A DNA stretch of 64,000 nt from Pseudidiomarina aquimaris (GTDB taxonomy: Bacteria; Pseudomonadota; Gammaproteobacteria; Enterobacterales; Alteromonadaceae), in NCBI RefSeq assembly GCF_003987395.1, contig NZ_PIPT01000001.1, positions 496,001-560,000 on the forward strand. Reading direction: 5' to 3'. Positions 1-64,000 of this stretch are shown here, one piece after another. The notes beneath the pieces were generated by a model. The model was not told where the DNA came from, did not search any database, and saw only the letters and a list, made by a program, of their open reading frames with translations. The position numbers were made by a program, and so were the translations under genes. The stretch's first letter is position 1. Every line of letters begins with the position of its first letter.

Positions 1-425
1 TTATGGATACCTTTGTGGTTTTGCAAGAAGACGGCGAGCCATTGACCGATGCGCGGCGTATCGAGGCGTTGAAGCAAGAACTGCATGACGTGCTACGGGG
101 TCGTACACCGGCACCTAATACGCAACGGCGCTTACCTCGTCGTTTGCGCAGTTTCCACGTGCAAACGAAAGTGGATTTTGTGCCTGCTAAAAACTCCCGG
201 CGTACCGCCTTCGAGCTCACCGCATTGGATCGTCCCGGCTTGGTTGCACAAGTCGCAAAGGTTCTGCAAGCGCTCGACCTCAACATTTTGGCGGCGAAAA
301 TAACCACAGTTGGTGAACAAGCTGAGGATTTATTCATTGTCGCTACCGAGAGCAACACAGCGCTGGATGAGCAGCAACGCGCAGAGCTGCGTGAACAAAT
401 TATTGCCACCCTAGATCAATATTGA
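1..425 (+). CDS. glnD: PII uridylyltransferase GlnD, C-terminal fragment
   Basis: The open frame runs in from the left edge, so only about the last 141 residues of a normally ~870-residue protein are visible. GlnD uridylylates and deuridylylates the PII proteins in response to glutamine. The visible part is the C-terminal ACT domain that senses glutamine, with a TALDRPGLVAQVAKVL stretch (DRPGL is the ACT hallmark) followed by NILAAKITTVGEQAEDLFIV. The ATG at base 3 is internal, not the start. The dapD gene follows 9 bases after the stop, an order (glnD-dapD) also found in E. coli. Identification rests on the ACT domain plus this neighbour; the catalytic nucleotidyltransferase and HD domains lie outside the window. 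Confidence 0.93.
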   Translation, partial: MDTFVVLQEDGEPLTDARRIEALKQELHDVLRGRTPAPNTQRRLPRRLRSFHVQTKVDFVPAKNSRRTAFELTALDRPGLVAQVAKVLQALDLNILAAKITTVGEQAEDLFIVATESNTALDEQQRAELREQIIATLDQY

Positions 426-434
426 GGAATTCGC

Positions 435-1259
435 ATGAATGAAGTAAAGGCCCGTATCGAAAGCGCCTTTGAGAATCGCAATGAACTTTCACCGAAGCAA
501 GTACCGGCTCAACTACGCAAAGACTTAGAGTTGGTGATTGAGGGGATTGACCGCGGTGAACTGCGTGTCGCTGAACCCAAAGACGGCCAGTGGGTGGTCA
601 ATGAATGGGTCAAGAAAGCAGTACTCTTATCATTTCGCATCAACGATAACCACCTAATGAACGGTGGCGAGACGCGCTTTTTTGACAAGGTCGACAGTAA
701 ATTCATTGGTTATGACGACGCACGTTTCCGCGCCGAAGGCATGCGCGTTGTGCCCCCGGCGATGGTACGTAAAGGTGCGTTCATCGGCCGCAATGTCGTG
801 CTCATGCCGTCGTATGTCAATATCGGCGCTTTCGTCGACGAGGGGACCATGGTGGATACGTGGGCAACGGTAGGCTCCTGCGCACAGATTGGTAAGAACG
901 TGCATTTGTCGGGTGGTGTTGGGATTGGTGGCGTACTCGAGCCTCTGCAGGCAAACCCAACGATTATCGAAGATAACTGCTTTATCGGCGCCCGCTCAGA
1001 AATCGTCGAAGGCGTTATCGTTGAACGCGGTGCCGTTATTTCAATGGGTGTTTATATCGGACAAAGCACTCGTATCTATGATCGTGAAACCGGCGAGATT
1101 CATTATGGCCGCGTGCCTGCGGGTGCGGTTGTCGTGCCTGGCTCACTACCAAGTGAAGATGGTAAATACAGCCTTTATGCGGCAATCATCGTGAAAAAAG
1201 TGGATGAAAAAACGCGCGCAAAAGTCGGTATTAATGCCTTGTTACGCGCCGCTGACTAA
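435..1259 (+). CDS. dapD: 2,3,4,5-tetrahydropyridine-2,6-dicarboxylate N-succinyltransferase DapD
   Basis: Cytosolic enzyme that transfers succinyl from succinyl-CoA to tetrahydrodipicolinate in the succinylase branch of lysine and meso-diaminopimelate synthesis. The 274-residue length equals the E. coli enzyme. Residues about 105-235 carry hexapeptide repeats of a left-handed beta-helix, with the family signature around 160-195 ([10 protein letters not shown] then [13 protein letters not shown]). An alpha-helical N-terminal domain precedes it. The start is supported by GAGGA seven bases upstream. The last 18 bases overlap the convergent truC gene. Confidence 0.97.
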
Positions 1260-1985
1260 ACGTCTCTCTAAGGCTTCCGCGCTATTAAACGCTGCAAGGA
1301 ATATCTCAGGCACAGGCAGTTGCAAGGCGACTGCCTGTTTTGTATGCGGATGCTGAAAACGCAATCCAGTTGCTGCTAACAATAAACGGTGACAGTCAAA
1401 TTGCGCGCGAAAGAAAGCGTTGTGGCGCCCATCGCCGTGGTGCGTATCACCGACAATAGGATGGCGTAGATGCGCCATGTGGCGACGCAATTGATGTTTG
1501 CGCCCGGTCTGTGGTGACAGTTCCAACAAGGTATAGCGCGTCGTGGCGTGCTTCTTACTCACCGCATAAGGCAGCTCGACTTGCTGCAAACAGCGGTAGC
1601 CGGTCACCGCCGGCTGTGGCGCTTTGTCTTGATCGGCAAATTTGTCAGCGATTTTGTCGAGTTCTTCGCGTAACGGATAATCCAACACACCATCACCGAG
1701 ATAACCACGCACCACCGCATGATAACGTTTAGCCACACGACGTTCAGTAAATTCTGTGGTTAGCGCGCGAGCAGTGTCGGCGTCTTTGGCGAACAGCAGT
1801 AAGCCTGAGGTAGGACGATCGAGTCGATGTGCAGGGAACACATGCTGACCAATTTGATCGCGCAATTTCTGCAGGGCAAATTCATGCGCATCTTTGGCCA
1901 ACCAACTGCGATGTACCAATAAGCCACTCGGCTTATCTATGGCTATTAGACAATCGTCTTCATAGACGATAGTGAGATCAGACAT
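1242..1985 (-). CDS. truC: tRNA pseudouridine(65) synthase TruC
   Basis: Converts uridine 65 in the T-arm of certain tRNAs to pseudouridine. The 247-residue protein is an RluA-family synthase; the catalytic aspartate is D56 in [20 protein letters not shown]. An [12 protein letters not shown] segment further on is also characteristic. The ATG at 1985 is chosen because its product starts [11 protein letters not shown], as family members do, and because it overlaps the yqcC stop by 8 bases, pointing to translational coupling. The yqcC-truC pair is conserved in E. coli. The 3' end overlaps dapD tail to tail. Confidence 0.94.
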
Positions 1986-2322
1986 CTTCCGCGAGAGGGT
2001 CCGCACCACTCAACAAGACATCAAATTCACGTAAAATACTGATCAGTCCTTCATGATTTTCCAGCTCATGGCGGTACACATGGGCCGCCATTGGGCTCAC
2101 TGCAATATTTTGTGGCAGTGGATGTTCGCCATCAATCATATCCCACATACGCGGCAACATAATAAACTGTAACCACTGATGAAAGTCGAGTTTATCTACC
2201 GCAAACGGCTCGCTACTTTGTAATTCGTGCGCAGCTGGGCAATCTGCCTGCCATAAGCCTAAACAATTCAACTCTGCTTCAAGGCGCTCAAGTAAACGCG
2301 CGGCACGTTGTCGTTGGTCCAT
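1978..2322 (-). CDS. yqcC: YqcC family protein
   Basis: Small 114-residue cytosolic protein of unknown biochemical function (DUF446/YqcC). It contains the conserved features LNCLGLW near the N-terminus and FAVDKLDFHQWLQFIMLPRM in the middle. I place the start at the ATG at 2322 because GGAGG lies five bases upstream; the ATG at 2340 has no such site. It is the first gene of a two-gene unit with truC, as in E. coli. The family's link to tRNA modification is only by this conserved neighbourhood. Confidence 0.88.
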   Translation of the reverse strand: MDQRQRAARLLERLEAELNCLGLWQADCPAAHELQSSEPFAVDKLDFHQWLQFIMLPRMWDMIDGEHPLPQNIAVSPMAAHVYRHELENHEGLISILREFDVLLSGADPLAEDV

Positions 2323-2395
2323 CACTACCTCCACGACCATTTAATCGTTATAATGGCGCACATCTTTCAGCAAAATGTCCTGTGATGCAAGTCTA

Positions 2396-3433
2396 ATGAG
2401 CATTTCTATCCTCTCGCAATTGTTGCGCGAAAGCCAAAGCGACTACCTATGTTATGACCTTGGCCGCCGTGTGCAAGCTATCAATACCACAGAATTCAAC
2501 GCCATAGAGCAACAACAAGCACCCTACCCCTATCCGGTTCAAGGGCATGCCTGTTTTGCTATGGTATTTTGGCCACAACTGAGTCGCAGCGAACGGGAAC
2601 CCTTTTTGTGGTTTCTTAAGTTCCCGTTAGATGAACGGGGCTTATTGGAACAAGCGGCCGTGCAAGAATTCCTAACCTCAGTGATCACCCTGCTCGGTCA
2701 ACAGGTAACGCATGCGTTAAGCGAAGAGCAGGAGCAACAACTGCAACAGAGCCCGTACCTGTTTACCCCCGCCGAGGAAAAGCGTGCTGCATTGCATGCG
2801 CAATTGGGCCTTCTTTGGCAACGGCAGCCGTCAGTTCATTTTGAATTTGCGCAAACCGCCCTCGCCAAACCTGAGCATTGGCAACATGTGGGTGTCCAAG
2901 GTTTACACGATGTTGCGGCGCGTTTGGATGACTTGCCGGAGACCCAACAGGTGTTAGCAGAGCAACTTGCCGACTACCCTGCCCCCCTGCGTCAAGCGAC
3001 CGCCATCGCACTCGAGCATCAGTCATTGCCCACCCAGCTCAGTGATGCCCTAGCGGCCCAGATCCTCCAGCTAAATGCCGGTGAAGTAAGGGCCGATCTG
3101 CTGCGTAGCCTTGCCGGTAGCGTTACGAGCGAAGCGGTCGCCACAGCGGTGCGATATGTGCTGAAAGAGCCAAGCGTAGATGAGTGTGTGATTTGTTGCG
3201 CCCGTCTTTGGCAAGTATTCGATCCTCTGTGTACACCCCACGTGCAACTTGAGCAGCTCTTGCTCGCAATTGCTCAGCAAGATCCCAAGATTTTTGCGGC
3301 GTTAATCACCGACGTGTTGCGAATGCCGATGTTACGGCCGCATATTTTGGTCACCTTGCAACGCGACGATCTCCCTCAGCCGATCCGCCAAGCTTGGCAA
3401 ACGTTCGTCAGTGGAGCCGCGCATGCTAAGTGA
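2396..3433 (+). CDS. DUF3549 family protein
   Basis: A 345-residue soluble protein I recognise as the DUF3549 family of marine gammaproteobacteria; its function is unknown. It starts MSISILSQLLRESQSDYLCY and contains a WFLKFPLDERGLLE segment. The C-terminal two thirds are leucine- and alanine-rich helices resembling HEAT-like repeats. No signal peptide or membrane segment is seen. An ATG at 2375 is also in frame; neither start has a clear ribosome binding site. A TATAAT at 2349-2354 could serve as its -10 box. The gene is divergent from yqcC-truC and overlaps the next gene by 11 bases. Confidence 0.75.
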   Translation: MSISILSQLLRESQSDYLCYDLGRRVQAINTTEFNAIEQQQAPYPYPVQGHACFAMVFWPQLSRSEREPFLWFLKFPLDERGLLEQAAVQEFLTSVITLLGQQVTHALSEEQEQQLQQSPYLFTPAEEKRAALHAQLGLLWQRQPSVHFEFAQTALAKPEHWQHVGVQGLHDVAARLDDLPETQQVLAEQLADYPAPLRQATAIALEHQSLPTQLSDALAAQILQLNAGEVRADLLRSLAGSVTSEAVATAVRYVLKEPSVDECVICCARLWQVFDPLCTPHVQLEQLLLAIAQQDPKIFAALITDVLRMPMLRPHILVTLQRDDLPQPIRQAWQTFVSGAAHAK

Positions 3434-3731
3434 TGCCCTTTTACTTATCGCCGTCGCTTTCATTGGCCTGCTCTTTTGGCAAGGGCGGCGGCAAGCTGAA
3501 TTGGCGCGCGTGCATGCACAGCGCTACTGTCAGCAGTATCAGTTGCAGTTTCTCGATATTGCTTGGCAAGGCGGAAAGTTAAGTAAAGCAGGACGCCATT
3601 TTGGTTGGTTAAGTCGCTATCAATTCGCTTTTAGCAGTGATCGTGAGCATCGTTACGAGGGCGAAATAACGATGCTCAATTTGCGTTTGCAAAAGGTTGA
3701 TACGCCGGTTTATCGTTTGCCGGAGGATTGA
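3423..3731 (+). CDS. DUF3301 family membrane-anchored protein
   Basis: A 102-residue protein with one N-terminal membrane segment (about residues 3-18, DALLLIAVAFIGLLFW) followed by a positively charged stretch and a soluble domain. The pattern WQGRRQAELARVHAQRYCQQ matches the DUF3301 family, found near truC/yqcC homologues in Vibrio and Alteromonadales. Function unknown. The ATG at 3423 lies inside the end of the upstream DUF3549 gene, so the two are probably co-translated. Its 3' end overlaps the convergent Mpo1-like gene by 22 bases. Confidence 0.75.
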   Translation: MLSDALLLIAVAFIGLLFWQGRRQAELARVHAQRYCQQYQLQFLDIAWQGGKLSKAGRHFGWLSRYQFAFSSDREHRYEGEITMLNLRLQKVDTPVYRLPED

Positions 3732-4042
3732 GATTTACCGGCGCCAACGACACGCGCCCAAAATTCACCGTACATGACCCAATCACCGAGTAATGAATAC
3801 CAAGGATGCTTAAAGGTCGCAGGTTTATTATGCTCAAAGAAAAAGTGACCGATCCAAGCAAAACCATAACCCGCAACCGGAACCCATAAGAGCCAGAGCC
3901 ATTGCTGGAAAACCACTGCAGCCGCAATGATCAGCAGCACTAGAGTGCTGCCGACATAGTGTGTGGCACGACAGCGCGGATCGCTGTGCTCGGCCAAATA
4001 GTACGGATAAAATTCGCGGAACGAATTGAAACGCTTAGCCAT
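3710..4042 (-). CDS. Mpo1-like (DUF962) membrane protein
   Basis: A 110-residue small integral membrane protein. It begins MAKRFNSFREFYPYYLAEHS and keeps the DUF962 histidine pattern: H in THYVGS, then GHFFFEHNKPATFKHP, with two hydrophobic segments between about residues 30 and 65. In yeast the homologue Mpo1 is an Fe(II)-dependent dioxygenase that shortens 2-hydroxy fatty acids in phytosphingosine breakdown; whether the bacterial protein does similar chemistry is not known. The start at 4042 overlaps the upstream acetyltransferase stop by 8 bases, so they likely form a two-gene unit. Confidence 0.85.
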   Translation of the reverse strand: MAKRFNSFREFYPYYLAEHSDPRCRATHYVGSTLVLLIIAAAVVFQQWLWLLWVPVAGYGFAWIGHFFFEHNKPATFKHPWYSLLGDWVMYGEFWARVVGAGKSQSSGKR

Positions 4043-4706
4043 TGACCACCTCCGCCGCGGATGCCGGCGCAAAAAACAACTCGCCGCCGATGTCACCGAT
4101 TTGTAAGTGTGTCACCGAGCGAAAACCGTGGGTGGCAAAAAGGCTCTTATGCTGCGGCTGCGTGATCAGTACTGCAATTCCCTCCGACTGCGGGGCATCT
4201 TCCAACGCTTGTTGCGCAGCACGGACTAACATATCGCCCCAGCCTTGCTGTTGATAACGCGGATTCACGGCAATAAAGGCCAGCATATGGTAATTGCCCA
4301 GACCTAACTCTTTACTGATAGCCGCTTGAATGATTTCTTCCTTTTCGACCAACTGTTTGGTGCTTACATAGCCTGCGGTCAGCAACATTTTTAACCGCCA
4401 GTGCCAATAACGCCCCGGACCAAAACTCTTGCCTGGCTCGGTTAAGCAAACCACACCGAGCAGACTGTCACCATCGAACAGGCCGATCATCGGTTGTTCA
4501 GCCTCCCAAAAGGCATGTAATTCTTCCCTAATCGCCGCCCGCAAACGCTTCTCATAGTCGGTTTTGTCCGCCTGAAACAGCGACATCAGCAATGCGTCAT
4601 CGTGATAAGCTTGAAACAATAGCGATGCGGCATATTTGAGGTCTTCTGCAACGAGGTAGCGCAGTTCACCTTGGAGTTTTACGTCGGTAGCCGTTGTTGT
4701 TGTCAT
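4035..4706 (-). CDS. GNAT family N-acetyltransferase
   Basis: A 223-residue protein with a GNAT fold: the acetyl-CoA binding motif appears as MLAFIAVNPRYQQQGWGDML (V-x-P-x-x-Q-x-x-G-x-G) around residues 150-170, followed by the usual C-terminal strand (LITQPQHKSLFATHGFRSV). The substrate cannot be read from sequence. I choose the ATG at 4706 because AGGG lies eight bases upstream; an in-frame GTG three codons earlier has no room for a ribosome binding site. It precedes and overlaps the Mpo1-like gene. Confidence 0.82.
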   Translation of the reverse strand: MTTTTATDVKLQGELRYLVAEDLKYAASLLFQAYHDDALLMSLFQADKTDYEKRLRAAIREELHAFWEAEQPMIGLFDGDSLLGVVCLTEPGKSFGPGRYWHWRLKMLLTAGYVSTKQLVEKEEIIQAAISKELGLGNYHMLAFIAVNPRYQQQGWGDMLVRAAQQALEDAPQSEGIAVLITQPQHKSLFATHGFRSVTHLQIGDIGGELFFAPASAAEVVNG

Positions 4707-4754
4707 TGTTTGCACCCTAAATCCAAGTCGTATTCAATATAGTGTGCTTACAAA

Positions 4755-5324
4755 TTAGCCTATTGCTGCTGGGTTTTCTACCACTCTTGGCGTAGATTCT
4801 GCTAAAAACTCTGCCAAACTTGCTGCCAAGGTTTCGTGTTGCGGCTTGCCCACAAATTCCAAGCCCACCGCACCGGTTGCGTTATCAAGGGTAATAAGTA
4901 GGTCTTCCGACTCTTCAGCTAAGCCCAAGAACAGTGTAATCGGCTGTTTCAGACGGCGCTTCATGAGCACATGACCGGCCTGATTGGCCAGCATACGCTC
5001 GGCATCTTCATGGCAATGCATGTGCAATAACCACAGCGGATGTTGCTGCCATAACACCGCGAGATCGGCGCTATACCAGCGCGAAAAATAAGCTTTAAAG
5101 TCCTCATGAAACGGCTCTTCGAGGGCATTCATCAAGTCAGTGAAGTCCACTGCTTCTGCTTGGCGCACCGGTTGCCAACGTACGGTGTCGTCGCTGCGTA
5201 CAGCACCCAAGTATATCGGCGCCTGCCATTCGTCATTGGCTTCGGTAATAAGGGCGGTGTTGGCATCTTGATAAGCTTGTTGATAGCGCTGGATGAGGTC
5301 ATCTAAAGCTGCGGTGATCGTCAT
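4755..5324 (-). CDS. syd: SecY-interacting protein Syd
   Basis: A 189-residue cytosolic protein that in E. coli binds SecY at the inner membrane surface and is thought to proofread translocon assembly. Matching features are the acidic, aromatic middle region (EDFKAYFSRWYSADLAVLW), NQAGHVLMKRRLKQPITLFLG, which aligns with the E. coli [20 protein letters not shown] region, and the final LAASLAEFL. Genomic context supports the call: syd is divergent from queF and ppnN, as in E. coli. Confidence 0.88.
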   Translation of the reverse strand: MTITAALDDLIQRYQQAYQDANTALITEANDEWQAPIYLGAVRSDDTVRWQPVRQAEAVDFTDLMNALEEPFHEDFKAYFSRWYSADLAVLWQQHPLWLLHMHCHEDAERMLANQAGHVLMKRRLKQPITLFLGLAEESEDLLITLDNATGAVGLEFVGKPQHETLAASLAEFLAESTPRVVENPAAIG

Positions 5325-5346
5325 GAATAGCTCTCACGTAAAGAGT

Positions 5347-5377
5347 CAGCACACAAACTAGCATCTGTTGTGTGCTG
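5347..5377. promoter_or_regulatory. 10-bp perfect inverted repeat between syd and queF
   Basis: CAGCACACAA (5347-5356) and TTGTGTGCTG (5368-5377) are perfect complements around an 11-base spacer, 23 bases upstream of the syd start and 74 upstream of queF. No T-run follows on either strand, so it is not a typical terminator. A TACAAT at 5382-5387 could be the queF -10 box, which would place the palindrome at the promoter. An operator or 5' leader hairpin are both possible. Confidence 0.4.
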
Positions 5378-5450
5378 GCGGTACAATGGCCGACTGGCTT
5401 AAGTTTAAGTCGGAAACGAAACACGCAGTTTAACAAGGTATACGATAGCA

Positions 5451-6293
5451 ATGAAGCACAGTTCTGCTGAACACCCTCTTGCCCATCTTAATTTGGGTCA
5501 AGCCACCACTTATCCAGAGCAGTACAACGCCGGTCTTTTACAGCCAGTACCGCGGCAACTTAATCGCACTCCGATCGGTATCGATGAGGGCCAGGAACTG
5601 CCGTTTCACGGCACGGATTATTGGACTGGATACGAGCTCTCGTGGTTACAAGAGAATGGCCTACCACAAGTTGCGATTGGCTATTTTGAGGTGCCAGCAG
5701 ACAGTCCGCATTTGATTGAGTCGAAATCTTTCAAGCTCTATCTGAATAGCTTCAATGCCAGTCATTGGCCGAGCTGGACAGACGTCGAGCAAGCTATCGC
5801 GCGCGATTTATCACGCTGTGCCGGCGCACCGGTACAAGTGAAATTGATGCCGCTGCGAGCACCGCAGCATCAAATTGCAGACTGGCAAGCCACCTCAATA
5901 GACGACGCTTCAGTCGCTATCGACAGTTATGATTACAACCCAGAGCTTCTCCAAGCAGCAGGTCATGAAACCGTCACAGAGACACTTTACACTGACCTCC
6001 TGAAATCAAACTGTTTGATCACCAATCAACCGGATTGGGGATCGCTTTTTGTCCATTATCAGGGACAAGCCATCGACCACGCCAGTTTGCTGCGCTATAT
6101 TGTTTCGTTTCGCAACCATAATGAGTTCCATGAACAGTGCGTTGAACGTATTTTCATGGATCTAAGCCAACGCTTCGCTTTGGAAAAGCTTAGCGTCTAC
6201 GCGCGCTATACGCGCCGGGGCGGATTGGACATTAATCCTTTCCGCTCAAACTTTGAGGCGGCTCCGAACATGAATAGATTGAGTCGTCAGTAA
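5451..6293 (+). CDS. queF: NADPH-dependent 7-cyano-7-deazaguanine reductase QueF
   Basis: Reduces preQ0 to preQ1 in queuosine biosynthesis. At 280 residues it is the long, two-domain (YqgF-type) tunnelling-fold form found in gammaproteobacteria. The catalytic cysteine is C188 in [13 protein letters not shown], with the catalytic aspartate D195 seven residues on; the substrate-binding glutamate lies in the QueF motif [13 protein letters not shown] (E90). [16 protein letters not shown], expected downstream, is present. Start supported by AAGG 15 bases upstream only weakly. Divergent from syd and followed by ppnN after 32 bases, as in E. coli. Confidence 0.96.
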
Positions 6294-6325
6294 GCAAGAT
6301 AAGAAAAAGAAGGAACGATAAACGA

Positions 6326-7681
6326 ATGAGAATTACTATTTCTCCACGGGGCAGCATGAGTCTGCTGTCACAATTAGAAATTGACCGACTCCAACAATCA
6401 AGCGACGAACAACTGTATCGACTTTTCCGCAATTGCTGCTTAGCGGTATTAAACGCCGGCAGTAACACTGACAGTAGTGAAGAGATATTTAATAAATACG
6501 AAGATTTCGACGTTAACGTCATTAAGTGCGAACGAGGGGTACAACTCGAGCTTGTCAATCCTCCAGAGGAAGCCTTTGTCGACGGCAAACTGATTGCCGG
6601 TATGCAAGAGCTGGTTGAAGCTGTACTACGTGACATTTTGTTCACCGGCGAACGCTACAACGCACAAACGCTTGATAGTGCGGATACGCACACCCTCACC
6701 CACGTGGTCTTCGATATTTTGCGTAACGCGCAGGTGGTGCAGCCGAATTTAGAGCCGAACATGATTGTCTGTTGGGGCGGCCACTCGATTAACGAAATTG
6801 AGTATAAATACACCAAAGAAGTCGGCTATCACCTAGGTTTACGTGCTTTAAATATTTGTACCGGTTGCGGTCCTGGTGCCATGAAAGGTCCCATGAAAGG
6901 CGCTACCATCGGCCACGCAAAGCAACGTATTGCCGACGGTCGTTATTTAGGCTTTACCGAGCCGGGTATCATCGCTGCCGAGCCGCCGAACCCTATCGTT
7001 AACGAACTGGTCATCATGCCGGATATCGAGAAACGTCTCGAGGCCTTCGTACGTTGTGCGCACGGTATTGTGATTTTCCCAGGTGGTGCAGGTACTGCCG
7101 AAGAGTTGCTTTATATTCTCGGCATCCTGATGCACCCAGCCAATGAAAAACAAGTGTACCCGTTGGTACTAACTGGCCCAGCGAGCAGTAAAGGCTATTT
7201 TGAAGCGATTGACGACTTCATCGTAGCGACCTTAGGTGAAGAAGCCCGTGAGCTCTACACCATCATTATTGATGATCCGGTAGCGGTCGCTCGCCACATG
7301 TGTAAAGGCACCCATGAAGTGAAGGAATATCGCCGTGAAACCGGTGACTCCTACTGCTTCAACTGGACCTTGCACATCGATGAGCCGTTCCAACGTCCGT
7401 TTGCGCCGACCCATGACAATGTTGCAGCGTTGAATTTACATCGCGAACAAGAACCGCAGTTGCTTGCCGCCGACCTACGTCGTGCGTTCTCAGCGATTGT
7501 TGCGGGTAACGTAAAAGACGAAGGTATCCGCGCCATTCGCGCCAAAGGTGTATTTGAAATTCATGGTGAAAAAGAGATGATGCGGAAGCTCGACGTATTG
7601 TTGCAGGCATTCGTCGAACAAGGGCGGATGAAACTGCCTGGTTCGGTCTATCATCCTTGTTATCGAGTGATTACCGACTAA
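6326..7681 (+). CDS. ppnN: nucleotide 5'-monophosphate nucleosidase PpnN (YgdH)
   Basis: Cytosolic enzyme that hydrolyses the N-glycosidic bond of purine and pyrimidine nucleoside monophosphates to base and ribose 5-phosphate; the E. coli enzyme is activated by (p)ppGpp. The 451-residue length matches. The LOG-family motif [15 protein letters not shown] sits near residues 251-265, and [18 protein letters not shown] near 172-189 forms the nucleotide site; the N-terminal 130 residues are the PpnN-specific domain. It follows queF in the same direction, probably in one operon. Confidence 0.93.
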
Positions 7682-7700
7682 AAGTAAGCGAGGCGCAGTT

Positions 7701-8075
7701 ATGTCAAAAATGATGAAAATCATTTTAATCGGGTTTGTTATTTACCTTGGAATAACTGCGCTTATTCTCGCTGTTTACCAAGCGGATCCTGACAACATGA
7801 GTTGGCAGGAACGTGAGACTTTCAATTTAAAACAGATTGGCCGCCTTGACCTTGGTATTCCAAAAGAAGAAGTCATTCGCTTACTCGGCTCACCCGACAT
7901 CAGCGAAGCCAAAGCCATCAACAGTGGTGAAGAACTGCTGATCTTGTTCTATCGCACGCACCACGTTAAGTCTGACGGCATCACCACCCGCGACGAATGT
8001 ACACCGCTGTTATTCAAAAACGGCTCACTCATCGCTTGGGGTGCGGATGCGTACGAGGACTATCAAGACTTTTAA
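7701..8075 (+). CDS. DUF3192 family membrane-anchored protein
   Basis: A 124-residue protein with a single N-terminal hydrophobic segment (about residues 6-25) that is either an uncleaved anchor or a signal sequence. The rest carries LGIPKEEVIRLLGSPDISEA, the turn seen in SmpA/OmlA-like (BamE-type) small envelope proteins, and ends with FKNGSLIAWGADAYEDYQ. I recognise this as DUF3192, whose function is unknown. It follows ppnN by 19 bases with an AGGCG-type ribosome binding site and is convergent with rlmM. Confidence 0.72.
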   Translation: MSKMMKIILIGFVIYLGITALILAVYQADPDNMSWQERETFNLKQIGRLDLGIPKEEVIRLLGSPDISEAKAINSGEELLILFYRTHHVKSDGITTRDECTPLLFKNGSLIAWGADAYEDYQDF

Positions 8076-8092
8076 TAGCTTAGGCTCTAGAG

Positions 8093-9184
8093 TTAAAGCC
8101 AGCGAATATGCACGGTGATTTCTTCACGATCGTGATAAAGCTGTTTGGCCTGTAACTCAAACTTACCGCGGCCATGCTCTTGCAAGGTTTCTTTGATGTG
8201 CTGTAAATACTCTGCCACGGCAGCGTAGCGACGTTTCATTGGCAACTTCAGATTAAAAATCGCTTCTTTACAGTCTTCTTGTAACAGCCAGTCAGTCATT
8301 AGCTCGCCGACACGCGCAGGCTTTTCGACCATGTCACAGACCAACCACGTCACATTTTTCTTCTTCGGCCGATATTTAAAACCGTCCTCTTTTATGTGCT
8401 TCACCTGACCGGTGTCCATTAAAGCTTCCGCCATTGGGCCATTATCGACGGCCTGTACCATCATGCCACGGCGGACAAGTTGGTAGGTCCAACCGCCGGG
8501 CGCAGCACCGAGATCAACTGCGTTCATGCCGGATGAGATCCGTTCTTCGCGCTCATGCGCTGGCACAAACACTTGGAAGGCTTCATCCAGTTTTAGGGTC
8601 GAGCGACTTGGCGCATCACTTGGCATACGCAAACGCGGAATCCCCATCAGCCACGGCGACTGGTTAAAACTGTAAGAAAAGCCAATCACCACTTCACTAT
8701 TGCTTATAAAAAAGGCGTGCAAGGTGGGACGGCGATCGCTTTCTTTTGCGGTCATCCAGCCAATTTGTCGCAAGCCTTGACGCAACGGTACCGTGAACTT
8801 ACGACAGAATTTGGAAAGTTCCTTACCGACATTCGTATCTGGGGTTTCGACGCGTAAGGAGCCGGCCGGTTTAATGCCAGCAAAGTTTTCTTCTATCGCT
8901 AAATCCAACAACCCAAGTTGCAACGCGGACACGCGATCTTGACTTGGCAAGTCTTTAACTTCCGCTAGAATGGCAATAAATTGGCGGGTAAAAATCAGCT
9001 CCTGCAGGAGTAATTTTTTGGCTAAATGCTCTGCTTCTTCGGCCGCACAGCGGTAGACCACATAACCTTGCTGCTGCTTGGTCTGACAATAACCATAGCT
9101 TCCTAGGTGGGCGGCTTTATCTTGGATTTCCGCCGCACAGTCACTTTCAAAGCCAGGACGGCAATAAGCAATAATTCCAGTCAT
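8093..9184 (-). CDS. rlmM: 23S rRNA 2'-O-ribose C2498 methyltransferase RlmM
   Basis: S-adenosylmethionine-dependent enzyme that methylates the 2'-O of C2498 in 23S rRNA. The 363-residue protein starts MTGIIAYCRPGFESDCAAEI, like E. coli RlmM, which has a THUMP domain first and a Rossmann methyltransferase domain second. The SAM-binding motif VDLGAAPGGWTYQLVRRG lies near residue 225, and the catalytic K-D-K residues are expected within the TWLVCDMVEKP and NLKLPMKRRY segments. The ATG at 9184 is preferred over the TTG one codon earlier. Located near gcvA as in E. coli. Confidence 0.95.
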   Translation of the reverse strand: MTGIIAYCRPGFESDCAAEIQDKAAHLGSYGYCQTKQQQGYVVYRCAAEEAEHLAKKLLLQELIFTRQFIAILAEVKDLPSQDRVSALQLGLLDLAIEENFAGIKPAGSLRVETPDTNVGKELSKFCRKFTVPLRQGLRQIGWMTAKESDRRPTLHAFFISNSEVVIGFSYSFNQSPWLMGIPRLRMPSDAPSRSTLKLDEAFQVFVPAHEREERISSGMNAVDLGAAPGGWTYQLVRRGMMVQAVDNGPMAEALMDTGQVKHIKEDGFKYRPKKKNVTWLVCDMVEKPARVGELMTDWLLQEDCKEAIFNLKLPMKRRYAAVAEYLQHIKETLQEHGRGKFELQAKQLYHDREEITVHIRWL

Positions 9185-9219
9185 CAAGTTGTTCGTCCTT
9201 TGCTTGCTATTTAGCTGCT

Positions 9220-9867
9220 CTACGCACGCGTTTTTGCATTCACTTTTTCGATAAAAGTACAGACCCGGTCAATCGCTGTTTGCCAAACTTCACGGCGTTC
9301 CAAGCCGCTGCGCTTGGTCGGCTCAAAGCTGTGATCACCATGAGCCAACCACTGTACTTCAACATTTTTCGGCAAACTGTACGTCGCGACTTCAGCAGGC
9401 TTACCGAAGCCATCACGCTCGCCTTGTAAAATAAGATTATGCGTACATTGGTTTGCTAAGTCATCCACGCGCAATTTGTCGGGCTTACCTAACGGGTGAA
9501 ACGGGTAGCCTAAACCAATGGCAGCCTGCGCTTGCACCTGATCAGCGATCCGGAAGGCCACCCGCGCGCCCATGGACTTCCCCATGACAAACAGCGGCTT
9601 ACTATCATCAAATTGGGCTGCTACCGTCTGCATGCAGTGTTCTAACTGCGCCATTGGATTCGGCGGACGCCTTACGCCAGTGTCCATAAACTTTTGCCAA
9701 TAAGGAAAATTAAAGCGTACAACGTCAATGTCATGCAAAGCCAAGCCCAAGGCAAAATATTGCATGAAGTCACTCTGTAAGCCCGCGCCCGCGCCATGGG
9801 CAAACAAGATCCGCACGTGTCCATCGGGGTTATCGCGATGAACCGCCACCCGTTGTGCATCACTCAT
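9220..9867 (-). CDS. small alpha/beta hydrolase (KANL2-like/dienelactone-hydrolase type)
   Basis: A 215-residue alpha/beta hydrolase. ILFAHGAGAG forms the oxyanion region, the nucleophile serine is in FVMGKSMGARVAF, the acid is probably the Asp of LQGERDGFG, and the histidine is in LAHGDHSFEP. This resembles the small conserved hydrolase family often annotated near rRNA methyltransferases; substrate unknown. The ATG at 9867 overlaps the gcvA stop by 8 bases, which fixes the start and makes it the last gene of the long operon that begins at mmsA. Confidence 0.8.
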   Translation of the reverse strand: MSDAQRVAVHRDNPDGHVRILFAHGAGAGLQSDFMQYFALGLALHDIDVVRFNFPYWQKFMDTGVRRPPNPMAQLEHCMQTVAAQFDDSKPLFVMGKSMGARVAFRIADQVQAQAAIGLGYPFHPLGKPDKLRVDDLANQCTHNLILQGERDGFGKPAEVATYSLPKNVEVQWLAHGDHSFEPTKRSGLERREVWQTAIDRVCTFIEKVNAKTRA

Positions 9868-10759
9868 AGGCGTCCTCTTCCTCTTCGACGACTTGCAACA
9901 GCCAGTTGCGAAAGGTGGCGATTTTACCGATTTCTGACTGAGAGTCACGACAAACCAGATAAAAAGATTTTTCTCGAGGCAACACTTCAGGGAAAAGTTG
10001 AATCAAATGCCCGGCATCGATTTCGGGTTTCACCAGTACGTTATTAGCCAAGGCAATGCCCTGCCCGTGCACTGCGGCTTTGAGTGCCAAGTTAGAATGA
10101 CTGAAAACCGGACCGTTATCGCCTTTATTTTTATCAATTCCCACGAGTTTGAACCAGTCCTTCCACGCGTTACGCGTTTCATCGTGCAACAACGTGTGGT
10201 TCAGCAGATCTTTGGGCTCCCGCAATGGCTTTGTACCATTGAGTAGCAAGGGCGAGCAAACCGGTAATAGATATTCATTATGCAGTTTGTAAGCCTTGAG
10301 CCCGGGCCATTTGCCTGCGCCATAGTAGATTGCAACATCCACGTCGTCCGTTAATGAACCATCAACTTCATCTACTGCGCGGATGCGCACATCGATTTCC
10401 GGATAGGCTTCGCGGAAACGGCTGAGCCTTGGTACGAACCATAAAATGGCAAAGCTTGGGGGTAAACTGATAGTAAGAGAGCCGCGCTCTGAGGCGCTTT
10501 TCAGACGCTCGGTCGCTTGTACCAAGTGGTCAAAAATCTCTTTCAATTCGAGGTAGTAGGTCTGACCTTCGGGGGTCAGCAGTAGCGAACGATTCCGCCG
10601 GATAAAAAGTTTTACCCCCAAAAACTCCTCAAGCGCCTTCACCTGATGGCTCACTGCTGCTTGCGTGACAAAAAGTTCATCTGCAGCGCGGGTAAAACTC
10701 AGATGCCGCGCCGCAGCTTCAAAGGCCTTAAGTGCATTCAGTGGGGGTAATTTTCTCAT
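9860..10759 (-). CDS. gcvA: LysR-family regulator GcvA
   Basis: A 299-residue LysR-type regulator. The N-terminal helix-turn-helix is typical of the GcvA group: PPLNALKAFEAAARHLSFTR then ELFVTQAAVSHQVKALEE. The effector domain follows from about residue 95 (LTISLPPSFAILWFVPRL). In E. coli GcvA activates or represses the glycine cleavage genes depending on glycine and purines, with GcvR as partner. Here it lies 10 bases after the SDR gene of the valine operon, and rlmM is nearby as in E. coli. Its acidic C-terminal tail (VVEEEEDAYE) is unusual. The true target genes are not visible here. Confidence 0.85.
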   Translation of the reverse strand: MRKLPPLNALKAFEAAARHLSFTRAADELFVTQAAVSHQVKALEEFLGVKLFIRRNRSLLLTPEGQTYYLELKEIFDHLVQATERLKSASERGSLTISLPPSFAILWFVPRLSRFREAYPEIDVRIRAVDEVDGSLTDDVDVAIYYGAGKWPGLKAYKLHNEYLLPVCSPLLLNGTKPLREPKDLLNHTLLHDETRNAWKDWFKLVGIDKNKGDNGPVFSHSNLALKAAVHGQGIALANNVLVKPEIDAGHLIQLFPEVLPREKSFYLVCRDSQSEIGKIATFRNWLLQVVEEEEDAYE

Positions 10760-10769
10760 TATTTTCCGG

Positions 10770-11534
10770 TTAGAGTCGGACGCCTCCGTCTATTTCTATC
10801 ACACGACCACTGAAAAAGTCATTTTCAATGATGTAACGCGCACTGTGAGCAATCTCATCAGGTTGCCCCCAACGACGCAACGGCACCATACTCAAGGCAC
10901 GCTCGATCGCTTCAGGTTTCATAGCTGCAGTCATCGGCGTTTCGATAAAGCCAGGCGCAATCGCGCCGCAACGAATACCAAAACGACCCAGCTCGCGGGC
11001 CCACGTCACCGTCATCGCAACCACGCCAGCTTTGGTCGCTGCGTAGTTAGTTTGACCAATGTTACCTGCGCGCGCCACGCTCGAAATATTAATAATAACG
11101 CCGCCGTTACCGGCTTTGGCCATATGTGCCGACGCTTCGCGACCACACAAGAAGCTGCCGGTCAGGTTCACATCCAATACTGATTGGAACTGCTGCAACG
11201 GCATTTTATGTGTGATTTCGCCATCTTTGCATTTGATCAACATACCATCGCGCAAGATACCGGCATTGTTGATCAACACGTTGATGGCACCGAAATCGTC
11301 GGCAATGCTATTAAAAACTGCTTCAACAGCAGCTTCATCGGTGACATTGGCAACATAGCCTTTCACTTGCTTGGCACCTTTCGCCTGACAAACTTGCTCG
11401 GCTTCGCTCAAAGTTTCTTGATTCATATCGATCAAGGCCAACGCTGCGCCCGCAGCGGCAAAGTGTTCAGCCATTGCGCGGCCTAAGCCTTGCGCGCCAC
11501 CCGTAATGACGATTGTGCTATTTGCTACTTCCAT
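10770..11534 (-). CDS. SDR-family 3-hydroxyacyl-CoA dehydrogenase (IvdG-like)
   Basis: A 254-residue short-chain dehydrogenase. TGGAQGLGRAMAEHFAAAGA near residues 11-30 binds the dinucleotide, NNAGI is the structural motif, and the catalytic Ser-Tyr-Lys appear in INISSVARAG and NYAATKAG. In the branched-chain operons of Shewanella an SDR at this position (IvdG) is assigned 2-methyl-3-hydroxybutyryl-CoA dehydrogenation in isoleucine breakdown; that role is inferred by position and family. FabG-type 3-oxoacyl reductase is the alternative. Confidence 0.82.
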   Translation of the reverse strand: MEVANSTIVITGGAQGLGRAMAEHFAAAGAALALIDMNQETLSEAEQVCQAKGAKQVKGYVANVTDEAAVEAVFNSIADDFGAINVLINNAGILRDGMLIKCKDGEITHKMPLQQFQSVLDVNLTGSFLCGREASAHMAKAGNGGVIINISSVARAGNIGQTNYAATKAGVVAMTVTWARELGRFGIRCGAIAPGFIETPMTAAMKPEAIERALSMVPLRRWGQPDEIAHSARYIIENDFFSGRVIEIDGGVRL

Positions 11535-11543
11535 TGCCTGCTC

Positions 11544-12440
11544 CTACTTCTTGGTTTGTGGCGTAACATACTTGAAAATGCTCGAGAAGTCTTCTCGACC
11601 ATGACCCAGTTGCGACCAACTGCGATACAAGTTCAGTGTCAGCGACCCCATCGGCGTGCTTGCGCCACAACGCAGCGCTGCCTGTTGGGCCAAACCTAAG
11701 TCTTTCGCCATCAGGTCGACTAAGAAACCGCCTTGATAATTATTGCTCGATGGCACACCTTCCATAACGTCCGGACACGGATTATAGACTTCTAAGGTCC
11801 AGTTGCGGCCTGAACTTTGCAGCATAATTTCTGACAGGACTTTTGGATCAAGGCCATGGGCAATACCCAATTGAAGTGCTTCTGAAGTGCCAGCCATCAA
11901 CACAGACAGCAGCATATTGTTGCATATCTTGGCTACTTGCCCAGCGCCTGCATCGCCGGCACGGAAGACATTTTTACCCATGGCGTTCAAGACGTCACGA
12001 GCTTTATCAACCGCACTTTCGTCGCCGCCACAGATGAAAGTTAAGGTACCGGCTTTCGCACCACCAACACCGCCGGAAACCGGCGCATCAATGAAACGAA
12101 TACCGTGGCCAGCAAGCTCAGCGCTTAGCTTCCGCGCTGTTTCGGCACTAATGGTACTGCAGTCAATCACTAAGGTGTCTTTGCTTAGCTTGTGCTGCAA
12201 CCCTTGCTCACCTAAGTACACACCTTCGACATGATGATCTGCTGGCAACATCGAGACGACAAAGTCTGCGCCTTCGGTAACTTCAACCAACGCGCTGGCG
12301 GTTGCACAACCTGCTTCACGTGCTTGCGCTAATGCCGCGTCAGATAAGTCAAAAACCGTGACATCATGACCTGCCTTGACCAAATTAGCGGCCATCGGAC
12401 CGCCCATATTGCCAAGACCAATAAAACCTACTTTTGCCAT
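11544..12440 (-). CDS. mmsB: 3-hydroxyisobutyrate dehydrogenase MmsB
   Basis: NAD-dependent oxidation of 3-hydroxyisobutyrate to methylmalonate semialdehyde in valine degradation. The 298-residue protein begins VGFIGLGNMGGPMAANLVKA, the dinucleotide-binding motif and family signature combined. FIDAPVSGGVGGAKAGTLTF is the substrate loop, and the catalytic lysine is in GQVAKICNNMLL near residue 170. It sits between the 3-hydroxyisobutyryl-CoA hydrolase and the SDR, so substrate and product enzymes are co-transcribed. Confidence 0.94.
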   Translation of the reverse strand: MAKVGFIGLGNMGGPMAANLVKAGHDVTVFDLSDAALAQAREAGCATASALVEVTEGADFVVSMLPADHHVEGVYLGEQGLQHKLSKDTLVIDCSTISAETARKLSAELAGHGIRFIDAPVSGGVGGAKAGTLTFICGGDESAVDKARDVLNAMGKNVFRAGDAGAGQVAKICNNMLLSVLMAGTSEALQLGIAHGLDPKVLSEIMLQSSGRNWTLEVYNPCPDVMEGVPSSNNYQGGFLVDLMAKDLGLAQQAALRCGASTPMGSLTLNLYRSWSQLGHGREDFSSIFKYVTPQTKK

Positions 12441-12458
12441 TATGATTCCCCTTTTGCT

Positions 12459-13580
12459 TTAGCTACCAAGGTCAGCTAATGGGTGTTCTTGTTGTTCCCA
12501 AGGCGATGTGAAGAAAGCATCCACCTCTTCTGCGCCAACCTCGCCGACATTGGCATGTTGCCATTGCGGCTGCTTGTCTTTGTCGATTAACAATGCCCGA
12601 ATTCCCTCGGCAAAGTCACCACGCGTGGCACACTTCACTGATAAGGTCAGTTCGAGACGGAAGCAATCGGCCAATTGCAGGTCTTTGCCAAAATGCAACT
12701 GGTTCCAAACAATGTGTGCTGTCATCGGGCAGCCATGAGCAAGGGTTTTCGCCGCACGGCTCAACCATTTGTCATCGTTTTCAATAGTGGTAATCGCATC
12801 GACGACCGCTTCAATATCAGCACCAGAGGTCAACTTCTTGATTAAATCGTGATGCGGTTCAACCTGTGCTGCCGGACGTAATTTACTGTCCTGTTCACCC
12901 ACTTGGCTAAGTACATCAGTGACCTTTTGCTGATTCAAACTTTGCGTTTCGCCCCACTGAATCGCCGCAAGAGCATCTAACACTTGGTCTTTATGCTCCC
13001 GACCAACAAAATGATCGGCTAACTTCAAAAACAAAGCATCGCTGGCATTCATATGCGCGCCGGTTAAGCCAAGGAACAAACCACAGCCTTCGGGCATGGT
13101 ATTCAGAAAGTGCGTCGCGCCAACATCAGGATACAAACCGATCGTAATTTCTGGCATCGCCAGCAATGAGGTTTCCGTCACAACCCGGTGGCTCGCACCG
13201 TTCATGAGCCCCATGCCACCGCCCATTACAATACCGTCTGCCCATACGATGAAAGGCTTTGGGAAACTATGAATAGTGTAATCGAGACGGTATTCCTGAC
13301 CGAAAAAGTCAGCGACTTCGTCAACCAACTCACCTGGCTGTTCCTTCATTGCTTTGTACATGGCAACGATATCGCCACCGGCACAAAAAGCTTTTTCGCC
13401 AGCACCTTCGAGCCAAACGCAAGCGATATCGTCATCCCCCGCCCAAGCGTCCAACTGCGGTTGCAGCAGTTGGATCATATCGAGACTCAAGGCGTTCAGT
13501 GACTTCTCTGAGTTCAGTCGGGCGATACCGATGCGTTTTCCGCAATCGGTTGCACGTTCTTCAAATTGCACTACGCTCAT
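12459..13580 (-). CDS. 3-hydroxyisobutyryl-CoA hydrolase
   Basis: A 373-residue crotonase-superfamily enzyme of the size typical for 3-hydroxyisobutyryl-CoA hydrolase (enoyl-CoA hydratases are about 260). GEKAFCAGGDIVAMYKAMKE and FIVWADGIVMGGGMGL form the CoA oxyanion region; LLAMPEITIGLYPDVGATHF carries the catalytic glutamate and aspartate. It releases free 3-hydroxyisobutyrate, the substrate of the next gene's product, MmsB. The operon has no separate hydratase to make its substrate from methacrylyl-CoA. Confidence 0.9.
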   Translation of the reverse strand: MSVVQFEERATDCGKRIGIARLNSEKSLNALSLDMIQLLQPQLDAWAGDDDIACVWLEGAGEKAFCAGGDIVAMYKAMKEQPGELVDEVADFFGQEYRLDYTIHSFPKPFIVWADGIVMGGGMGLMNGASHRVVTETSLLAMPEITIGLYPDVGATHFLNTMPEGCGLFLGLTGAHMNASDALFLKLADHFVGREHKDQVLDALAAIQWGETQSLNQQKVTDVLSQVGEQDSKLRPAAQVEPHHDLIKKLTSGADIEAVVDAITTIENDDKWLSRAAKTLAHGCPMTAHIVWNQLHFGKDLQLADCFRLELTLSVKCATRGDFAEGIRALLIDKDKQPQWQHANVGEVGAEEVDAFFTSPWEQQEHPLADLGS

Positions 13581-13606
13581 GCGTACTCCTTCGCTAGTTG
13601 ACTTGC

Positions 13607-14764
13607 TTATAAAATGGCGCGGTCGATGTCAGCTAATAAGCGACGACCAATGATAACCCGCATAATTTCGTTGGTGCCTTCCAAAATCTGATGCACACGT
13701 ACATCACGCACATGACGCTCGAGCGGGTACTCTTTGATATAACCGTAACCGCCATGAATTTGCAGTGCTTCGTTACACACTTGGAAACCAACGTCGGTGG
13801 CAAAACGCTTCGCCATCGCACAGTAGGTGGTTTTATCCGCGTCGTTGTTATCGACTTTAAAGGCTGCTAAACGAACCATTTGGCGCGCCGCAACGAGTTC
13901 GGTGGCCATATCGGCAAGCTTAAACTCCAACGCTTGGAATTGACCGATGGCCTTGCCAAATTGAGTACGCTCTAACATGTAGTTACGCGCAGTCTCCAGT
14001 GCCGCCTGCGCGGTACCGACTGAACAGACAGCAATATTAATACGTCCGCCGTCGAGGCCCATCATGGCGAATTTAAAGCCTTCGCCTTCTTCACCAAGTA
14101 GGTTTGCCGCTGGAATACGAACATCTTCAAAGGTAACCAAGCGCGTCGGTTGTGCGTTCCAACCCATCTTCGCTTCTTTCTTACCGTAGCTAATGCCCGC
14201 TGCGTCAGCTGGGACAACAAAGGCAGAAATACCTTTCGGTCCAGCTTCGCCGGTGCGTGCCATAACCACTAAGACATCAGTGCTACCGGCACCTGAAATA
14301 AACATTTTTGAGCCGTTCAAAACGTACTCATCACCGTCTTTTTTCGCCGTGGTGCGCAAACTGGCCGCATCTGAACCTGAACCAGGCTCAGTTAAGCAGT
14401 ACGAACCAAGTTTTTCGCCAGTGACCAGTTCCGGAACCCACTGTTCAATGACTTCTGGCTTAGCAAACGAGCCGATCATCCAGCTCACCATGTTGTGAAT
14501 GGTCATCATTGCCGTGGTGGCGGTACAGCCCATCGCTAACTGTTCAAAAATAAGCGCGGAATCAAGACGGCTCATACCAAAACCGCCCGCTTCTTCTGGG
14601 GTATACATGCCCATAAAGCCCATTTCACCCGCTTTTTTGAACACTTCTAGCGGGAAATGTGAGGTTTCATCCCACTCAGCTGCGAAAGGAGCTAATTCTT
14701 TTTCCGCAAATGCCTTGGCGGTATCGACAAACGCTTGTTGGTCGTCAGTTAAATTAAAATCCAT
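13607..14764 (-). CDS. acyl-CoA dehydrogenase, probable isobutyryl-/2-methylbutyryl-CoA dehydrogenase
   Basis: A 385-residue flavoprotein that oxidises short branched acyl-CoA to the enoyl-CoA and passes electrons to ETF. YCLTEPGSGSDAASLRTTAK (residues about 120-140) is the FAD/substrate signature; QIHGGYGYIKEYPLERHVRD and VHQILEGTNEIMR hold the second signature and the catalytic glutamate. Position between mmsA and the hydrolase supports isobutyryl-CoA (valine) and possibly 2-methylbutyryl-CoA (isoleucine) as substrates; the exact preference cannot be read. Shares its electron acceptor with ETF-QO at 30.7 kb. Confidence 0.9.
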   Translation of the reverse strand: MDFNLTDDQQAFVDTAKAFAEKELAPFAAEWDETSHFPLEVFKKAGEMGFMGMYTPEEAGGFGMSRLDSALIFEQLAMGCTATTAMMTIHNMVSWMIGSFAKPEVIEQWVPELVTGEKLGSYCLTEPGSGSDAASLRTTAKKDGDEYVLNGSKMFISGAGSTDVLVVMARTGEAGPKGISAFVVPADAAGISYGKKEAKMGWNAQPTRLVTFEDVRIPAANLLGEEGEGFKFAMMGLDGGRINIAVCSVGTAQAALETARNYMLERTQFGKAIGQFQALEFKLADMATELVAARQMVRLAAFKVDNNDADKTTYCAMAKRFATDVGFQVCNEALQIHGGYGYIKEYPLERHVRDVRVHQILEGTNEIMRVIIGRRLLADIDRAIL

Positions 14765-14774
14765 GCCTCACCTC

Positions 14775-16274
14775 TTACTTCAAGTGGATGGTCATATTAG
14801 GGCCGCTGGCATCGGCGATATCGCTCTCGAACCAACGTGCTGTAATGGTTTTAGTTTCGCTGTAGAAGCGCACTGCTTGTTTACCATAGGCATGCAGGTC
14901 GCCGAAGAACGAGCCTTTCCAACCAGTGAATGAGAAGAATGGTAGTGGCACCGGAATTGGAATGTTGATACCAACTTGGCCCACTTCGACTTCGTGCTGA
15001 TATTTACGTCCAGCTGCGCCACTAGCAGTAAAAATTGAGGTACCGTTGCCGTATGGGTTGGCATTGACCAACTCAATAGCCTCTTCAAGCGTATCTGTGC
15101 TGGTCGCGCACAACACCGGCCCAAAGATCTCATTTTTATAGATTTCCATGTCGGTGGTGACGTCACTGAACATGGTTGGGCCGACCCAGTTGCCGTTCGG
15201 GAAACCATCAACCTGACAATCACGACCATCAACGAGCAGGCTCGCGCCTTCAGCTTGACCTTGCTTGATATAGTTTTCGACGCGCTGCTTCGCTTGTGGG
15301 CTGATCAACGGACCGTATGCGGCCTCTTTATCATTCCACGCGCCTGGGCGCACTTTCTTGAGTTCTTCCGCTACTTCAGGGATCCAGTCTTTTGCAGCAC
15401 CAACGAATACGGCAACTGAAATCGCCATACAACGCTGACCGGCTGCACCGACAGAAGCGCCGACCAAATTGCTAATCACTTGGCTCTTGTTGGCATCAGG
15501 CATGATGACACAGTGGTTTTTCGCGCCAGCAAAGGCTTGTACGCGCTTCATGTTTTCCGTACCACGGCGATAGATATACTGACCTACTGGCACTGATCCA
15601 ACAAATGAAATCGCCCGAATCGCTGGCTCATCAAGAATAAAATCAACCTGATCTTTAGCGCCATGAATCACCTGCAAGACGCCTTTTGGTGCGCCTGCTT
15701 GTTCGAACAACTCAACCAAACGGGTCGGCGTCAGCGGATCTTGCTCAGATGGCTTCAAGATGAAGGTGTTACCGCAAGCAATCGCAAGTGGGAACATCCA
15801 TAGTGGAATCATCGCTGGGAAGTTAAACGGGGTGATACCTGCACACACACCAAGCGGCTGCGTGTAGCTGTAGGTATCGATACCGCGAGCAACGTTTTCA
15901 ACGGTTTCGCCCATCACCAACGACGGAATGTTCGCCGCGTGCTCAACCACCTCGATACCACGCCAAACATCGCCCTTGGCGTCGTCAAAAGTCTTGCCGG
16001 TTTCACTGGCGAGGATTTCAGCGATCTCGTCGTGATGCTCTTTCAGCAAAGCTTGATAGCGCATCATCACGCGCGCACGCTCGGACACCGGCGTCTCTTT
16101 CCAAGTCAGGAAAGCCTTCTTCGCACTCGCAACCGCAGCCGCCATTTCTTCGGTCGTTGCACAAGGTGCTTTAGCAATAACTTCTTGGGTTGCTGGATTA
16201 GTGACATCAATCCATTTGTCAGTTTTCGATTGCACGAATTCGCCATCGATATAAAGGGGGACCTGTTGCGTCAT
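14775..16274 (-). CDS. mmsA: CoA-acylating methylmalonate-semialdehyde dehydrogenase MmsA
   Basis: Converts methylmalonate semialdehyde to propionyl-CoA with NAD+ and CoA, the last valine-specific step. The 499-residue protein is an aldehyde dehydrogenase with [20 protein letters not shown], the CoA-dependent group's pattern, and the catalytic cysteine in [18 protein letters not shown] near residue 285. The ATG at 16274 is preferred over the upstream one at 16319 since [20 protein letters not shown] is the conserved beginning and an AGGTTATT site precedes it. It is the first gene of the minus-strand operon and is divergent from an AraC-family regulator. Confidence 0.94.
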
Positions 16275-16302
16275 GGAAATAACCTCATGTTCTGTTTTTA
16301 AT

Positions 16303-16329
16303 GACCCGTATTTAAGCACTGAACGGGTC
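16303..16329. promoter_or_regulatory. inverted repeat in the mmsA / AraC-regulator gap
   Basis: GACCCGT (16303-16309) and ACGGGTC (16323-16329) are perfect 7-base complements 13 bases apart, in the 138-base gap between two divergent genes. No T-run follows, so a terminator is unlikely. Position 29 bases upstream of mmsA suggests an operator or leader hairpin for the catabolic operon. The protein that binds it is not known. Confidence 0.4.
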
Positions 16330-16361
16330 GCTTTAACATTGACGATTTTGCCCCTATAATG

Positions 16362-16380
16362 GACAAAATTGTTATTTGTC
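16362..16380. promoter_or_regulatory. second inverted repeat and -10-like element in the same gap
   Basis: GACAAA (16362-16367) and TTTGTC (16375-16380) are complementary across 7 bases, directly after a perfect TATAAT at 16355-16360. No good -35 lies 16-18 bases upstream (TTTAAC at 16332-16337 is a weak fit), which would suit an activator-dependent promoter for the AraC-type gene at 16413. Regulatory role is inferred from position only. Confidence 0.35.
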
Positions 16381-16412
16381 GTGTTTTTAACCTAATCGTG
16401 GGCCTAAAGCTT

Positions 16413-17348
16413 ATGAGCCAACCTTCAGCGTGGCCTTTACCCTCGGGAAGTTCGCGGGTGGTCATGCCCCTTGAACTCATCGAGTTGCTAGCGCAACACC
16501 CGCTTACTCGGCATCTTTACCCGCTCGCTTATGGCCATTATCTTGCTGCCCAGGGGCATCAAGTCGAGCGCCAGCACCATACCGATCATTTGCTGATTTT
16601 TTGCCATCAAGGGCGCGGACATTACCGCATTTTGACGCCTCAAGGTCCTGTTACAGGCACGCTTGAAGCGGGTCAATTATTACTCTTACCCGCCGGTTTT
16701 CCGCATAGTTATCAGGCCAGTGCTACCGATCCTTGGAGCATTTATTGGGCGCACTACAGCGGCAGTTCAGCGGCAAGCAGCATGGACTTCCTTGGTCTTT
16801 CGGCGAGCACCGAAGCCCCCCGTTTTGTACTTACGTTGCAGGCCTGGCAAAGTCTTTTGCCAATTGTCACCACGCTGCTTAATTTACAGCATCAACGCTG
16901 GCAACGACATAATGCCGTGATAGCCGCTACCCTTCTGCAACAACTCCTCGCGCAGTTACCGCAACTCGCGGAACAAGCGCAGCAGCATCATGGTTTTGAC
17001 CTACTTGCGCTCGAACGGTTCATGCAAGACAATAGCCACCGCGACCTTGATTTGCAGGACCTTGCTGCCGTCGCCGGCTTATCGCGCTACCATTTCGCAA
17101 AAAAATTTAAAACTGTTACAGGCACTTCGCCGATGCGCTACTTCAATGAACTTAAAATCAAACTCGCCTGTCGGCAGTTAGACACCAGTACCGCAACCGT
17201 GCGAGCTATTGCGCAAAACCTTGGCTTCGATGACCCGTATTACTTTTCGCGCCTATTCAAAAAAGTCATGGGCGTCGCCCCGAGTGACTATCGCGATAGT
17301 CATCAACCACATTCCCCTCATTCGCAACTTCATCAGTCGCAACCTTAG
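16413..17348 (+). CDS. AraC-family transcriptional regulator (MmsR-like)
   Basis: A 311-residue regulator with an N-terminal cupin-type sensor domain (HTDHLLIFCHQGRGHYRI, LEAGQLLLLPAGFPHSYQAS) and a C-terminal AraC DNA-binding domain with two helix-turn-helix units: LAAVAGLSRYHFAKKFKTVT and AIAQNLGFDDPYYFSRLFKK, ending GVAPSDYR. Divergent from mmsA, the arrangement of MmsR, the AraC-type activator of mmsAB in Pseudomonas aeruginosa; valine-pathway control is therefore a reasonable inference. I choose the ATG at 16413; an upstream ATG at 16359 overlaps the -10-like element. Confidence 0.82.
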   Translation: MSQPSAWPLPSGSSRVVMPLELIELLAQHPLTRHLYPLAYGHYLAAQGHQVERQHHTDHLLIFCHQGRGHYRILTPQGPVTGTLEAGQLLLLPAGFPHSYQASATDPWSIYWAHYSGSSAASSMDFLGLSASTEAPRFVLTLQAWQSLLPIVTTLLNLQHQRWQRHNAVIAATLLQQLLAQLPQLAEQAQQHHGFDLLALERFMQDNSHRDLDLQDLAAVAGLSRYHFAKKFKTVTGTSPMRYFNELKIKLACRQLDTSTATVRAIAQNLGFDDPYYFSRLFKKVMGVAPSDYRDSHQPHSPHSQLHQSQP

Positions 17349-17360
17349 GAGCAGCTAGCC

Positions 17361-18212
17361 ATGTGGATACTTTGGGCCGTCACTTTACTCTGGGCCGCCA
17401 GTTTTTCTCTCATCGGCGAGTTTTTAGCCGGCAATGTTGACGGTTATATCGCTGTATTTATCCGAATGGCCTTAGCACTATTGCTGTTTCTACCCTTGTG
17501 GCGCCCACGCCGTTTGCCAGTCACCAAACAAGCGTCGCTTGCCGCTATTGGTGCCGTACAAATTGGCGTCATGTATTTATTGCTGTACCACGCGTTCTTG
17601 TATCTGAGCGTCGCCGAAGTGTTGCTATTCACGATTTTCACACCGCTGTACGTAACCCTTATCGACGATGTCCTGTTTCAACGTAAACACTTACCCTTAC
17701 GTTGGTGGCTCGCCGCCGGATTAGCCGTACTCGGTGCTGCGGTGATCCGCTTCAACACACTAAGCGACGACTATCTTATTGGCTTTCTCCTTATTCAAGG
17801 AGCGAACCTGTGCTTTGCCGCTGGGCAGGTCTGCTACAAGCGCTTACCGCTTGGCAACGCACGCAATCAGATGCATGTTTTCGCCCTATTTTTCATCGGC
17901 GCCACCATCGTTACCGGCGCCGCAATGCTCAGCTTCGCCAACTTCGATTTGCAACCCAGCACGCCACTGCAATGGACAATTCTGCTCTGGCTCGGCCTGG
18001 TCGCGTCAGGTGTTGGCTACCTTGCTTGGAACCTTGGTGCCAAACGAGTTAATACCGCACAACTCGCGACCATGAACAACATGCTGATCCCCGCCGGGCT
18101 ACTGGTCAACTTCGCTTTCTGGGGGCAAGACGTCAATTGGCTGCGCCTTGTACTCGGAGCCGCTATCCTAGCCGGCTCCGTCTATCTCGCCTCGCGTCGG
18201 CCAGCGACTTAA
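17361..18212 (+). CDS. DMT-superfamily (EamA) transporter
   Basis: A 283-residue inner-membrane protein with about ten hydrophobic segments arranged as two EamA repeats (first around LLWAASFSLIGEFLAGNVDG, second around LCFAAGQVCYKRL). This carbohydrate/metabolite transporter group includes amino-acid and metabolite exporters; the substrate cannot be told. It begins 12 bases after the AraC-type gene with AGGAG upstream, so they probably share a transcript. The 3' end overlaps the convergent thiolase by four bases. Confidence 0.85.
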   Translation: MWILWAVTLLWAASFSLIGEFLAGNVDGYIAVFIRMALALLLFLPLWRPRRLPVTKQASLAAIGAVQIGVMYLLLYHAFLYLSVAEVLLFTIFTPLYVTLIDDVLFQRKHLPLRWWLAAGLAVLGAAVIRFNTLSDDYLIGFLLIQGANLCFAAGQVCYKRLPLGNARNQMHVFALFFIGATIVTGAAMLSFANFDLQPSTPLQWTILLWLGLVASGVGYLAWNLGAKRVNTAQLATMNNMLIPAGLLVNFAFWGQDVNWLRLVLGAAILAGSVYLASRRPAT

Positions 18213-19387
18213 AGCATCTCCACTGCAACGGCGACGGCTTCACCACCACCGATACACAATGACGTGACACCACGCTGTTTGCCTTGACGTTTCAGGGCAT
18301 GCAGCAAAGTTACCAACAAACGCGCACCACTAGCACCAATCGGATGCCCTAAAGCGCAAGCGCCGCCGTGTACATTCACCTTAGCGTGATCAAGTTGCAT
18401 CTCTTGGATGGCTAGCATGGTCACCATGGCAAAGGCTTCATTGATTTCCCACAAGTCGACATCGTCTTTCTGCCAACCGACACGCTCCAACAACTTGGTC
18501 ATCGCGCCGATAGGCGCCACAGTAAACTCGGCCGGCGCTTGCGAATGGGTCGCATGGCCAAGTACTCGTGCTAACGGCTGAAGGCCACGCGCTTTAGCAT
18601 CACTTTCACGCATCAACACAAGTGCCGCCGCACCATCTGAAATTGAACTAGAGTTGGCTGCAGTAATGGTGCCGTCTTTGGCAAAAGCCGGACGTAAACC
18701 AGGAATTTTCTCTGGCATCGCTTTACCAGGTTGCTCATCGATACTGACCGTCACCTCGCCTTTGCGGGTGCTATAGGTCACGTTGACGATTTCATTGGCA
18801 AACGCACCTTCGGCAATCGCCTTTTGCGCACGATTTAACGATTCAATCGCAAACGCATCCATCGCTTCGCGATCAAGTTTGTAATCGTCTGCTGTGCCTT
18901 GCGCATAACAGCCCATCGCCTTACCTTCGTAGGCATCTTCCAAGCCATCCAGCATCATATGGTCGTAGATGGCATCATGCCCCATGCGGTAGCCCGCACG
19001 CGCTTTTTTCAGCAAATAAGGTGCGTTCGACATGCTTTCCATACCACCCGCAACCACCACGTCAGCCGAACCGACGTGCAGTAAATCATGCGCAAACATC
19101 ACCGCCTTCAAGCCCGAGCCACACACCTTGTTAATCGTGGTCGCACCGGCACTTTGCGGCAACTCAGCATACAAGCTGGCTTGGCGAGCAGGCGCTTGAC
19201 CAAGCCCCGCCGGCAGCACGTTACCCATAATGACTTCACTGACATCACTGGCCTGTAGACCACTCTCTGCCAATGCTGCTTTGATTGCTGTAGCACCTAG
19301 ATTTGGCGCATCTACAGCACTCAAGCTTCCTTGAAAACCACCCATTGGCGTGCGTTTCGCCGCCACAATCACCACAGAATCAGACAT
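18209..19387 (-). CDS. acetyl-CoA C-acyltransferase (thiolase), probable isoleucine-pathway enzyme
   Basis: A 392-residue thiolase that cleaves a 3-ketoacyl-CoA with CoA. The acyl-accepting cysteine is C89 in NKVCGSGLKAV; the NEAFAMV motif, the histidine in GGACALGHPIGASGARLL and the second cysteine in SLCIGGGEAVAV are all present. In other Alteromonadales the thiolase (IvdA) heads the isoleucine/valine operon; here it stands alone, divergent from liuR, and may cleave 2-methylacetoacetyl-CoA or acetoacetyl-CoA. ATG at 19387 chosen because the next upstream frame lacks conserved sequence and AGGAG lies six bases before it (minus strand). Confidence 0.9.
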   Translation of the reverse strand: MSDSVVIVAAKRTPMGGFQGSLSAVDAPNLGATAIKAALAESGLQASDVSEVIMGNVLPAGLGQAPARQASLYAELPQSAGATTINKVCGSGLKAVMFAHDLLHVGSADVVVAGGMESMSNAPYLLKKARAGYRMGHDAIYDHMMLDGLEDAYEGKAMGCYAQGTADDYKLDREAMDAFAIESLNRAQKAIAEGAFANEIVNVTYSTRKGEVTVSIDEQPGKAMPEKIPGLRPAFAKDGTITAANSSSISDGAAALVLMRESDAKARGLQPLARVLGHATHSQAPAEFTVAPIGAMTKLLERVGWQKDDVDLWEINEAFAMVTMLAIQEMQLDHAKVNVHGGACALGHPIGASGARLLVTLLHALKRQGKQRGVTSLCIGGGEAVAVAVEML

Positions 19388-19406
19388 AAAAACTCCTAAA
19401 CATAAA

Positions 19407-19530
19407 AGCGTTGCTTGATGTTCGCTATTTGCATGCTCACTGCGTTCGCTTTTCGTTGAAACAAAAATCAAAAACGCTCTAGGTTTAAATGGTTTAAACG
19501 AAGAACGAACAGCGAGGAACGAACAACGCT
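19407..19530 (-). repeat. dispersed heptamer-rich intergenic repeat, copy 1 (inverted, long)
   Basis: Copy in the thiolase/liuR gap, opposite in orientation to the copies near 57.5 kb. It holds TTCGCTATTTGCATGCTCAC and CTGCGTTCGCT, the complement of the AACGCAGTGAGCGTGCGAAT segment seen at 57539-57560, a GTTTAAAC centre at 19492-19499, and a terminal GAACGAACAGCG run. It lies between the LiuR-type box and the thiolase start, so it would be in the thiolase mRNA leader if transcription begins at that box. Confidence 0.6.
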
Positions 19531-19544
19531 CTGCGCTTTTAACC

Positions 19545-19560
19545 TTTACGTTAACGTCAA
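19545..19560. promoter_or_regulatory. probable LiuR operator
   Basis: TTTACGTTAACGTCAA is a 16-base palindrome with one mismatched pair, resembling the TTACG-n-CGTAA type of MerR-family LiuR boxes described in Shewanella and relatives. It lies 46 bases upstream of the liuR start and 158 bases upstream of the divergent thiolase gene, so it could control both. Assignment is from pattern and location; no binding data can be inferred. Confidence 0.7.
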
Positions 19561-19605
19561 CTTGATTTAAGCTTAACGCTCTACCACTACCGAATGCAAG
19601 CAAAA

Positions 19606-20025
19606 ATGAACGATACCACCACCTACAGCATCGGCGAATTGGCACGGGAATTTGACATTACCACCCGTAGCATTCGCTTCTACGAAGATCAGGGCCTACT
19701 GACACCGAGTCGGCAGGGACAAACGCGCCTGTACACCAATAAAGACCGCGTGCGCTTGAAGCTCATCTTGCGTGGCAAGCGCCTGGGTTTTTCACTTGCC
19801 GAAACCAAGCGCTTGTTTGATCTGTATGACATGGAAAACAGTAGTGCTCGACAGTTACAAACCATCTTTGAGCTGATTGATGAGAAGCGTGCTTCGCTAC
19901 ATCAACAGCTGGAAGACATCAAAGTTATTTTAGTGGAGCTGGGCAACCTCGAAGAGCGTTGTCGTGATGAGTTAAACGAGTTGCAAAACGCCGCAGCCCA
20001 ACCAGCCAAAGTTAGCCAGGAGTAG
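19606..20025 (+). CDS. liuR: MerR-family regulator LiuR
   Basis: A 139-residue MerR-type regulator: the winged helix begins [20 protein letters not shown] with [20 protein letters not shown], and a coiled-coil effector tail of about 60 residues follows ([20 protein letters not shown]). It lacks the cysteines of metal-sensing MerR proteins. As first gene of the leucine operon with a LiuR-type box upstream it is most likely the autoregulating LiuR, which in other gammaproteobacteria represses liu and ivd genes. An ATG at 19594 is an alternative start. liuA follows two bases after the stop. Confidence 0.88.
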
Positions 20026-20027
20026 TT

Positions 20028-21197
20028 ATGATTAGCCAATTCAGTAGTTTAAATTTCGGTCTCGGTGAAACCGCAGATATGATTCGCGAGTCGGTGAACG
20101 CCTTTGCGCGTGATGAAATCGCCCCGCGCGCCACAGAAATTGATGAGAAAAATGAATTCCCTGCGGACTTATGGCAGAAATTTGGCGAGTTAGGCCTCTT
20201 GGGTATGACGGTACCGGAAGAATATGGTGGTTCTGGTCTGGGCTATCTTGAGCATGTCATCGCAATGGAAGAAATTAGCCGTGCCTCTGCCTCAGTCGGC
20301 TTGAGCTACGGTGCCCATTCGAATCTTTGCGTTAACCAGATCGCCCGTAACGGTAATGAAGAACAAAAACAAAAATACCTACCGAAGCTATGTTCTGGCG
20401 AGCATGTGGGTGCGTTGGCGATGAGTGAACCCAACGCCGGCTCAGATGTTGTGAGCATGAAATTGCGTGCGGAGCTGAAAGGCGACCATTACGTGCTCAA
20501 CGGCAATAAAATGTGGATCACCAATGGCCCTGACGCTGACGTGTTAGTTGTCTATGCGAAGACCAACCCTGAGAAAAACTCGCGCGGCATTACCGCCTTT
20601 ATTATCGAAAAAGACTTCCCAGGATTCCGCACTGCGCAAAAACTCGACAAATTAGGTATGCGCGGCTCAAACACTTGTGAGCTGGTATTTGAGGACTGCA
20701 AAGTTCCGGCAGAAAATATTCTTGGTGAACTCGACCGCGGCGTCGAAGTGTTAATGAGCGGCCTTGACTACGAGCGGGCCGTGCTAGCTGCAGGTCCACT
20801 TGGCATTATGCAGGCCTGTTTGGACGTGGTTGTGCCTTATATCCACGACCGTAAGCAATTTGGCCAAAGCATCGGTCAGTTCCAATTAATTCAAGGTAAA
20901 GTTGCCGACATGTACACGCGCACCAACGCGGCGCGTGCTTATGTGTATGCCGTAGCGCAAAGCTGTGACCGTGGCGAGACCACGCGAAAAGACGCGGCGG
21001 GTGCTATTTTGTACGCGGCGGAATTGGCGACCCAGTTGGCGCTTGACGCCATTCAGTTGCTTGGCGGAAACGGCTACATTAATGAATATCCAACCGGGCG
21101 CCTGCTACGTGATGCTAAACTCTACGAGATCGGCGCAGGTACTTCAGAAATCCGTCGTATGTTGATTGGTCGCGAACTTTTTAGCGAATCCGCTTAA
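20028..21197 (+). CDS. liuA: isovaleryl-CoA dehydrogenase LiuA
   Basis: Oxidises isovaleryl-CoA to 3-methylcrotonyl-CoA in leucine degradation, electrons going to ETF. The 389-residue flavoprotein has [20 protein letters not shown] near residues 125-145 and the second signature [20 protein letters not shown]. The catalytic base of isovaleryl-CoA dehydrogenases is a glutamate in the [14 protein letters not shown] segment near residue 247, present here, while the medium-chain position near the C-terminus reads GAGTSEIRR, as expected for this subgroup. Confidence 0.95.
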
Positions 21198-21211
21198 GCA
21201 GGAGCTTTATT

Positions 21212-22819
21212 GTGACGGTATTATCCAGTTCAATTAATCCAAAAGACGAAACCTTTCTTGCCAATGCCAAAGCCATGCAAGAAGTCGTCGATGATCTTTA
21301 TCAGAAGGTCGACCTGATCAAGCAAGGCGGCGGACCGAAATATCAAGAACGCCACCTTGCCCGCGGCAAGCTGCTCGCACGCCAGCGCATCGAAAAGCTG
21401 CTCGATAGCGGTTCTCCGTTTCTCGAAGTCGGTCAGTTTGCGGCCTGGGAATGTTATGACGATAGCGTCCCTGCCGCAGGCGTTGTGGCCGGTATCGGTA
21501 CAGTGGAAGGCGTGCAGTGCATGATCGTCGCCAATGATGCGACGGTCAAAGGCGGCACCTACTACCCGCTTACCGTGAAGAAACATTTGCGCGCGCAAGA
21601 GATTGCCGAGCGTTGCCACCTACCGTGTATCTATTTAGTAGATTCCGGTGGTGCGTTTTTACCGCGCCAAGACGAAGTTTTCCCAGACCGTGATCACTTT
21701 GGTCGGATCTTCTTTAACCAGGCCAACATGTCAGCCAAAGGTATTCCACAGATTGCCGTCGTTATGGGACTCTGTACCGCTGGTGGTGCCTATGTGCCAG
21801 CCATGGCGGATGAGAGTATCATCGTTAAAGAGCAAGGTACGATTTTCCTCGCTGGCCCGCCGTTAGTTAAAGCGGCGACCGGTGAAGAAGTCAGTGCTGA
21901 AGAACTCGGTGGTGCCGACGTTCACACCCGTGTTTCTGGCGTTGCCGATCATTATGCAATGAACGATGAGCATGCGTTAGCGCTGGCCCGCCGTTCAGTT
22001 GCCCGCTTGAACTATCAAGGCGCTAAGCCGCTCACCCCTGCAGAGGTCAAGCCACCGCGCTACGACGCGCAGGAGCTCTACGGCATCGTCGGCACCGATC
22101 TGCGTAAGCCTTACGATGTGCACGAAGTCATTGCCCGTATTGTCGATGACTCCGATTTTGACGAGTTCAAACAGAATTACGGCAACACCTTGGTTACTGG
22201 TTTCGCGCGTATTCATGGCTATCCGGTTGGGATTGTTGCTAATAACGGCATTCTCTTTTCGGAATCGGCCCAAAAAGGCGCGCACTTCATTGAGCTGTGC
22301 GCACAACGTAATATTCCGTTGGTATTCTTGCAAAACATCACTGGCTTCATGGTCGGCAAGAAGTATGAAGCGGAAGGTATCGCCAAGCACGGGGCGAAAA
22401 TGGTGACCGCGGTAAGTTGCGCCCAAGTGCCGAAGTTTACTGTCCTGATTGGCGGTAGCTACGGTGCTGGTAACTACGGCATGTGCGGTCGTGCCTACGA
22501 CCCTACTCTTATGTTCATGTGGCCTAATGCCCGTATCTCGGTGATGGGCGGCGAACAGGCAGCCGGCGTTATGGCACAAGTGACCAAAGACAACATGGCG
22601 CGCAAAGGCGAGAAAATGTCCGCCGCAGCCGAGAAAAAACTTAAGCAGCCGATTGTCGAGCAGTACGAAAAGCAAGGCCATCCCTACTACGCTTCAGCAC
22701 GCCTCTGGGACGATGGCATTATTGACCCTGCACAAACTCGTACGGTACTGGGCTTGAGCCTCGCTGCCGCGAATAATGCACCGATCACCGAAACGAAATT
22801 CGGTGTGTTCCGCATGTAA
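21212..22819 (+). CDS. liuB: 3-methylcrotonyl-CoA carboxylase beta subunit LiuB
   Basis: Carboxyltransferase subunit: moves CO2 from carboxybiotin on LiuD to 3-methylcrotonyl-CoA, giving 3-methylglutaconyl-CoA. The 535-residue protein has two crotonase-like halves, with [20 protein letters not shown] in the N-terminal half and [20 protein letters not shown] plus [17 protein letters not shown] in the C-terminal half. The start codon is GTG, preceded by AGGAG seven bases upstream. It is third in the liu operon. Confidence 0.96.
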
Positions 22820-22830
22820 TAGGAGGGCTT

Positions 22831-23619
22831 ATGAATTATCAGTACATTACGCTTGCTATTACCCACGGCGTCGCCACCCTAACGTTAAATCGGCCTGAGG
22901 TGCATAACGCCTTTGACGATGTCATGATTGCCGAGCTTATCGATGCTCTGCAACAGGTTGAACAAGATGAGCAGGCGCGACTCTTGGTGTTGCGCTCCAA
23001 CGGGCGCAATTTCTCCGCCGGTGCCGATTTAGCTTGGATGCGCTCGATGGCCGACAAAAACTATGACGAAAATATCGCCGACGCCAACGAGCTCGCACGT
23101 CTAATGGCCAACCTCGACGCGCTCAGCAAACCCACTATCGCGGTCGTACAAGGTGCAGCCTTTGGTGGTGCTGTAGGTCTCGCTGCGTGTAGCGATATCG
23201 TGCTCGCCGAAGAGCGCAGTAGTTTTTGCCTAAGCGAAGTCAAAATTGGGCTAATCCCAGCAGTCATTAGTCCCTATGTCATGCGCGCCATTGGCACGCG
23301 CCAATCGCGCCGTTATATGCTTACTGCCGAACGTTTCAGTGCCGCGCAAGCCCAACAAATGGGGTTGGTTCATAGCATTGTCGAAGATTTCGATACCGCG
23401 CTGGCGGAACTCACTGAAACTTTTCTAGCCAACAGCCCAGCCGCTGTCAGCGCCTGCAAAAAGCTGATTGCTGACATCGATCAACAGCCAATTGCCGCCG
23501 AAAGCCAGCGCTTAACGATTGAGCGCATTGCTGAGATCCGTGTCTCAGCAGAGGGCCAAGAAGGCTTAACCGCCTTCCTTGAGAAACGCAGTCCGAACTG
23601 GAAAAAGGATCCGCAATGA
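22831..23619 (+). CDS. liuC: 3-methylglutaconyl-CoA hydratase LiuC
   Basis: A 262-residue crotonase-family hydratase that adds water to 3-methylglutaconyl-CoA to form HMG-CoA. SNGRNFSAGADLAWMRSMAD and VVQGAAFGGAVGLAACSDIV form the oxyanion hole; the catalytic acids lie in FCLSEVKIGLIPAVISPYV. The ADLAWM variant is typical of LiuC. Its stop overlaps the liuD start by four bases. As the only crotonase-type hydratase in the window it might also serve methacrylyl-CoA, though that is speculation. Confidence 0.93.
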   Translation: MNYQYITLAITHGVATLTLNRPEVHNAFDDVMIAELIDALQQVEQDEQARLLVLRSNGRNFSAGADLAWMRSMADKNYDENIADANELARLMANLDALSKPTIAVVQGAAFGGAVGLAACSDIVLAEERSSFCLSEVKIGLIPAVISPYVMRAIGTRQSRRYMLTAERFSAAQAQQMGLVHSIVEDFDTALAELTETFLANSPAAVSACKKLIADIDQQPIAAESQRLTIERIAEIRVSAEGQEGLTAFLEKRSPNWKKDPQ

Positions 23620-25586
23620 TCAACAAATTGCTAATCGCCAACCGTGGTGAAATTGCTTGTCGTATCATCCGCACAGCGCGCGCAATGGGCATCACGACCG
23701 TTGCTGTTTATTCAGCAGCGGACCGCCATGCACAACATGTGCAACAGGCCGACGAGAGTATTTTTATAGGCCCGGCAGCTAGCGCCGAAAGCTATTTGGT
23801 GATTGATAAGATCATCAACGCGGCAAAACAAACTGGTGCCGATGCCATTCACCCTGGCTATGGCTTTTTGTCAGAAAATGAAACCTTCGCAGATGCTTGT
23901 GCCGCCAACAACATTATCTTTGTTGGCCCGCCGACCAGTGCGATTGCTGCCATGGGCTCAAAGAGTGCCGCCAAATCCATCATGAGCGAAGCCGATGTAC
24001 CTTTGGTCCCTGGTTATCATGGCAATGAGCAAAGCGTTAAAAAGCTGAAAGACGAAGCCGATGCTATTGGTTATCCGGTGCTACTCAAAGCAGCTTACGG
24101 TGGTGGCGGTAAAGGGATGCGTGTCGTCGAAAAAGCGCAAGATTTCGATGAAGCATTGCAGTCGGCCAAACGTGAAGCAAAAGCCTCATTTGGCAACGAT
24201 AAAATGTTGGTGGAAAAGTTTATCACCCGCCCGCGTCACGTTGAGATCCAAGTGTTCTGTGACGAGCACGGTAACGCCGTCTATCTTGCCGAACGTGATT
24301 GCTCGGTGCAGCGTCGTCACCAAAAAGTGATTGAAGAAGCGCCGGCCCCTGCCCTCAGTGAACGCACTCGGAAAGCCATGGGTGAAGCCGCCGTGCGTGC
24401 TGCCCAGGCGATTGATTATGTGGGTGCGGGCACAGTGGAGTTCTTGCTCGACACCGACAACAGTTTCTACTTTATGGAAATGAACACGCGGCTTCAAGTT
24501 GAGCACCCCGTCACCGAGATGGTGACCGGTCAGGACCTGGTTGAATGGCAGTTACGGGTCGCCAGCGGCGAAACCTTGCCACTTGCGCAAGACCAGATCA
24601 CCCTGCACGGACATGCCTTTGAAGCACGTATTTATGCCGAAGACCCGGCCAATGACTTTCTTCCGAGTACCGGCGTTTTGCATCATTTACGCACACCAGC
24701 AGACTCTGCCTTTGTCCGCATCGACAGTGGCGTAGTTGAAGGTGACGAAGTCAGTGCCTTCTATGACCCGATGATTGCGAAGCTGGTGGTCTGGGGCGAA
24801 GACCGCACGATTGCGTTACGCCGTTTGTTGCAAGCTTTGGACGATTACCGTATTGCCGGGGTTCGCACGAATATTGATTTTCTGCGTGCTATTGCTCGCC
24901 ACAAAGATTTCCAACGGGCTGAATTAACCACGCGCTTTATCGAAAAGCACCACGATGCCCTCTTCCAGCAGCCTGCAGCACAGGTGATTGAGGATTATGC
25001 AGTGTTGGCTACACTGGCAGAAAACTTGATTGAGCAAAGCTCAGCAGCAGATGTGTGGCGTCATGCACGAAATTTCCGCCTGAATCAGCCGGCACAATTT
25101 GGCCTCCAGCTCCAGCATAATGACGAAGATTATGCGGTTACGCTCACCGCTACGGCGAGCGGTTGGCAAAGCAACTACAATGACAGTTGTTGGCAAGCGG
25201 AGTTGCACGGCGATGAACTGCAAGTTAGTAAAGACGGCCATCGCTACAGTGTTTATGTAATGCACACTGAACACGACATCACGGTCTTCTCGAGTGAGCT
25301 TAGCGTGCGCTTTGCCCGCCACTTAGTCGCAGATACCTTGGTACAAGATAGCGCTGCCGGTTCCATGAATGCGCCGATGAACGGCACCATTGTCGAGGTC
25401 TTGGTGCAGCCAGGGGATACCGTGGCAGCCGAGCAAGCGGTGGTGATTATGGAAGCAATGAAAATGGAATACACCATTCGTGCCAGCCATGCCGGCGAAG
25501 TCGAACAAGTGTTCTACGCAGCCGGTGACTTGGTTAGCGATGGTGCCGAGTTAGTCAGTATCAAAGCAGACGAGTCCGACGCATGA
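23616..25586 (+). CDS. liuD: 3-methylcrotonyl-CoA carboxylase alpha (biotin) subunit LiuD
   Basis: Biotin carboxylase plus biotin carrier subunit, 656 residues. Residues 1-450 are the biotin carboxylase: [20 protein letters not shown] at the start, the ATP-grasp glycine loop [14 protein letters not shown], and [19 protein letters not shown] linker domain follows and the biotinyl domain lies at the end with MEAMKME, where K616 is the predicted biotinylation site. It works in a complex with LiuB. Overlaps liuC and liuE by four bases on each side. Confidence 0.96.
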
Positions 25587-26497
25587 GCCAAGATCTAACA
25601 GCTCCAGACATTAAAATCGTTGAGGTGGGTCCACGCGATGGCTTGCAGAATGAGCAGGCCGTCACCACTGCCGCCAAAATCCAGTTAGTCGATAACCTCG
25701 CACGAGCAGGCGTTGGCTACATCGAAACGGGATCTTTCGTCAGTCCGAAGTGGGTCCCGCAAATGGCAGATAGCAGCGAAGTGTTTGCTGGAATCGAGCG
25801 CCATGCCGGGGTAACCTATGCGGCTCTGACACCCAATTTGAAAGGCTTTGAAGCTGCGCTAGCCGCGGGTGCTGACGAAGTCGCCATCTTTGGTGCTGCC
25901 TCCGAAGGCTTCAGCCAAAAGAACATCAATTGCAGTATTGCCGAGAGCCTCGAGCGCTTCGCCCCAGTACTCGAAGCGGCAAGCCAAGCAAACCTCAAGG
26001 TCCGTGGCTATGTCAGCTGCGTCTTAGGCTGTCCGTATGACGGCGAGATCGCGCCCGAACAGGTTGCTTGGGTGGCCGAGAAGCTCTATCAAATGGGCTG
26101 CTATGAAGTGTCCTTGGGCGACACTATCGGTGTCGGTACGCCAAGTAAAGCGCAGCGCATGCTCGAGGCGGTCGCCAGCAAAGTTCCGATGGAAAAGCTC
26201 GCCCTGCACTTCCACAACACCTATGGCCAAGCACTCGCAAATATCGCCAGCTGCTTACCATTGGGCGTGCGCACTATCGATAGCGCGGTGGCCGGTTTAG
26301 GCGGCTGTCCTTACGCAAAAGGTGCGAGTGGTAACGTCGCCAGTGAAGATGTCATTTATATGCTGCATGGTATGGGCTTTAATACCGGTATCGACTTAGC
26401 AAAACTCATCGCCGCTGGGCAAGACATTTGCGACGCTTTAGGGCAACAACCCCGTTCTAATGTCGCCTTAGCGGAAATCGCAAAACACACAAATTAA
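25583..26497 (+). CDS. liuE: hydroxymethylglutaryl-CoA lyase LiuE
   Basis: Cleaves HMG-CoA to acetyl-CoA and acetoacetate, the last step of leucine breakdown. The 304-residue TIM barrel starts with [15 protein letters not shown] (metal and substrate site), has [11 protein letters not shown] and [13 protein letters not shown] (metal-binding histidines), and the active-site loop [20 protein letters not shown] with the catalytic cysteine. All expected residues are present. Confidence 0.96.
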
Positions 26498-26514
26498 TTA
26501 TTGGGGGCCAGATA

Positions 26515-28464
26515 ATGACAACGAAAATGCTGTGGCAACCTTCAGCGGATACCATTGCCAATGCCCGCATGACACATTTTATGCAGTGCTTGAATCAAGA
26601 CAAAGATTTAGCGCTTGCTAACTATCACGACCTCCATTCGTGGTCTGTGCAACACAGTGCTGACTTTTGGCGTTATGCTTGGGACTACCTCGGTGTTATC
26701 GGCAAACCAGGTTCGCAGGTAGTCGCCGACCAAGACAAGTTACCGGGTGCTCAGTGGTTCCCTGAAGCCACGCTGAATTTCGCGGAAAACCTCATGCGTT
26801 ATAACGACGAGCGCATTGCTTTAGTGTTCCGCGGAGAAAATGGCACGCGCCAAGCATTGAGTTACCAAGAGTTACATCGCCAAGTCGCGCTCGTTGCGGC
26901 GCATCTGCGCAAATTAGGTGTAACGAAAGGTGATCGCGTTGCGGCAATGATGCCGAATTGCTGCGAAACCATTATTGCCATGCTTGCCACCACCAGCTTG
27001 GGTGCCATCTGGTCGTCTTGTTCGCCTGACTTCGGGGTGCAAGGTGTCCTCGACCGCTTCGGTCAAATTGAACCGAAAGTTTTGCTGACCGTTGACGGTT
27101 ACTTCTACAACGGCAAAACGCTCGATATTAGTGAGAAAACCAAAGCTATCAGAGCACAGTTGCCCACGCTAGAACACACGATTTTCGTTGCATTTGCGGA
27201 ACTGGAACAGTCACTTCCTGAGGCAAGTGCCGATTGGCATTCGATTGTGGCTGCGCATCATGAAGTGCCCGAATTAACTTTTGTGCAGACCGATTTTAAT
27301 CATCCGCTGTATATCATGTTCAGCTCAGGCACCACAGGTGTCCCCAAATGTATCGTCCATGGTGCGGGTGGAACGCTACTCCAACATCTAAAAGAACATG
27401 CCTTACACACCGATTTGAAACGCGACGATGTGTTCTTTTATTTCACTACTTGCGGCTGGATGATGTGGAACTGGCTGGTTTCTGGCCTCGCACAAGGTGC
27501 AACCCTCGTGCTGTTTGATGGCTCCCCGTTTTATCCAGCACCGAGTGTACTTTGGGATATTGCTGATCAAGAAGCGATCAGTGTATTTGGTACCAGCGCG
27601 AAATACCTCTCAGCGCTTGAAAAAGCGGAGTGTAAGCCGGGTAAGAGTCATCAACTCGACGATCTTCGCGCCATTTTGACCACTGGCTCAGTGCTGGCAC
27701 CGGAAAGCTTCGACTATGTCTACCGTGACATTAAGACAGATATTTGTTTGTCATCGATCTCCGGCGGTACCGACATTGTTTCTTGTTTTGCCTTAGGCTG
27801 CCCTATCCTGCCCGTTTATCGCGGTGAGCTGCAATGCAGAGGGCTTGGGCTCGATGTACAAATCTTCAATGAAGCCGGTGAGGCCGTACGCAACCAAAAA
27901 GGCGAACTCGTCTGCCGCAATAGCTTTCCCTGCATGCCTATTGGGTTTTGGCATGACGAAAGTGGTGAACGTTACTTTAACGCCTATTTCGCGCGCTTTG
28001 ATAACACTTGGGCGCACGGTGATTATGCCGAACTCACCGACCATGACGGGGTGATCATCTACGGACGTTCAGACGCAGTGCTCAATCCTGGCGGAGTGCG
28101 TATCGGTACGGCCGAGATCTATCGTCAGGTTGAGAAAATTGATGAGGTACTCGAGAGTATCGCTGTTGGCCAGCGCTGGCAGGATGACGAACGCGTTGTA
28201 CTTTTCGTACGCTTGCGTGAAGGACTTGAGCTAGACCAAGAGTTACAACAGCAAATTCGAACTATTATTCGCGCCAATGCAACGCCACGACATGTGCCTG
28301 CTGTCATCGCCCAAGTGCACGATATTCCGCGCACGATTAGTGGCAAGATCGTTGAGCTCGCCGTCCGTCAGGTGATTCACGGTGAACAGGTAAAAAACAC
28401 CGATGCTCTAGCAAACCCAGAAGCGCTGCAAGAATTCGCAGAGCGCCCTGAGCTGCAGGAGTAG
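26515..28464 (+). CDS. acetoacetyl-CoA synthetase
   Basis: A 649-residue AMP-forming acyl-CoA synthetase that activates acetoacetate to acetoacetyl-CoA. The P-loop-like motif MFSSGTTGVPKCIVHG is near residue 268 and GRSDAVLNPGGVRIGTAEIY carries the C-terminal hinge; ARHVP.. and ISGKIVELAVRQ hold the adenylation-domain lysine. Length, the WQPSADTIANARMTHFM beginning and location after HMG-CoA lyase all fit acetoacetyl- rather than acetyl-CoA synthetase. It recycles the acetoacetate made by LiuE, which a thiolase can then split. Confidence 0.92.
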   Translation: MTTKMLWQPSADTIANARMTHFMQCLNQDKDLALANYHDLHSWSVQHSADFWRYAWDYLGVIGKPGSQVVADQDKLPGAQWFPEATLNFAENLMRYNDERIALVFRGENGTRQALSYQELHRQVALVAAHLRKLGVTKGDRVAAMMPNCCETIIAMLATTSLGAIWSSCSPDFGVQGVLDRFGQIEPKVLLTVDGYFYNGKTLDISEKTKAIRAQLPTLEHTIFVAFAELEQSLPEASADWHSIVAAHHEVPELTFVQTDFNHPLYIMFSSGTTGVPKCIVHGAGGTLLQHLKEHALHTDLKRDDVFFYFTTCGWMMWNWLVSGLAQGATLVLFDGSPFYPAPSVLWDIADQEAISVFGTSAKYLSALEKAECKPGKSHQLDDLRAILTTGSVLAPESFDYVYRDIKTDICLSSISGGTDIVSCFALGCPILPVYRGELQCRGLGLDVQIFNEAGEAVRNQKGELVCRNSFPCMPIGFWHDESGERYFNAYFARFDNTWAHGDYAELTDHDGVIIYGRSDAVLNPGGVRIGTAEIYRQVEKIDEVLESIAVGQRWQDDERVVLFVRLREGLELDQELQQQIRTIIRANATPRHVPAVIAQVHDIPRTISGKIVELAVRQVIHGEQVKNTDALANPEALQEFAERPELQE

Positions 28465-28472
28465 CGAAGATA

Positions 28473-30701
28473 ATGCAAACGCGTTGGCGATTGATACGTC
28501 GATTATTGTTGATCCTTTTGCTCGGCTGTGTGCTGACGCTGGTGTCAACGCGTTTCATTCTGCTGGCCGAAGAGCAGACCATCCGCCAACGCTTGCATGA
28601 CGACAGCCGTCAAATTCAATATCAGCTGCGTCATGTTATGCTCAATTACACTTTTGCGACCGAGTGGACGGCTCGACGGTTAGATACGGACGACCTTAGC
28701 TTCAGTGAGCAGCTTGATAGCGAAGCTTCATCACTCTTCCTCTTTTACCCTTCGTTACAGCGTATTCTGGTCTTGGATAGTGAATTCAATAAGCGTTTTG
28801 AACGATTCCGCAGTGAAGAACAACCGCTTGCCAAGCAAAATTTTGCCAACAGTGCGCTTGCTCAAGCCGCCACCGACATGTCTCAAATTCCACATGCACA
28901 AAGTTTGCTAGACGAAGAATTTGCCAGTAGCGCAAGCGACATTCTCGTCGCTATGCCGTTCGAAAGCGCAAGCGCCACGCACTATTTGGTTATTGTCGTC
29001 AACATTCACAAACTCATCGATCAGTTAATTCGACAGCAAATTACGGAAGGCTATCAAGTCGCAGTTAAACTGAATGAACAAAGCATCTACCGATTTGCTG
29101 GCAACGACGACTTACGTGATGAATGGTTGGTGGAACGTCCACTTTCGTTCACCACAAACCGCTGGACACTTGAACTGTGGCCGACGCCAGAAAAACTCAG
29201 CGAAATGTATTCGGCCAGTGCGCAATTAGTCTTCTTCGGTGGCTTGCTTTTAACCGCTGGCGGTCTTGTGCTCGGTTGGCGCTCTCTGCGCTTACATAAA
29301 ACCGTGAGCGAACAGCAAAAAGAAGTTAAGCAATTACGCAAGCGCTTAAAAAATATGCATGCAACTGAAGCCAAGCTGGTATTTCTGTCTGACCATGATG
29401 CACAAACAGAGTTACCTAATAAGAATGGCTTGAAGAATTACTTACTGCAGCAACTTGAAAGTACAGCTAACGAGCAGCACGATTTACATTTATTGGTTAT
29501 CAGTATTGATTCACTGCGCGAACTAAACCATGCACTCGGTCATCCGGTGGGCGACGAAATAATCCAGCGGATCGCCTTGCGAATCAACAAAGCTTTACCC
29601 GATGCTGTCTATTTAGCACGCACTACGATTGATACTTTCGTTGCCGTACAAAGTGCTCAGGAGCCTGGTAACTCAGTCGATGCCCTCGCCCGCTCGATAC
29701 GCGAAGCAATCAGTCCTCAGTTATTTATCGATGACCACGAAATCTACTGTTCGGCATCCATAGGGATCGCCTCCGCTAAAGATGCTAATTACCAGCTCGA
29801 AACATTATTCCATAACGCCGATGCGGCACTCTACAACGCCAAACTGCAAGGCTATTTTGGTATTGAGCATTACCAGCCGGAAGAACGCTTTGAGTTAAGC
29901 GAGCGCCGTGAACGCCTGCATGCCTTGCGTGTCGCATTAGAGAAGCACGAGTTAGAGCTAAATTATCAGCCAATCATTCAGTTGCGCAGTCATCGCGCTG
30001 AGAGTGTTGAGGGCTTATTACGCTGGCGTACCGCACAGGGAGACGTTATTGAGCCCCGTCAATTCCTCAATCTGATGGAACAAACAGGGCTGATCTTTTC
30101 GCTGACCGAGTTTGTCATCCGCAGCGCCTGTCAACAACTCAAGCGCTGGCATCAAGCAGGTATTGAACCGCTAAGCATGGGGCTTAATTTTTCATTACGT
30201 CAGTTGACCATGCCCGAACTACCAAAATTGTTAGAGCAACACATCAAGCGCGCGCAATTGGCACCCGATGATATTCAACTCGATATTGATGCGGCAGCTT
30301 TTCTGCAGCTTTGTGACCATCACCACGAAACCCTTATGCAGTTTAAAAAGCTCGGCGTACGCCTTTGTGTTAATCTTCTGGGCGTGAGTCATCAATTACT
30401 GCAAGCCATGCGCTTTTGTAGTCCGCATGCGATAAAAATTGCACCTGAACTCGTTGCCGACATTCCCAACGAGCCGGTACAGACAGAGCTGGTTGAAAGC
30501 ATCATTCGTCTCGCACAAAATTCACATTGTCAGGTCATTGCTGTGGCCGTTGAAAACCATCAGCAAATCGACTTTTTGAAACAACGAAACTGTTATTTAG
30601 CGCAAGGCAATTTACTTGCTACAGTGCTTACAGCAGAACAACTAGGCCCGTTATTGCAGAGCCCTTTCTCAGGCTCGCAACCGCCACTAGCGTCTTTATA
30701 G
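28473..30701 (+). CDS. membrane sensor with degenerate GGDEF and EAL domains
   Basis: A 742-residue protein: membrane segment 1 at about residues 9-31, a periplasmic region to about 247, segment 2 at about 249-269, a short coiled coil, a GGDEF domain (about 305-470) and an EAL domain (about 480-735). The GGDEF fold is recognisable (LPNKNGLKNYL, LNHALGHPVGDEIIQRIA), but the catalytic motif itself reads TIDTF at residues 385-389. The EAL motif reads EGL (513-515), the LEITE position reads LDIDAA, the DDFG position reads NLLGVSH. Neither cyclase nor phosphodiesterase activity is expected, so it may bind c-di-GMP or act by protein contacts, as CsrD does. It lies 8 bases after the acetoacetyl-CoA synthetase gene and 9 before ETF-QO, so it is co-transcribed with leucine catabolism. 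Confidence 0.85.
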   Translation: MQTRWRLIRRLLLILLLGCVLTLVSTRFILLAEEQTIRQRLHDDSRQIQYQLRHVMLNYTFATEWTARRLDTDDLSFSEQLDSEASSLFLFYPSLQRILVLDSEFNKRFERFRSEEQPLAKQNFANSALAQAATDMSQIPHAQSLLDEEFASSASDILVAMPFESASATHYLVIVVNIHKLIDQLIRQQITEGYQVAVKLNEQSIYRFAGNDDLRDEWLVERPLSFTTNRWTLELWPTPEKLSEMYSASAQLVFFGGLLLTAGGLVLGWRSLRLHKTVSEQQKEVKQLRKRLKNMHATEAKLVFLSDHDAQTELPNKNGLKNYLLQQLESTANEQHDLHLLVISIDSLRELNHALGHPVGDEIIQRIALRINKALPDAVYLARTTIDTFVAVQSAQEPGNSVDALARSIREAISPQLFIDDHEIYCSASIGIASAKDANYQLETLFHNADAALYNAKLQGYFGIEHYQPEERFELSERRERLHALRVALEKHELELNYQPIIQLRSHRAESVEGLLRWRTAQGDVIEPRQFLNLMEQTGLIFSLTEFVIRSACQQLKRWHQAGIEPLSMGLNFSLRQLTMPELPKLLEQHIKRAQLAPDDIQLDIDAAAFLQLCDHHHETLMQFKKLGVRLCVNLLGVSHQLLQAMRFCSPHAIKIAPELVADIPNEPVQTELVESIIRLAQNSHCQVIAVAVENHQQIDFLKQRNCYLAQGNLLATVLTAEQLGPLLQSPFSGSQPPLASL

Positions 30702-30710
30702 GAGTCCATT

Positions 30711-32354
30711 ATGCAACGCGAAAGTATGGAATTTGATGTCGTTATCGTCGGAGCTGGTCCTGCCGGACTCGCGACCGCTATCCGGCTCGCTCAACTGGCA
30801 CAAGAGCAAGAGCAGGAACGTATGATTTGCGTCGTAGAAAAAGGCTCTGAGGTCGGTGCTCACATCTTATCAGGAGCGGTTTTCGAGACGCGTGCATTGG
30901 ACGAACTCTTGCCGAATTGGAAAGAATTAGGCGCGCCGTTATCAACACCTGTTACTGAAGACCATATTTTTTATTTCAATAACGCTGAATCGGCACGTCG
31001 TTTACCTAATTTCATGGTTCCGAAAACCTTTCATAATGAAGGTAACTTCATTACCAGCATGGGAAATGTCTGCCGCTGGCTAGCGGAGCAGGCCGAAGCA
31101 TTAGGCGTGGAAATCTTTCCTGGCTTTCCGGCTGCCGACGTCATTATCGAAGACGGCAAAGTTGCTGGTGTGATTACCGGCGATATGGGCCTATCTGCAA
31201 CAGGCGAAGAAAAAGATAGTTTTGAGCCTGGTATGGAATTACGCGCCAAGTACACTGTTTTTGCTGAAGGCTGCCGCGGGCATTTAGGCAAGCGTCTACA
31301 GGACGAATTCAAACTTAACCAAGACGCTTCCCCCCAACACTACGCGATAGGCTTTAAAGAAATCTGGGATGTGCCAGCAGAACAGCACCAGCCGGGTTTA
31401 GTGGTACACAGCACTGGCTGGCCGCTGAATAATGACGCAACCGGTGGCGGTTACTTGTATCACGCCGAAGATGGGCAAGTTTATGTGGGGCTGATTGTTG
31501 ATCTAAACTATGCCAACCCTTACCTGAATCCATTCCAGGAGTTCCAGCGCTTCAAAACGCATCCCGAAATTGCCAAAGTATTGAAAGATGCGAAACGTGT
31601 CACCTATGGTGCGCGTGCCATTGCCAAAGGTGGTTTTTATTCGTTACCGAAAATGACGATGCCAGGCGGTATGCTCGTTGGTTGTAATGCAGGCACATTA
31701 AACTTTGCCAAAATTAAAGGCAATCATACCGCAATGAAGTCAGGTATGTTGGCAGCAGAATCCATCCACGAAGCCCTAAGTGCTGAACAAGCTCAAACGG
31801 AACTCAATAGCTTTACTGATAAATTTAAAGATTCATGGCTGTATGATGAACTTTATCGTTCACGCAACTTTGGCCCTGCGATCCATAAATTCGGTACATG
31901 GATGGGCGGCGCATATAACACTCTCGATCAAAACTTCTTCGGCGGTAAATTACCTTTTACCATTAAAGATGAAACTGCGGATTATGCGAGCCTCGGTAAA
32001 GCAAGTTCTTATTCACCGATTGATTATCCGAAGCCTGATAATAAATTAACTTTCGATCGTCTTTCTTCGGTGTATTTGTCAAATACCAACCATGAAGAAG
32101 ATCAGCCATGTCACTTAAAACTTAAAGACGCAGATATTCCTCTTACGGTTAATTTACCTGACTATGCGGAACCAGCGCAGCGTTATTGCCCTGCAGGCGT
32201 TTATGAAGTTGTTGAAGAGGACGGCAAAGCTGTCTTTAAAATCAATGCGCAAAACTGTATTCATTGCAAAACTTGTGACATTAAAGATCCAAGCCAAAAT
32301 ATTACTTGGGTAACACCTGAGGGCACTGGCGGACCGAATTATCCAAATATGTAA
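30711..32354 (+). CDS. electron transfer flavoprotein-ubiquinone oxidoreductase
   Basis: A 547-residue membrane-associated FAD and 4Fe-4S enzyme that passes electrons from ETF to ubiquinone, draining the acyl-CoA dehydrogenases encoded upstream. FAD is bound by VIVGAGPAGLATAIRL near residues 11-26. The cluster cysteines are C493 (YCPAGVYEV) and C516, C519, C522 (CIHCKTCDIKDPSQN), the ferredoxin-like end typical of the family. ATG at 30711 has AGGAG eight bases upstream. Last gene of the liu operon; a strong terminator follows. Confidence 0.95.
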   Translation: MQRESMEFDVVIVGAGPAGLATAIRLAQLAQEQEQERMICVVEKGSEVGAHILSGAVFETRALDELLPNWKELGAPLSTPVTEDHIFYFNNAESARRLPNFMVPKTFHNEGNFITSMGNVCRWLAEQAEALGVEIFPGFPAADVIIEDGKVAGVITGDMGLSATGEEKDSFEPGMELRAKYTVFAEGCRGHLGKRLQDEFKLNQDASPQHYAIGFKEIWDVPAEQHQPGLVVHSTGWPLNNDATGGGYLYHAEDGQVYVGLIVDLNYANPYLNPFQEFQRFKTHPEIAKVLKDAKRVTYGARAIAKGGFYSLPKMTMPGGMLVGCNAGTLNFAKIKGNHTAMKSGMLAAESIHEALSAEQAQTELNSFTDKFKDSWLYDELYRSRNFGPAIHKFGTWMGGAYNTLDQNFFGGKLPFTIKDETADYASLGKASSYSPIDYPKPDNKLTFDRLSSVYLSNTNHEEDQPCHLKLKDADIPLTVNLPDYAEPAQRYCPAGVYEVVEEDGKAVFKINAQNCIHCKTCDIKDPSQNITWVTPEGTGGPNYPNM

Positions 32355-32391
32355 ATACGGTGAATCTCCCGTCTCAATAATTGTAAGATAT

Positions 32392-32430
32392 CGCCGACGA
32401 CAAAATAAGATTGTCGTCGGCGTTTATTTT
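32392..32430 (+). terminator. rho-independent terminator of the liu operon
   Basis: CGCCGACGACAA (32392-32403) and TTGTCGTCGGCG (32411-32422) form a perfect 12-base stem with a 7-base loop, followed by TTTATTTTTTA. It lies 37 bases after the ETF-QO stop and ends the operon before the H-NS-like gene. Confidence 0.9.
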
Positions 32431-32473
32431 TTATTTAATAGAAATCCTTTTAATAACTTTGGACTAAAAAACA

Positions 32474-32878
32474 ATGAGTGACTTTTTAGATATCCTGACG
32501 CACGGACGTCGTCTTAAAGCTGCGGTAAAGGAACTATCTATTCAAGAATTAGAAGAAGTCGAACAAAAGTTAGCGAAGGTTATTGCTGACCGCCGCGAAG
32601 AAGAAGCTGAATTACAAAAGCTTGAAGCAGAGAAGCAACGTAAAATAAAAGAGCTTCGTGAAGCGATGGCAGCCGCTGGTATTGATGCTGCAGAACTTTT
32701 GGAAGGTGAAGTTAAGACTACTTCAAAACCCAAACGTAAGCGCGCACCCAAGCCGGCTAAATATGCCATAGTTGATGCCAATGGCGAACGTAAAACGTGG
32801 ACTGGACAAGGCCGTATGCCGAATGCCTTAAAAGAGGCATTAGCCCAAGGCAAAAGCTTAGATGACTACCTCATCTAG
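32474..32878 (+). CDS. H-NS family nucleoid-associated protein
   Basis: A 134-residue protein with an H-NS layout: N-terminal oligomerisation coiled coil (about residues 1-65, MSDFLDILTHGRRLKAAVKE then a long charged helix), a basic linker (KPKRKRAPKPAKY) and the C-terminal AT-hook-like DNA-binding motif TWTGQGRMPNALKEAL at about 105-120. It binds curved AT-rich DNA and would silence horizontally acquired genes. It stands as its own transcription unit between two terminators. Its own upstream region is locally AT-rich. Whether it is the chromosome's main H-NS or a paralogue (StpA-like) cannot be decided. Confidence 0.9.
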   Translation: MSDFLDILTHGRRLKAAVKELSIQELEEVEQKLAKVIADRREEEAELQKLEAEKQRKIKELREAMAAAGIDAAELLEGEVKTTSKPKRKRAPKPAKYAIVDANGERKTWTGQGRMPNALKEALAQGKSLDDYLI

Positions 32879-32880
32879 AT

Positions 32881-32914
32881 AAAAAAAAGCCCCTTAATTG
32901 AAGGGGCTTTTGCT
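32881..32914. terminator. bidirectional terminator after the H-NS-like gene
   Basis: AGCCCCTT (32888-32895) and AAGGGGCT (32901-32908) pair around AATTG. Eight A's precede and a T-rich TTTTGCTTT follows, so it can end transcription from the H-NS-like gene (plus) and possibly from the convergent secreted-protein gene (minus). Confidence 0.88.
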
Positions 32915-32940
32915 TTCTCTCTTCGTCAATTCATTCTTAA

Positions 32941-33588
32941 TTAATCATGCAGAGTAATTTTTACTTCACCAATACCTGCATCAATATTGATACGTGCTTC
33001 GCCTTTTCCTGAGGCACGACCTGAGGCGCTAATAAAGTGGCGTTCGTTATTACTATTATCACCGCCACGAATATCTACCTCACCAATACCAACATCCGTT
33101 TTAACATCCGCGATGTCACCGTAAATGGCTAAATCCACCGCGCCAACACCCAAATCAACTTGAAAATCTGCAGCGTACATTTCGCCACTTATCTCACCGA
33201 CTCCTAAATCGAGATCAACTTCAGCAACTTGTGGTAAATAGAGAACCCAGTTCAATTCAATATCGTCTTGCTCTGGAACACGAAGACGAAGCGTATCGCC
33301 ATTTTGTTCTGCCGTTAGTTCCACCGCATCTAAATTACCGCCGCTAAAGAATCCCGAGTCACCCTCTTCCGCAACCAGTTTTACTTCAAGCTCGTTGCCT
33401 TCGGCACGTTCAAAACGCACGGTACCAACACCTGTTTCTAGATCGACTCGCGTGTCTGAGGTCACTTGATACGTTGCATGAAACGTTCGCTCATTGGCAT
33501 TCGCGGTGCTCGCAAACGGCAGACTTAAAGCAGTTACCGACGCAATTAAAAATAAAGCGGAAAACCAAACTGTTTGTTGGCGTGTCAT
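32941..33588 (-). CDS. secreted protein with repeated GVGxV strands, unknown function
   Basis: A 215-residue protein with a signal peptide (hydrophobic residues 7-25, probable cleavage after ANA at 31). The mature part is acidic and built of short beta strands with a recurring D-x-G-[VI]-G-x-V pattern: residues 49-58 (DLETGVGTVR), 125-134, 144-153 (VDLGVGAVDL), 163-173 (KTDVGIGEVDI) and 201-212 (NIDAGIGEVKIT). This looks like a right-handed parallel beta-helix or 'toast-rack' fold as in DUF4097-type proteins, but I cannot assign a family with certainty. Alone on the minus strand; convergent with the H-NS-like gene. Confidence 0.7.
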   Translation of the reverse strand: MTRQQTVWFSALFLIASVTALSLPFASTANANERTFHATYQVTSDTRVDLETGVGTVRFERAEGNELEVKLVAEEGDSGFFSGGNLDAVELTAEQNGDTLRLRVPEQDDIELNWVLYLPQVAEVDLDLGVGEISGEMYAADFQVDLGVGAVDLAIYGDIADVKTDVGIGEVDIRGGDNSNNERHFISASGRASGKGEARINIDAGIGEVKITLHD

Positions 33589-33857
33589 TGTTATTCTCCC
33601 ACATTTAGCAATTTGTATTGCTCGCTACGAAACTTTAGACGCTGGCGATGTTGTAATAGTTGACAGCATCAAGAAAATTAAACTTCGTAGATTACAATGC
33701 AGATACCATGCCAACTTATTTTTATATTTATTTTTCAGTTAGTTAGTTATTTCAACGTCATTCTTTTGGCGCTACTGACAGCTAAGCAATTCGCCAAACT
33801 CACAAAAATATGATGAAATTCACCAACGTTTTCATCGACCCTAATAGCCCTACGATC

Positions 33858-34562
33858 ATGAGCCACAGCATTGAAGCCATCGGGACCATTCACTCGCCCT
33901 ACGCGCAAAAGTTTGCGATACCGCGACAACCGGGTTTAGTGACCGCTGCACAGGCTCACATCGAATTGCATGCAGGCTATGACGCCAACACGGTTCGTGG
34001 CCTGAGTGGGTTTAGTCATATTTGGGTGTTGTTCCTATTTCATGAAAATCTCTCCCAGGGTTGGCAGCCGTTGGTGCGTCCTCCCCGTTTAGGTGGCAAC
34101 AGCAAGGTTGGTGTCTTTGCCAGCCGTTCGACCTTCAGACCCAATGGGATAGGTATGTCCGTGGTCGAGCTCGTTGAGGTCATAGAGCAAGGAAACAAAA
34201 CAACACTGGTGGTGCGTGGTGGCGACTGGGTCAATGGTACCCCCGTCATCGATATCAAACCCTACCTGCCTTATGCAGATGCGATTCCCGAGGCCCAAGG
34301 CGGTTACGCGGCAACAGCCCCAGATAAGGCGCTAAATGTAAGTTTCGACGCACAAGCTGAACAGCAACTACAGCAATTAACGCCAAACTATCCTCAATTA
34401 GAGCTATTGATTTGCCAGGTACTCGCGCAAGATCCGCGTCCAGCTTACAAACGTGGCAAGCCATCTGAGCAAATCTACGGCATGCAACTTTATGATCTCA
34501 ATATTCAATGGCGAGTCGAAGATCAACAAAACATCGTTTTAAACATCACGAAAGACTTTTGA
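33858..34562 (+). CDS. trmO: tRNA (t6A37)-N6-methyltransferase TrmO (TsaA/YaeB)
   Basis: SAM-dependent methylation of N6-threonylcarbamoyladenosine-37 to m6t6A in tRNA-Thr decoding ACY codons. The 234-residue protein starts MSHSIEAIGTIHSPYAQKFA and has the signature PRLGGNSKVGVFASRSTFRP with NGIGMSVVEL, then DIKPYLPYAD. The ATG at 33858 is chosen because conserved sequence begins there; ATGs at 33810 and 33813 would add 16 unconserved residues. It is followed after 56 bases by proS, another translation gene, as in Vibrio and E. coli. Confidence 0.93.
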   Translation: MSHSIEAIGTIHSPYAQKFAIPRQPGLVTAAQAHIELHAGYDANTVRGLSGFSHIWVLFLFHENLSQGWQPLVRPPRLGGNSKVGVFASRSTFRPNGIGMSVVELVEVIEQGNKTTLVVRGGDWVNGTPVIDIKPYLPYADAIPEAQGGYAATAPDKALNVSFDAQAEQQLQQLTPNYPQLELLICQVLAQDPRPAYKRGKPSEQIYGMQLYDLNIQWRVEDQQNIVLNITKDF

Positions 34563-34618
34563 CCAAGCCCCGCTGCTGGTAGAATCCTCAGCAATTAAAC
34601 GAATCGAAAAGGGATATC

Positions 34619-36331
34619 ATGCGCACCAGTCATTATCTTCTTGGCACGCTCAAAGAAACGCCTGCCGACGCCGAAGTTATCAGTCATCAGCTTATGTTGC
34701 GCGCGGGCATGATCCGCAAAGTCGCAGCAGGTCTTTACACTTGGACGCCCACCGGCTTGCGCGTTTTGCGTAAGGTCGAAGCTGTCGTACGTGAAGAAAT
34801 GGAGCGTGCTGGGGCGCTTGAAGTGCTGATGCCGATGGTGCAGCCCGCAGATCTTTGGGAAGAGTCTGGACGTTGGGAAGATTACGGCCCTGAACTGCTG
34901 CGCCTCAAAGATCGCAACCAACGAGACTTCGTCTTAGGCCCAACCCACGAAGAAGTTATCTCAGAGCTGGTTCGCAAAGAAGTGAACAGCTATAAGCAAC
35001 TGCCGTTGAACCTATTCCAAATTCAAACCAAATTCCGTGATGAGATCCGCCCACGCTTTGGCGCCATGCGCGCCCGCGAATTCATCATGAAGGATGCATA
35101 TTCGTTTCATCTCGATCAAGCCAGCCTGCAAGAGACTTATGACGCCATGCATGCGGCGTACTGCCGCGTTTTCGAGCGCTTAGGTTTGGATTACCGCCCA
35201 GTCATTGCTGACACAGGATCGATTGGCGGTAGCTCATCACATGAATTCCATGTACTAGCCGATTCAGGCGAAGACGATATCGCTTTCTCAGATAGCTCTG
35301 ATTATGCTGCGAACGTTGAATTGGCAGAAGCGTTAGCCCCTGCCACTGACCGTCCAGCGCCAAGCGCAGCGATGGAAAAAGTCGCGACGCCCAATGCTAA
35401 AACCATCGAAGCTTTAGTAGAGCAGTTCAAGCTACCGATCACGCAAACGGTCAAAACGCTGATCGTGCACGGCGCTGATGAAGGTAAACTGGTTGCGCTT
35501 ATGGTTCGAGGCGACCACAGCTTAAACGAAATCAAAGCAGCGAAACTTGAACAGGTGGCAAGTCCACTCGAATTCGCCAGTGAAGAGGAAATCCGTGCAG
35601 CCATCGGCGCAGGTCCAGGCTCTCTCGGTCCGGTCGACTTACCGCTCGAACTGGTTATCGATCGCAGTGTGGCGGTCATGGCGGACTTCGGTGCAGGCGC
35701 TAACGAAGATGGCTTCCACTTCTTCAATATTAATTGGGAACGCGATGTTCCAATGCCAACCGTTGCTGATTTACGTAACGTGGTCGAAGGCGATGCCAGT
35801 CCTTGCGGTCAAGGTACGTTGCAAATCAAACGTGGTATCGAAGTCGGACATATTTTCCAGCTCGGCAAGAAGTATTCAGACGCCATGAAAGTCGGTGTCC
35901 TCACCGAAAGCGGCAAACACGAGAACTTAATGATGGGCTGCTACGGCATCGGCGTTTCACGTATTGTCGCCGCAGCAATTGAGCAAAATCACGACAAGTT
36001 CGGCATTACCTGGCCGGCAGCCTTAGCGCCGTTCCAAGTTGCTATCGTACCAATGAACATGCACAAGTCAGTGCGCGTGCAAGAAACAGCTGAGCAGCTC
36101 TATAGCGAGCTAAAAGCTGCCGGTGTAGATGTCTTGTTCGATGACCGCAAAGAGCGCCCTGGCGTTATGTTTGCAGATATGGAATTGATCGGTGTCCCCC
36201 ATCAAATCGTTATCGGTGAACGCAACCTTGACGAGCAAGCGGTCGAATACAAAAACCGTCGTTCAGGCGAAAAAACTAAAGTCGCCATCAGCGAAGCTGT
36301 CGCCACAGTCCAAAAGGCCCTCAAAGACTAA
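34619..36331 (+). CDS. proS: prolyl-tRNA synthetase ProS
   Basis: Class II aminoacyl-tRNA synthetase charging tRNA-Pro. At 570 residues it is the bacterial form with an editing insertion (about residues 225-400) between motifs 2 and 3 that hydrolyses Ala-tRNA-Pro. Motif 1 lies in [14 protein letters not shown], motif 2 in [20 protein letters not shown] and motif 3 in [17 protein letters not shown]; the anticodon-binding domain ends the chain. A TAGAAT at 34580-34585 may be its -10 box and AAAGGGA the ribosome binding site. Confidence 0.97.
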
Positions 36332-36333
36332 AT

Positions 36334-36400
36334 GCGCTATTCGCTATTCGCTGTTTGATGTTTGTTTCAACAAAGAACAAACAGCGAACATCAAACAACG
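36334..36400 (+). repeat. dispersed heptamer-rich intergenic repeat, copy 2
   Basis: Starts 3 bases after the proS stop. GCGCTATTCGCTATTCGCTG is followed by TTTGATGTTTGTTTC, a short centre, then AACAAACAGCGAACATCAAA and CAACG, which largely complement the first arm. It ends exactly where the A-run of the proS/gpt terminator begins. Shares the heptamer style and length with the copies at 57.5-57.9 kb but lacks the GTTTAAAC centre. Confidence 0.6.
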
Positions 36401-36430
36401 AAAAAGCCTCGCCGAAGCGAGGCTTTTTTT
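36401..36430. terminator. bidirectional terminator between proS and gpt
   Basis: AAAAAGCCTCGC (36401-36412) pairs with GCGAGGCTTTTT (36417-36428) around a CGAA tetraloop, followed by more T's. A-run on one side and T-run on the other allow it to serve proS (plus) and gpt (minus), whose stop codon begins at base 36432. Confidence 0.92.
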
Positions 36431-36915
36431 TAGCTTTCTTGACCGGCGAGCGGCTCAACGTAGTGCAAATGCATATCCCACGGAAAGTGAATCCACGTTT
36501 CCTGTTCGAGATCTGCCACATAATCGTCAACCAAGTCCATACCCGCAGGCTTCGCATAGACCGTAATGAACTTCGCTTTCGGTAAGCGCTCGCGCAGAAA
36601 CTTCAGCGTGTTACCGGTATCGACTAAGTCATCGATCACCAAAAAGCCTTCGCCGTCGTCGGTACAACTGACATCTTTTAATAAGGTCACACTGTCACGC
36701 TGACTGTCGTGGTCATATGAACTTACACAGACGCTCTCTACTAAGCGGACATTCAGTTCTCGTGCGACGATAGCAGCCGGCACTAAGCCACCACGGCTCA
36801 CTGCGATAATACCTTGCCATTGCTCAGCTGGTAGTTGGCGGCGTGCCAACTCTTTAGTAGCTCGATGTAACTCTTCCCAAGATACGAAAAATTCGCGATT
36901 TGTATGCCATCCCAT
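36430..36915 (-). CDS. gpt: xanthine (xanthine-guanine) phosphoribosyltransferase Gpt
   Basis: Transfers phosphoribosyl from PRPP to xanthine, guanine or hypoxanthine in purine salvage. The 161-residue protein carries the PRPP motif [20 protein letters not shown] around residues 78-98 and the N-terminal [18 protein letters not shown] with [14 protein letters not shown]. Length and the WIHFPWD ending fit E. coli Gpt. It follows the purine permease by 6 bases, so uptake and salvage are co-expressed. Confidence 0.93.
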
Positions 36916-36921
36916 GATGTC

Positions 36922-38232
36922 TTACCCCAACCAAATGAATTTTGCGACAAACAATGCTGCTAATACAGCAACACTCCAATTTAATTCTTTATAACGCCCA
37001 CCTAGCGCTTTTACGACAACGTAACTGATGAAGCCAAGCGCGATACCATCGGCGATTGAATAGGTTAGCGGCGTCATAAGCAACACCACTGCGACCGGAG
37101 CCGCTTCGGTAACGTCGTCCCAGTCGACTGAGCGTAAGGTAAAGAGCATCAGCACTGAAACGTAAATAATCGCTCCTGCGGTCGCGTATGCCGGCACCAT
37201 GCCGGCTAGCGGTGCAAAGAAGATAGCCAAAACAAACAGCACACCCACCACAACTGCGGTGAGTCCGGTCTTACCGCCTGAAGCGACCCCTGATGCTGAC
37301 TCGATATAACTAGTGGTGGTCGAAGTACCCAGCATTGAGCCGGCCACGGATGCGGTTGAATCGGCCATAAGAGCTTTTTCTAAACCTGGTAACTTACCAT
37401 TCTTGTCCGTCATTCCGGCGCGTTGCGCAACCGCCATAAGCGTGCCCGAGGTATCAAACAAATCAACAAACAAGAACGCAAAGATGACACTCAACATGGC
37501 GACATCAAATGCACCCGCGATATCGAGTTGCATAAAGGTCGGCGCTAAGCTAGGAGGTGTCGCGACAATTCCAGTATAGGTGACGTCACCGAGTAACCAA
37601 CCGATAAAGGTGATTAGCAAAATACTTATGAGCGCGGCGCCTTGTATTTGACGTGCCACCAAGCCAATGATCAGGAAGAAGCCCAGCCCGGCAAGCAACA
37701 CCGACAGCTGCGACATATCGCCCAGCGTCACCAACGTTGCCTCATGCGCAACGATTATATTGGCGTTTTGTAGACCGATAAGCGCCAAGAAAGCACCGAT
37801 GCCAGCAGCAATCGCAAGGCGTAAGGTCGCTGGAATCGAGTTGATGATCCACGAGCGGATACGCAGCGCTGACAATAAAAAGAATAAAATGCCAGAAAAG
37901 AACACGGCGCCAAGGGCCGCCTGCCAGGTGTAACCCATACCAAGCACGACGCTGTAAGTGAAAAAAGCATTGAGCCCCATGCCGGGCGCTAGAGCTACCG
38001 GATAATTGGCCCAGAGGCCCATGATCAAGCAACCAATCGCAGCGGCAAGACAGGTTGCGACAAAGACCGCACCTTGATCCATACCCGCTTGGCTTAAAAT
38101 AGAAGGGTTTACGAAAATGATGTAAGCCATGGTCAGAAAGGTGGTGACACCACCGATCACCTCGGCTTTCACTGAACTCCCTTGAGCCCTAATCTTGAAA
38201 AGCTTTTCCAATACAGATTGGAATCCACTCAC
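36922..38232 (-). CDS. NCS2-family purine permease (AdeP/GhxP-like)
   Basis: A 436-residue inner-membrane proton symporter for purine bases. Hydrophobic segments throughout give 12-14 membrane spans; TFLTMAYIIFVNPSILSQAG near residue 32 and LAPGMGLNAFFTYSVVLGMG are typical of the AzgA-like adenine/guanine/hypoxanthine group, and LFVDLFDTSGTLMAVAQ is the conserved core. The start codon is GTG, with GGGGGA eight bases upstream. First gene of a pair with gpt. Adenine versus guanine/hypoxanthine preference cannot be told. Confidence 0.9.
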   Translation of the reverse strand: MSGFQSVLEKLFKIRAQGSSVKAEVIGGVTTFLTMAYIIFVNPSILSQAGMDQGAVFVATCLAAAIGCLIMGLWANYPVALAPGMGLNAFFTYSVVLGMGYTWQAALGAVFFSGILFFLLSALRIRSWIINSIPATLRLAIAAGIGAFLALIGLQNANIIVAHEATLVTLGDMSQLSVLLAGLGFFLIIGLVARQIQGAALISILLITFIGWLLGDVTYTGIVATPPSLAPTFMQLDIAGAFDVAMLSVIFAFLFVDLFDTSGTLMAVAQRAGMTDKNGKLPGLEKALMADSTASVAGSMLGTSTTTSYIESASGVASGGKTGLTAVVVGVLFVLAIFFAPLAGMVPAYATAGAIIYVSVLMLFTLRSVDWDDVTEAAPVAVVLLMTPLTYSIADGIALGFISYVVVKALGGRYKELNWSVAVLAALFVAKFIWLG

Positions 38233-38376
38233 AGGTCATTCCCCCACTCTTTTTGCAGTATTTAAGCACGTTAAAAAATTGCGCTAGTGTACCTGAAAGT
38301 GCGCAAAATTGCTCGGTCAATATGCTCTAGAATTATGGTAGAATCGCCGCAAAATGATCGGCAGCAAGGAGTTTTC

Positions 38377-38697
38377 ATGCCAAAAGTAATCTATATCGAT
38401 GCCAATGGTGGCGAATTTGAAGCAGAAGTTCCGGTAGGCCAAAACCTCATGGAAGGTGCGGTGGACAATATGATTGATGGCATCCTTGGCGAGTGTGGTG
38501 GCGTCATGTCATGTGCGACGTGCCATGTTTACGTTCCGAAAGAGTGGGAAGACAAACTTCCGCCCGCTTCTGAGCGCGAAGAAGATATGCTCGACATGGC
38601 GGTCGACCCGCAAGATAACAGTCGCTTAAGCTGTCAAATTGAGATGACCGAAGAACTTGACGGCATCGTTGTGCATATGCCGCGCTCGCAGTTCTAA
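38377..38697 (+). CDS. 2Fe-2S ferredoxin, adrenodoxin type
   Basis: A 106-residue electron carrier. The cluster cysteines C40, C46, C49 and C86 (C-x5-C-x2-C-x36-C) match the adrenodoxin/putidaredoxin type, in GECGGVMSCATCHVYV and SRLSCQIEMTEELDG. It is not the Isc-operon ferredoxin by context: neighbours are a purine permease (divergent) and an ATP-NAD kinase-like gene (convergent). ATG at 38377 with AAGGAG upstream, and a TAGAAT -10 candidate at 38339-38344. Partner reductase and oxygenase are not visible. Confidence 0.9.
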   Translation: MPKVIYIDANGGEFEAEVPVGQNLMEGAVDNMIDGILGECGGVMSCATCHVYVPKEWEDKLPPASEREEDMLDMAVDPQDNSRLSCQIEMTEELDGIVVHMPRSQF

Positions 38698-38699
38698 GT

Positions 38700-39839
38700 T
38701 TAGGGTGCGTCTACCTGCATAAAAACTTCGTCGTGATAACCGGTGGTGACACGAATCAGGCCACATAGCTGGTCATCGACTTCGGCATCACCGGTATCGA
38801 CTAACAAAGGTTTTCCGTCGAGCTGTTGTAGTTTGGCTTTGGTTGCCACGACCCAAATCGCCTCTTTTCCTTCTGTCTCGAGCAAGTGTGCCAGCAAGGC
38901 CGCACTGAGTTGTTGATTGCCGCGCCCGAAAATATGGCCCTGACCACCAATCACGGTGACGATTAAACGCGCTGGCTGACCTGCGCTGATCACCATCTGC
39001 TCCAATTGCCGCGCGGTTACATCACGGGCCAGGAGCTCACCATTTTTAACCACGTCAACGCCAAGTAAGGTGTTTTCCAGCCCGAGCTCTTCCATTACCG
39101 CGGCGACGGTCGAGCCCGAACCCATAATATAAAGCTGATCATCTTCCATACGCTCGACAATATCCGCAGCGATATCAGCAAGTACCAGCTCGTTACTCTC
39201 TTTACCGCCCATTTTTACTGCTTGCACATAACGTAGCTCGGCGGGTACGAGCATTTCACCATAGCGCTTAGCGCGCACGGTGCCGGCACGAAAAGCCGTT
39301 TCGTCAATGTCCATGACATCGGCATGAGTTACCGTAGTTAACTGACCTTGCAGCATTTGCACGACCACTTTTCCGGCCGCACGCGGGCTCACCGCGTACA
39401 CGCCGGAGTGGATTTTCACCCCTGCGGGAATACCCAATACCGGCTGTTCTTCAGGCACCACAGCGAAAACATCGCGTGCGGTACCATCACCGCCAGCAAA
39501 TAATAGTAAATCCACTCCAGCAGCGATCAGTGCCGCTACCGTGGCTTTGGTATCTTCTGCTGTGCTGGGCGTATTGCCCGTGTAGACCACTTCACAAGGC
39601 AGTCCCGCTTGGGCACAGCTTTCTTCACCTAAGCCATCTGCGCCGGTGAGGATCTTGCAAGCAAGCTGATGCTTACTGAGTTCAGTCAATGCTTGTGCGG
39701 CGCGTTTGGGCGCTTTCGGTTCAGCGCCAAGTTCGCGCGCCTTTTGGGCCGTCTCAGCACCATCGCTGCCTTTAAGCGCTACACTTCCACCTAAACCTGC
39801 TGCTGGATTCACCACTAAGCCTAAACGAAACTCTGTCAT
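38700..39839 (-). CDS. ATP-NAD kinase-like protein
   Basis: A 379-residue protein of the ATP-NAD kinase/diacylglycerol kinase fold. LGLVVNPAAGLGG at the start and LLLFAGGDGTARDVF near residue 115 are the kinase hallmarks (GGDGT binds ATP); GIPAGVKIHSGVYAVSP follows. This is the conserved paralogue group beside NadK, some of whose members are annotated AcoX-like, with no established substrate. ATG at 39839 overlaps the epmC stop by four bases, so they are translated together. Confidence 0.82.
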   Translation of the reverse strand: MTEFRLGLVVNPAAGLGGSVALKGSDGAETAQKARELGAEPKAPKRAAQALTELSKHQLACKILTGADGLGEESCAQAGLPCEVVYTGNTPSTAEDTKATVAALIAAGVDLLLFAGGDGTARDVFAVVPEEQPVLGIPAGVKIHSGVYAVSPRAAGKVVVQMLQGQLTTVTHADVMDIDETAFRAGTVRAKRYGEMLVPAELRYVQAVKMGGKESNELVLADIAADIVERMEDDQLYIMGSGSTVAAVMEELGLENTLLGVDVVKNGELLARDVTARQLEQMVISAGQPARLIVTVIGGQGHIFGRGNQQLSAALLAHLLETEGKEAIWVVATKAKLQQLDGKPLLVDTGDAEVDDQLCGLIRVTTGYHDEVFMQVDAP

Positions 39840-40399
39840 GCAACCCCCTGCAATTGGCGTGTTTGTAGACGCTCTGCGCGCACGAGATCGAGCTGTGGCC
39901 ACGGTTGTTGATAATGCGCTGCAAGCGCCCGCGCGAAACGTTCAGCGCGGGGCGGAACACCCTTCGCCAAGTACGTACACAGCTGCTGGTGCACAGCATC
40001 AGTAAAGGCAGCACGGTCGACGTCAATACCACCGAGGTTATCGATACTTACTTGAAAGGGTATGCCTGCACAACGCGCGAATAGCCACTCTAGCGCTTGA
40101 GGCTTACGCTCGACCTGCTCAAATTGGGCCTGTTGTGCGGCATTTCGACCATCGGGTTCATACCAATAGCCATAATCTTCTAACTGCCGACGTTGTTCAC
40201 CGGCAATGCACCAGTGTGCAATTTCATGCAGCGCCGAGGCGAAGAAACCGTGAGCGAAGATAATTTGATGCGTACCCGTCGCGTCAGAGGCGGGTCGGTA
40301 AAGCGGTTCATCGTCGCCAGCAACCAACTCAGTGCGAAACTCGTGATAAAAACATTGGTGAAAGAGCTCAATGAGCGTCGAATAATGGTGACTGCACAT
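39836..40399 (-). CDS. epmC: elongation factor P hydroxylase EpmC
   Basis: Hydroxylates the beta-lysyl-lysine residue of EF-P as the last step of its modification. The 187-residue protein has the family pattern FAHGFFASALHEIAHWCIAG (metal-binding HExxH-like HEIAH) and DYGYWYEPDGRNAAQQAQFE. ATG at 40399 (MCSHHYSTLI) is chosen; it lies 14 bases after the aroC stop. epmC is also close to aroC and prmB in E. coli. Confidence 0.92.
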   Translation of the reverse strand: MCSHHYSTLIELFHQCFYHEFRTELVAGDDEPLYRPASDATGTHQIIFAHGFFASALHEIAHWCIAGEQRRQLEDYGYWYEPDGRNAAQQAQFEQVERKPQALEWLFARCAGIPFQVSIDNLGGIDVDRAAFTDAVHQQLCTYLAKGVPPRAERFARALAAHYQQPWPQLDLVRAERLQTRQLQGVA

Positions 40400-40413
40400 A
40401 CTCTTATAACTTG

Positions 40414-41487
40414 TTATGAACCATTCTGTGCGCGCTGTCGCAGCCAGTGATCGACTATCACTAAGGCTGCCATCGCTTCCACAATCGGTACGCCACGAAT
40501 GCCCACACATGGGTCATGGCGGCCCCGCGTGACCACGGTTTGCGGTTGATTAAAACGGTCGACGGTCTGACCCGGCTTGGTGATGCTCGAGGTTGGCTTA
40601 AATGCCACTTCAGCAATCACCGTCTGACCACTGCTAATACCGCCTAACACACCACCTGCGTTATTACTTAGAAAGCCTTCCGGGCTTATTTCGTCGCGAT
40701 GTTCACTACCTAATTGCCCTGCGGCGGCAAAGCCATCGCCAATGCTTACCGCCTTCACCGCATTGATGCTCATTAGCGCTTTCGCGAGATCGGCGTCAAA
40801 ACGGTCAAATACTGGCTCACCTAGCCCGGCTGGCACACCGGTGACTTCGAGGCGCACGCGCGCACCCACCGAGTCCCCTTGCTTTAAAAGCGCTTTTAGG
40901 TACTCACCTGTGGTCTCCGCCACACTTGCACTCGGCATAAACAGTGGATTCTGGTGAACTTGCTCCCAAGCGAAATCAGCGCTGTCTCGCGCAATGCTGT
41001 GCGGACCGATTTGCGTCACACCCGCATAAAACTCGATGCCCAATTCTTGCTTTAACAGCTTACGTGCAACCGCACCCGCAGCAACTCGCATTGCCGTCTC
41101 GCGTGCCGATGAACGACCACCGCCACGATAGTCACGAAAGCCGTATTTTTTATCGTAGGTGTAATCTGCGTGTCCCGGACGGTAGAGATCTTTGATAGCA
41201 GAATAATCTTTGCTGCGCTGATCGGTATTCTCAATCAGTAAGCCAATGGGCGTGCCTGTGGTACGCCCTTCAAATACCCCAGACAATATTCTCACTTCAT
41301 CTGCTTCACGGCGTGCTGTGGTATAGCGGCTTTGCCCCGGTTTGCGGCGATCCAGCTCGTGTTGTAAGTCAGCTTCAGTGAGTTCTAAGCCCGGCGGGCA
41401 ACCATCAATGATAGCGCCAATGGCAGCACCATGGCTCTCACCAAAAGTTGTGACACGAAAAAGTTCGCCAAAACTGTTACCGGGCAT
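40414..41487 (-). CDS. aroC: chorismate synthase AroC
   Basis: Converts 5-enolpyruvylshikimate 3-phosphate to chorismate, the seventh step of the shikimate pathway, with reduced FMN. The 357-residue protein starts [20 protein letters not shown] (signature 1), has [20 protein letters not shown] and [20 protein letters not shown] (signature 2), and [20 protein letters not shown] near the end. It supplies chorismate for the trp operon encoded 3 kb away. Between prmB and epmC on the minus strand. Confidence 0.97.
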
Positions 41488-41509
41488 AGTAAGTCCTAAA
41501 ATCTAAAGG

Positions 41510-42424
41510 TTAAAAGCTAGCTTGATGTTCCAGTAATTCCTGTCGGGTCAGCAGGAAAACACCGTCCCCGCCGCGCTCAAACGACAGCCAAGTAAATGGT
41601 ACCTCGGGATACAGCTCCATCATGTGCACCATGGAATTACCGACTTCGCAAATTAAGATACCATGTTCGGTGAGATGTTGTGGTGCTTCACGCAAAATCG
41701 TTCGCACTAAATCAAGGCCATCTTCGCCAGCCGCGAGTCCTAATTCAGGCTCATGGTGGAACTCGGCAGGTAAATCAGCCATATCTTCTGCATCCACGTA
41801 CGGCGGATTGGTAACAATCAAATCATAGCGCTGCTCGGGCACGGCACTGTAGAGATCTGACACCATCGGAAACACGCGATGTTCAAGCTGATGCGCGGCA
41901 ATATTTTCTTCCGCCACCGCAAGGGCGTCCGGCGAAATATCAAGCGCATCTACTTCTGCATCAGGAAACGCATACGCACAAGCAATCGCAATACACGCAC
42001 TGCCCGTGCAGAGGTCCAGAATATGCTGCGGCGGTTCAGTCAGCCAAGGCTGAAATTCGCTTTCTATAAGCTCGGCAATCGGTGAGCGCGGGATCAGAAC
42101 ACGCTCGTCGACTTTAAAGGGTAAGCCTGCAAACCAAGCTTCCCCGGTCAAATAAGCGGCCGGTTTACGCGCTTCGATACGCTCCTGCAAGAGTCGCAAA
42201 AATAGTTCGCGCTCCGCATCGGTCATAACAGCCTTACGGAAACGATCTAATTGCATCAAATCAAGATGCAGCACATGCGCCAATAAAACTTGCGTCTCAG
42301 AATCGGCGTTATCGGTACCATGGCCAAAGAACACCTCCGCACCATGCATGCAGCTGATGCCCCAGCGCCAATGATCTTCAATGGTTGTTAGCTGTTGAGC
42401 CACGCTTTCAGAATTGTGCGTCAA
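41510..42424 (-). CDS. prmB: ribosomal protein L3 glutamine methyltransferase PrmB
   Basis: SAM-dependent N5-methylation of a glutamine in ribosomal protein L3. The 304-residue protein has the N-terminal helical domain (DHWRWGISCMHGAEVFFGHG) and the methyltransferase core with ILDLCTGSACIAIACAYAFP and the catalytic NPPY motif in DLIVTNPPYVDAEDM. The start codon is TTG at 42424, supported by GGAG seven bases upstream; no ATG is available nearby. Upstream of aroC as in E. coli. Confidence 0.94.
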   Translation of the reverse strand: MTHNSESVAQQLTTIEDHWRWGISCMHGAEVFFGHGTDNADSETQVLLAHVLHLDLMQLDRFRKAVMTDAERELFLRLLQERIEARKPAAYLTGEAWFAGLPFKVDERVLIPRSPIAELIESEFQPWLTEPPQHILDLCTGSACIAIACAYAFPDAEVDALDISPDALAVAEENIAAHQLEHRVFPMVSDLYSAVPEQRYDLIVTNPPYVDAEDMADLPAEFHHEPELGLAAGEDGLDLVRTILREAPQHLTEHGILICEVGNSMVHMMELYPEVPFTWLSFERGGDGVFLLTRQELLEHQASF

Positions 42425-42454
42425 CGTTGTTCTCCGCTCGTCAAAATAAATTAA

Positions 42455-42976
42455 TTACGCCAGTTCAGCCACGGCCATGCGCTCAAAACGCCCTTTGAGG
42501 CCGTCCACATCGAGCGTGATTTCAGCGATACCCGCCGTAGGGAATAAAATCGGCTCCATGCGCGCATCCAACTCTGCCACCAAATAACTCACGAATGGCA
42601 TATGCGATACGATTGCCACATGTTGCACACCGCGACCGCGCTGTTGCAGTTGCGCAAACAACCAGTCGGCAAAATGTTGGGCATCGCCCTCGGGGGTAAT
42701 GTCATCGCAATCAGATTGCTCGGACACCTTGACCTGCTGCGCAAGAATGGCGGCAGTTTGCCGCGCGCGAACGTAGGGGCTGACCAAAAGCCAATCGAGC
42801 TGCTCGGCCCCTTGCTCGGCAAGATAGTGCCGCAACCATTGCGCGTTCATGATAACTTCTTGCTCGCCATAGGCGCTTAACGGACGAATCGCATCGCCTT
42901 GTAAGGCCTGCGCTGGCATTGCTTCACCATGACGCATAATGTAAAACTTCACTTTTTTCGTGCTGTGATGCTTCAC
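42455..42976 (-). CDS. sixA: phosphohistidine phosphatase SixA
   Basis: A 173-residue histidine phosphatase of the phosphoglycerate-mutase type. The catalytic RHGEA is at residues 15-19 (YIMRHGEAMPAQ), with a second histidine in VSHMPFVSYLVAEL. In E. coli SixA dephosphorylates the nitrogen-PTS protein NPr. The GTG start at 42976 overlaps the rnfH stop by four bases, so sixA is in the ratA-rnfH unit, an unusual location. Confidence 0.88.
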   Translation of the reverse strand: MKHHSTKKVKFYIMRHGEAMPAQALQGDAIRPLSAYGEQEVIMNAQWLRHYLAEQGAEQLDWLLVSPYVRARQTAAILAQQVKVSEQSDCDDITPEGDAQHFADWLFAQLQQRGRGVQHVAIVSHMPFVSYLVAELDARMEPILFPTAGIAEITLDVDGLKGRFERMAVAELA

Positions 42977-43332
42977 TCGTCTTCACCATCGGCATTCGTG
43001 GCGCGACGACGTCGCCCTCCGGTTACCGGATCGGCGCGACCATCATCTTTCGCTTGTTCGGCGCGCTTGCGCCGAATCGCCTTCGGATCGGCTATCAAAG
43101 GCCGATAAATCTCGATACGATCGCCGTCGCGCGGTTCATGATCTAGTTTCACCGCTTTACTCCAAATACCGACTTTTTGCTCGTTTAGATCGATTTCGGG
43201 AAAGTACCGAGCAATTTGTGATTGCGCGATGCAATCGGCAACCGAGGTACCCTTGCGCACCCGCAAAGGTACAATCTGCTGACGCTCAGGGGTTGCATAG
43301 GCAACTTCGATTTGGATTTGCTCTTGGCTCAT
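42973..43332 (-). CDS. rnfH: RnfH family protein (RatB)
   Basis: A 119-residue protein with a ubiquitin-like fold of the RnfH/RatB family: QIEVAYATPERQQIVPLRVR, VADCIAQSQIARYFPEIDL, VGIWSKAVKLDHEPRDGDRI and EIYRPLIADPKAIRRKRAEQ. The C-terminal 25 residues are basic and low-complexity. Function uncertain. It directly follows ratA with no gap and precedes sixA, matching the conserved ratA-rnfH pair next to smpB. Confidence 0.9.
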   Translation of the reverse strand: MSQEQIQIEVAYATPERQQIVPLRVRKGTSVADCIAQSQIARYFPEIDLNEQKVGIWSKAVKLDHEPRDGDRIEIYRPLIADPKAIRRKRAEQAKDDGRADPVTGGRRRRATNADGEDE

Positions 43333-43770
43333 TTAGGAAGTTCCGTACACCTGTTCCGCACGCTTCACGAAAGCATCTACCATGCGACTTTGCAATTCAT
43401 TGAAGATATTACCAAAAGCCAAGCCGAGCAAGCGATTCGCAAACTCAAACTCGAGCTCAAGGATAATCTTACAAGCGTTCTCATCTAAACGCTGGAAGCG
43501 CCAGCCACCGCGCAAGTAGCGAAACGGACCATCCACGAGTTCCATACCTATGCGGCTCGACGGTTCCAAGGTATTGCGGGTCGTGAACGATTTACCGACG
43601 CCCGCTTTACTGATATCGAGGCGCGCCACTTTGGTCTGCTCTGTTTGCTCAAGCACCTGTGCTGAGCGGCAACCAGGGACAAATTGCGGATAACTTTCGA
43701 TGTCATTGACCAACGCATACATCTGCGCATCGCTGTACGGCACTAGTGCGCTTCGTTCAATGCTGGGCAT
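43333..43770 (-). CDS. ratA: RatA family START-domain protein
   Basis: A 145-residue START/Coq10-like protein: PSIERSALVPYSDAQMYALV, DIESYPQFVPGCRSAQVLEQ and KIILELEFEFANRLLGLAFG. E. coli RatA was reported to block 70S ribosome association, while homologues bind ubiquinone-like lipids, so its role is disputed. Divergent from smpB and followed by rnfH, the arrangement found in E. coli. Confidence 0.92.
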   Translation of the reverse strand: MPSIERSALVPYSDAQMYALVNDIESYPQFVPGCRSAQVLEQTEQTKVARLDISKAGVGKSFTTRNTLEPSSRIGMELVDGPFRYLRGGWRFQRLDENACKIILELEFEFANRLLGLAFGNIFNELQSRMVDAFVKRAEQVYGTS

Positions 43771-43893
43771 ACCGATTCCTTGCCTTGCGTTAAAATGCCC
43801 GCATGATACCGTAAATTCAGGGCGTGATCACCCATTCTCAATTGACCGCGAAGTTTCTCTGCAGAAACGAATTTTCTTTTAATATTGGATGCG

Positions 43894-43899
43894 TATAAT
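43894..43899 (+). promoter_or_regulatory. -10 box immediately upstream of smpB
   Basis: A perfect TATAAT lies 7 bases before the smpB ATG, preceded by an extended-type TGCG. A start of transcription 7 bases downstream would fall on or next to the ATG, giving a nearly leaderless mRNA. No convincing -35 hexamer lies 16-18 bases upstream. Confidence 0.45.
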
Positions 43900-43906
43900 A
43901 GCCGCC

Positions 43907-44386
43907 ATGAGCAAAGCAAAATCCCCCGCAAATTCAGGTACTATCGCGCTTAATAAAAAAGCGCGCCATGAGTATTTCCTGGAAGACAAATTCGAAGCTG
44001 GTATTGCCCTGCAAGGTTGGGAAGTGAAAAGCATCCGCGCCGGAAAGGTCAATATTGCGGACACCTATGTCATCGTCAAAGACGGCGAGGCTTACCTATT
44101 AGGCGCGCAAATTCAGCCGCTATTGTCAGCGTCCTCGCACGTCGTATGCGATCCAGAGCGCACGCGCAAATTGCTGCTGAAAAAGCGCGAGTTAGACAAG
44201 TTGATCGGAGCAAGTGAACGCGAAGGTTACGCGATCGTCGCGACTGCGATGTATTGGAAACGCCACTTGGTCAAGCTTGAAATCTATCTAGCGAAAGGTA
44301 AAAAGTCTCACGACAAACGTGACACAATTAAAGAGCGTGATTGGCAACGACAGAAGTCGCGTATTTTGAAACATAGTATTCGCTAA
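43907..44386 (+). CDS. smpB: tmRNA-binding protein SmpB
   Basis: Partner of tmRNA in trans-translation, rescuing stalled ribosomes. The 159-residue protein starts [20 protein letters not shown] and has the OB-fold core [31 protein letters not shown] and [20 protein letters not shown], ending with the basic C-terminal tail that inserts into the mRNA channel ([20 protein letters not shown]). ATG at 43907 chosen; an ATG at 43889 overlaps the -10 box. The tmRNA gene ssrA is not in the window. Confidence 0.96.
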
Positions 44387-44404
44387 TTTTTTTGAATTCC
44401 CGGG

Positions 44405-44433
44405 TTGACACTGAAACAGTCGCACCGTAAATT
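44405..44433 (+). promoter_or_regulatory. trp operon promoter
   Basis: TTGACA (44405-44410), 17 bases, then TAAATT (44428-44433; four of six consensus bases). It lies 40 bases upstream of the leader-peptide ATG, as expected for an attenuated trp operon. I looked for a TrpR operator and did not find a convincing one. Confidence 0.75.
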
Positions 44434-44473
44434 AATCCTCAAATAGAGTTAGACAAGTTAATTGAGAATCGTG

Positions 44474-44539
44474 ATGAACACACTAAACCTCGCGCAAGCG
44501 ATGAAATCAGCACAGTGGTGGTGGCATTTCCCGAACTAG
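44474..44539 (+). CDS. trpL: trp operon leader peptide
   Basis: A 21-residue open frame that begins MNTLNLAQAMKS and then reads AQWWWHFPN before a TAG stop, with three consecutive Trp codons (TGG TGG TGG at 44516-44524). It lies between the promoter and a terminator ahead of trpE, so it is the attenuator leader: ribosome stalling at the Trp codons when charged tRNA-Trp is scarce favours read-through. Confidence 0.93.
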   Translation: MNTLNLAQAMKSAQWWWHFPN

Positions 44540-44580
44540 CGGGCGATGCATCTGTGCGTGTTTACACGTCGATTCATGAG

Positions 44581-44609
44581 AAACCCGCTGCATCAGCGGG
44601 TTTTTTATT
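44581..44609 (+). terminator. trp attenuator terminator
   Basis: AAACCCGCTG (44581-44590) and CAGCGGGTTT (44594-44603) form a 10-base stem with a 3-base loop, followed by a T-run. Upstream, AGCGGG at 44538-44543, overlapping the leader stop codon, is complementary to CCCGCT (44584-44589) and can act as the competing antiterminator, and CCCG (44530-44533) can pair with CGGG (44540-44543) as the pause hairpin. Confidence 0.9.
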
Positions 44610-44656
44610 GCCCGCACACTAGCTAGCAGAATAACGAGTTAAAAAAGGGCAACAAC

Positions 44657-46258
44657 GTGCATTTTGAAAATCAATTAGGCTATTACCAGACGTTGCACAT
44701 GCAACTTCCCTACAGCGCCACTACACAGCAACTGTTTGCGACGCTATGTGGTAACAAGCCACATACACTGCTGCTTGATTCAGCTGAAATCCAGTCGCGA
44801 CAGCACCTGAAGAGTCTGTTAATGACACAAGCGTCGTTGCAAGTCACCTGCAACGGATACGAAGTACAGGTACGGGCGTTAACCGATAATGGTGCGCAAT
44901 TACTGCCGTTTTTGGAACAACAACTCGAACCCTACGCACAATGCCAGCGCGACGCAGCGACACTAAATTGTCAATTCCAACCCGCTGATGCGCATGAACT
45001 CGATGAAGTTGAGCGCTTACGCCAAGCCAGTACCGAACAAGTTTTACGCATCTTACAGCAGCAACTCAAGCCGCTGGTCGCCAGCCATGCCCATGATTTT
45101 GCTTTGTTTGTCGGCGGCGTGTTCGGCTACGACTACATCGCTAGCATGGAAGAGTTACCGGACGTGCCAACGGCAGCGAATAGTTGCCCTGATTACCAAT
45201 TCTATCTTGCTGAAAGTTTGGTGATCATCGACCATCAAGCGCAAACTACAGAGTTACTCGCAACTTTGCTCAGCGGCCCTGCATCTGCAGATTATTACCC
45301 GCGAATTGCCGCACAATTGGGTGAAATCGCTGCGCACTGCCAACTGCCAGCGATGCCTTCTGCACAGACACCCGCGGCGCCGACAGACAAAAGTGTGACT
45401 GCGAGCCCAAGTCGCGAGACTTATGCCCGTTGGGTTGCTGAATTACAGGAACATATTGCAGATGGCGATATTTTTCAGGTGGTGCCATCACGTCAGTTTA
45501 GCCTCGCCTGCCCAGACAGCTTGGCGGCCTACCAACAACTGAAGGCGAATAATCCTTCGCCCTATATGTTTTACCTGCGCAGCGATGACTTTGTTTTGTT
45601 CGGTGCTTCGCCTGAGTCAGCGCTAAAGTACACTGCACGCACCAACCAAGTTGAGCTGTACCCCATTGCCGGCACGCGTCCACGTGGCAAAAATAGCGAT
45701 GGCAGCATTAACCCAGATCTCGATAGCCGCCTGGAACTTGAGTTGCGCTGCGACCAGAAAGAATTGGCCGAACACCTGATGCTCGTCGATCTCGCGCGCA
45801 ACGATTTAGCGCGTATTGCGCAGCCAGGCACACGCTATGTCGCCGATTTGCTACAAGTGGATCGCTACTCCCATGTGATGCATTTGGTCTCTCGCGTGGT
45901 TGCTCAACTCGACGAAAACTTTGATGCCTTACATGCCTATCGCGCCTGCATGAATATGGGAACCCTCGTTGGCGCGCCAAAAGTGAGCGCGGCCCGTTTG
46001 ATCCGCGCGTATGAACAGCAGCGCCGCGGCAGTTATGGTGGCGCCGTCGGTTACTTGAATGGTTGCGGCGACATGGACACCTGTATCGTTATCCGCTCAG
46101 CGTTCGTAAAAGAAGGTATCGCTTATGTACAAGCTGGCGCAGGCGTTGTCGCCGACTCTGTGGCGGACGCGGAAATTGCGGAAACCGAAAATAAAGCGCG
46201 CGCTGTGATCGCCGCTATCCAAGCAACGTACTCAAGTGAAACGGAGACGCAGGCATGA
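44657..46258 (+). CDS. trpE: anthranilate synthase component I TrpE
   Basis: Makes anthranilate from chorismate using ammonia from TrpG. The 533-residue protein has the tryptophan feedback site with LLLDSAEIQSRQHLKS near the N-terminus and the chorismate-binding half with DIFQVVPSRQFSL, PIAGTRPRGKN, LELRCDQKELAEHLMLVDLA and GAVGYLNGCGDMDTCIVIRS. The start codon is GTG at 44657 with AAGGG eight bases upstream. First structural gene after the attenuator, overlapping trpG by four bases. Confidence 0.96.
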   Translation: MHFENQLGYYQTLHMQLPYSATTQQLFATLCGNKPHTLLLDSAEIQSRQHLKSLLMTQASLQVTCNGYEVQVRALTDNGAQLLPFLEQQLEPYAQCQRDAATLNCQFQPADAHELDEVERLRQASTEQVLRILQQQLKPLVASHAHDFALFVGGVFGYDYIASMEELPDVPTAANSCPDYQFYLAESLVIIDHQAQTTELLATLLSGPASADYYPRIAAQLGEIAAHCQLPAMPSAQTPAAPTDKSVTASPSRETYARWVAELQEHIADGDIFQVVPSRQFSLACPDSLAAYQQLKANNPSPYMFYLRSDDFVLFGASPESALKYTARTNQVELYPIAGTRPRGKNSDGSINPDLDSRLELELRCDQKELAEHLMLVDLARNDLARIAQPGTRYVADLLQVDRYSHVMHLVSRVVAQLDENFDALHAYRACMNMGTLVGAPKVSAARLIRAYEQQRRGSYGGAVGYLNGCGDMDTCIVIRSAFVKEGIAYVQAGAGVVADSVADAEIAETENKARAVIAAIQATYSSETETQA

Positions 46259-46866
46259 GCATGGCACGCATTATACTGATCGATAATATCGACTCGTTTA
46301 GCTACAACCTCGTCGATGAACTGCGTCAATTGGGCTACCCATTAAAGATTTATCGCAATACGGTTTCCCTGCAAACCATCCAAACTGAACTCGAGAACTA
46401 TCGCGGCCCACAGTTAATTTGCTTATCACCTGGGCCCGGTCATCCGCGGCAAGCGGGCAATTTGATGGAGGTTATTGCGTATGCCAAAGGGCGTTACCCT
46501 CTGCTTGGTATTTGCTTAGGCTTTCAGGCGCTACTCGAAACTTATGGCGCTCGTGTTCAACGCTGCGGTGAAACCTTACATGGTAAAAGCTCGGCAATTC
46601 GCTGTTTACCACATGCGATCTTTGCAGATTTGCCTAATCCATTGGTGGTCGCCCGCTATCACAGTTTAGCGGGCTACGACTTGCCGACTGAAGTCCAAGT
46701 ATTAGCCGACACTGATGCAGCGGGTCAAGCCATTCCGATGGCGGCCTACTTTCCAGACCACCATGCCATGGGCTTTCAATTTCACCCAGAATCGATTTTA
46801 ACCGGGCGCGGCACGCAGTTGCTGACGCAAACCGTAAACTTTTTACTTTCCTCGGAGCCGCAGTAA
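46255..46866 (+). CDS. trpG: anthranilate synthase component II TrpG
   Basis: Glutamine amidotransferase subunit supplying ammonia to TrpE. The 203-residue class I amidotransferase begins ARIILIDNIDSFSYNLVDEL; the nucleophile cysteine lies in PLLGICLGFQALLETYGA near residue 86 and the histidine-glutamate pair in GFQFHPESILT. It is separate from trpD, not fused as in E. coli. An ATG two codons later (46261) is possible. Stop overlaps the trpD ATG by one base. Confidence 0.96.
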   Translation: MSMARIILIDNIDSFSYNLVDELRQLGYPLKIYRNTVSLQTIQTELENYRGPQLICLSPGPGHPRQAGNLMEVIAYAKGRYPLLGICLGFQALLETYGARVQRCGETLHGKSSAIRCLPHAIFADLPNPLVVARYHSLAGYDLPTEVQVLADTDAAGQAIPMAAYFPDHHAMGFQFHPESILTGRGTQLLTQTVNFLLSSEPQ

Positions 46867-47870
46867 TGGAAGTTATCAAACGACTACTCGCTGGTGAAAG
46901 CCTATCACTTGAGGCCACAGAACAGCTATTTGACCGCTTAGTCAAAGGCGAGCTGAATGAGATCCAAATTACCGCCCTACTGACCGCAATGAAAATGCGT
47001 GGCGAACAGCCTGAAGAAATGGCCGGAGCGGCGCTCGCCTTGCGTCGCGCCGCCAAGCCTTTTCAGCGTCCAAACCGCCTGATCGTTGACAGTTGCGGTA
47101 CCGGTGGTGATGGAAGCAATACGATCAATATTTCCACCACCGCCGCACTGGTTGCGGCGAGCATGGGCCTAACTGTTGCCAAGCATGGTAATCGCAGTGT
47201 GTCATCACGCTCAGGTTCCGCCGATGTACTCGAGAGTCTTGGCTTATCGGTTACGCAAGATCCGGAAGTCGCAGCAGCGCAACTTGAACAATTCAACTTT
47301 TGTTTCTTATTTGCCCCGCATTATCACCCTGGTATACGGTACGCCATGCCAGTGCGACAAACCTTGAAAACCCGTACACTGTTCAATCTACTGGGGCCAC
47401 TCGTTAACCCTGCCAGTCCTGACGTACAACAGCTCGGTGTATATGACCCTGCTTGGTTACGCCCATTGGCGGAAACGCTGCGCCTGTTGGGTTGTAAGCG
47501 CGCCATGGTGGTACATGGTTCGGGTCTAGATGAAATCGCATTACATGGCACCACACAGGTAGTTGAGCTACGCGACAACGAACTCTTTGAGTATGAGTTG
47601 AGTCCGACTGACTTTGGCGTGGAGCAAGCCCCGGTGAGAGACTTACGTGGAGGTGATGCCGAGTTCAACGCCGCTGCGCTAATCAAGATTTTGATGGGCC
47701 AAGCACCAGCTGCGCAACGTGACGCTGTAGCAATTAGCACCGCTGGGTTGCTTTACCTAGCCGGACACCATGACACTTTAAAAGACGCCACAAATGCCGT
47801 GCTCGAGCATCTCGGCAGTGGCAAAGCCATGCAACACTTGCAGCAGTTACAGGAGTTTAACCGTGGCTAA
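46866..47870 (+). CDS. trpD: anthranilate phosphoribosyltransferase TrpD
   Basis: Transfers phosphoribosyl from PRPP to anthranilate. The 334-residue protein has the PRPP loop DSCGTGGDGSNTINISTTAA near residues 76-95 and KHGNRSVSSRSGSADVLESL, then FAPHYHPGIRYAMPVRQTLK and RTLFNLLGPLVNPASP. Overlaps trpG by one base and trpCF by eight. Confidence 0.97.
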   Translation: MEVIKRLLAGESLSLEATEQLFDRLVKGELNEIQITALLTAMKMRGEQPEEMAGAALALRRAAKPFQRPNRLIVDSCGTGGDGSNTINISTTAALVAASMGLTVAKHGNRSVSSRSGSADVLESLGLSVTQDPEVAAAQLEQFNFCFLFAPHYHPGIRYAMPVRQTLKTRTLFNLLGPLVNPASPDVQQLGVYDPAWLRPLAETLRLLGCKRAMVVHGSGLDEIALHGTTQVVELRDNELFEYELSPTDFGVEQAPVRDLRGGDAEFNAAALIKILMGQAPAAQRDAVAISTAGLLYLAGHHDTLKDATNAVLEHLGSGKAMQHLQQLQEFNRG

Positions 47871-49251
47871 TAGTATTCTTGATACCATCGTCGCTAAGCG
47901 GCGCGAACGCTTAGCTGAACTGGCACAACAGTACAGTGAAGCGACCTTGCGCTCACGGCTGACGCCAAGCACACGCAGCCTTGCCGACGCGCTCGCGAAA
48001 CCGCGCAGTAGCTTTATTCTGGAATGTAAAAAAGCGTCGCCATCCAAAGGTCTAATACGAGAAGATTTTCATCCAGTACAAATCGCGCAAACCTACGCGC
48101 GATACGCCGATGCGATTTCGGTATTAACCGAGCCTGACTTTTTTCAAGGTGACTTTGCCTATTTGAGCGCGGTCAGTGCGAGCGTGGATGTGCCGGTCCT
48201 GTGTAAAGACTTCATTGTCGAGCCCTTGCAAGTGTTGCTGGCAAGGCACTTTGGTGCGGACGCGATTTTGCTCATGCTATCCATTTTGGATGACGAGCAA
48301 TACCAAGTGCTGGCCGCAGTTGCTGACGAACTGCAACTCGATATCTTGACTGAAGTCAGTACCGAGGAAGAAATGGCTCGGGCCAAACAGTTGGGTGCTA
48401 AAATTATCGGCATCAACAATCGTAACTTACATGATCTGAGTGTTGATCCGCAGCGTAGCAAAACACTCAGCAAGCTCGCACCGGACGATGCATTGCTAGT
48501 AGCTGAGTCGGGCTATAGCAGCAACGAACAGGTACGCGACAGTGCACCATTCGTTGATGGTTTTTTGGTTGGCAGTGCGCTTACCGCGCAAAGCAACATC
48601 GACCAAGCATGCCGTGAATTGATTTACGGCAAACATAAAGTCTGTGGTCTCAATAAAGTGCAGGACGCCATGGTCGCTCGAGCCGCAGGCGCTGCCTATG
48701 GTGGGTTGATTTTCGTACCTTCATCGCCACGCGCCGTGACCACGGCAACGGCGGCGCAATTAGTAGCGGCTGAACCTAAGTTGGCGTGGGTTGGTGTTTT
48801 TGCCGATCAGCCCCTCGCAAACATTGTGGCTAGCGCCACCGAACTTGGCTTACACGCAGTTCAACTGCATGGCCATGAAGACGCTGATTACCTTGCACAG
48901 TTGCGCAAAGAACTGCCAGCGAACGTTGAAATATGGCGCGCACTGGGAGTAGAACGGCCGTTTCAACTGCCGGCGCTCGGCGCTGATTACTACTTACTCG
49001 ACAACGTGCGTGGCGGTAGTGGCCAAGAATTTGCTTGGGAACTCCTCAGTGAGCTGACGCCAGAACAACGCCAGCGCTGTATTCTTGCCGGTGGCTTAGG
49101 GCTGAATAATTTTGCCGCAGCGCAAGCCACAGGGCTCACACGTTTTGACTTTAATTCACGCCTTGAACGCAGCAAAGGCGACAAAGACGCAGGCTTGATC
49201 CTGCAGCTCTTTCAACACATTCGACAGTATGGGAAAACGAACCATGAGTGA
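47863..49251 (+). CDS. trpCF: bifunctional indole-3-glycerol-phosphate synthase / phosphoribosylanthranilate isomerase TrpCF
   Basis: Fusion of two TIM-barrel enzymes catalysing consecutive steps, 462 residues. TrpC occupies about 1-255 ([63 protein letters not shown]) and TrpF about 256-462 ([68 protein letters not shown]). I take the GTG at 47863 as start: AGGAG lies seven bases upstream and it overlaps trpD by eight bases. The TrpC-TrpF fusion is usual for gammaproteobacteria. Confidence 0.95.
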
Positions 49252-50461
49252 TAACCCAGCTTATTTTGGTGAATTTGGTGGCCAATTTGTGCCTGAGATT
49301 CTTTTGCCCGCGCTTGATCAGCTCGAACAAGCTTTTAATGACGCCCAGAAAGATCCTGAGTTTCAAAAGGAATTCAGTGATTTATTAAAAAATTACTTGG
49401 GTCGCCCGACGCCGGTCTCATTATGCCGTAATCTGCCGGTCGACAGTCCAAATGGCACGAAGATCTATCTCAAACGCGAAGATCTATTACATGGTGGCGC
49501 ACATAAAACGAACCAGGTACTCGGCCAAGCACTGCTTGCCAAGCGTATGGGTAAGCAGCGCATCATTGCCGAAACGGGGGCCGGCCAGCACGGTACAGCT
49601 ACCGCTCTCGCCTGTGCACTCCTCGACCTGGATTGCACCATTTACATGGGCAAGAAAGACGTCGAACGCCAACAGCCAAACGTATTCCGGATGGAGCTCA
49701 TGGGCGCTAAGGTGGTGCCTGTCGATACCGGTAGCGGCACCTTAAAGGATGCGGTTAACGAGGCATTGCGTGATTGGACTGCAAGCTACCATGACACGCA
49801 TTACCTGCTCGGTACGGCTGCCGGTCCGCACCCTTTCCCGACTATCGTGCGAGAGTTCCACCGCATGATTGGCGCCGAAGCCAAACGTCAAATTCTGGAA
49901 CAAGCCGGCCGTCTACCCGATGAAGTTATCGCTTGTGTTGGGGGGGGGTCCAATGCCATCGGCATGTTCGCAGACTTTATTGACGAAAAAGACGTAGCAC
50001 TGGTAGGCGTTGAACCCGCTGGTAAAGGTGTTAAAACCGCACACCACGGTGCGACTTTGAGCGCGGGTAAACCTGGGATCCTTCATGGCTGCAAATCATT
50101 TCTGATGCAAACCGATGAAGGGCAAATTGAAGAAAGCTACTCTGTGTCCGCCGGTCTCGACTACCCAGGCGTCGGTCCGCAGCACGCTTATTTACTTAGT
50201 ATTGGCCGTGCACGCTATGAATCTGTGACCGACGATGAGGCCTTGGATGCCTTTAAACTGTTGGCCGAAAAAGAAGGTATTATTCCGGCGCTTGAGTCGG
50301 CACATGCCCTCGCCTACGCCATCCGTCGTGCGCAGGAACCCGATGCACCCGAAATTCTACTACTGAATCTCTCCGGCCGTGGTGATAAAGATATTGACCA
50401 CGTACGCCGCATATTTGCTGCTCAAGCTGAAGCTGAAAAAGCCACGGAGGACCGCTCATGA
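49244..50461 (+). CDS. trpB: tryptophan synthase beta chain TrpB
   Basis: PLP enzyme joining indole and serine to tryptophan. The 405-residue protein starts [20 protein letters not shown]; the PLP lysine is in [20 protein letters not shown] (HKTN), and the phosphate loop is in [18 protein letters not shown]. Its coding DNA has an unusual run of nine G's at 49939-49948 over the VGGGS codons. ATG at 49244 is chosen as the conserved beginning; it overlaps the trpCF stop by eight bases. Stop overlaps trpA by four bases. Confidence 0.97.
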
Positions 50462-51294
50462 GCCGCTATCAAGCCATGTTCAAGAAACTTGAAGCCGCCG
50501 ACCAAGGCGCTTTCGTGCCCTTCGTCACCTTAGGCGACCCAAACGCAGAGCAAAGTCTCGCCATTATCGATGCTCTAGTTGCAGGCGGTGCCGATGCCCT
50601 CGAGTTAGGCTTTCCGTTTTCCGATCCTGTTGCTGATGGCCCGACTATCCAAAAAGCCGCCATCCGTTCGCTTAGTTCGGGAACAAAGATTGCCGACTGC
50701 TTCACCATGCTCAGCGAAATACGCAGCCGTCATCCAGATATCCCTGTTGGCTTGCTGGTCTACGCCAATTTGGTAGCCAGTTCAGGTATCGAACGATTCT
50801 ACCAACGCTGCGCTGAGGCGGGTGTTGATTCGGTCTTAATTGCGGACGTTCCAGCCCGTGAAAGTCGTAACTTTATTGCAGCGGCAAAAGCCAACGGCAT
50901 TGAACCCATTTTCATTGCTCCACCAGATGCTAACGCCGAACGCTTGCAGCGTATCGCGGAACTGAGTGAAGGCTATGTCTACTTGCTAAGTCGCGCCGGC
51001 GTCACTGGCGCAGAAACTGGAATGCAACGACCTGCTACCGCAGTCATAGACGCCTTGAAAGCCGCCAATAGCGCCCCACCATTGCTTGGCTTCGGTATTG
51101 CCAAACCGGAGCACGTTAAAGCTGCGCTCGCAGCCGGTGCAGCAGGCGCAATTAGTGGCTCCGCAGTGGTGAATATTATTGCGGAGCACCTTGATAACCC
51201 CAGCCAGATGACTGCGGAGCTTACTCGCTTTGTTGCTTCGATGAAGGCGGCAACAAGCAATCGCGCAGCGCTGTTACAGGGCTCGGATAGTTAA
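50458..51294 (+). CDS. trpA: tryptophan synthase alpha chain TrpA
   Basis: Cleaves indole-3-glycerol phosphate to indole, which tunnels to TrpB. The 278-residue TIM barrel has [20 protein letters not shown], the catalytic glutamate in [20 protein letters not shown] (ELG) and the catalytic aspartate in [11 protein letters not shown], then [12 protein letters not shown]. It is about ten residues longer than E. coli TrpA at the C-terminus, and this extension runs under the convergent epimerase gene. Last trp gene; no terminator is visible after it. Confidence 0.96.
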
Positions 51295-52147
51295 ACTCAA
51301 ACCCTTCCTGTTGCAACCTGGCCGGCACCACCCGCTGGCCAGTCAGCAACATTTGCGACATTTCACCCAGCATCAATTTCATTACCCATGCTGGCACCCG
51401 CATAAAGTGCGACTTGCGTAGCACTTTCGCGATAGTCGCACTGAATTCCTCTTGGCGAACCGGTTCCGGCGCCGTCGCATTGTAGACGCCTTGGCAACTG
51501 TCTTGTTCAAGTAGAAACTCGAGCAAGCGCGCCATATCTTCTAGGTGAACCCACGAAAAATACTGCTGGCCCGAGCCCAACGGCCCACCGAGTCCAAGTA
51601 GGTACGGCGGAAGCATTTTTTGCAAAGCACTGCCTTCGCGCGCCAAAACAACGCCGGTGCGCACAACACAAACACGCGTCTGCTCGGATTGCGCCGCAAG
51701 GGCTAGGCGTTCCCATTCGGCGCATAACTGGTGAGCAAAATCCTCGGGCCGCTCAACCTTCGCCTCTTCGGTCATGACCTTATCGCCTTGATCACCGTAA
51801 TAGCCAATGGCCGAACCACTAATAAATACCTGCGGCGGCGTCTCACTTTGCTGGATACGTTCGGTTAGCTCACGGGTAATACCCCAGCGACTTTGCTGAA
51901 TACGAAGTTTTTGCTTGTCACTCCAACGTTTGTCAGCAATACCTTCGCCTTGTAGATTAATGACAGCGTAGAAATCACCGATATTTTCCACTTCATTAAG
52001 GCTTGAGAGCGCATGCACACCTTTACCAAACCGTTCAATCGCGCGCTTCGGCTGACGGCTTAACACCGTAATACTGTATCGCTCGCGAAGGCGTTGAATT
52101 AGCTCGGTACCAATTAAGCCCGTACCACCGGTGATTAAAAGTTTCAT
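51221..52147 (-). CDS. TIGR01777 family NAD-dependent epimerase (YfcH/SDR39U1-like)
   Basis: A 308-residue extended SDR protein: [20 protein letters not shown] is the dinucleotide motif, with [20 protein letters not shown] and [20 protein letters not shown] typical of the YfcH/SDR39U1 family, of unknown substrate. The C-terminal DUF1731-like part ends [20 protein letters not shown] with [18 protein letters not shown]. Its last 74 bases lie antisense to the end of trpA. Transcribed toward trpA and divergent from yciB. Confidence 0.88.
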
Positions 52148-52259
52148 GCAATCTTTCCTCGTTCAGCTACCTTTGCTTAAGGTAAGTGTAGACATTGCTG
52201 GTAGTCGTCAACAAACTTTTCTGGCAAACTCGACACATAAAATGTGAACGGAAACCACC

Positions 52260-52814
52260 ATGCTGTTTGTACTTGAATATTTACCTATTGCGCTGTTTTT
52301 TGTCTTTTACTTGTTGGGCGATATCTTCCTCGCCACCGGCGTACTGATGCTCGGCACGGTTTTGCAAATCGTTGCCCTTAAGTTTATGCGTGAAGTGATT
52401 ACCCCACGCCACTGGATCATCCTATGGATGGTGCTGATTTTCGGCTCCATCACCTTATTCTTACACGATGAATGGTTTATTAAGATCAAAGTGAGCGTTA
52501 TTTACGTCGCGATCGCGCTCTTTTTACTTGTAGGCCTGTGGTGGAAAAAGCGCAGTCCGCTGCAGCAGTTTCTCGGCGAAGAAATCAACCTCCCCGATTT
52601 TGCCTGGCGACGCCTGACGTACGCATGGGTTATTTTTACGCTCGCTCTGGCTGCGGTAAACCTCTATATCGCTGAGCGCATGAGTCTGGACGTCTGGGTT
52701 AACTTCAAAGTGTTCGGTACGCTGGGTGCGACGCTCGTCTTTACCATCTTTACCGGCGCTTATATGTTTAAGCATCACACCGATCGCGACAAGGACAGCG
52801 AAGAAATTGAGTAA
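52260..52814 (+). CDS. yciB: inner membrane septation protein A YciB (IspZ)
   Basis: A 184-residue inner-membrane protein with about five hydrophobic segments: LFVLEYLPIALFFVFYLLGD first, then IFLATGVLMLGTVLQIVALK, WIILWMVLIFGSITLFLHDE and WVIFTLALAAVNLYIAERM. The KPTLLY-like family end is replaced by a charged tail (HHTDRDKDSEEIE). YciB is implicated in cell-envelope maintenance and septation. Located after trp genes, as in E. coli. Confidence 0.93.
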   Translation: MLFVLEYLPIALFFVFYLLGDIFLATGVLMLGTVLQIVALKFMREVITPRHWIILWMVLIFGSITLFLHDEWFIKIKVSVIYVAIALFLLVGLWWKKRSPLQQFLGEEINLPDFAWRRLTYAWVIFTLALAAVNLYIAERMSLDVWVNFKVFGTLGATLVFTIFTGAYMFKHHTDRDKDSEEIE

Positions 52815-53655
52815 CTCCTTTACCCTCGAAAGCGCCCCAGGAAGGTCCATCCGAGTTCATCAATTTGCCACGGATAACGCGGAAAAAGTGGTGATCATGG
52901 CGCCGGCGATGGCCGTCCCGCAACGCTACTACCATGAATTTTGCCAATGGTTAGCCCAGCAAGGCTACCATGTGCTCAGTTTTGACTACTTTGGTATTGG
53001 CGACAGTCACGGTGGTAATTTACGCCAAGTGGACAGCAGCATCAGTGATTGGGCGCGTTATGACGCGCAAACGGTACTTAATTACGCCTTAGATAACTTT
53101 AAGGTGCCCGTAGTGTGGTTCGCCCACAGCATTGGCGGGCAATTATTCGGTATGCTTGAGCGTCATGACGAGGTGGAACGCATGGTTACCGTCGCCACTG
53201 GCACTGGATTCTGGCGTGACACCAAGCCTAGCCTCAAGTACAAATCATGGGTATTGTGGCGCGGCATTGTGCCCTGGCTATTGCCTCTAGTTGGCTACTT
53301 CCCTGGTGAGCGTCTAGGTATTGTTGGTAATGTGCCACGTAGTGCGATGGCACAGTGGCGTAAATGGTGCCTGCACCCTGACTATCTGGTGGGAGCGGAA
53401 GACCTCTACAAGCGCTATGCGCGCGTGTCGACACCAATCATTAGCTTGGCGTTTAGTGATGACGAGCTGCTCACGCCGCGAAATATTACCGCGATGCACG
53501 ATTTTTATGCATCGGCACCACAACGCCGCCATTTCGTTACGCCCGAAGATCTTGATGTCGACGCGATTCGACACTTTTCCTTATTTCGCCCTCGTAGCCA
53601 GCAGGTTTGGGAGAAGTTGCTAGCGCCGCAACTTTCTGCGGCGCTACCTGAATAA
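52807..53655 (+). CDS. alpha/beta hydrolase
   Basis: A 282-residue serine hydrolase-like protein. VVIMAPAMAVPQRYYHEFCQ precedes VLSFDYFGIGDSHGG, and the nucleophile serine is in VVWFAHSIGGQLFGMLER near residue 112; the acid is probably in FSDDELLTPRN and the histidine in DAIRHFSLFRP. It resembles uncharacterised hydrolases of marine gammaproteobacteria. I take TTG at 52807 as start: it overlaps the yciB stop by eight bases and AAGGA lies eleven bases upstream; no nearby ATG precedes conserved sequence. Start uncertain. Confidence 0.75.
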   Translation: MSNSFTLESAPGRSIRVHQFATDNAEKVVIMAPAMAVPQRYYHEFCQWLAQQGYHVLSFDYFGIGDSHGGNLRQVDSSISDWARYDAQTVLNYALDNFKVPVVWFAHSIGGQLFGMLERHDEVERMVTVATGTGFWRDTKPSLKYKSWVLWRGIVPWLLPLVGYFPGERLGIVGNVPRSAMAQWRKWCLHPDYLVGAEDLYKRYARVSTPIISLAFSDDELLTPRNITAMHDFYASAPQRRHFVTPEDLDVDAIRHFSLFRPRSQQVWEKLLAPQLSAALPE

Positions 53656-53666
53656 ATCCCAGCCGC

Positions 53667-56180
53667 CTAAGCTAAACGACGAATCAATTGAGCCGTATTG
53701 CGACGAATCAGTCGAGCACACGCGATACGGCCCATTAAACCGACAATTACTGCGCCGGCAAGCGGACCCACTAACCAGAAGCGCCAATGGAATGTCGCCC
53801 CTAATTCGAACACTTGCGTTTGCAAAATATACAGGGATAGCTCCATCGCTAGAGTTGCAATTAAGCCACTGATTGCGCCCAAAATGACAAACTCATAGGT
53901 CACTGCGCGACTCAAAAGCTTCGCCGGCGCACCTAATGTACGTAGAATCACTAACTCCTTCTCGCGTTCCTCTAAGGAAGCTTGTACTTGGGCCAGCAGC
54001 ACCAAAATGCCGGCGACGATCACCAAGATCAACACAAAGAGAATCGCCACACTCACTTGTTCAATGACTTCTCGCAACTGGTCCATAATAGCATCGAGAT
54101 CAATCAAAGAGACCTGAGGGAAGGGTTTGAACAACTCATAGAGCTCTGACTTACGCTCCTGCGGTAAGTTAAAGCTTGAGATATAGGTTGCCGGGAACTC
54201 TTCGAGGGTCGAAGTGTTGAAGATCATGAAGAAGTTCGGCTGTAACGAGCCCCAGTTCACTTCGCGGATACTGGTAATTGGCACTGTGAAGACCTCACCG
54301 CCAATATTGAACTCCAGCTCATCGCCAAGACCAACACGCATACGCTCGGCAACTTCACTTTCGATAGAAACTTGTGGTTCTGCGTTCTCGCCCCACCACT
54401 CACCTGCGGTGATTTCATTATTTGGAGGCAAGGTATCGCGCCAGGTTAGAGATAACTCACGACCAAAGCCCTCACGCTGCTCACCTTGAACTTCGGCATC
54501 GCTTTCACGCTCTTCTTTGGAGACCTCATCCACTACTGGCACACCATTCACTGCGGTCATGCGCCCCGGTACTATCGGATACATGTCTTCAGCGGCAATA
54601 TCACGCTCAGCAAAGCGCTGTTGCAGTTGCTCGACATCGTCCTCAGCAACATTGATCAGAAAGTAATTCGGCGCATCGTCAGGGAGCTGACGCTGCCAAT
54701 CCGCCAACAGCTCGTGGCGCAAGGCAAGCACCAGTAACAACAGCATAATGGCGGTCGAAAAGCTCAGCATCTGCACACTATTTGCCTGCGCACGACGCTG
54801 CAAACCTGCCATGGCAAGACGCCACGCACTTCCCGCCTGCATGCCAGCCTGGCGACTGGCGCGAATGAACAAACGCCCTACGACCAGCAGCAACACCGCT
54901 GCCAAAGCACCGCCAACGAACAATGCGGTGGAGAGTAGCCACTGCTGGCTGTACAACCATAGCAACAGATAAATCGTCCCACCGGATGCCACCCAGTGTA
55001 GCCAACGTAGACGGTCAGTACCGGTAAGCTGACGATTTAACACCCGCAAAGGCGGAATCCCGACCAAGCGCAGGAGCGGATACAAGGTAAACATCACCGC
55101 ACTGACCAAGCCGGTACCGATGGCTAGCAAATAGCCACGGCCACTACCAGGCGGGAGATTCACGTCAAAATATTGAGCTACTAAATCAACGACTTGGCTT
55201 TGAATCAACCAACCCAACGCGACGCCAATACCAATACTAAAAGTGGTCAACAACAGCAAATGCAAAATAAAGATTTTCTGGATCTGGCTGCGTTGCGCGC
55301 CCATAGTTTTGAAGATAGCTACCACATCATAGTTTCGCTGGCAGTAACGCTGCGCCGCGACTGCGACGGCCGTTGCCGCTAACACTACACCAAGCAAACT
55401 TGCCAATAGCATAAAGCGCTCAGCACGGCGTAAACTGCGCGCTAACGGTGAATCACCGTCCTCGACACTCCGCCAATTGTGGGTGTCGTCGTTCAACTGT
55501 GGCCGTAACCACGCTTCGTAGGCATCGAGCGCCGCTGGCTCGCCCGCATAGAGCACGTTAAAACGCACGCGACTGCCCGGCTGTATCAAACCGGTTGCCG
55601 CAAGCTCAGAATAATTAATCAAGACATTTGGGCTATCGGTAAAGACCGAAAAGCCAACATCCGGCTCATAGGTCAACACTTTCGTTACGATAAAACCGCT
55701 ATCGCCTATTTCAATGGTATCGCCAATCTCTAGCTGGAGCTCCTGAAACAAGGCGGCGGCCACCCACGCTTCATCCGCAGCAGGCAACCCTTCAGCTAAT
55801 GCATCTTGCGCATAGGGTTGTTCGGCGACCCGCAACTCGCCCCGCAATGGATAACCATCGCTCACGGCTTTAACGTCGACCAACGCCAGTTGCTCACCGG
55901 CGAACGCCATCGAGTTAAACACCACTCGCTGCGCGGTCTGTAGACCTTCCGCTTGCGCGCGAGCAATCCAGTCTTCGCTCACGTCACGACGCGAACTGAG
56001 CACGCGATCGGCGGCAAGAAACTCAGCGCTACGCTCGGTAAGTCCCGCTTGTAACCGATCGGTAAATAGTGCCAACGACAAAACAGCGGTCACCGATAAC
56101 ACGATAGCCGCGGCCATAATGGTCAGTTCACCGCGGCGCAACTCATGCTTTAACAAACGCCACGAGATTTTATGCCACAT
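53667..56180 (-). CDS. ABC transporter permease, YbbP/FtsX type
   Basis: An 837-residue inner-membrane protein: one N-terminal membrane segment (about residues 18-40), a large periplasmic part, and two FtsX-type permease modules, about 255-370 and 720-837, with a second periplasmic domain between. SILLHL-type segments LLGVVLAATAVAVAAQRYCQ and VSVAILFVLILVIVAGILVL are clear. With YbbA it forms an ABC system thought to move lipids or lipoprotein-like substrates, or to act mechanically as MacB-type exporters do. ATG at 56180 overlaps the ATPase stop by 11 bases. Confidence 0.9.
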   Translation of the reverse strand: MWHKISWRLLKHELRRGELTIMAAAIVLSVTAVLSLALFTDRLQAGLTERSAEFLAADRVLSSRRDVSEDWIARAQAEGLQTAQRVVFNSMAFAGEQLALVDVKAVSDGYPLRGELRVAEQPYAQDALAEGLPAADEAWVAAALFQELQLEIGDTIEIGDSGFIVTKVLTYEPDVGFSVFTDSPNVLINYSELAATGLIQPGSRVRFNVLYAGEPAALDAYEAWLRPQLNDDTHNWRSVEDGDSPLARSLRRAERFMLLASLLGVVLAATAVAVAAQRYCQRNYDVVAIFKTMGAQRSQIQKIFILHLLLLTTFSIGIGVALGWLIQSQVVDLVAQYFDVNLPPGSGRGYLLAIGTGLVSAVMFTLYPLLRLVGIPPLRVLNRQLTGTDRLRWLHWVASGGTIYLLLWLYSQQWLLSTALFVGGALAAVLLLVVGRLFIRASRQAGMQAGSAWRLAMAGLQRRAQANSVQMLSFSTAIMLLLLVLALRHELLADWQRQLPDDAPNYFLINVAEDDVEQLQQRFAERDIAAEDMYPIVPGRMTAVNGVPVVDEVSKEERESDAEVQGEQREGFGRELSLTWRDTLPPNNEITAGEWWGENAEPQVSIESEVAERMRVGLGDELEFNIGGEVFTVPITSIREVNWGSLQPNFFMIFNTSTLEEFPATYISSFNLPQERKSELYELFKPFPQVSLIDLDAIMDQLREVIEQVSVAILFVLILVIVAGILVLLAQVQASLEEREKELVILRTLGAPAKLLSRAVTYEFVILGAISGLIATLAMELSLYILQTQVFELGATFHWRFWLVGPLAGAVIVGLMGRIACARLIRRNTAQLIRRLA

Positions 56181-56850
56181 CGCGCACCACCTCTGATAAC
56201 TGCCCTGCGTCCATCCGCAATACGCGCTGGCAGCGCTTCGCGAGCTCACTGTCGTGCGTCACCATCACCAAGGTCGTGCCTGACTCTTCGTTCATTTGGA
56301 ACAATAGATCTTCGACTTTTTGCCCGGTGGCAGCATCAAGGTTGCCGGTAGGTTCATCGGCAAATAAAATTTTGGGCGTGCCGACGAAGGCCCGCGCAAT
56401 CGCCACACGCTGCTGTTCACCACCTGATAGCTGATTCGGGTAATGGGTCAAGCGATCTTGCAGACCTACCTTACTTAGCAGCTCACGCGCCTGCTTCTCC
56501 GCATCTCGATTGCCAGCGAGTTCAGCAGGAAGCATCACGTTCTCGAGCGCCGTAAGACTTGGAATCAACAAAAACGACTGAAAGATAAAACCGATCTTGT
56601 CAGCACGGACTTTTGCACGCTGCTCTTCATCCAAATCGCCCAAATTTACGTTATCTATAGAAACATTTCCGGCACTAGCGAGGTCCAAGCCTGCAAGTAA
56701 ACTGAGTAGTGTGGATTTACCCGAACCCGACGCGCCAACAATGGCAACGGTTTCGCCCGCAGCAATTTGCAGGTCAGTGGGTTGTAAAATGTGTAAAATA
56801 CCCTCACTAGTTTCAACATCTTTCTTTAATTGAGTGGTTTGAATAAGCAT
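56170..56850 (-). CDS. ABC transporter ATP-binding protein YbbA
   Basis: A 226-residue ATPase of the LolD/MacB type. Walker A is AIVGASGSGKSTLLSLLAGL (G39-T47), the signature is LSGGEQQRVAIARAFVG near residue 141, and Walker B is ILFADEPTGNLDAAT. It pairs with the YbbP-like permease downstream. The start lies only two bases from the divergent tesA start, the same neighbour relationship as in E. coli (tesA-ybbA). Confidence 0.93.
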   Translation of the reverse strand: MLIQTTQLKKDVETSEGILHILQPTDLQIAAGETVAIVGASGSGKSTLLSLLAGLDLASAGNVSIDNVNLGDLDEEQRAKVRADKIGFIFQSFLLIPSLTALENVMLPAELAGNRDAEKQARELLSKVGLQDRLTHYPNQLSGGEQQRVAIARAFVGTPKILFADEPTGNLDAATGQKVEDLLFQMNEESGTTLVMVTHDSELAKRCQRVLRMDAGQLSEVVRDVA

Positions 56851-56852
56851 CT

Positions 56853-57476
56853 ATGAAAAACTTCCTAGTTAAATTGGGTTTAATTTTGTTCGTCGTTGTC
56901 CTTATACGTCCAGTTTCGGCAAATGTCTCACTGGTCGTGCTCGGCGATAGCCTGAGTGCCGGTTACGGCATGTCACAAAAAGAGTCATGGGTAGGCATCC
57001 TACAGCAACGTTGGCAGCAGACCTACCCCTCTATCACGCTCGTCAACGCTAGCATTAGCGGTGACACCACCCAAGGTGCGCTTAATCGCCTCAATGGCGT
57101 AATCAAAACCCACCAACCCGATGCGGTTTTCGTTGAATTAGGCGGTAATGATGGCTTACGTGGCTTCACCCCGATGGCGATTAAATCTAATTTGTTACAA
57201 ATCATTGAGCGCTTGCAAGAGGAAGGCATTAAAGTTGCGGTGAGTCAGGTGCGAATTCCGCCGAACTACGGCCGTCGCTACAGCGATATGTTCGCGGATA
57301 TTTTTCCAGACGTGACGGAAAGCACCGATACACTGTTGATCCCATTCTTTATGGAACAGATTGCGGTCAAGCCTGAATTGATGCAAAACGACGGAATTCA
57401 CCCGAATCGTGAGGCGCAAGACGATATTGCGGACATTATGGAGCCGCATCTTCTAGAATTACTAGGAAAAGGCTAA
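56853..57476 (+). CDS. tesA: periplasmic acyl-CoA thioesterase I/lysophospholipase TesA
   Basis: GDSL-type esterase, 207 residues, exported to the periplasm by a signal peptide (MKNFLVKLGLILFVVVLIRP, cleavage probably after VSA at residue 23). Nucleophile S33 is in GDSLS (31-35); GGND (97-100) supplies the oxyanion asparagine, and D180/H183 in NDGIHPNREAQ complete the triad. It hydrolyses acyl thioesters and lysophospholipids. No ribosome binding site is visible in the 20 bases before the ATG. Confidence 0.95.
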   Translation: MKNFLVKLGLILFVVVLIRPVSANVSLVVLGDSLSAGYGMSQKESWVGILQQRWQQTYPSITLVNASISGDTTQGALNRLNGVIKTHQPDAVFVELGGNDGLRGFTPMAIKSNLLQIIERLQEEGIKVAVSQVRIPPNYGRRYSDMFADIFPDVTESTDTLLIPFFMEQIAVKPELMQNDGIHPNREAQDDIADIMEPHLLELLGKG

Positions 57477-57485
57477 AAACTAAGA

Positions 57486-57570
57486 GCGATGTTTGCTATT
57501 TGCTGTTTGATGTTGGTTTAAACAAACCACGAAGAGCGAACGCAGTGAGCGTGCGAATAGCGAGTAGCGT
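57486..57570 (+). repeat. dispersed heptamer-rich intergenic repeat, copy 3
   Basis: Begins GCGATGTTTGCTATTTGC, then TGTTTGATGTTGGTTTAAAC, an AACGCAGTGAGCGTGCGAAT module, and ends AGCGAGTAGCGT. The two ends can pair with several G-U pairs. Lies between tesA and the third tRNA-Glu gene; as read from the tRNA transcript it would be a trailing hairpin. Confidence 0.7.
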
Positions 57571-57581
57571 TTTTGGAAATA

Positions 57582-57657
57582 TGGCGTCCCCTAGGGGATT
57601 CGAACCCCTGTTACCGCCGTGAAAGGGCGGTGTCCTAGGCCTCTAGACGAAGGGGAC
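57582..57657 (-). tRNA. tRNA-Glu(TTC), third of three
   Basis: A 76-base cloverleaf with 3' CCA encoded. Acceptor GTCCCCT pairs with AGGGGAC; anticodon loop CTTTCAC gives TTC; T-loop GTTCGAATC. Sequence is identical to the two upstream copies and nearly identical to E. coli tRNA-Glu. Confidence 0.97.
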
Positions 57658-57673
57658 CCTGGACTACTGGAAA

Positions 57674-57757
57674 GCGATGTTTGCTATTTGCTGTTTGCTG
57701 TTGGTTTAAACCAAGAGCGAAGAGCAAACGCAGTGAGCGTGCGAATAGCGAACAACG
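57674..57757 (+). repeat. dispersed heptamer-rich intergenic repeat, copy 4
   Basis: Best preserved copy. GCGATGTTTGCTATTTGC at the left faces GCGAATAGCGAACAACG at the right, which pair apart from A/G (U-G) changes. The centre TTGGTTTAAACCAA (57701-57714) is a perfect 14-base palindrome, and the AACGCAGTGAGCGTGCG module follows. Sits between the second and third tRNA-Glu. Confidence 0.75.
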
Positions 57758-57769
57758 TTTTTAAATTGT

Positions 57770-57845
57770 TGGCGTCCCCTAGGGGATTCGAACCCCTGTT
57801 ACCGCCGTGAAAGGGCGGTGTCCTAGGCCTCTAGACGAAGGGGAC
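57770..57845 (-). tRNA. tRNA-Glu(TTC), second of three
   Basis: Identical 76-base copy, 188 bases from the third copy. Anticodon TTC in CTTTCAC, CCA encoded. Part of the Ala-Glu-Glu-Glu transcript. Confidence 0.97.
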
Positions 57846-57865
57846 CCCGGACAAAAAAACTAACT

Positions 57866-57932
57866 GCGATGTTTGCTCTTTGCTGTTCGCTGTTGGTTTA
57901 ATCAAACGGCGAACATCGAATAGCGAACAACG
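57866..57932 (+). repeat. dispersed heptamer-rich intergenic repeat, copy 5
   Basis: GCGATGTTTGCTCTTTGCTG then TTCGCTGTTGGTTTAATC and, on the right, GGCGAACATCGAATAGCGAA followed by CAACG. It lacks the AACGCAGTGAGCG module, so it is the short version (67 bases). Lies between the first and second tRNA-Glu genes. Confidence 0.7.
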
Positions 57933-57942
57933 GTTTTGAAAG

Positions 57943-58018
57943 TGGCGTCCCCTAGGGGATTCGAACCCCTGTTACCGCCGTGAAAGGGCGGTGTCCTAGG
58001 CCTCTAGACGAAGGGGAC
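57943..58018 (-). tRNA. tRNA-Glu(TTC), first of three
   Basis: Identical 76-base copy, 27 bases downstream of the tRNA-Ala gene and 10 bases upstream (in transcription sense) of repeat copy 5. Anticodon TTC; CCA encoded. Confidence 0.97.
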
Positions 58019-58045
58019 GCAGTCTTCCAAACCTGCCAGTGTATG

Positions 58046-58121
<76 letters not shown>

Positions 58122-58142
58122 AGTACCCTGACAGCGGGGCGA

Positions 58143-58172
58143 ATTCTATGGTAAATCGTTGCTAACCGTCAA
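58143..58172 (-). promoter_or_regulatory. promoter of the tRNA Ala-Glu operon
   Basis: On the minus strand TTGACG (58172-58167), 18 bases, TAGAAT (58148-58143), then a G+C-rich discriminator (TCGCCCCGC) before the transcription start. GC-rich discriminators are typical of stable-RNA promoters under stringent control. Confidence 0.85.
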
Positions 58173-58267
58173 CCCTTTTTTTCGGCAATTTGAATCGTTT
58201 GCTAAAAAATTAGGCAGTTCGCACAAATGCTCGCCAATGATTGCCTAATAAGTATGACAAAAGCACC

Positions 58268-58897
58268 CTACTCGGCAAAATGATAGATACGCTCGAGTGA
58301 TTCGCGATCTTGTACCGTCACTTCCATATCTCGTACCAAGCCATCTTCCAAGCTATACACCCACCCGTGAATGGCGAGCTCTTGGCCTCGCTCCCATGCA
58401 TTCTGAATAATCGTGGTTTTGGCTAAGTTACGAACCTGTTCGATAACGTTCAACTCGCACAAACGGTCAATTCGCGCGTGTTCATCAAGAGCCTCAAGCT
58501 CTAAATGGTGATCACGATAAATATCTTTAATAGGATAGAGCCAGTGATCAACGAGGCCGTGTGTGCAATTTTCCGTTGCTGCACGAACGCCGCCACAACC
58601 GTAATGTCCGACCACGAGAATATGCTTTACTTTTAGCGCATCGACCGCATATTGCACCACCGATAGGCAGTTGAAGTCCGTCTGGATAACCTGATTCGCA
58701 ACATTACGATGGACGAAGAGCTCACCCGGCGCCATGCCAACCACCTGATTCGCAGGCACCCGACTGTCCGAACACCCTATCCACAAGTACTCAGGACTTT
58801 GTTGCGCCACAAGATCCGCAAAGAACTGCGGATCTTCTTCAATCATTAATTTGGCCCACTCTTTATTGTTGGCAATGAGCTGCCGAACTTTTGGCAT
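58268..58897 (-). CDS. can: beta-class carbonic anhydrase
   Basis: Interconverts CO2 and bicarbonate in the cytosol. The 209-residue protein has the zinc ligands C42, H98 and C101 and the D44-R46 dyad, in IGCSDSRVPAN and VVGHYGCGGVRAA, at the same positions as the E. coli Can enzyme. It follows gltX by 14 bases and may be in its transcript. Confidence 0.95.
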   Translation of the reverse strand: MPKVRQLIANNKEWAKLMIEEDPQFFADLVAQQSPEYLWIGCSDSRVPANQVVGMAPGELFVHRNVANQVIQTDFNCLSVVQYAVDALKVKHILVVGHYGCGGVRAATENCTHGLVDHWLYPIKDIYRDHHLELEALDEHARIDRLCELNVIEQVRNLAKTTIIQNAWERGQELAIHGWVYSLEDGLVRDMEVTVQDRESLERIYHFAE

Positions 58898-58911
58898 TGC
58901 GTCTTTTCCTA

Positions 58912-60321
58912 TTATTGCGCTTGTTCGCGCTCCATAATAAACGAAATCGCCCGCGCAATGCGTCCGACCACTTGCTCTTGATCAAGAAGTTCTAAAGTAA
59001 CGTCAAGTGATGGTGAGTTCCCAGAGCCGGTAGCGGCAACACGTAATGGCATCCCTACTTTGCCCATACCTACACCGAGGTCATCGGCAGTCGCTTGAAT
59101 CGCCGCTTGGATGTTTGCGGCATTCCACTCGCTTACACTCGCGAGGCGGTCTTGCACCGCTTCGAGCGCTTCACGGGCAACTGGACGCAAATGCTTCTTC
59201 GCCGCAGCCTCATCAAAGTTTTCATATTCTTCATAGAAATAGCGTGCTGAACTCGCCATCTCTTTCAAGGTCTTCACGCGGTCTGCCAGCAACGGAATGA
59301 TTTTTTCTAAAGCAGGACCTTTACTCACGTCGATGGCCTGATCGGTAAAGTGCCACTGTAGATATTCGGCAACCTCGCTCACTGGCAACGCTTTCATGTA
59401 ATGTTGATTAAGCCAGTTAAGCTTCTCAGTGTTAAACGCAGATGCCGCTTTGTTGACGTCGTCAAGCTTGAACAAGCGAATCATTTCATCAACGCTAAAG
59501 ATTTCTTGATCGCCGTGTGACCAACCGAGGCGTACCAGATAATTTAGCACGGCCTGCGGCAAGTAACCGTCATCACGGTATTGCATGACGCTCACCGCAC
59601 CGTGACGCTTGGAGAGTTTCTTACCATCGTCACCCAAAATCATTGAAACATGCGCGTACTCGGGTACCGGTGCACCCAAGGCTTGGAGAATATTGATTTG
59701 CCGAGGTGTATTGTTGATATGGTCTTCGCCACGCACCACATGGGTGATGTTCATTTCCCAATCGTCAATCACCACACAGAAATTGTAGGTCGGCGTACCA
59801 TCGCTACGGGCAATGATTAAGTCATCGAGTTCGGTGTTGGCAAATTCAATTGGGCCACGGATGTGATCATTGAACTTCACAGAGCCCGTTTGCGGGTTAC
59901 GAAAACGGATGACATAACGGTCGCCACCGACATTCGGATTGTCACGGCAGTGGCCGTCATAGCGAGGCTTCTCGCCACGCGCCATCTGCTCGTCACGCAT
60001 TTTCTCGAGACGCTCAGTCGAACAATAACATTTATAGGCTTTGTCTTCGTCGAGCAACTTATCGATGTAGTGCTGATAGCGGTCAAAGCGTTTAGTTTGA
60101 TAGAACGGGCCCTCGTCCCAGTTCAAGCCCAACCATTCCATACCTTCTAAAATGGCATCGATCGCAGGCTGTGTTGAGCGTTCGCGATCCGTATCTTCAA
60201 TTCGTAGAACAAATTTTCCGCCAGCAGCCTTGGCTACCAACCATGAATAAAGCGCTGTACGCGCGCCACCAACGTGAAGATAACCAGTTGGGCTTGGGGC
60301 AAATCGAGTTACGACCGTCAT
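58912..60321 (-). CDS. gltX: glutamyl-tRNA synthetase GltX
   Basis: Class I synthetase charging tRNA-Glu, whose three genes lie 1 kb away. The 469-residue enzyme has the HIGH motif in [20 protein letters not shown] (residues 6-25) and the KMSKS motif as [11 protein letters not shown] near residue 238. The C-terminal anticodon-binding domain follows. Start ATG at 60321 with GGAG twelve bases upstream. Divergent from the tRNA-Val genes, as in E. coli. Confidence 0.97.
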
Positions 60322-60516
60322 ATTAGTTGCATTCTCCGCATCATTCGGGTTATTTTGCTGCGTAGTTTAGCAATAACTAGGGGTGGTCGCATCACTGGTT
60401 TTGCTAAAAAGCAGCGGGGTTTTGCGAAAAGCGAAGGACTTTTCGCCCGAATTGCTCGAAACTCGCGCGAATCGGTGAAAAAGACAGCAAACAGTACTTT
60501 TGGCTATTATTTTTTG

Positions 60517-60544
60517 TTGACAGGCTTGCGCAGCGCCCTATAAT
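60517..60544 (+). promoter_or_regulatory. promoter of the tRNA-Val genes
   Basis: TTGACA (60517-60522), 16 bases, TATAAT (60539-60544), both perfect, then ACCGCCCCGC, a G+C-rich discriminator, before tRNA-Val at 60569. An A/T-rich tract (TATTATTTTTTG) just upstream of the -35 may act as an UP element. Confidence 0.9.
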
Positions 60545-60568
60545 ACCGCCCCGCAACGCAGAGAAAAC

Positions 60569-60644
60569 GGATGGTTAGCTCAGTTGGGAGAGCACCGCCC
60601 TTACAAGGCGGGGGTCACTGGTTCGAGCCCAGTACCATCCACCA
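60569..60644 (+). tRNA. tRNA-Val(TAC), first copy
   Basis: A 76-base cloverleaf: GGATGGT acceptor pairs with ACCATCC, anticodon TAC in CTTACAA, T-loop GTTCGAGCC, CCA encoded. Differs from the second copy by one base in the D-loop (CAGTTGGG versus CAGCTGGG). Confidence 0.97.
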
Positions 60645-60674
60645 CTCTTTAATTTTTCTGCAGACCGAATCCCA

Positions 60675-60750
60675 GGATGGTTAGCTCAGCTGGGAGAGCA
60701 CCGCCCTTACAAGGCGGGGGTCACTGGTTCGAGCCCAGTACCATCCACCA
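60675..60750 (+). tRNA. tRNA-Val(TAC), second copy
   Basis: A 76-base tRNA identical to the first copy except for one D-loop base. Anticodon TAC; CCA encoded. Thirty bases separate the two, so they are one transcript from the promoter at 60517. Confidence 0.97.
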
Positions 60751-60769
60751 CTTCCCTTGAAATTCAAAA

Positions 60770-60824
60770 GCGATGTTTGCTATTCGCTGTTCGTTGTTTG
60801 TTTAAAACCAAAACAAAACACACG
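60770..60824 (+). repeat. dispersed heptamer-rich intergenic repeat, copy 6 (left half)
   Basis: Starts 19 bases after the second tRNA-Val with GCGATGTTTGCTATTCGCTG, then TTCGTTGTTTGTTTAAAACC. The right half is replaced by AAAACAAAACACACG, so it looks like a decayed or truncated copy. Confidence 0.6.
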
Positions 60825-60827
60825 TAG

Positions 60828-60846
60828 CCCGTAGTTCTACTACGGG
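60828..60846 (-). terminator. possible terminator of the uvrB operon
   Basis: CCCGTAG (60828-60834) and CTACGGG (60840-60846) pair around TTCTA and overlap the stop codon of the DUF2919-like gene. On the minus strand a T-rich stretch (TGTGTTTTGTTTTGG) follows after a short gap. Not a textbook U-run, so the call is weak. Confidence 0.35.
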
Positions 60847-61340
60847 GCAGACCATCCCTTATCGCTATGTTTGTCGCTTGCTAATAGCTGAAAAAACCTT
60901 TTCAGATGCCGCGAATAAAGCAGCAGCCAGAAAGCCACTAACCAAGCAAAAATAATAAATGCCTTTGCGAAGGCAAAGTGTGGCCAATTACTGGCAACCA
61001 AGCTTGCTAACAAAACACCATCGGCGATCCAGCTCGCCCACAATAACCATGGCGCGATTCGCGCAAACCTAGGAACCCACTTAGGCAATTTGGCTTTCAT
61101 TTGGGTAAGCATGACCAACACTGCCAATGCCGGCAAACCAACACTCAGCGTCAGCACGAACTGTTCAGTGTTGCTATAGAAAAACTGCAATAAGCGGCTG
61201 CGATCTTCCCTGAACGTAAGCGAAATTATCCAAGCGATATAACCGCGCAGAAATAGTGCAAGTACGAACACCAAAGCAAGCGGTGTCCGTAACTGTCCAT
61301 CGTTGGTTAAGTAGCGCTCATCGCCGAACTGAAGTTGCAT
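60840..61340 (-). CDS. DUF2919-like integral membrane protein
   Basis: A 166-residue inner-membrane protein with about four hydrophobic segments (PLALVFVLALFLRGYIAWII, FVLTLSVGLPALAVLVMLTQ, WLLWASWIADGVLLASLVAS, FIIFAWLVAFWLLLYSRHLK). The start, DERYLTNDGQLRTPLALVF followed by RGYIAWI, matches the DUF2919 pattern seen in Vibrio and Shewanella. Function unknown. It starts two bases after the uvrB stop, so it is co-transcribed with uvrB. Confidence 0.7.
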   Translation of the reverse strand: MQLQFGDERYLTNDGQLRTPLALVFVLALFLRGYIAWIISLTFREDRSRLLQFFYSNTEQFVLTLSVGLPALAVLVMLTQMKAKLPKWVPRFARIAPWLLWASWIADGVLLASLVASNWPHFAFAKAFIIFAWLVAFWLLLYSRHLKRFFQLLASDKHSDKGWSAP

Positions 61341-61342
61341 CC

Positions 61343-63367
61343 CTACCCCAACAACTTGATGCGTTCACGTAATTTAGACACATCGTCACGAAGCTGTGCA
61401 GCTTTCTCGAACTCCAAGTCTTTAGCTGCTTGGTACATTTCTTTTTCTTTTTTCTCTAAGACCTTCATGATGGCAATTGGATCATTGAGGTCGACGTCGT
61501 ACTTCGCTTCAGCTTCCGCAATCGCTTTACGTTCATCGTAGTTGCGGCGACGTTGCCGGGCACCACCTAAGTCCATCACATCGGTGATACGTTTATTCAG
61601 TCCCTGCGGAGTGATGCCATGCTCTTCGTTATAGGCAATCTGTTTGGCCCGACGACGCTCCGTCTCATCCATCGCGCGTTGCATCGAACCCGTTATTTTG
61701 TCGGCGTACAGAATAGCTTTACCATTCACATTCCGGGCGGCACGCCCCATGGTCTGAATCAACGAACGATCAGAACGCAGGAAGCCTTCTTTGTCGGCAT
61801 CTAAAATCGCGACCAAGCTGACCTCTGGCATATCGAGCCCCTCACGCAGCAGGTTGATCCCCACCAAGACATCAAACTCGCCTAAACGCAAATCACGAAT
61901 GATTTCCATGCGCTCGACGGTGTCGATATCGGAGTGCAAGTAGCGCACTTTAATCCCATGCTCATCAAGATAGTCGCTGAGATCTTCCGCCATCTTCTTG
62001 GTTAGTGTTGTCGCGAGTACGCGCTCATTACGTTCGACACGCTCGCGCACCTCCGACATTAAATCATCGACCTGAGTTGCGACCGGCCGCACTTCAATCG
62101 TTGGATCCACCAAGCCTGTTGGCCGCACCACTTGTTCAATGACCTCGCCCGCTGACTTTTCTAGCTCATAAGGTCCCGGAGTTGCAGTCACATAGACGCG
62201 CTGTGGCGCAATGGCTTCAAACTCTTCAAACTTTAACGGGCGGTTATCGAGTGCCGATGGCAAACGAAAGCCATAGTTCACCAAATTTTCCTTGCGCGAA
62301 CGGTCGCCTTTATACATGGCACCTATCTGTGACACCGTCACGTGCGACTCGTCGATGATCATCAAAGCATCGTCCGGCAAATAATCTAACAACGTTGGCG
62401 GTGGCTCGCCCGGTGCGCGGCCAGAGAGGTAACGTGAGTAGTTTTCGATACCGGAGCAATAGCCGAGTTCAAGCATCATTTCGATATCGTATTGGGTACG
62501 CTGCGTGATGCGTTGCTCTTCAATGAGTTTGTTGGCATCCAGCAACTGCTGACGACGCTCTTTCAATTCTTCTTTGATCTGGTCAATGGCCTTTAATAGC
62601 GTCTCGCGTGGCGTCACATAGTGCGTTTTCGGATAAATCGTTGCTCGCGCAACGTCCGCCTGCATCACTTGCCCTGTCAACGGCTCGAAAAAGCTAATCC
62701 GATCGATTTCGTCGTCGAACAACTCTACCCGCACCGCCATCTCATCCGACTCGGCTGGGAAGATATCAATCACTTCACCACGCACTCGGTAGGTACCACG
62801 TTCAAACGCAGCATCGTTGCGCTTGTACTGCAGTTGCGCTAAGCGGCGTAAAATATCGCGCTGATCGATGATGTCACCACGGCGTAAGTGCAACATCATT
62901 TTCATGTACGACTCAGGATCACCCAAACCATAAATACACGAAACAGACGCAACCAAGACGACATCACGGCGTTCCATCAAAGCCTTAGTCGCTGACAAAC
63001 GCATTTGCTCAATGTGGTCGTTAATTGAGGCGTCTTTCTCGATAAAGGTATCAGTGGTCGGCACGTAGGCTTCGGGCTGATAGTAATCGTAATAAGAGAC
63101 AAAATACTCAACGGCATTATTGGGAAAGAACTCTTTCATTTCGCCATACAACTGCGCCGCGAGCGTTTTGTTATGCGCAAGGATCAACGTCGGCCGTTGG
63201 ATTTTTTGAATCACATTAGCCATGGTAAACGTCTTACCCGAGCCGGTAACTCCCAGCAAGGTTTGGTGTGCTAAACCAGCGTCAAGGTTATCGACGAGTT
63301 TTTCAATAGCTTGGGGCTGATCCCCCGCCGGTTGATAATCGGAAACGAGCTCAAAAGCACGTGCCAT
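61343..63367 (-). CDS. uvrB: excinuclease ABC subunit UvrB
   Basis: Damage-verifying helicase of nucleotide excision repair. The 674-residue protein begins [20 protein letters not shown]; Walker A is GVTGSGKT (39-46), the beta-hairpin [12 protein letters not shown] lies near 92-103, helicase motif [10 protein letters not shown] and [19 protein letters not shown] follow, and the UVR domain that binds UvrC ends the chain ([20 protein letters not shown]). ATG at 63367 chosen; it overlaps the upstream MATE stop by one base. SOS boxes cannot be judged because no promoter gap lies upstream. Confidence 0.97.
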
Positions 63368-64000
63368 TAAACAGCCTCCTTTTGCTGTTCTTGCGCCCAT
63401 TCTTTCTGCAAGAAACGTTTAAACCATTGCCAAGCGATCAACGCGGTAATGAAATTCGCGATAACACCACCCATAAACAGGCCTGTCATATCGGCAATGA
63501 GTGAGCCAATGTAACTCAGCGGGACGAACATCACGAACAAACGCACGATACTCAACCACAGCGCCGACATCGGTGCGTGCATGGCATTAAAACTGGAGTT
63601 GGTGAGAATAATCACGCCTTGCATGCCATAGCCTAGGGGCATGATGTAAATAAACAGGCGTATCAGTCGAGCCACTTCAGGATCATCTGTAAACACCATC
63701 GCAATGTAAGGTGCCGTTACCAGTAACAGCAAGTAAATAGCAAACTGCAAGACAATAACCGCCCGCAAGGCCGTTAGGTATGCATCTTTTACCCGCTGAA
63801 ACTGCATAGCGCCGAAGTTTTGACTAATTAACGGCGGTAAACTCATCGACAGCGCCAAAATAATGACACTGGCGAGCGACTCAAGCCGCGTACCAACCCC
63901 AAATGCAGCAACCGCTGGTGCGCCGTAACCGGCAATGATTGCGGTTAACACGGCCATAGCAGCTGGTGTGAGCATATTTGCGCCCGCAGCGGGTAAACCT
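63367..64000 (-). CDS. MATE-family efflux transporter, C-terminal half
   Basis: The frame enters from the right edge (the last residues before the first internal Met read GLPAAGAN), so only about 210 residues are visible of a family length near 450. Six hydrophobic segments are seen, with [20 protein letters not shown] and [20 protein letters not shown] typical of the second MATE half (cation/drug antiporter). Its stop overlaps the uvrB start by one base, so MATE, uvrB and the DUF2919-like gene form one transcript. Confidence 0.88.

Follow-up and report, generated by a model that had tools for sequence, protein, structure and literature searches.

Pseudidiomarina aquimaris carries a dispersed, high-copy family of intergenic repeats, at an estimated 60 sites or so, that are built from degenerate heptamers in an inverted arrangement. 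Our leading reading, which we put forward tentatively, is that the repeats are REP/MITE-like, non-autonomous tracts at gene borders whose heptamer core is constrained at the DNA level by a putative reader. As far as the open-access literature that we searched shows, the family is not in print: probes from the repeats had no literal match there, in keeping with an earlier reading of the sequence alone (the sequence-only reading), which had not recognized a named family.

A pattern of three tandem GNTRTTB heptamers had 249 matches across the genome, while the reversed control pattern had none, and BLAST with copy 1 against the whole genome gave 56 matches. The dispersed intergenic family that the sequence-only reading had proposed from six copies is thus borne out, and it is high-copy. 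The estimate of about 60 sites is 249 divided by 4.2, the matches-per-site ratio of the stretches that we read. Across 457.6 kb of these stretches, which were chosen mostly around matches, we found 75 arrays of at least three units, none of them mostly inside called genes, and 88 arrays of at least two units, of which 3 lie mostly inside called genes. Matches are present in 20 of the 26 Pseudidiomarina genomes and range from 1 to 249 per genome; the reversed control pattern is also frequent in three genomes of the genus (G009, G016, and G023). Of 394 genomes from the order, 114 contain at least one match, but none outside the genus has more than 30, and the control pattern likewise matches in many of these outside genomes.

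The window, by which we mean the whole 64,000-nucleotide stretch that was analyzed, contains all six of the copies first noticed; all are intergenic according to our own gene-calling script (rather than a published caller), and one of them is only a half-copy. Three are interleaved with three identical tRNA-Glu(TTC) genes on the minus strand (57582..58018). Element 1 (57484..57574, plus strand) lies between a tRNA-Glu gene and a gene ending at 57476, which we take to be a tesA-like esterase. Its left arm reads GATGTTT GCTATTT GCTGTTT GATGTTG, its center is GGTTTAAACAAACC, and a small module (57536-57554) sits in its right arm. Elements 2 (57671..57765, plus strand) and 3 (57864..57938, plus strand) lie between tRNA-Glu genes; element 2 has the module in its right arm (57724-57742), and in element 3 it is absent. 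Element 4 (36332..36404, plus strand) is in a gap between convergent genes, with its first heptamer 4 nt past a TAA stop codon and a terminator-like hairpin coming next (by eye). Element 5 (19404..19536, plus strand) is in a divergent gap and has degenerate arms, with the module inverted and in the left arm; a fuller copy is found in the orthologous gap of P. homiensis. Half-element 6 (60766..60806, plus strand), 3' of two tRNA-Val genes, consists of a left arm, with the right arm missing. Near it is a GTAG-type REP palindrome (60824..60847, plus strand), which belongs to a separate family. A 17-nt probe had 14 matches, where both arms of one copy may each count, as compared to 2.08 expected, and none of 100 shuffles reached 14.

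Two details of the original description hold for only some of the copies. The proposed palindromic center, GTTTAAAC, occurs in some copies, but the copy at 57866 has GTTTAATC and the one at 36334 has GTTTCAAC. The optional module, AACGCAGTGAGCG, is found in the copies at 57486, 57674, and 19407 (inverted and with one change) and is absent from the remaining three. In the predicted fold it is self-paired, and among the 26 elements that carry it, it is in the left arm in 12 and in the right arm in 14. An Rfam search of the window, at the gathering score, found no family that matches the repeats; it identified only six tRNAs and a tryptophan operon leader (RF00513, 44513-44609), which was barely above the threshold.

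The heptamer unit emerges without any assumed pattern. When we compared lags of 3 to 14 in intergenic DNA, 7 and its double, 14, were enriched: the window species has 43 tracts at lag 7 and 19 at lag 14, and every other lag has at most 2 tracts per species. Lag-7 tracts were found in 8 of the 11 species sets, and the three sets with none are small. The 106 lag-7 tracts from these 8 species give a single heptamer, GNTRTTB. The units are tandem and intergenic, as in other heptameric intergenic repeats. The core of the heptamer is positions 1, 3, 5, and 6 (G.T.TT), with frequencies of 0.92 to 0.99 when the 106 tracts are pooled. Position 5 is the least strict of these: the frequency of T is 0.50 in P. 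donghaiensis (with 0.42 C), 0.72 in genome G002, and 0.79 in P. marina. Positions 2, 4, and 7 vary by species, which gives the heptamers "dialects": P. marina has mostly GTTATTC, P. tainanensis GATATTA/G, P. piscicola GATGTT and GCTGTT, and the window species GCTGTT and GTTGTT. A full copy is about 96 bp long and has two inward-pointing arms, each with about 3 to 4 unspaced GNTRTTB units, around a palindromic center and the optional mini-hairpin module. The consensus is AAAAGCGTTGTTTGCTATTCGCTGTTCGCACGCTCACTGCGTTCGCTTTTTGTTTAAACAAACAACAAACAGCGAATAGCAAACAACGC followed by a T-rich end; it was built from 12 module-bearing copies, out of 15 copies of the window species that passed our filter. The outer ends are A/T-rich (AARAGC/GCTYTT). 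Some arrays are much longer, including one with 13 units of GATGTTC and others with 15 and 19 units.

The tracts are also polarized with respect to genes. All 26 multi-tract gaps begin with a T-rich tract (in 2 of them, a further T-rich tract follows an A-rich one). Excluding 6 of the 106 tracts that are near the middle of the gap, 88 of 100 tracts point inward from the nearer gene edge, as do 36 of 43 tracts in single-tract gaps, which is the gene-edge polarity of the Xanthomonas/Nostoc heptamers discussed below. The rule is weakest in gaps between two plus-strand genes (15 of 21). In five places, over 120 nt separates the two arms, so the inward rule does not require a tight hairpin. The distance to the gene is often characteristic: at 16 of 45 gene-end edges, an arm starts 4 to 5 nt past the stop codon, and at 13 of 54 gene-start edges, one starts 15 to 19 nt ahead of the start codon; both counts include orthologs from three species. 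We take the latter spacing to be just outside the ribosome-binding site. At edges within 6 nt of a repeat, the stop codon is TAA in 15 of 18 cases, as compared to 767 of 1,196 genes; repeat ends near TAARAGC touch the stop codons. (ERIC elements also supply stop codons.) Twenty-five of 40 sites lie between tandem genes, and the 39 sites in gaps of at least 60 bp (24 tandem, 8 divergent, and 7 convergent) are distributed like all such gaps (chi-square test, P = 0.37). By gene order there is no enrichment at gene 3' ends, and divergent gaps also hold sites.

To see how the elements evolve, we compared orthologous gaps among three species (the window species, P. homiensis, and P. sp. CB1), leaving aside those flanked by a tRNA on each side. 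The window species has 83% DNA identity to each of the other two (across one 1.4-kb gene). From the window species to P. homiensis, the array was kept at 15 of 21 sites, 5 gaps had REP-like palindromes instead, and 1 had something else; from the window species to CB1, the array was kept at 11 of 20, with REP-like palindromes at 5, a shorter array at 3, and something else at 1. From P. homiensis to CB1, the corresponding counts were 8 of 13 kept, 1 with REPs, 2 shorter, and 2 other. All arrays were kept from P. homiensis (14 of 14) or CB1 (9 of 9) to the window species, and 8 of 9 from CB1 to P. homiensis, with REPs at the ninth. (The REP classes are observations among the pairs listed.) GTAG-type REP palindromes (GTAGCCCGTRGTTCTACYACGGG) share gaps with heptamer elements, both in the window (60824-60847) and in orthologous gaps (L098-L137), and in P. 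homiensis and CB1 they sometimes lie inside the heptamer elements or replace them.

The arrays that are kept do not stay the same. The number of units varies between orthologs, and at one site (G000:C1, near 163,220) the interior is inverted between the window species and P. homiensis and also between CB1 and P. homiensis (by eye). At two sites with flanks that are 94 to 99% identical, P. homiensis has heptamers and CB1 has a different hairpin sequence. This second hairpin family (GTTCGTCCGTGCTACGCACTGTTCG and relatives) replaces heptamers in CB1 at L118 (about 19597-19816) and L124 (about 8774-8927, G021:C1). At some sites elements were lost by deletion; CB1 has no elements at the first and third tRNA-Glu sites, where the ends are ragged. 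At the first tRNA-Glu site, nine of twelve species have heptamers, which are of the GATATTG type in four species, the GTTATTC type in three, and the window type in two (for P. piscicola, this covers the last 250 nt only). Thus, sites persist while their sequences turn over. Elements at the tRNA-Glu sites are more similar within a species (0.60, 16 pairs) than between orthologous sites in different species (0.38, 74 pairs), although the three sites are neighbors and local duplication may add to the similarity. Across all gaps, similarity was 0.49 within genomes and 0.39 between them.

Evidence for constraint on the DNA word comes from the rates of change in orthologous heptamers of the three species. 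Core positions 1, 3, 5, and 6 changed at 0.018, 0.023, 0.033, and 0.020 per site, while positions 2, 4, and 7 changed at 0.276, 0.214, and 0.245 and other aligned intergenic bases changed at 0.130. These rates are from 392 heptamers, with both directions counted and 7 heptamers dropped; because the source heptamers had to match GNTRTTB, the core rate is partly lowered by ascertainment. Even if the comparator is conservatively set to half of 0.130, the core deficit is still about threefold (P = 9e-8, with halved counts). The rates at positions 2, 4, and 7 may be inflated by misregister of the alignment by whole units. These positions are free but use restricted alphabets, with almost no change to G at position 2, mostly A or G at position 4, and mostly C or T at position 7. 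If units were redrawn from the family pool (using the frequencies in the window species and P. homiensis, computed by hand), we would expect differences of 0.57, 0.43, and 0.56 at these positions. The observed rates are 0.48, 0.50, and 0.44 of this expectation, as if about half of the units had been redrawn. Such redrawing alone would not hold the core near 0.02 against mutation, so we infer that the core itself is constrained.

This pattern of variation suggests that the DNA word is kept rather than the hairpin. In the mechanism that we propose, slippage, together with copying from other members of the family, would rewrite resident copies, while the G.T.TT core would be held because something reads double-stranded DNA at a 7-bp pitch. 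The putative reader could be a DNA-binding protein of the host, or it could be the enzyme responsible for copying the elements. The RNA fold would then be a by-product of the inverted arrangement, and the absence of SbcD from most of the genus would be permissive.

Another possibility, which seems doubtful to us, is that these are classical MITEs or REPs: a transposase acting in trans spreads the copies, which then decay in place, and the core is the end that the transposase binds. The estimated 60 copies with a common consensus, the inverted ends, the fixed polarity, and the ends that touch stop codons all fit this explanation, and like bacterial MITEs, the elements are short, high-copy, and have terminal inverted repeats. 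Among 110 edges that we checked for the TA flanks of an IS630-like MITE, T is at position -7 in 37% and A is at position -6 in 77%. However, the core is kept in resident copies, unlike in dead insertions, and among the ortholog pairs listed there was no clean filled and empty pair with a target duplication; across the three species we saw deletions, REP-bearing gaps, and in-place replacement. Also, in 1.25 Mb of stretches from three species (including 457.6 kb of the 2.8-Mb genome of the window species), we found no autonomous element with the same ends within 4 kb, and just five pairs of such ends lie 120 to 4,000 bp apart. One of these wide pairs encloses a gene for a GNAT-like acetyltransferase (L096:8088-8759, with heptamer tracts on the left and right). 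We considered whether this might be a transposon with a gene inside, but in this sole case the enclosed GNAT gene looks like one of the host's own, with a half-element on either side.

The sequence-only reading had suggested a REP/MITE-like origin. The copy number, size, and closeness to genes agree with this, but the evidence speaks against a REP driven by a RAYT. GTAG/CGTC REPs are RAYT-linked. The heptamer elements lack a 5' GTAG/CGTC tag; the ends of their consensus are AARAGCG(T/A)TGTT. A RAYT-like Y1 transposase is present in the genome, but the gene (L047:1300-2250, G000:C21) lies between inverted palindromes of its own, GAGGGCAGCCCTC (by eye), and in the 3.3 kb around it there is no array of three heptamers. 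More broadly, Y1 transposases show no association with heptamers: Y1_Tnp is found in 14 of 20 genomes with heptamers and in 5 of 6 without (and not all Y1_Tnp proteins are RAYTs), and genome G012 has 178 heptamer matches but no Y1_Tnp. We therefore rejected a RAYT-driven REP.

Simple-sequence dynamics alone, that is, slippage of heptamers plus strand switching in gaps that are indifferent to frameshifts, with no recognition, would be an unlikely explanation. The arrays of up to 13, 15, and 19 units, the orthologs that differ in unit number, and the interiors that flip fit it. Many bacteria have an excess of heptamers, and slippage over about 7 nt has been proposed, at least in the portions of two papers that we drew on (PMC4692102 and PMC4679880). 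But slippage leaves four near-fixed and three variable positions across the genus unexplained, along with the polarity and the anchoring at gene edges. Furthermore, correction by strand switching predicts that the two arms of an element should be alike, which is not what we see (below).

We also considered SbcD as a factor. SbcD is a subunit of a nuclease that cuts palindromes or long hairpins. It is present in just 2 of 26 genomes of the genus, as compared to 50 of 76 other genomes in the family (Fisher's exact test, P = 1.5e-7, ignoring shared ancestry); of the 24 Pseudidiomarina genomes that are missing it, three are less than 90% complete. However, six genomes lack both SbcD and matches, and two (G004 and G010) have both, so SbcD cannot explain the copy number within the genus, and its absence is permissive at most. 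Among the genomes from elsewhere in the family with no SbcD above the cut-off, seven were also covered by the heptamer search across the order; of these, five have 0 or 1 match, and the other two (G297 and G317) have one array each.

It is very improbable that the repeats are primarily functional RNA hairpins, such as bidirectional terminators, intercistronic stabilizers, or RNase sites, under structural selection. Three copies do have strong predicted folds, with z scores of -4.9, -6.7, and -5.6 for the plus strand and -1.4, -3.7, and -2.7 for the other strand; the outer ends are A/T-rich, and the 25 of 40 sites between tandem genes could be co-transcribed. On the other hand, gene order shows no excess of sites at gene 3' ends, the strand of the window's tRNA-Glu genes (minus) gives the weaker fold, and terminator-like hairpins adjoin several copies (by eye).

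The sequence-only reading had argued that transitions compatible with G-U pairs preserve the fold, but structural selection failed all three of our tests: G-U excess, covariation of the arms, and sense versus antisense folding. First, a transition between paired arms that reads as G.U on one strand reads as A.C on its complement, and at tandem-gene sites the sense strand has 46 G.T and 43 A.C mismatches (25 to 15 in gaps between plus-strand genes and 21 to 28 in gaps between minus-strand genes). Second, for the 26 of 49 elements that can be oriented by the module, arms from the same element scored 11.19 of 14, as compared to 11.32 for shuffled arms, and 3,953 of 5,000 shuffles were at least as good. 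When the 49 elements were not oriented, the arms matched less well than expected (mean score 12.2 versus 14.8 when shuffled; with 39 of the 49 kept, 4,988 of 5,000 shuffles were at least as good). This raised the idea of selection against perfect palindromes, which we rejected: orienting by the module removed the deficit, so we read it as due to random orientation of an asymmetric consensus. With RNAalifold on 12 copies, just 1 of 19 pairs changed on both sides, and the covariation term was -0.34 of -12.68 kcal/mol. That pair, the sole compensatory class (A-U in 8 copies and G-C in 4), is inside the module; with this one exception, the covariation expected of a structured RNA was not found. 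Third, in the folding-energy test, which kept 45 of the 49 elements due to a length limit, the sense strand was more stable in 14 of 33 tandem-gene elements (P = 0.44). In 18 of 26 elements, the better fold belongs to the strand whose 3' arm contains the module (P = 0.004), for which we offer no explanation; at 18 tandem sites, that strand is sense in 8 and antisense in 10. Given these results, we no longer take structural selection to be the main explanation, although a weak effect may have escaped a sample of 26 elements. Carriage by phages or plasmids was rejected, since one 31-nt pattern had no exact match in viral contigs and one copy had no match in plasmids at E = 1e-5, at the sensitivities used.

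Among the closest known parallels are the GGGAATC and GGGGA(T/C)T heptamers of Xanthomonas and Nostoc, whose G-quadruplexes were studied by Rehm et al. (PMC4692102). As described in the accessible part of that paper, these are also unspaced 7-nt units in intergenic regions, with the repeat strand pointing from the gene edge into the gap; the flanking genes are constant across species while length and sequence vary, and Xanthomonas has some inverted pairs. Unlike those heptamers, the Pseudidiomarina units are not G-rich, and they have regular inverted arms, a consensus of about 96 bp, and the G.T.TT core. Since they lack runs of G, G-quadruplexes cannot be the general reason for the edge polarity. 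In the marine Beggiatoaceae, TAACTGA is likewise a many-copy intergenic heptamer; in the text available to us, its repeats are direct, apart from a single inverted case, and mostly lie upstream of starts, and related heptamers are rarely repeated (PMC4679880).

Other families are similar in some respects. ERIC/IRU, YPAL, RUP, and NEMIS-type MITEs are also about 100 to 200 bp, dispersed, and mostly intergenic; according to the sections consulted, their transcripts have long stem-loops and most have terminal inverted repeats (PMC2229807). Unlike those MITEs, at least as that source portrays them, the Pseudidiomarina elements have arms of tandem heptamers and keep a core while the free bases turn over. 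GTAG REPs, as excerpts of another paper describe (PMC3733652), are palindromic and high-copy and supply stop codons; the heptamer elements resemble them in these respects, touch stop codons, and coexist with them in these genomes, but differ in having no GTAG/CGTC tag and in that another palindrome accompanies the Y1 transposase gene. For reading at a 7-bp pitch, the parS site of plasmid pSM19035 offers an analogy and nothing further, as its sequence is different: its heptads are 7-bp sites that adjoin without spacers, in either direct or inverted orientation, and are bound by the ribbon-helix-helix (RHH) protein omega/ParB, and the part of the report that we used states that four or more are needed for full activity (PMC9499535). 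The 9-bp RptR repeats, from a paper whose available text names Pseudidiomarina (PMC12255303), are unrelated.

By analogy with omega/ParB on parS, the tracts might be genome-wide arrays of double-stranded sites at gene borders for a protein with a 7-bp pitch, with the bases that it does not contact drifting into dialects. Xanthomonas and Nostoc, with their G-rich heptamers, would then use further dialects of one shared principle for marking gene borders. We consider this broader idea quite unlikely. Heptamers also occur in the STRRs and tRNA-Leu introns of cyanobacteria, and the over-representation of intergenic heptamers has been noticed in several groups of bacteria, with no agreed explanation. 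The Pseudidiomarina family provides position-specific rates, with four near-fixed and three free bases, and a polarity rule that is independent of G-quadruplexes. Together with related species that have or lack copies at the same sites, these should allow slippage, transposition, and recognition by a protein to be separated by ordinary experiments.
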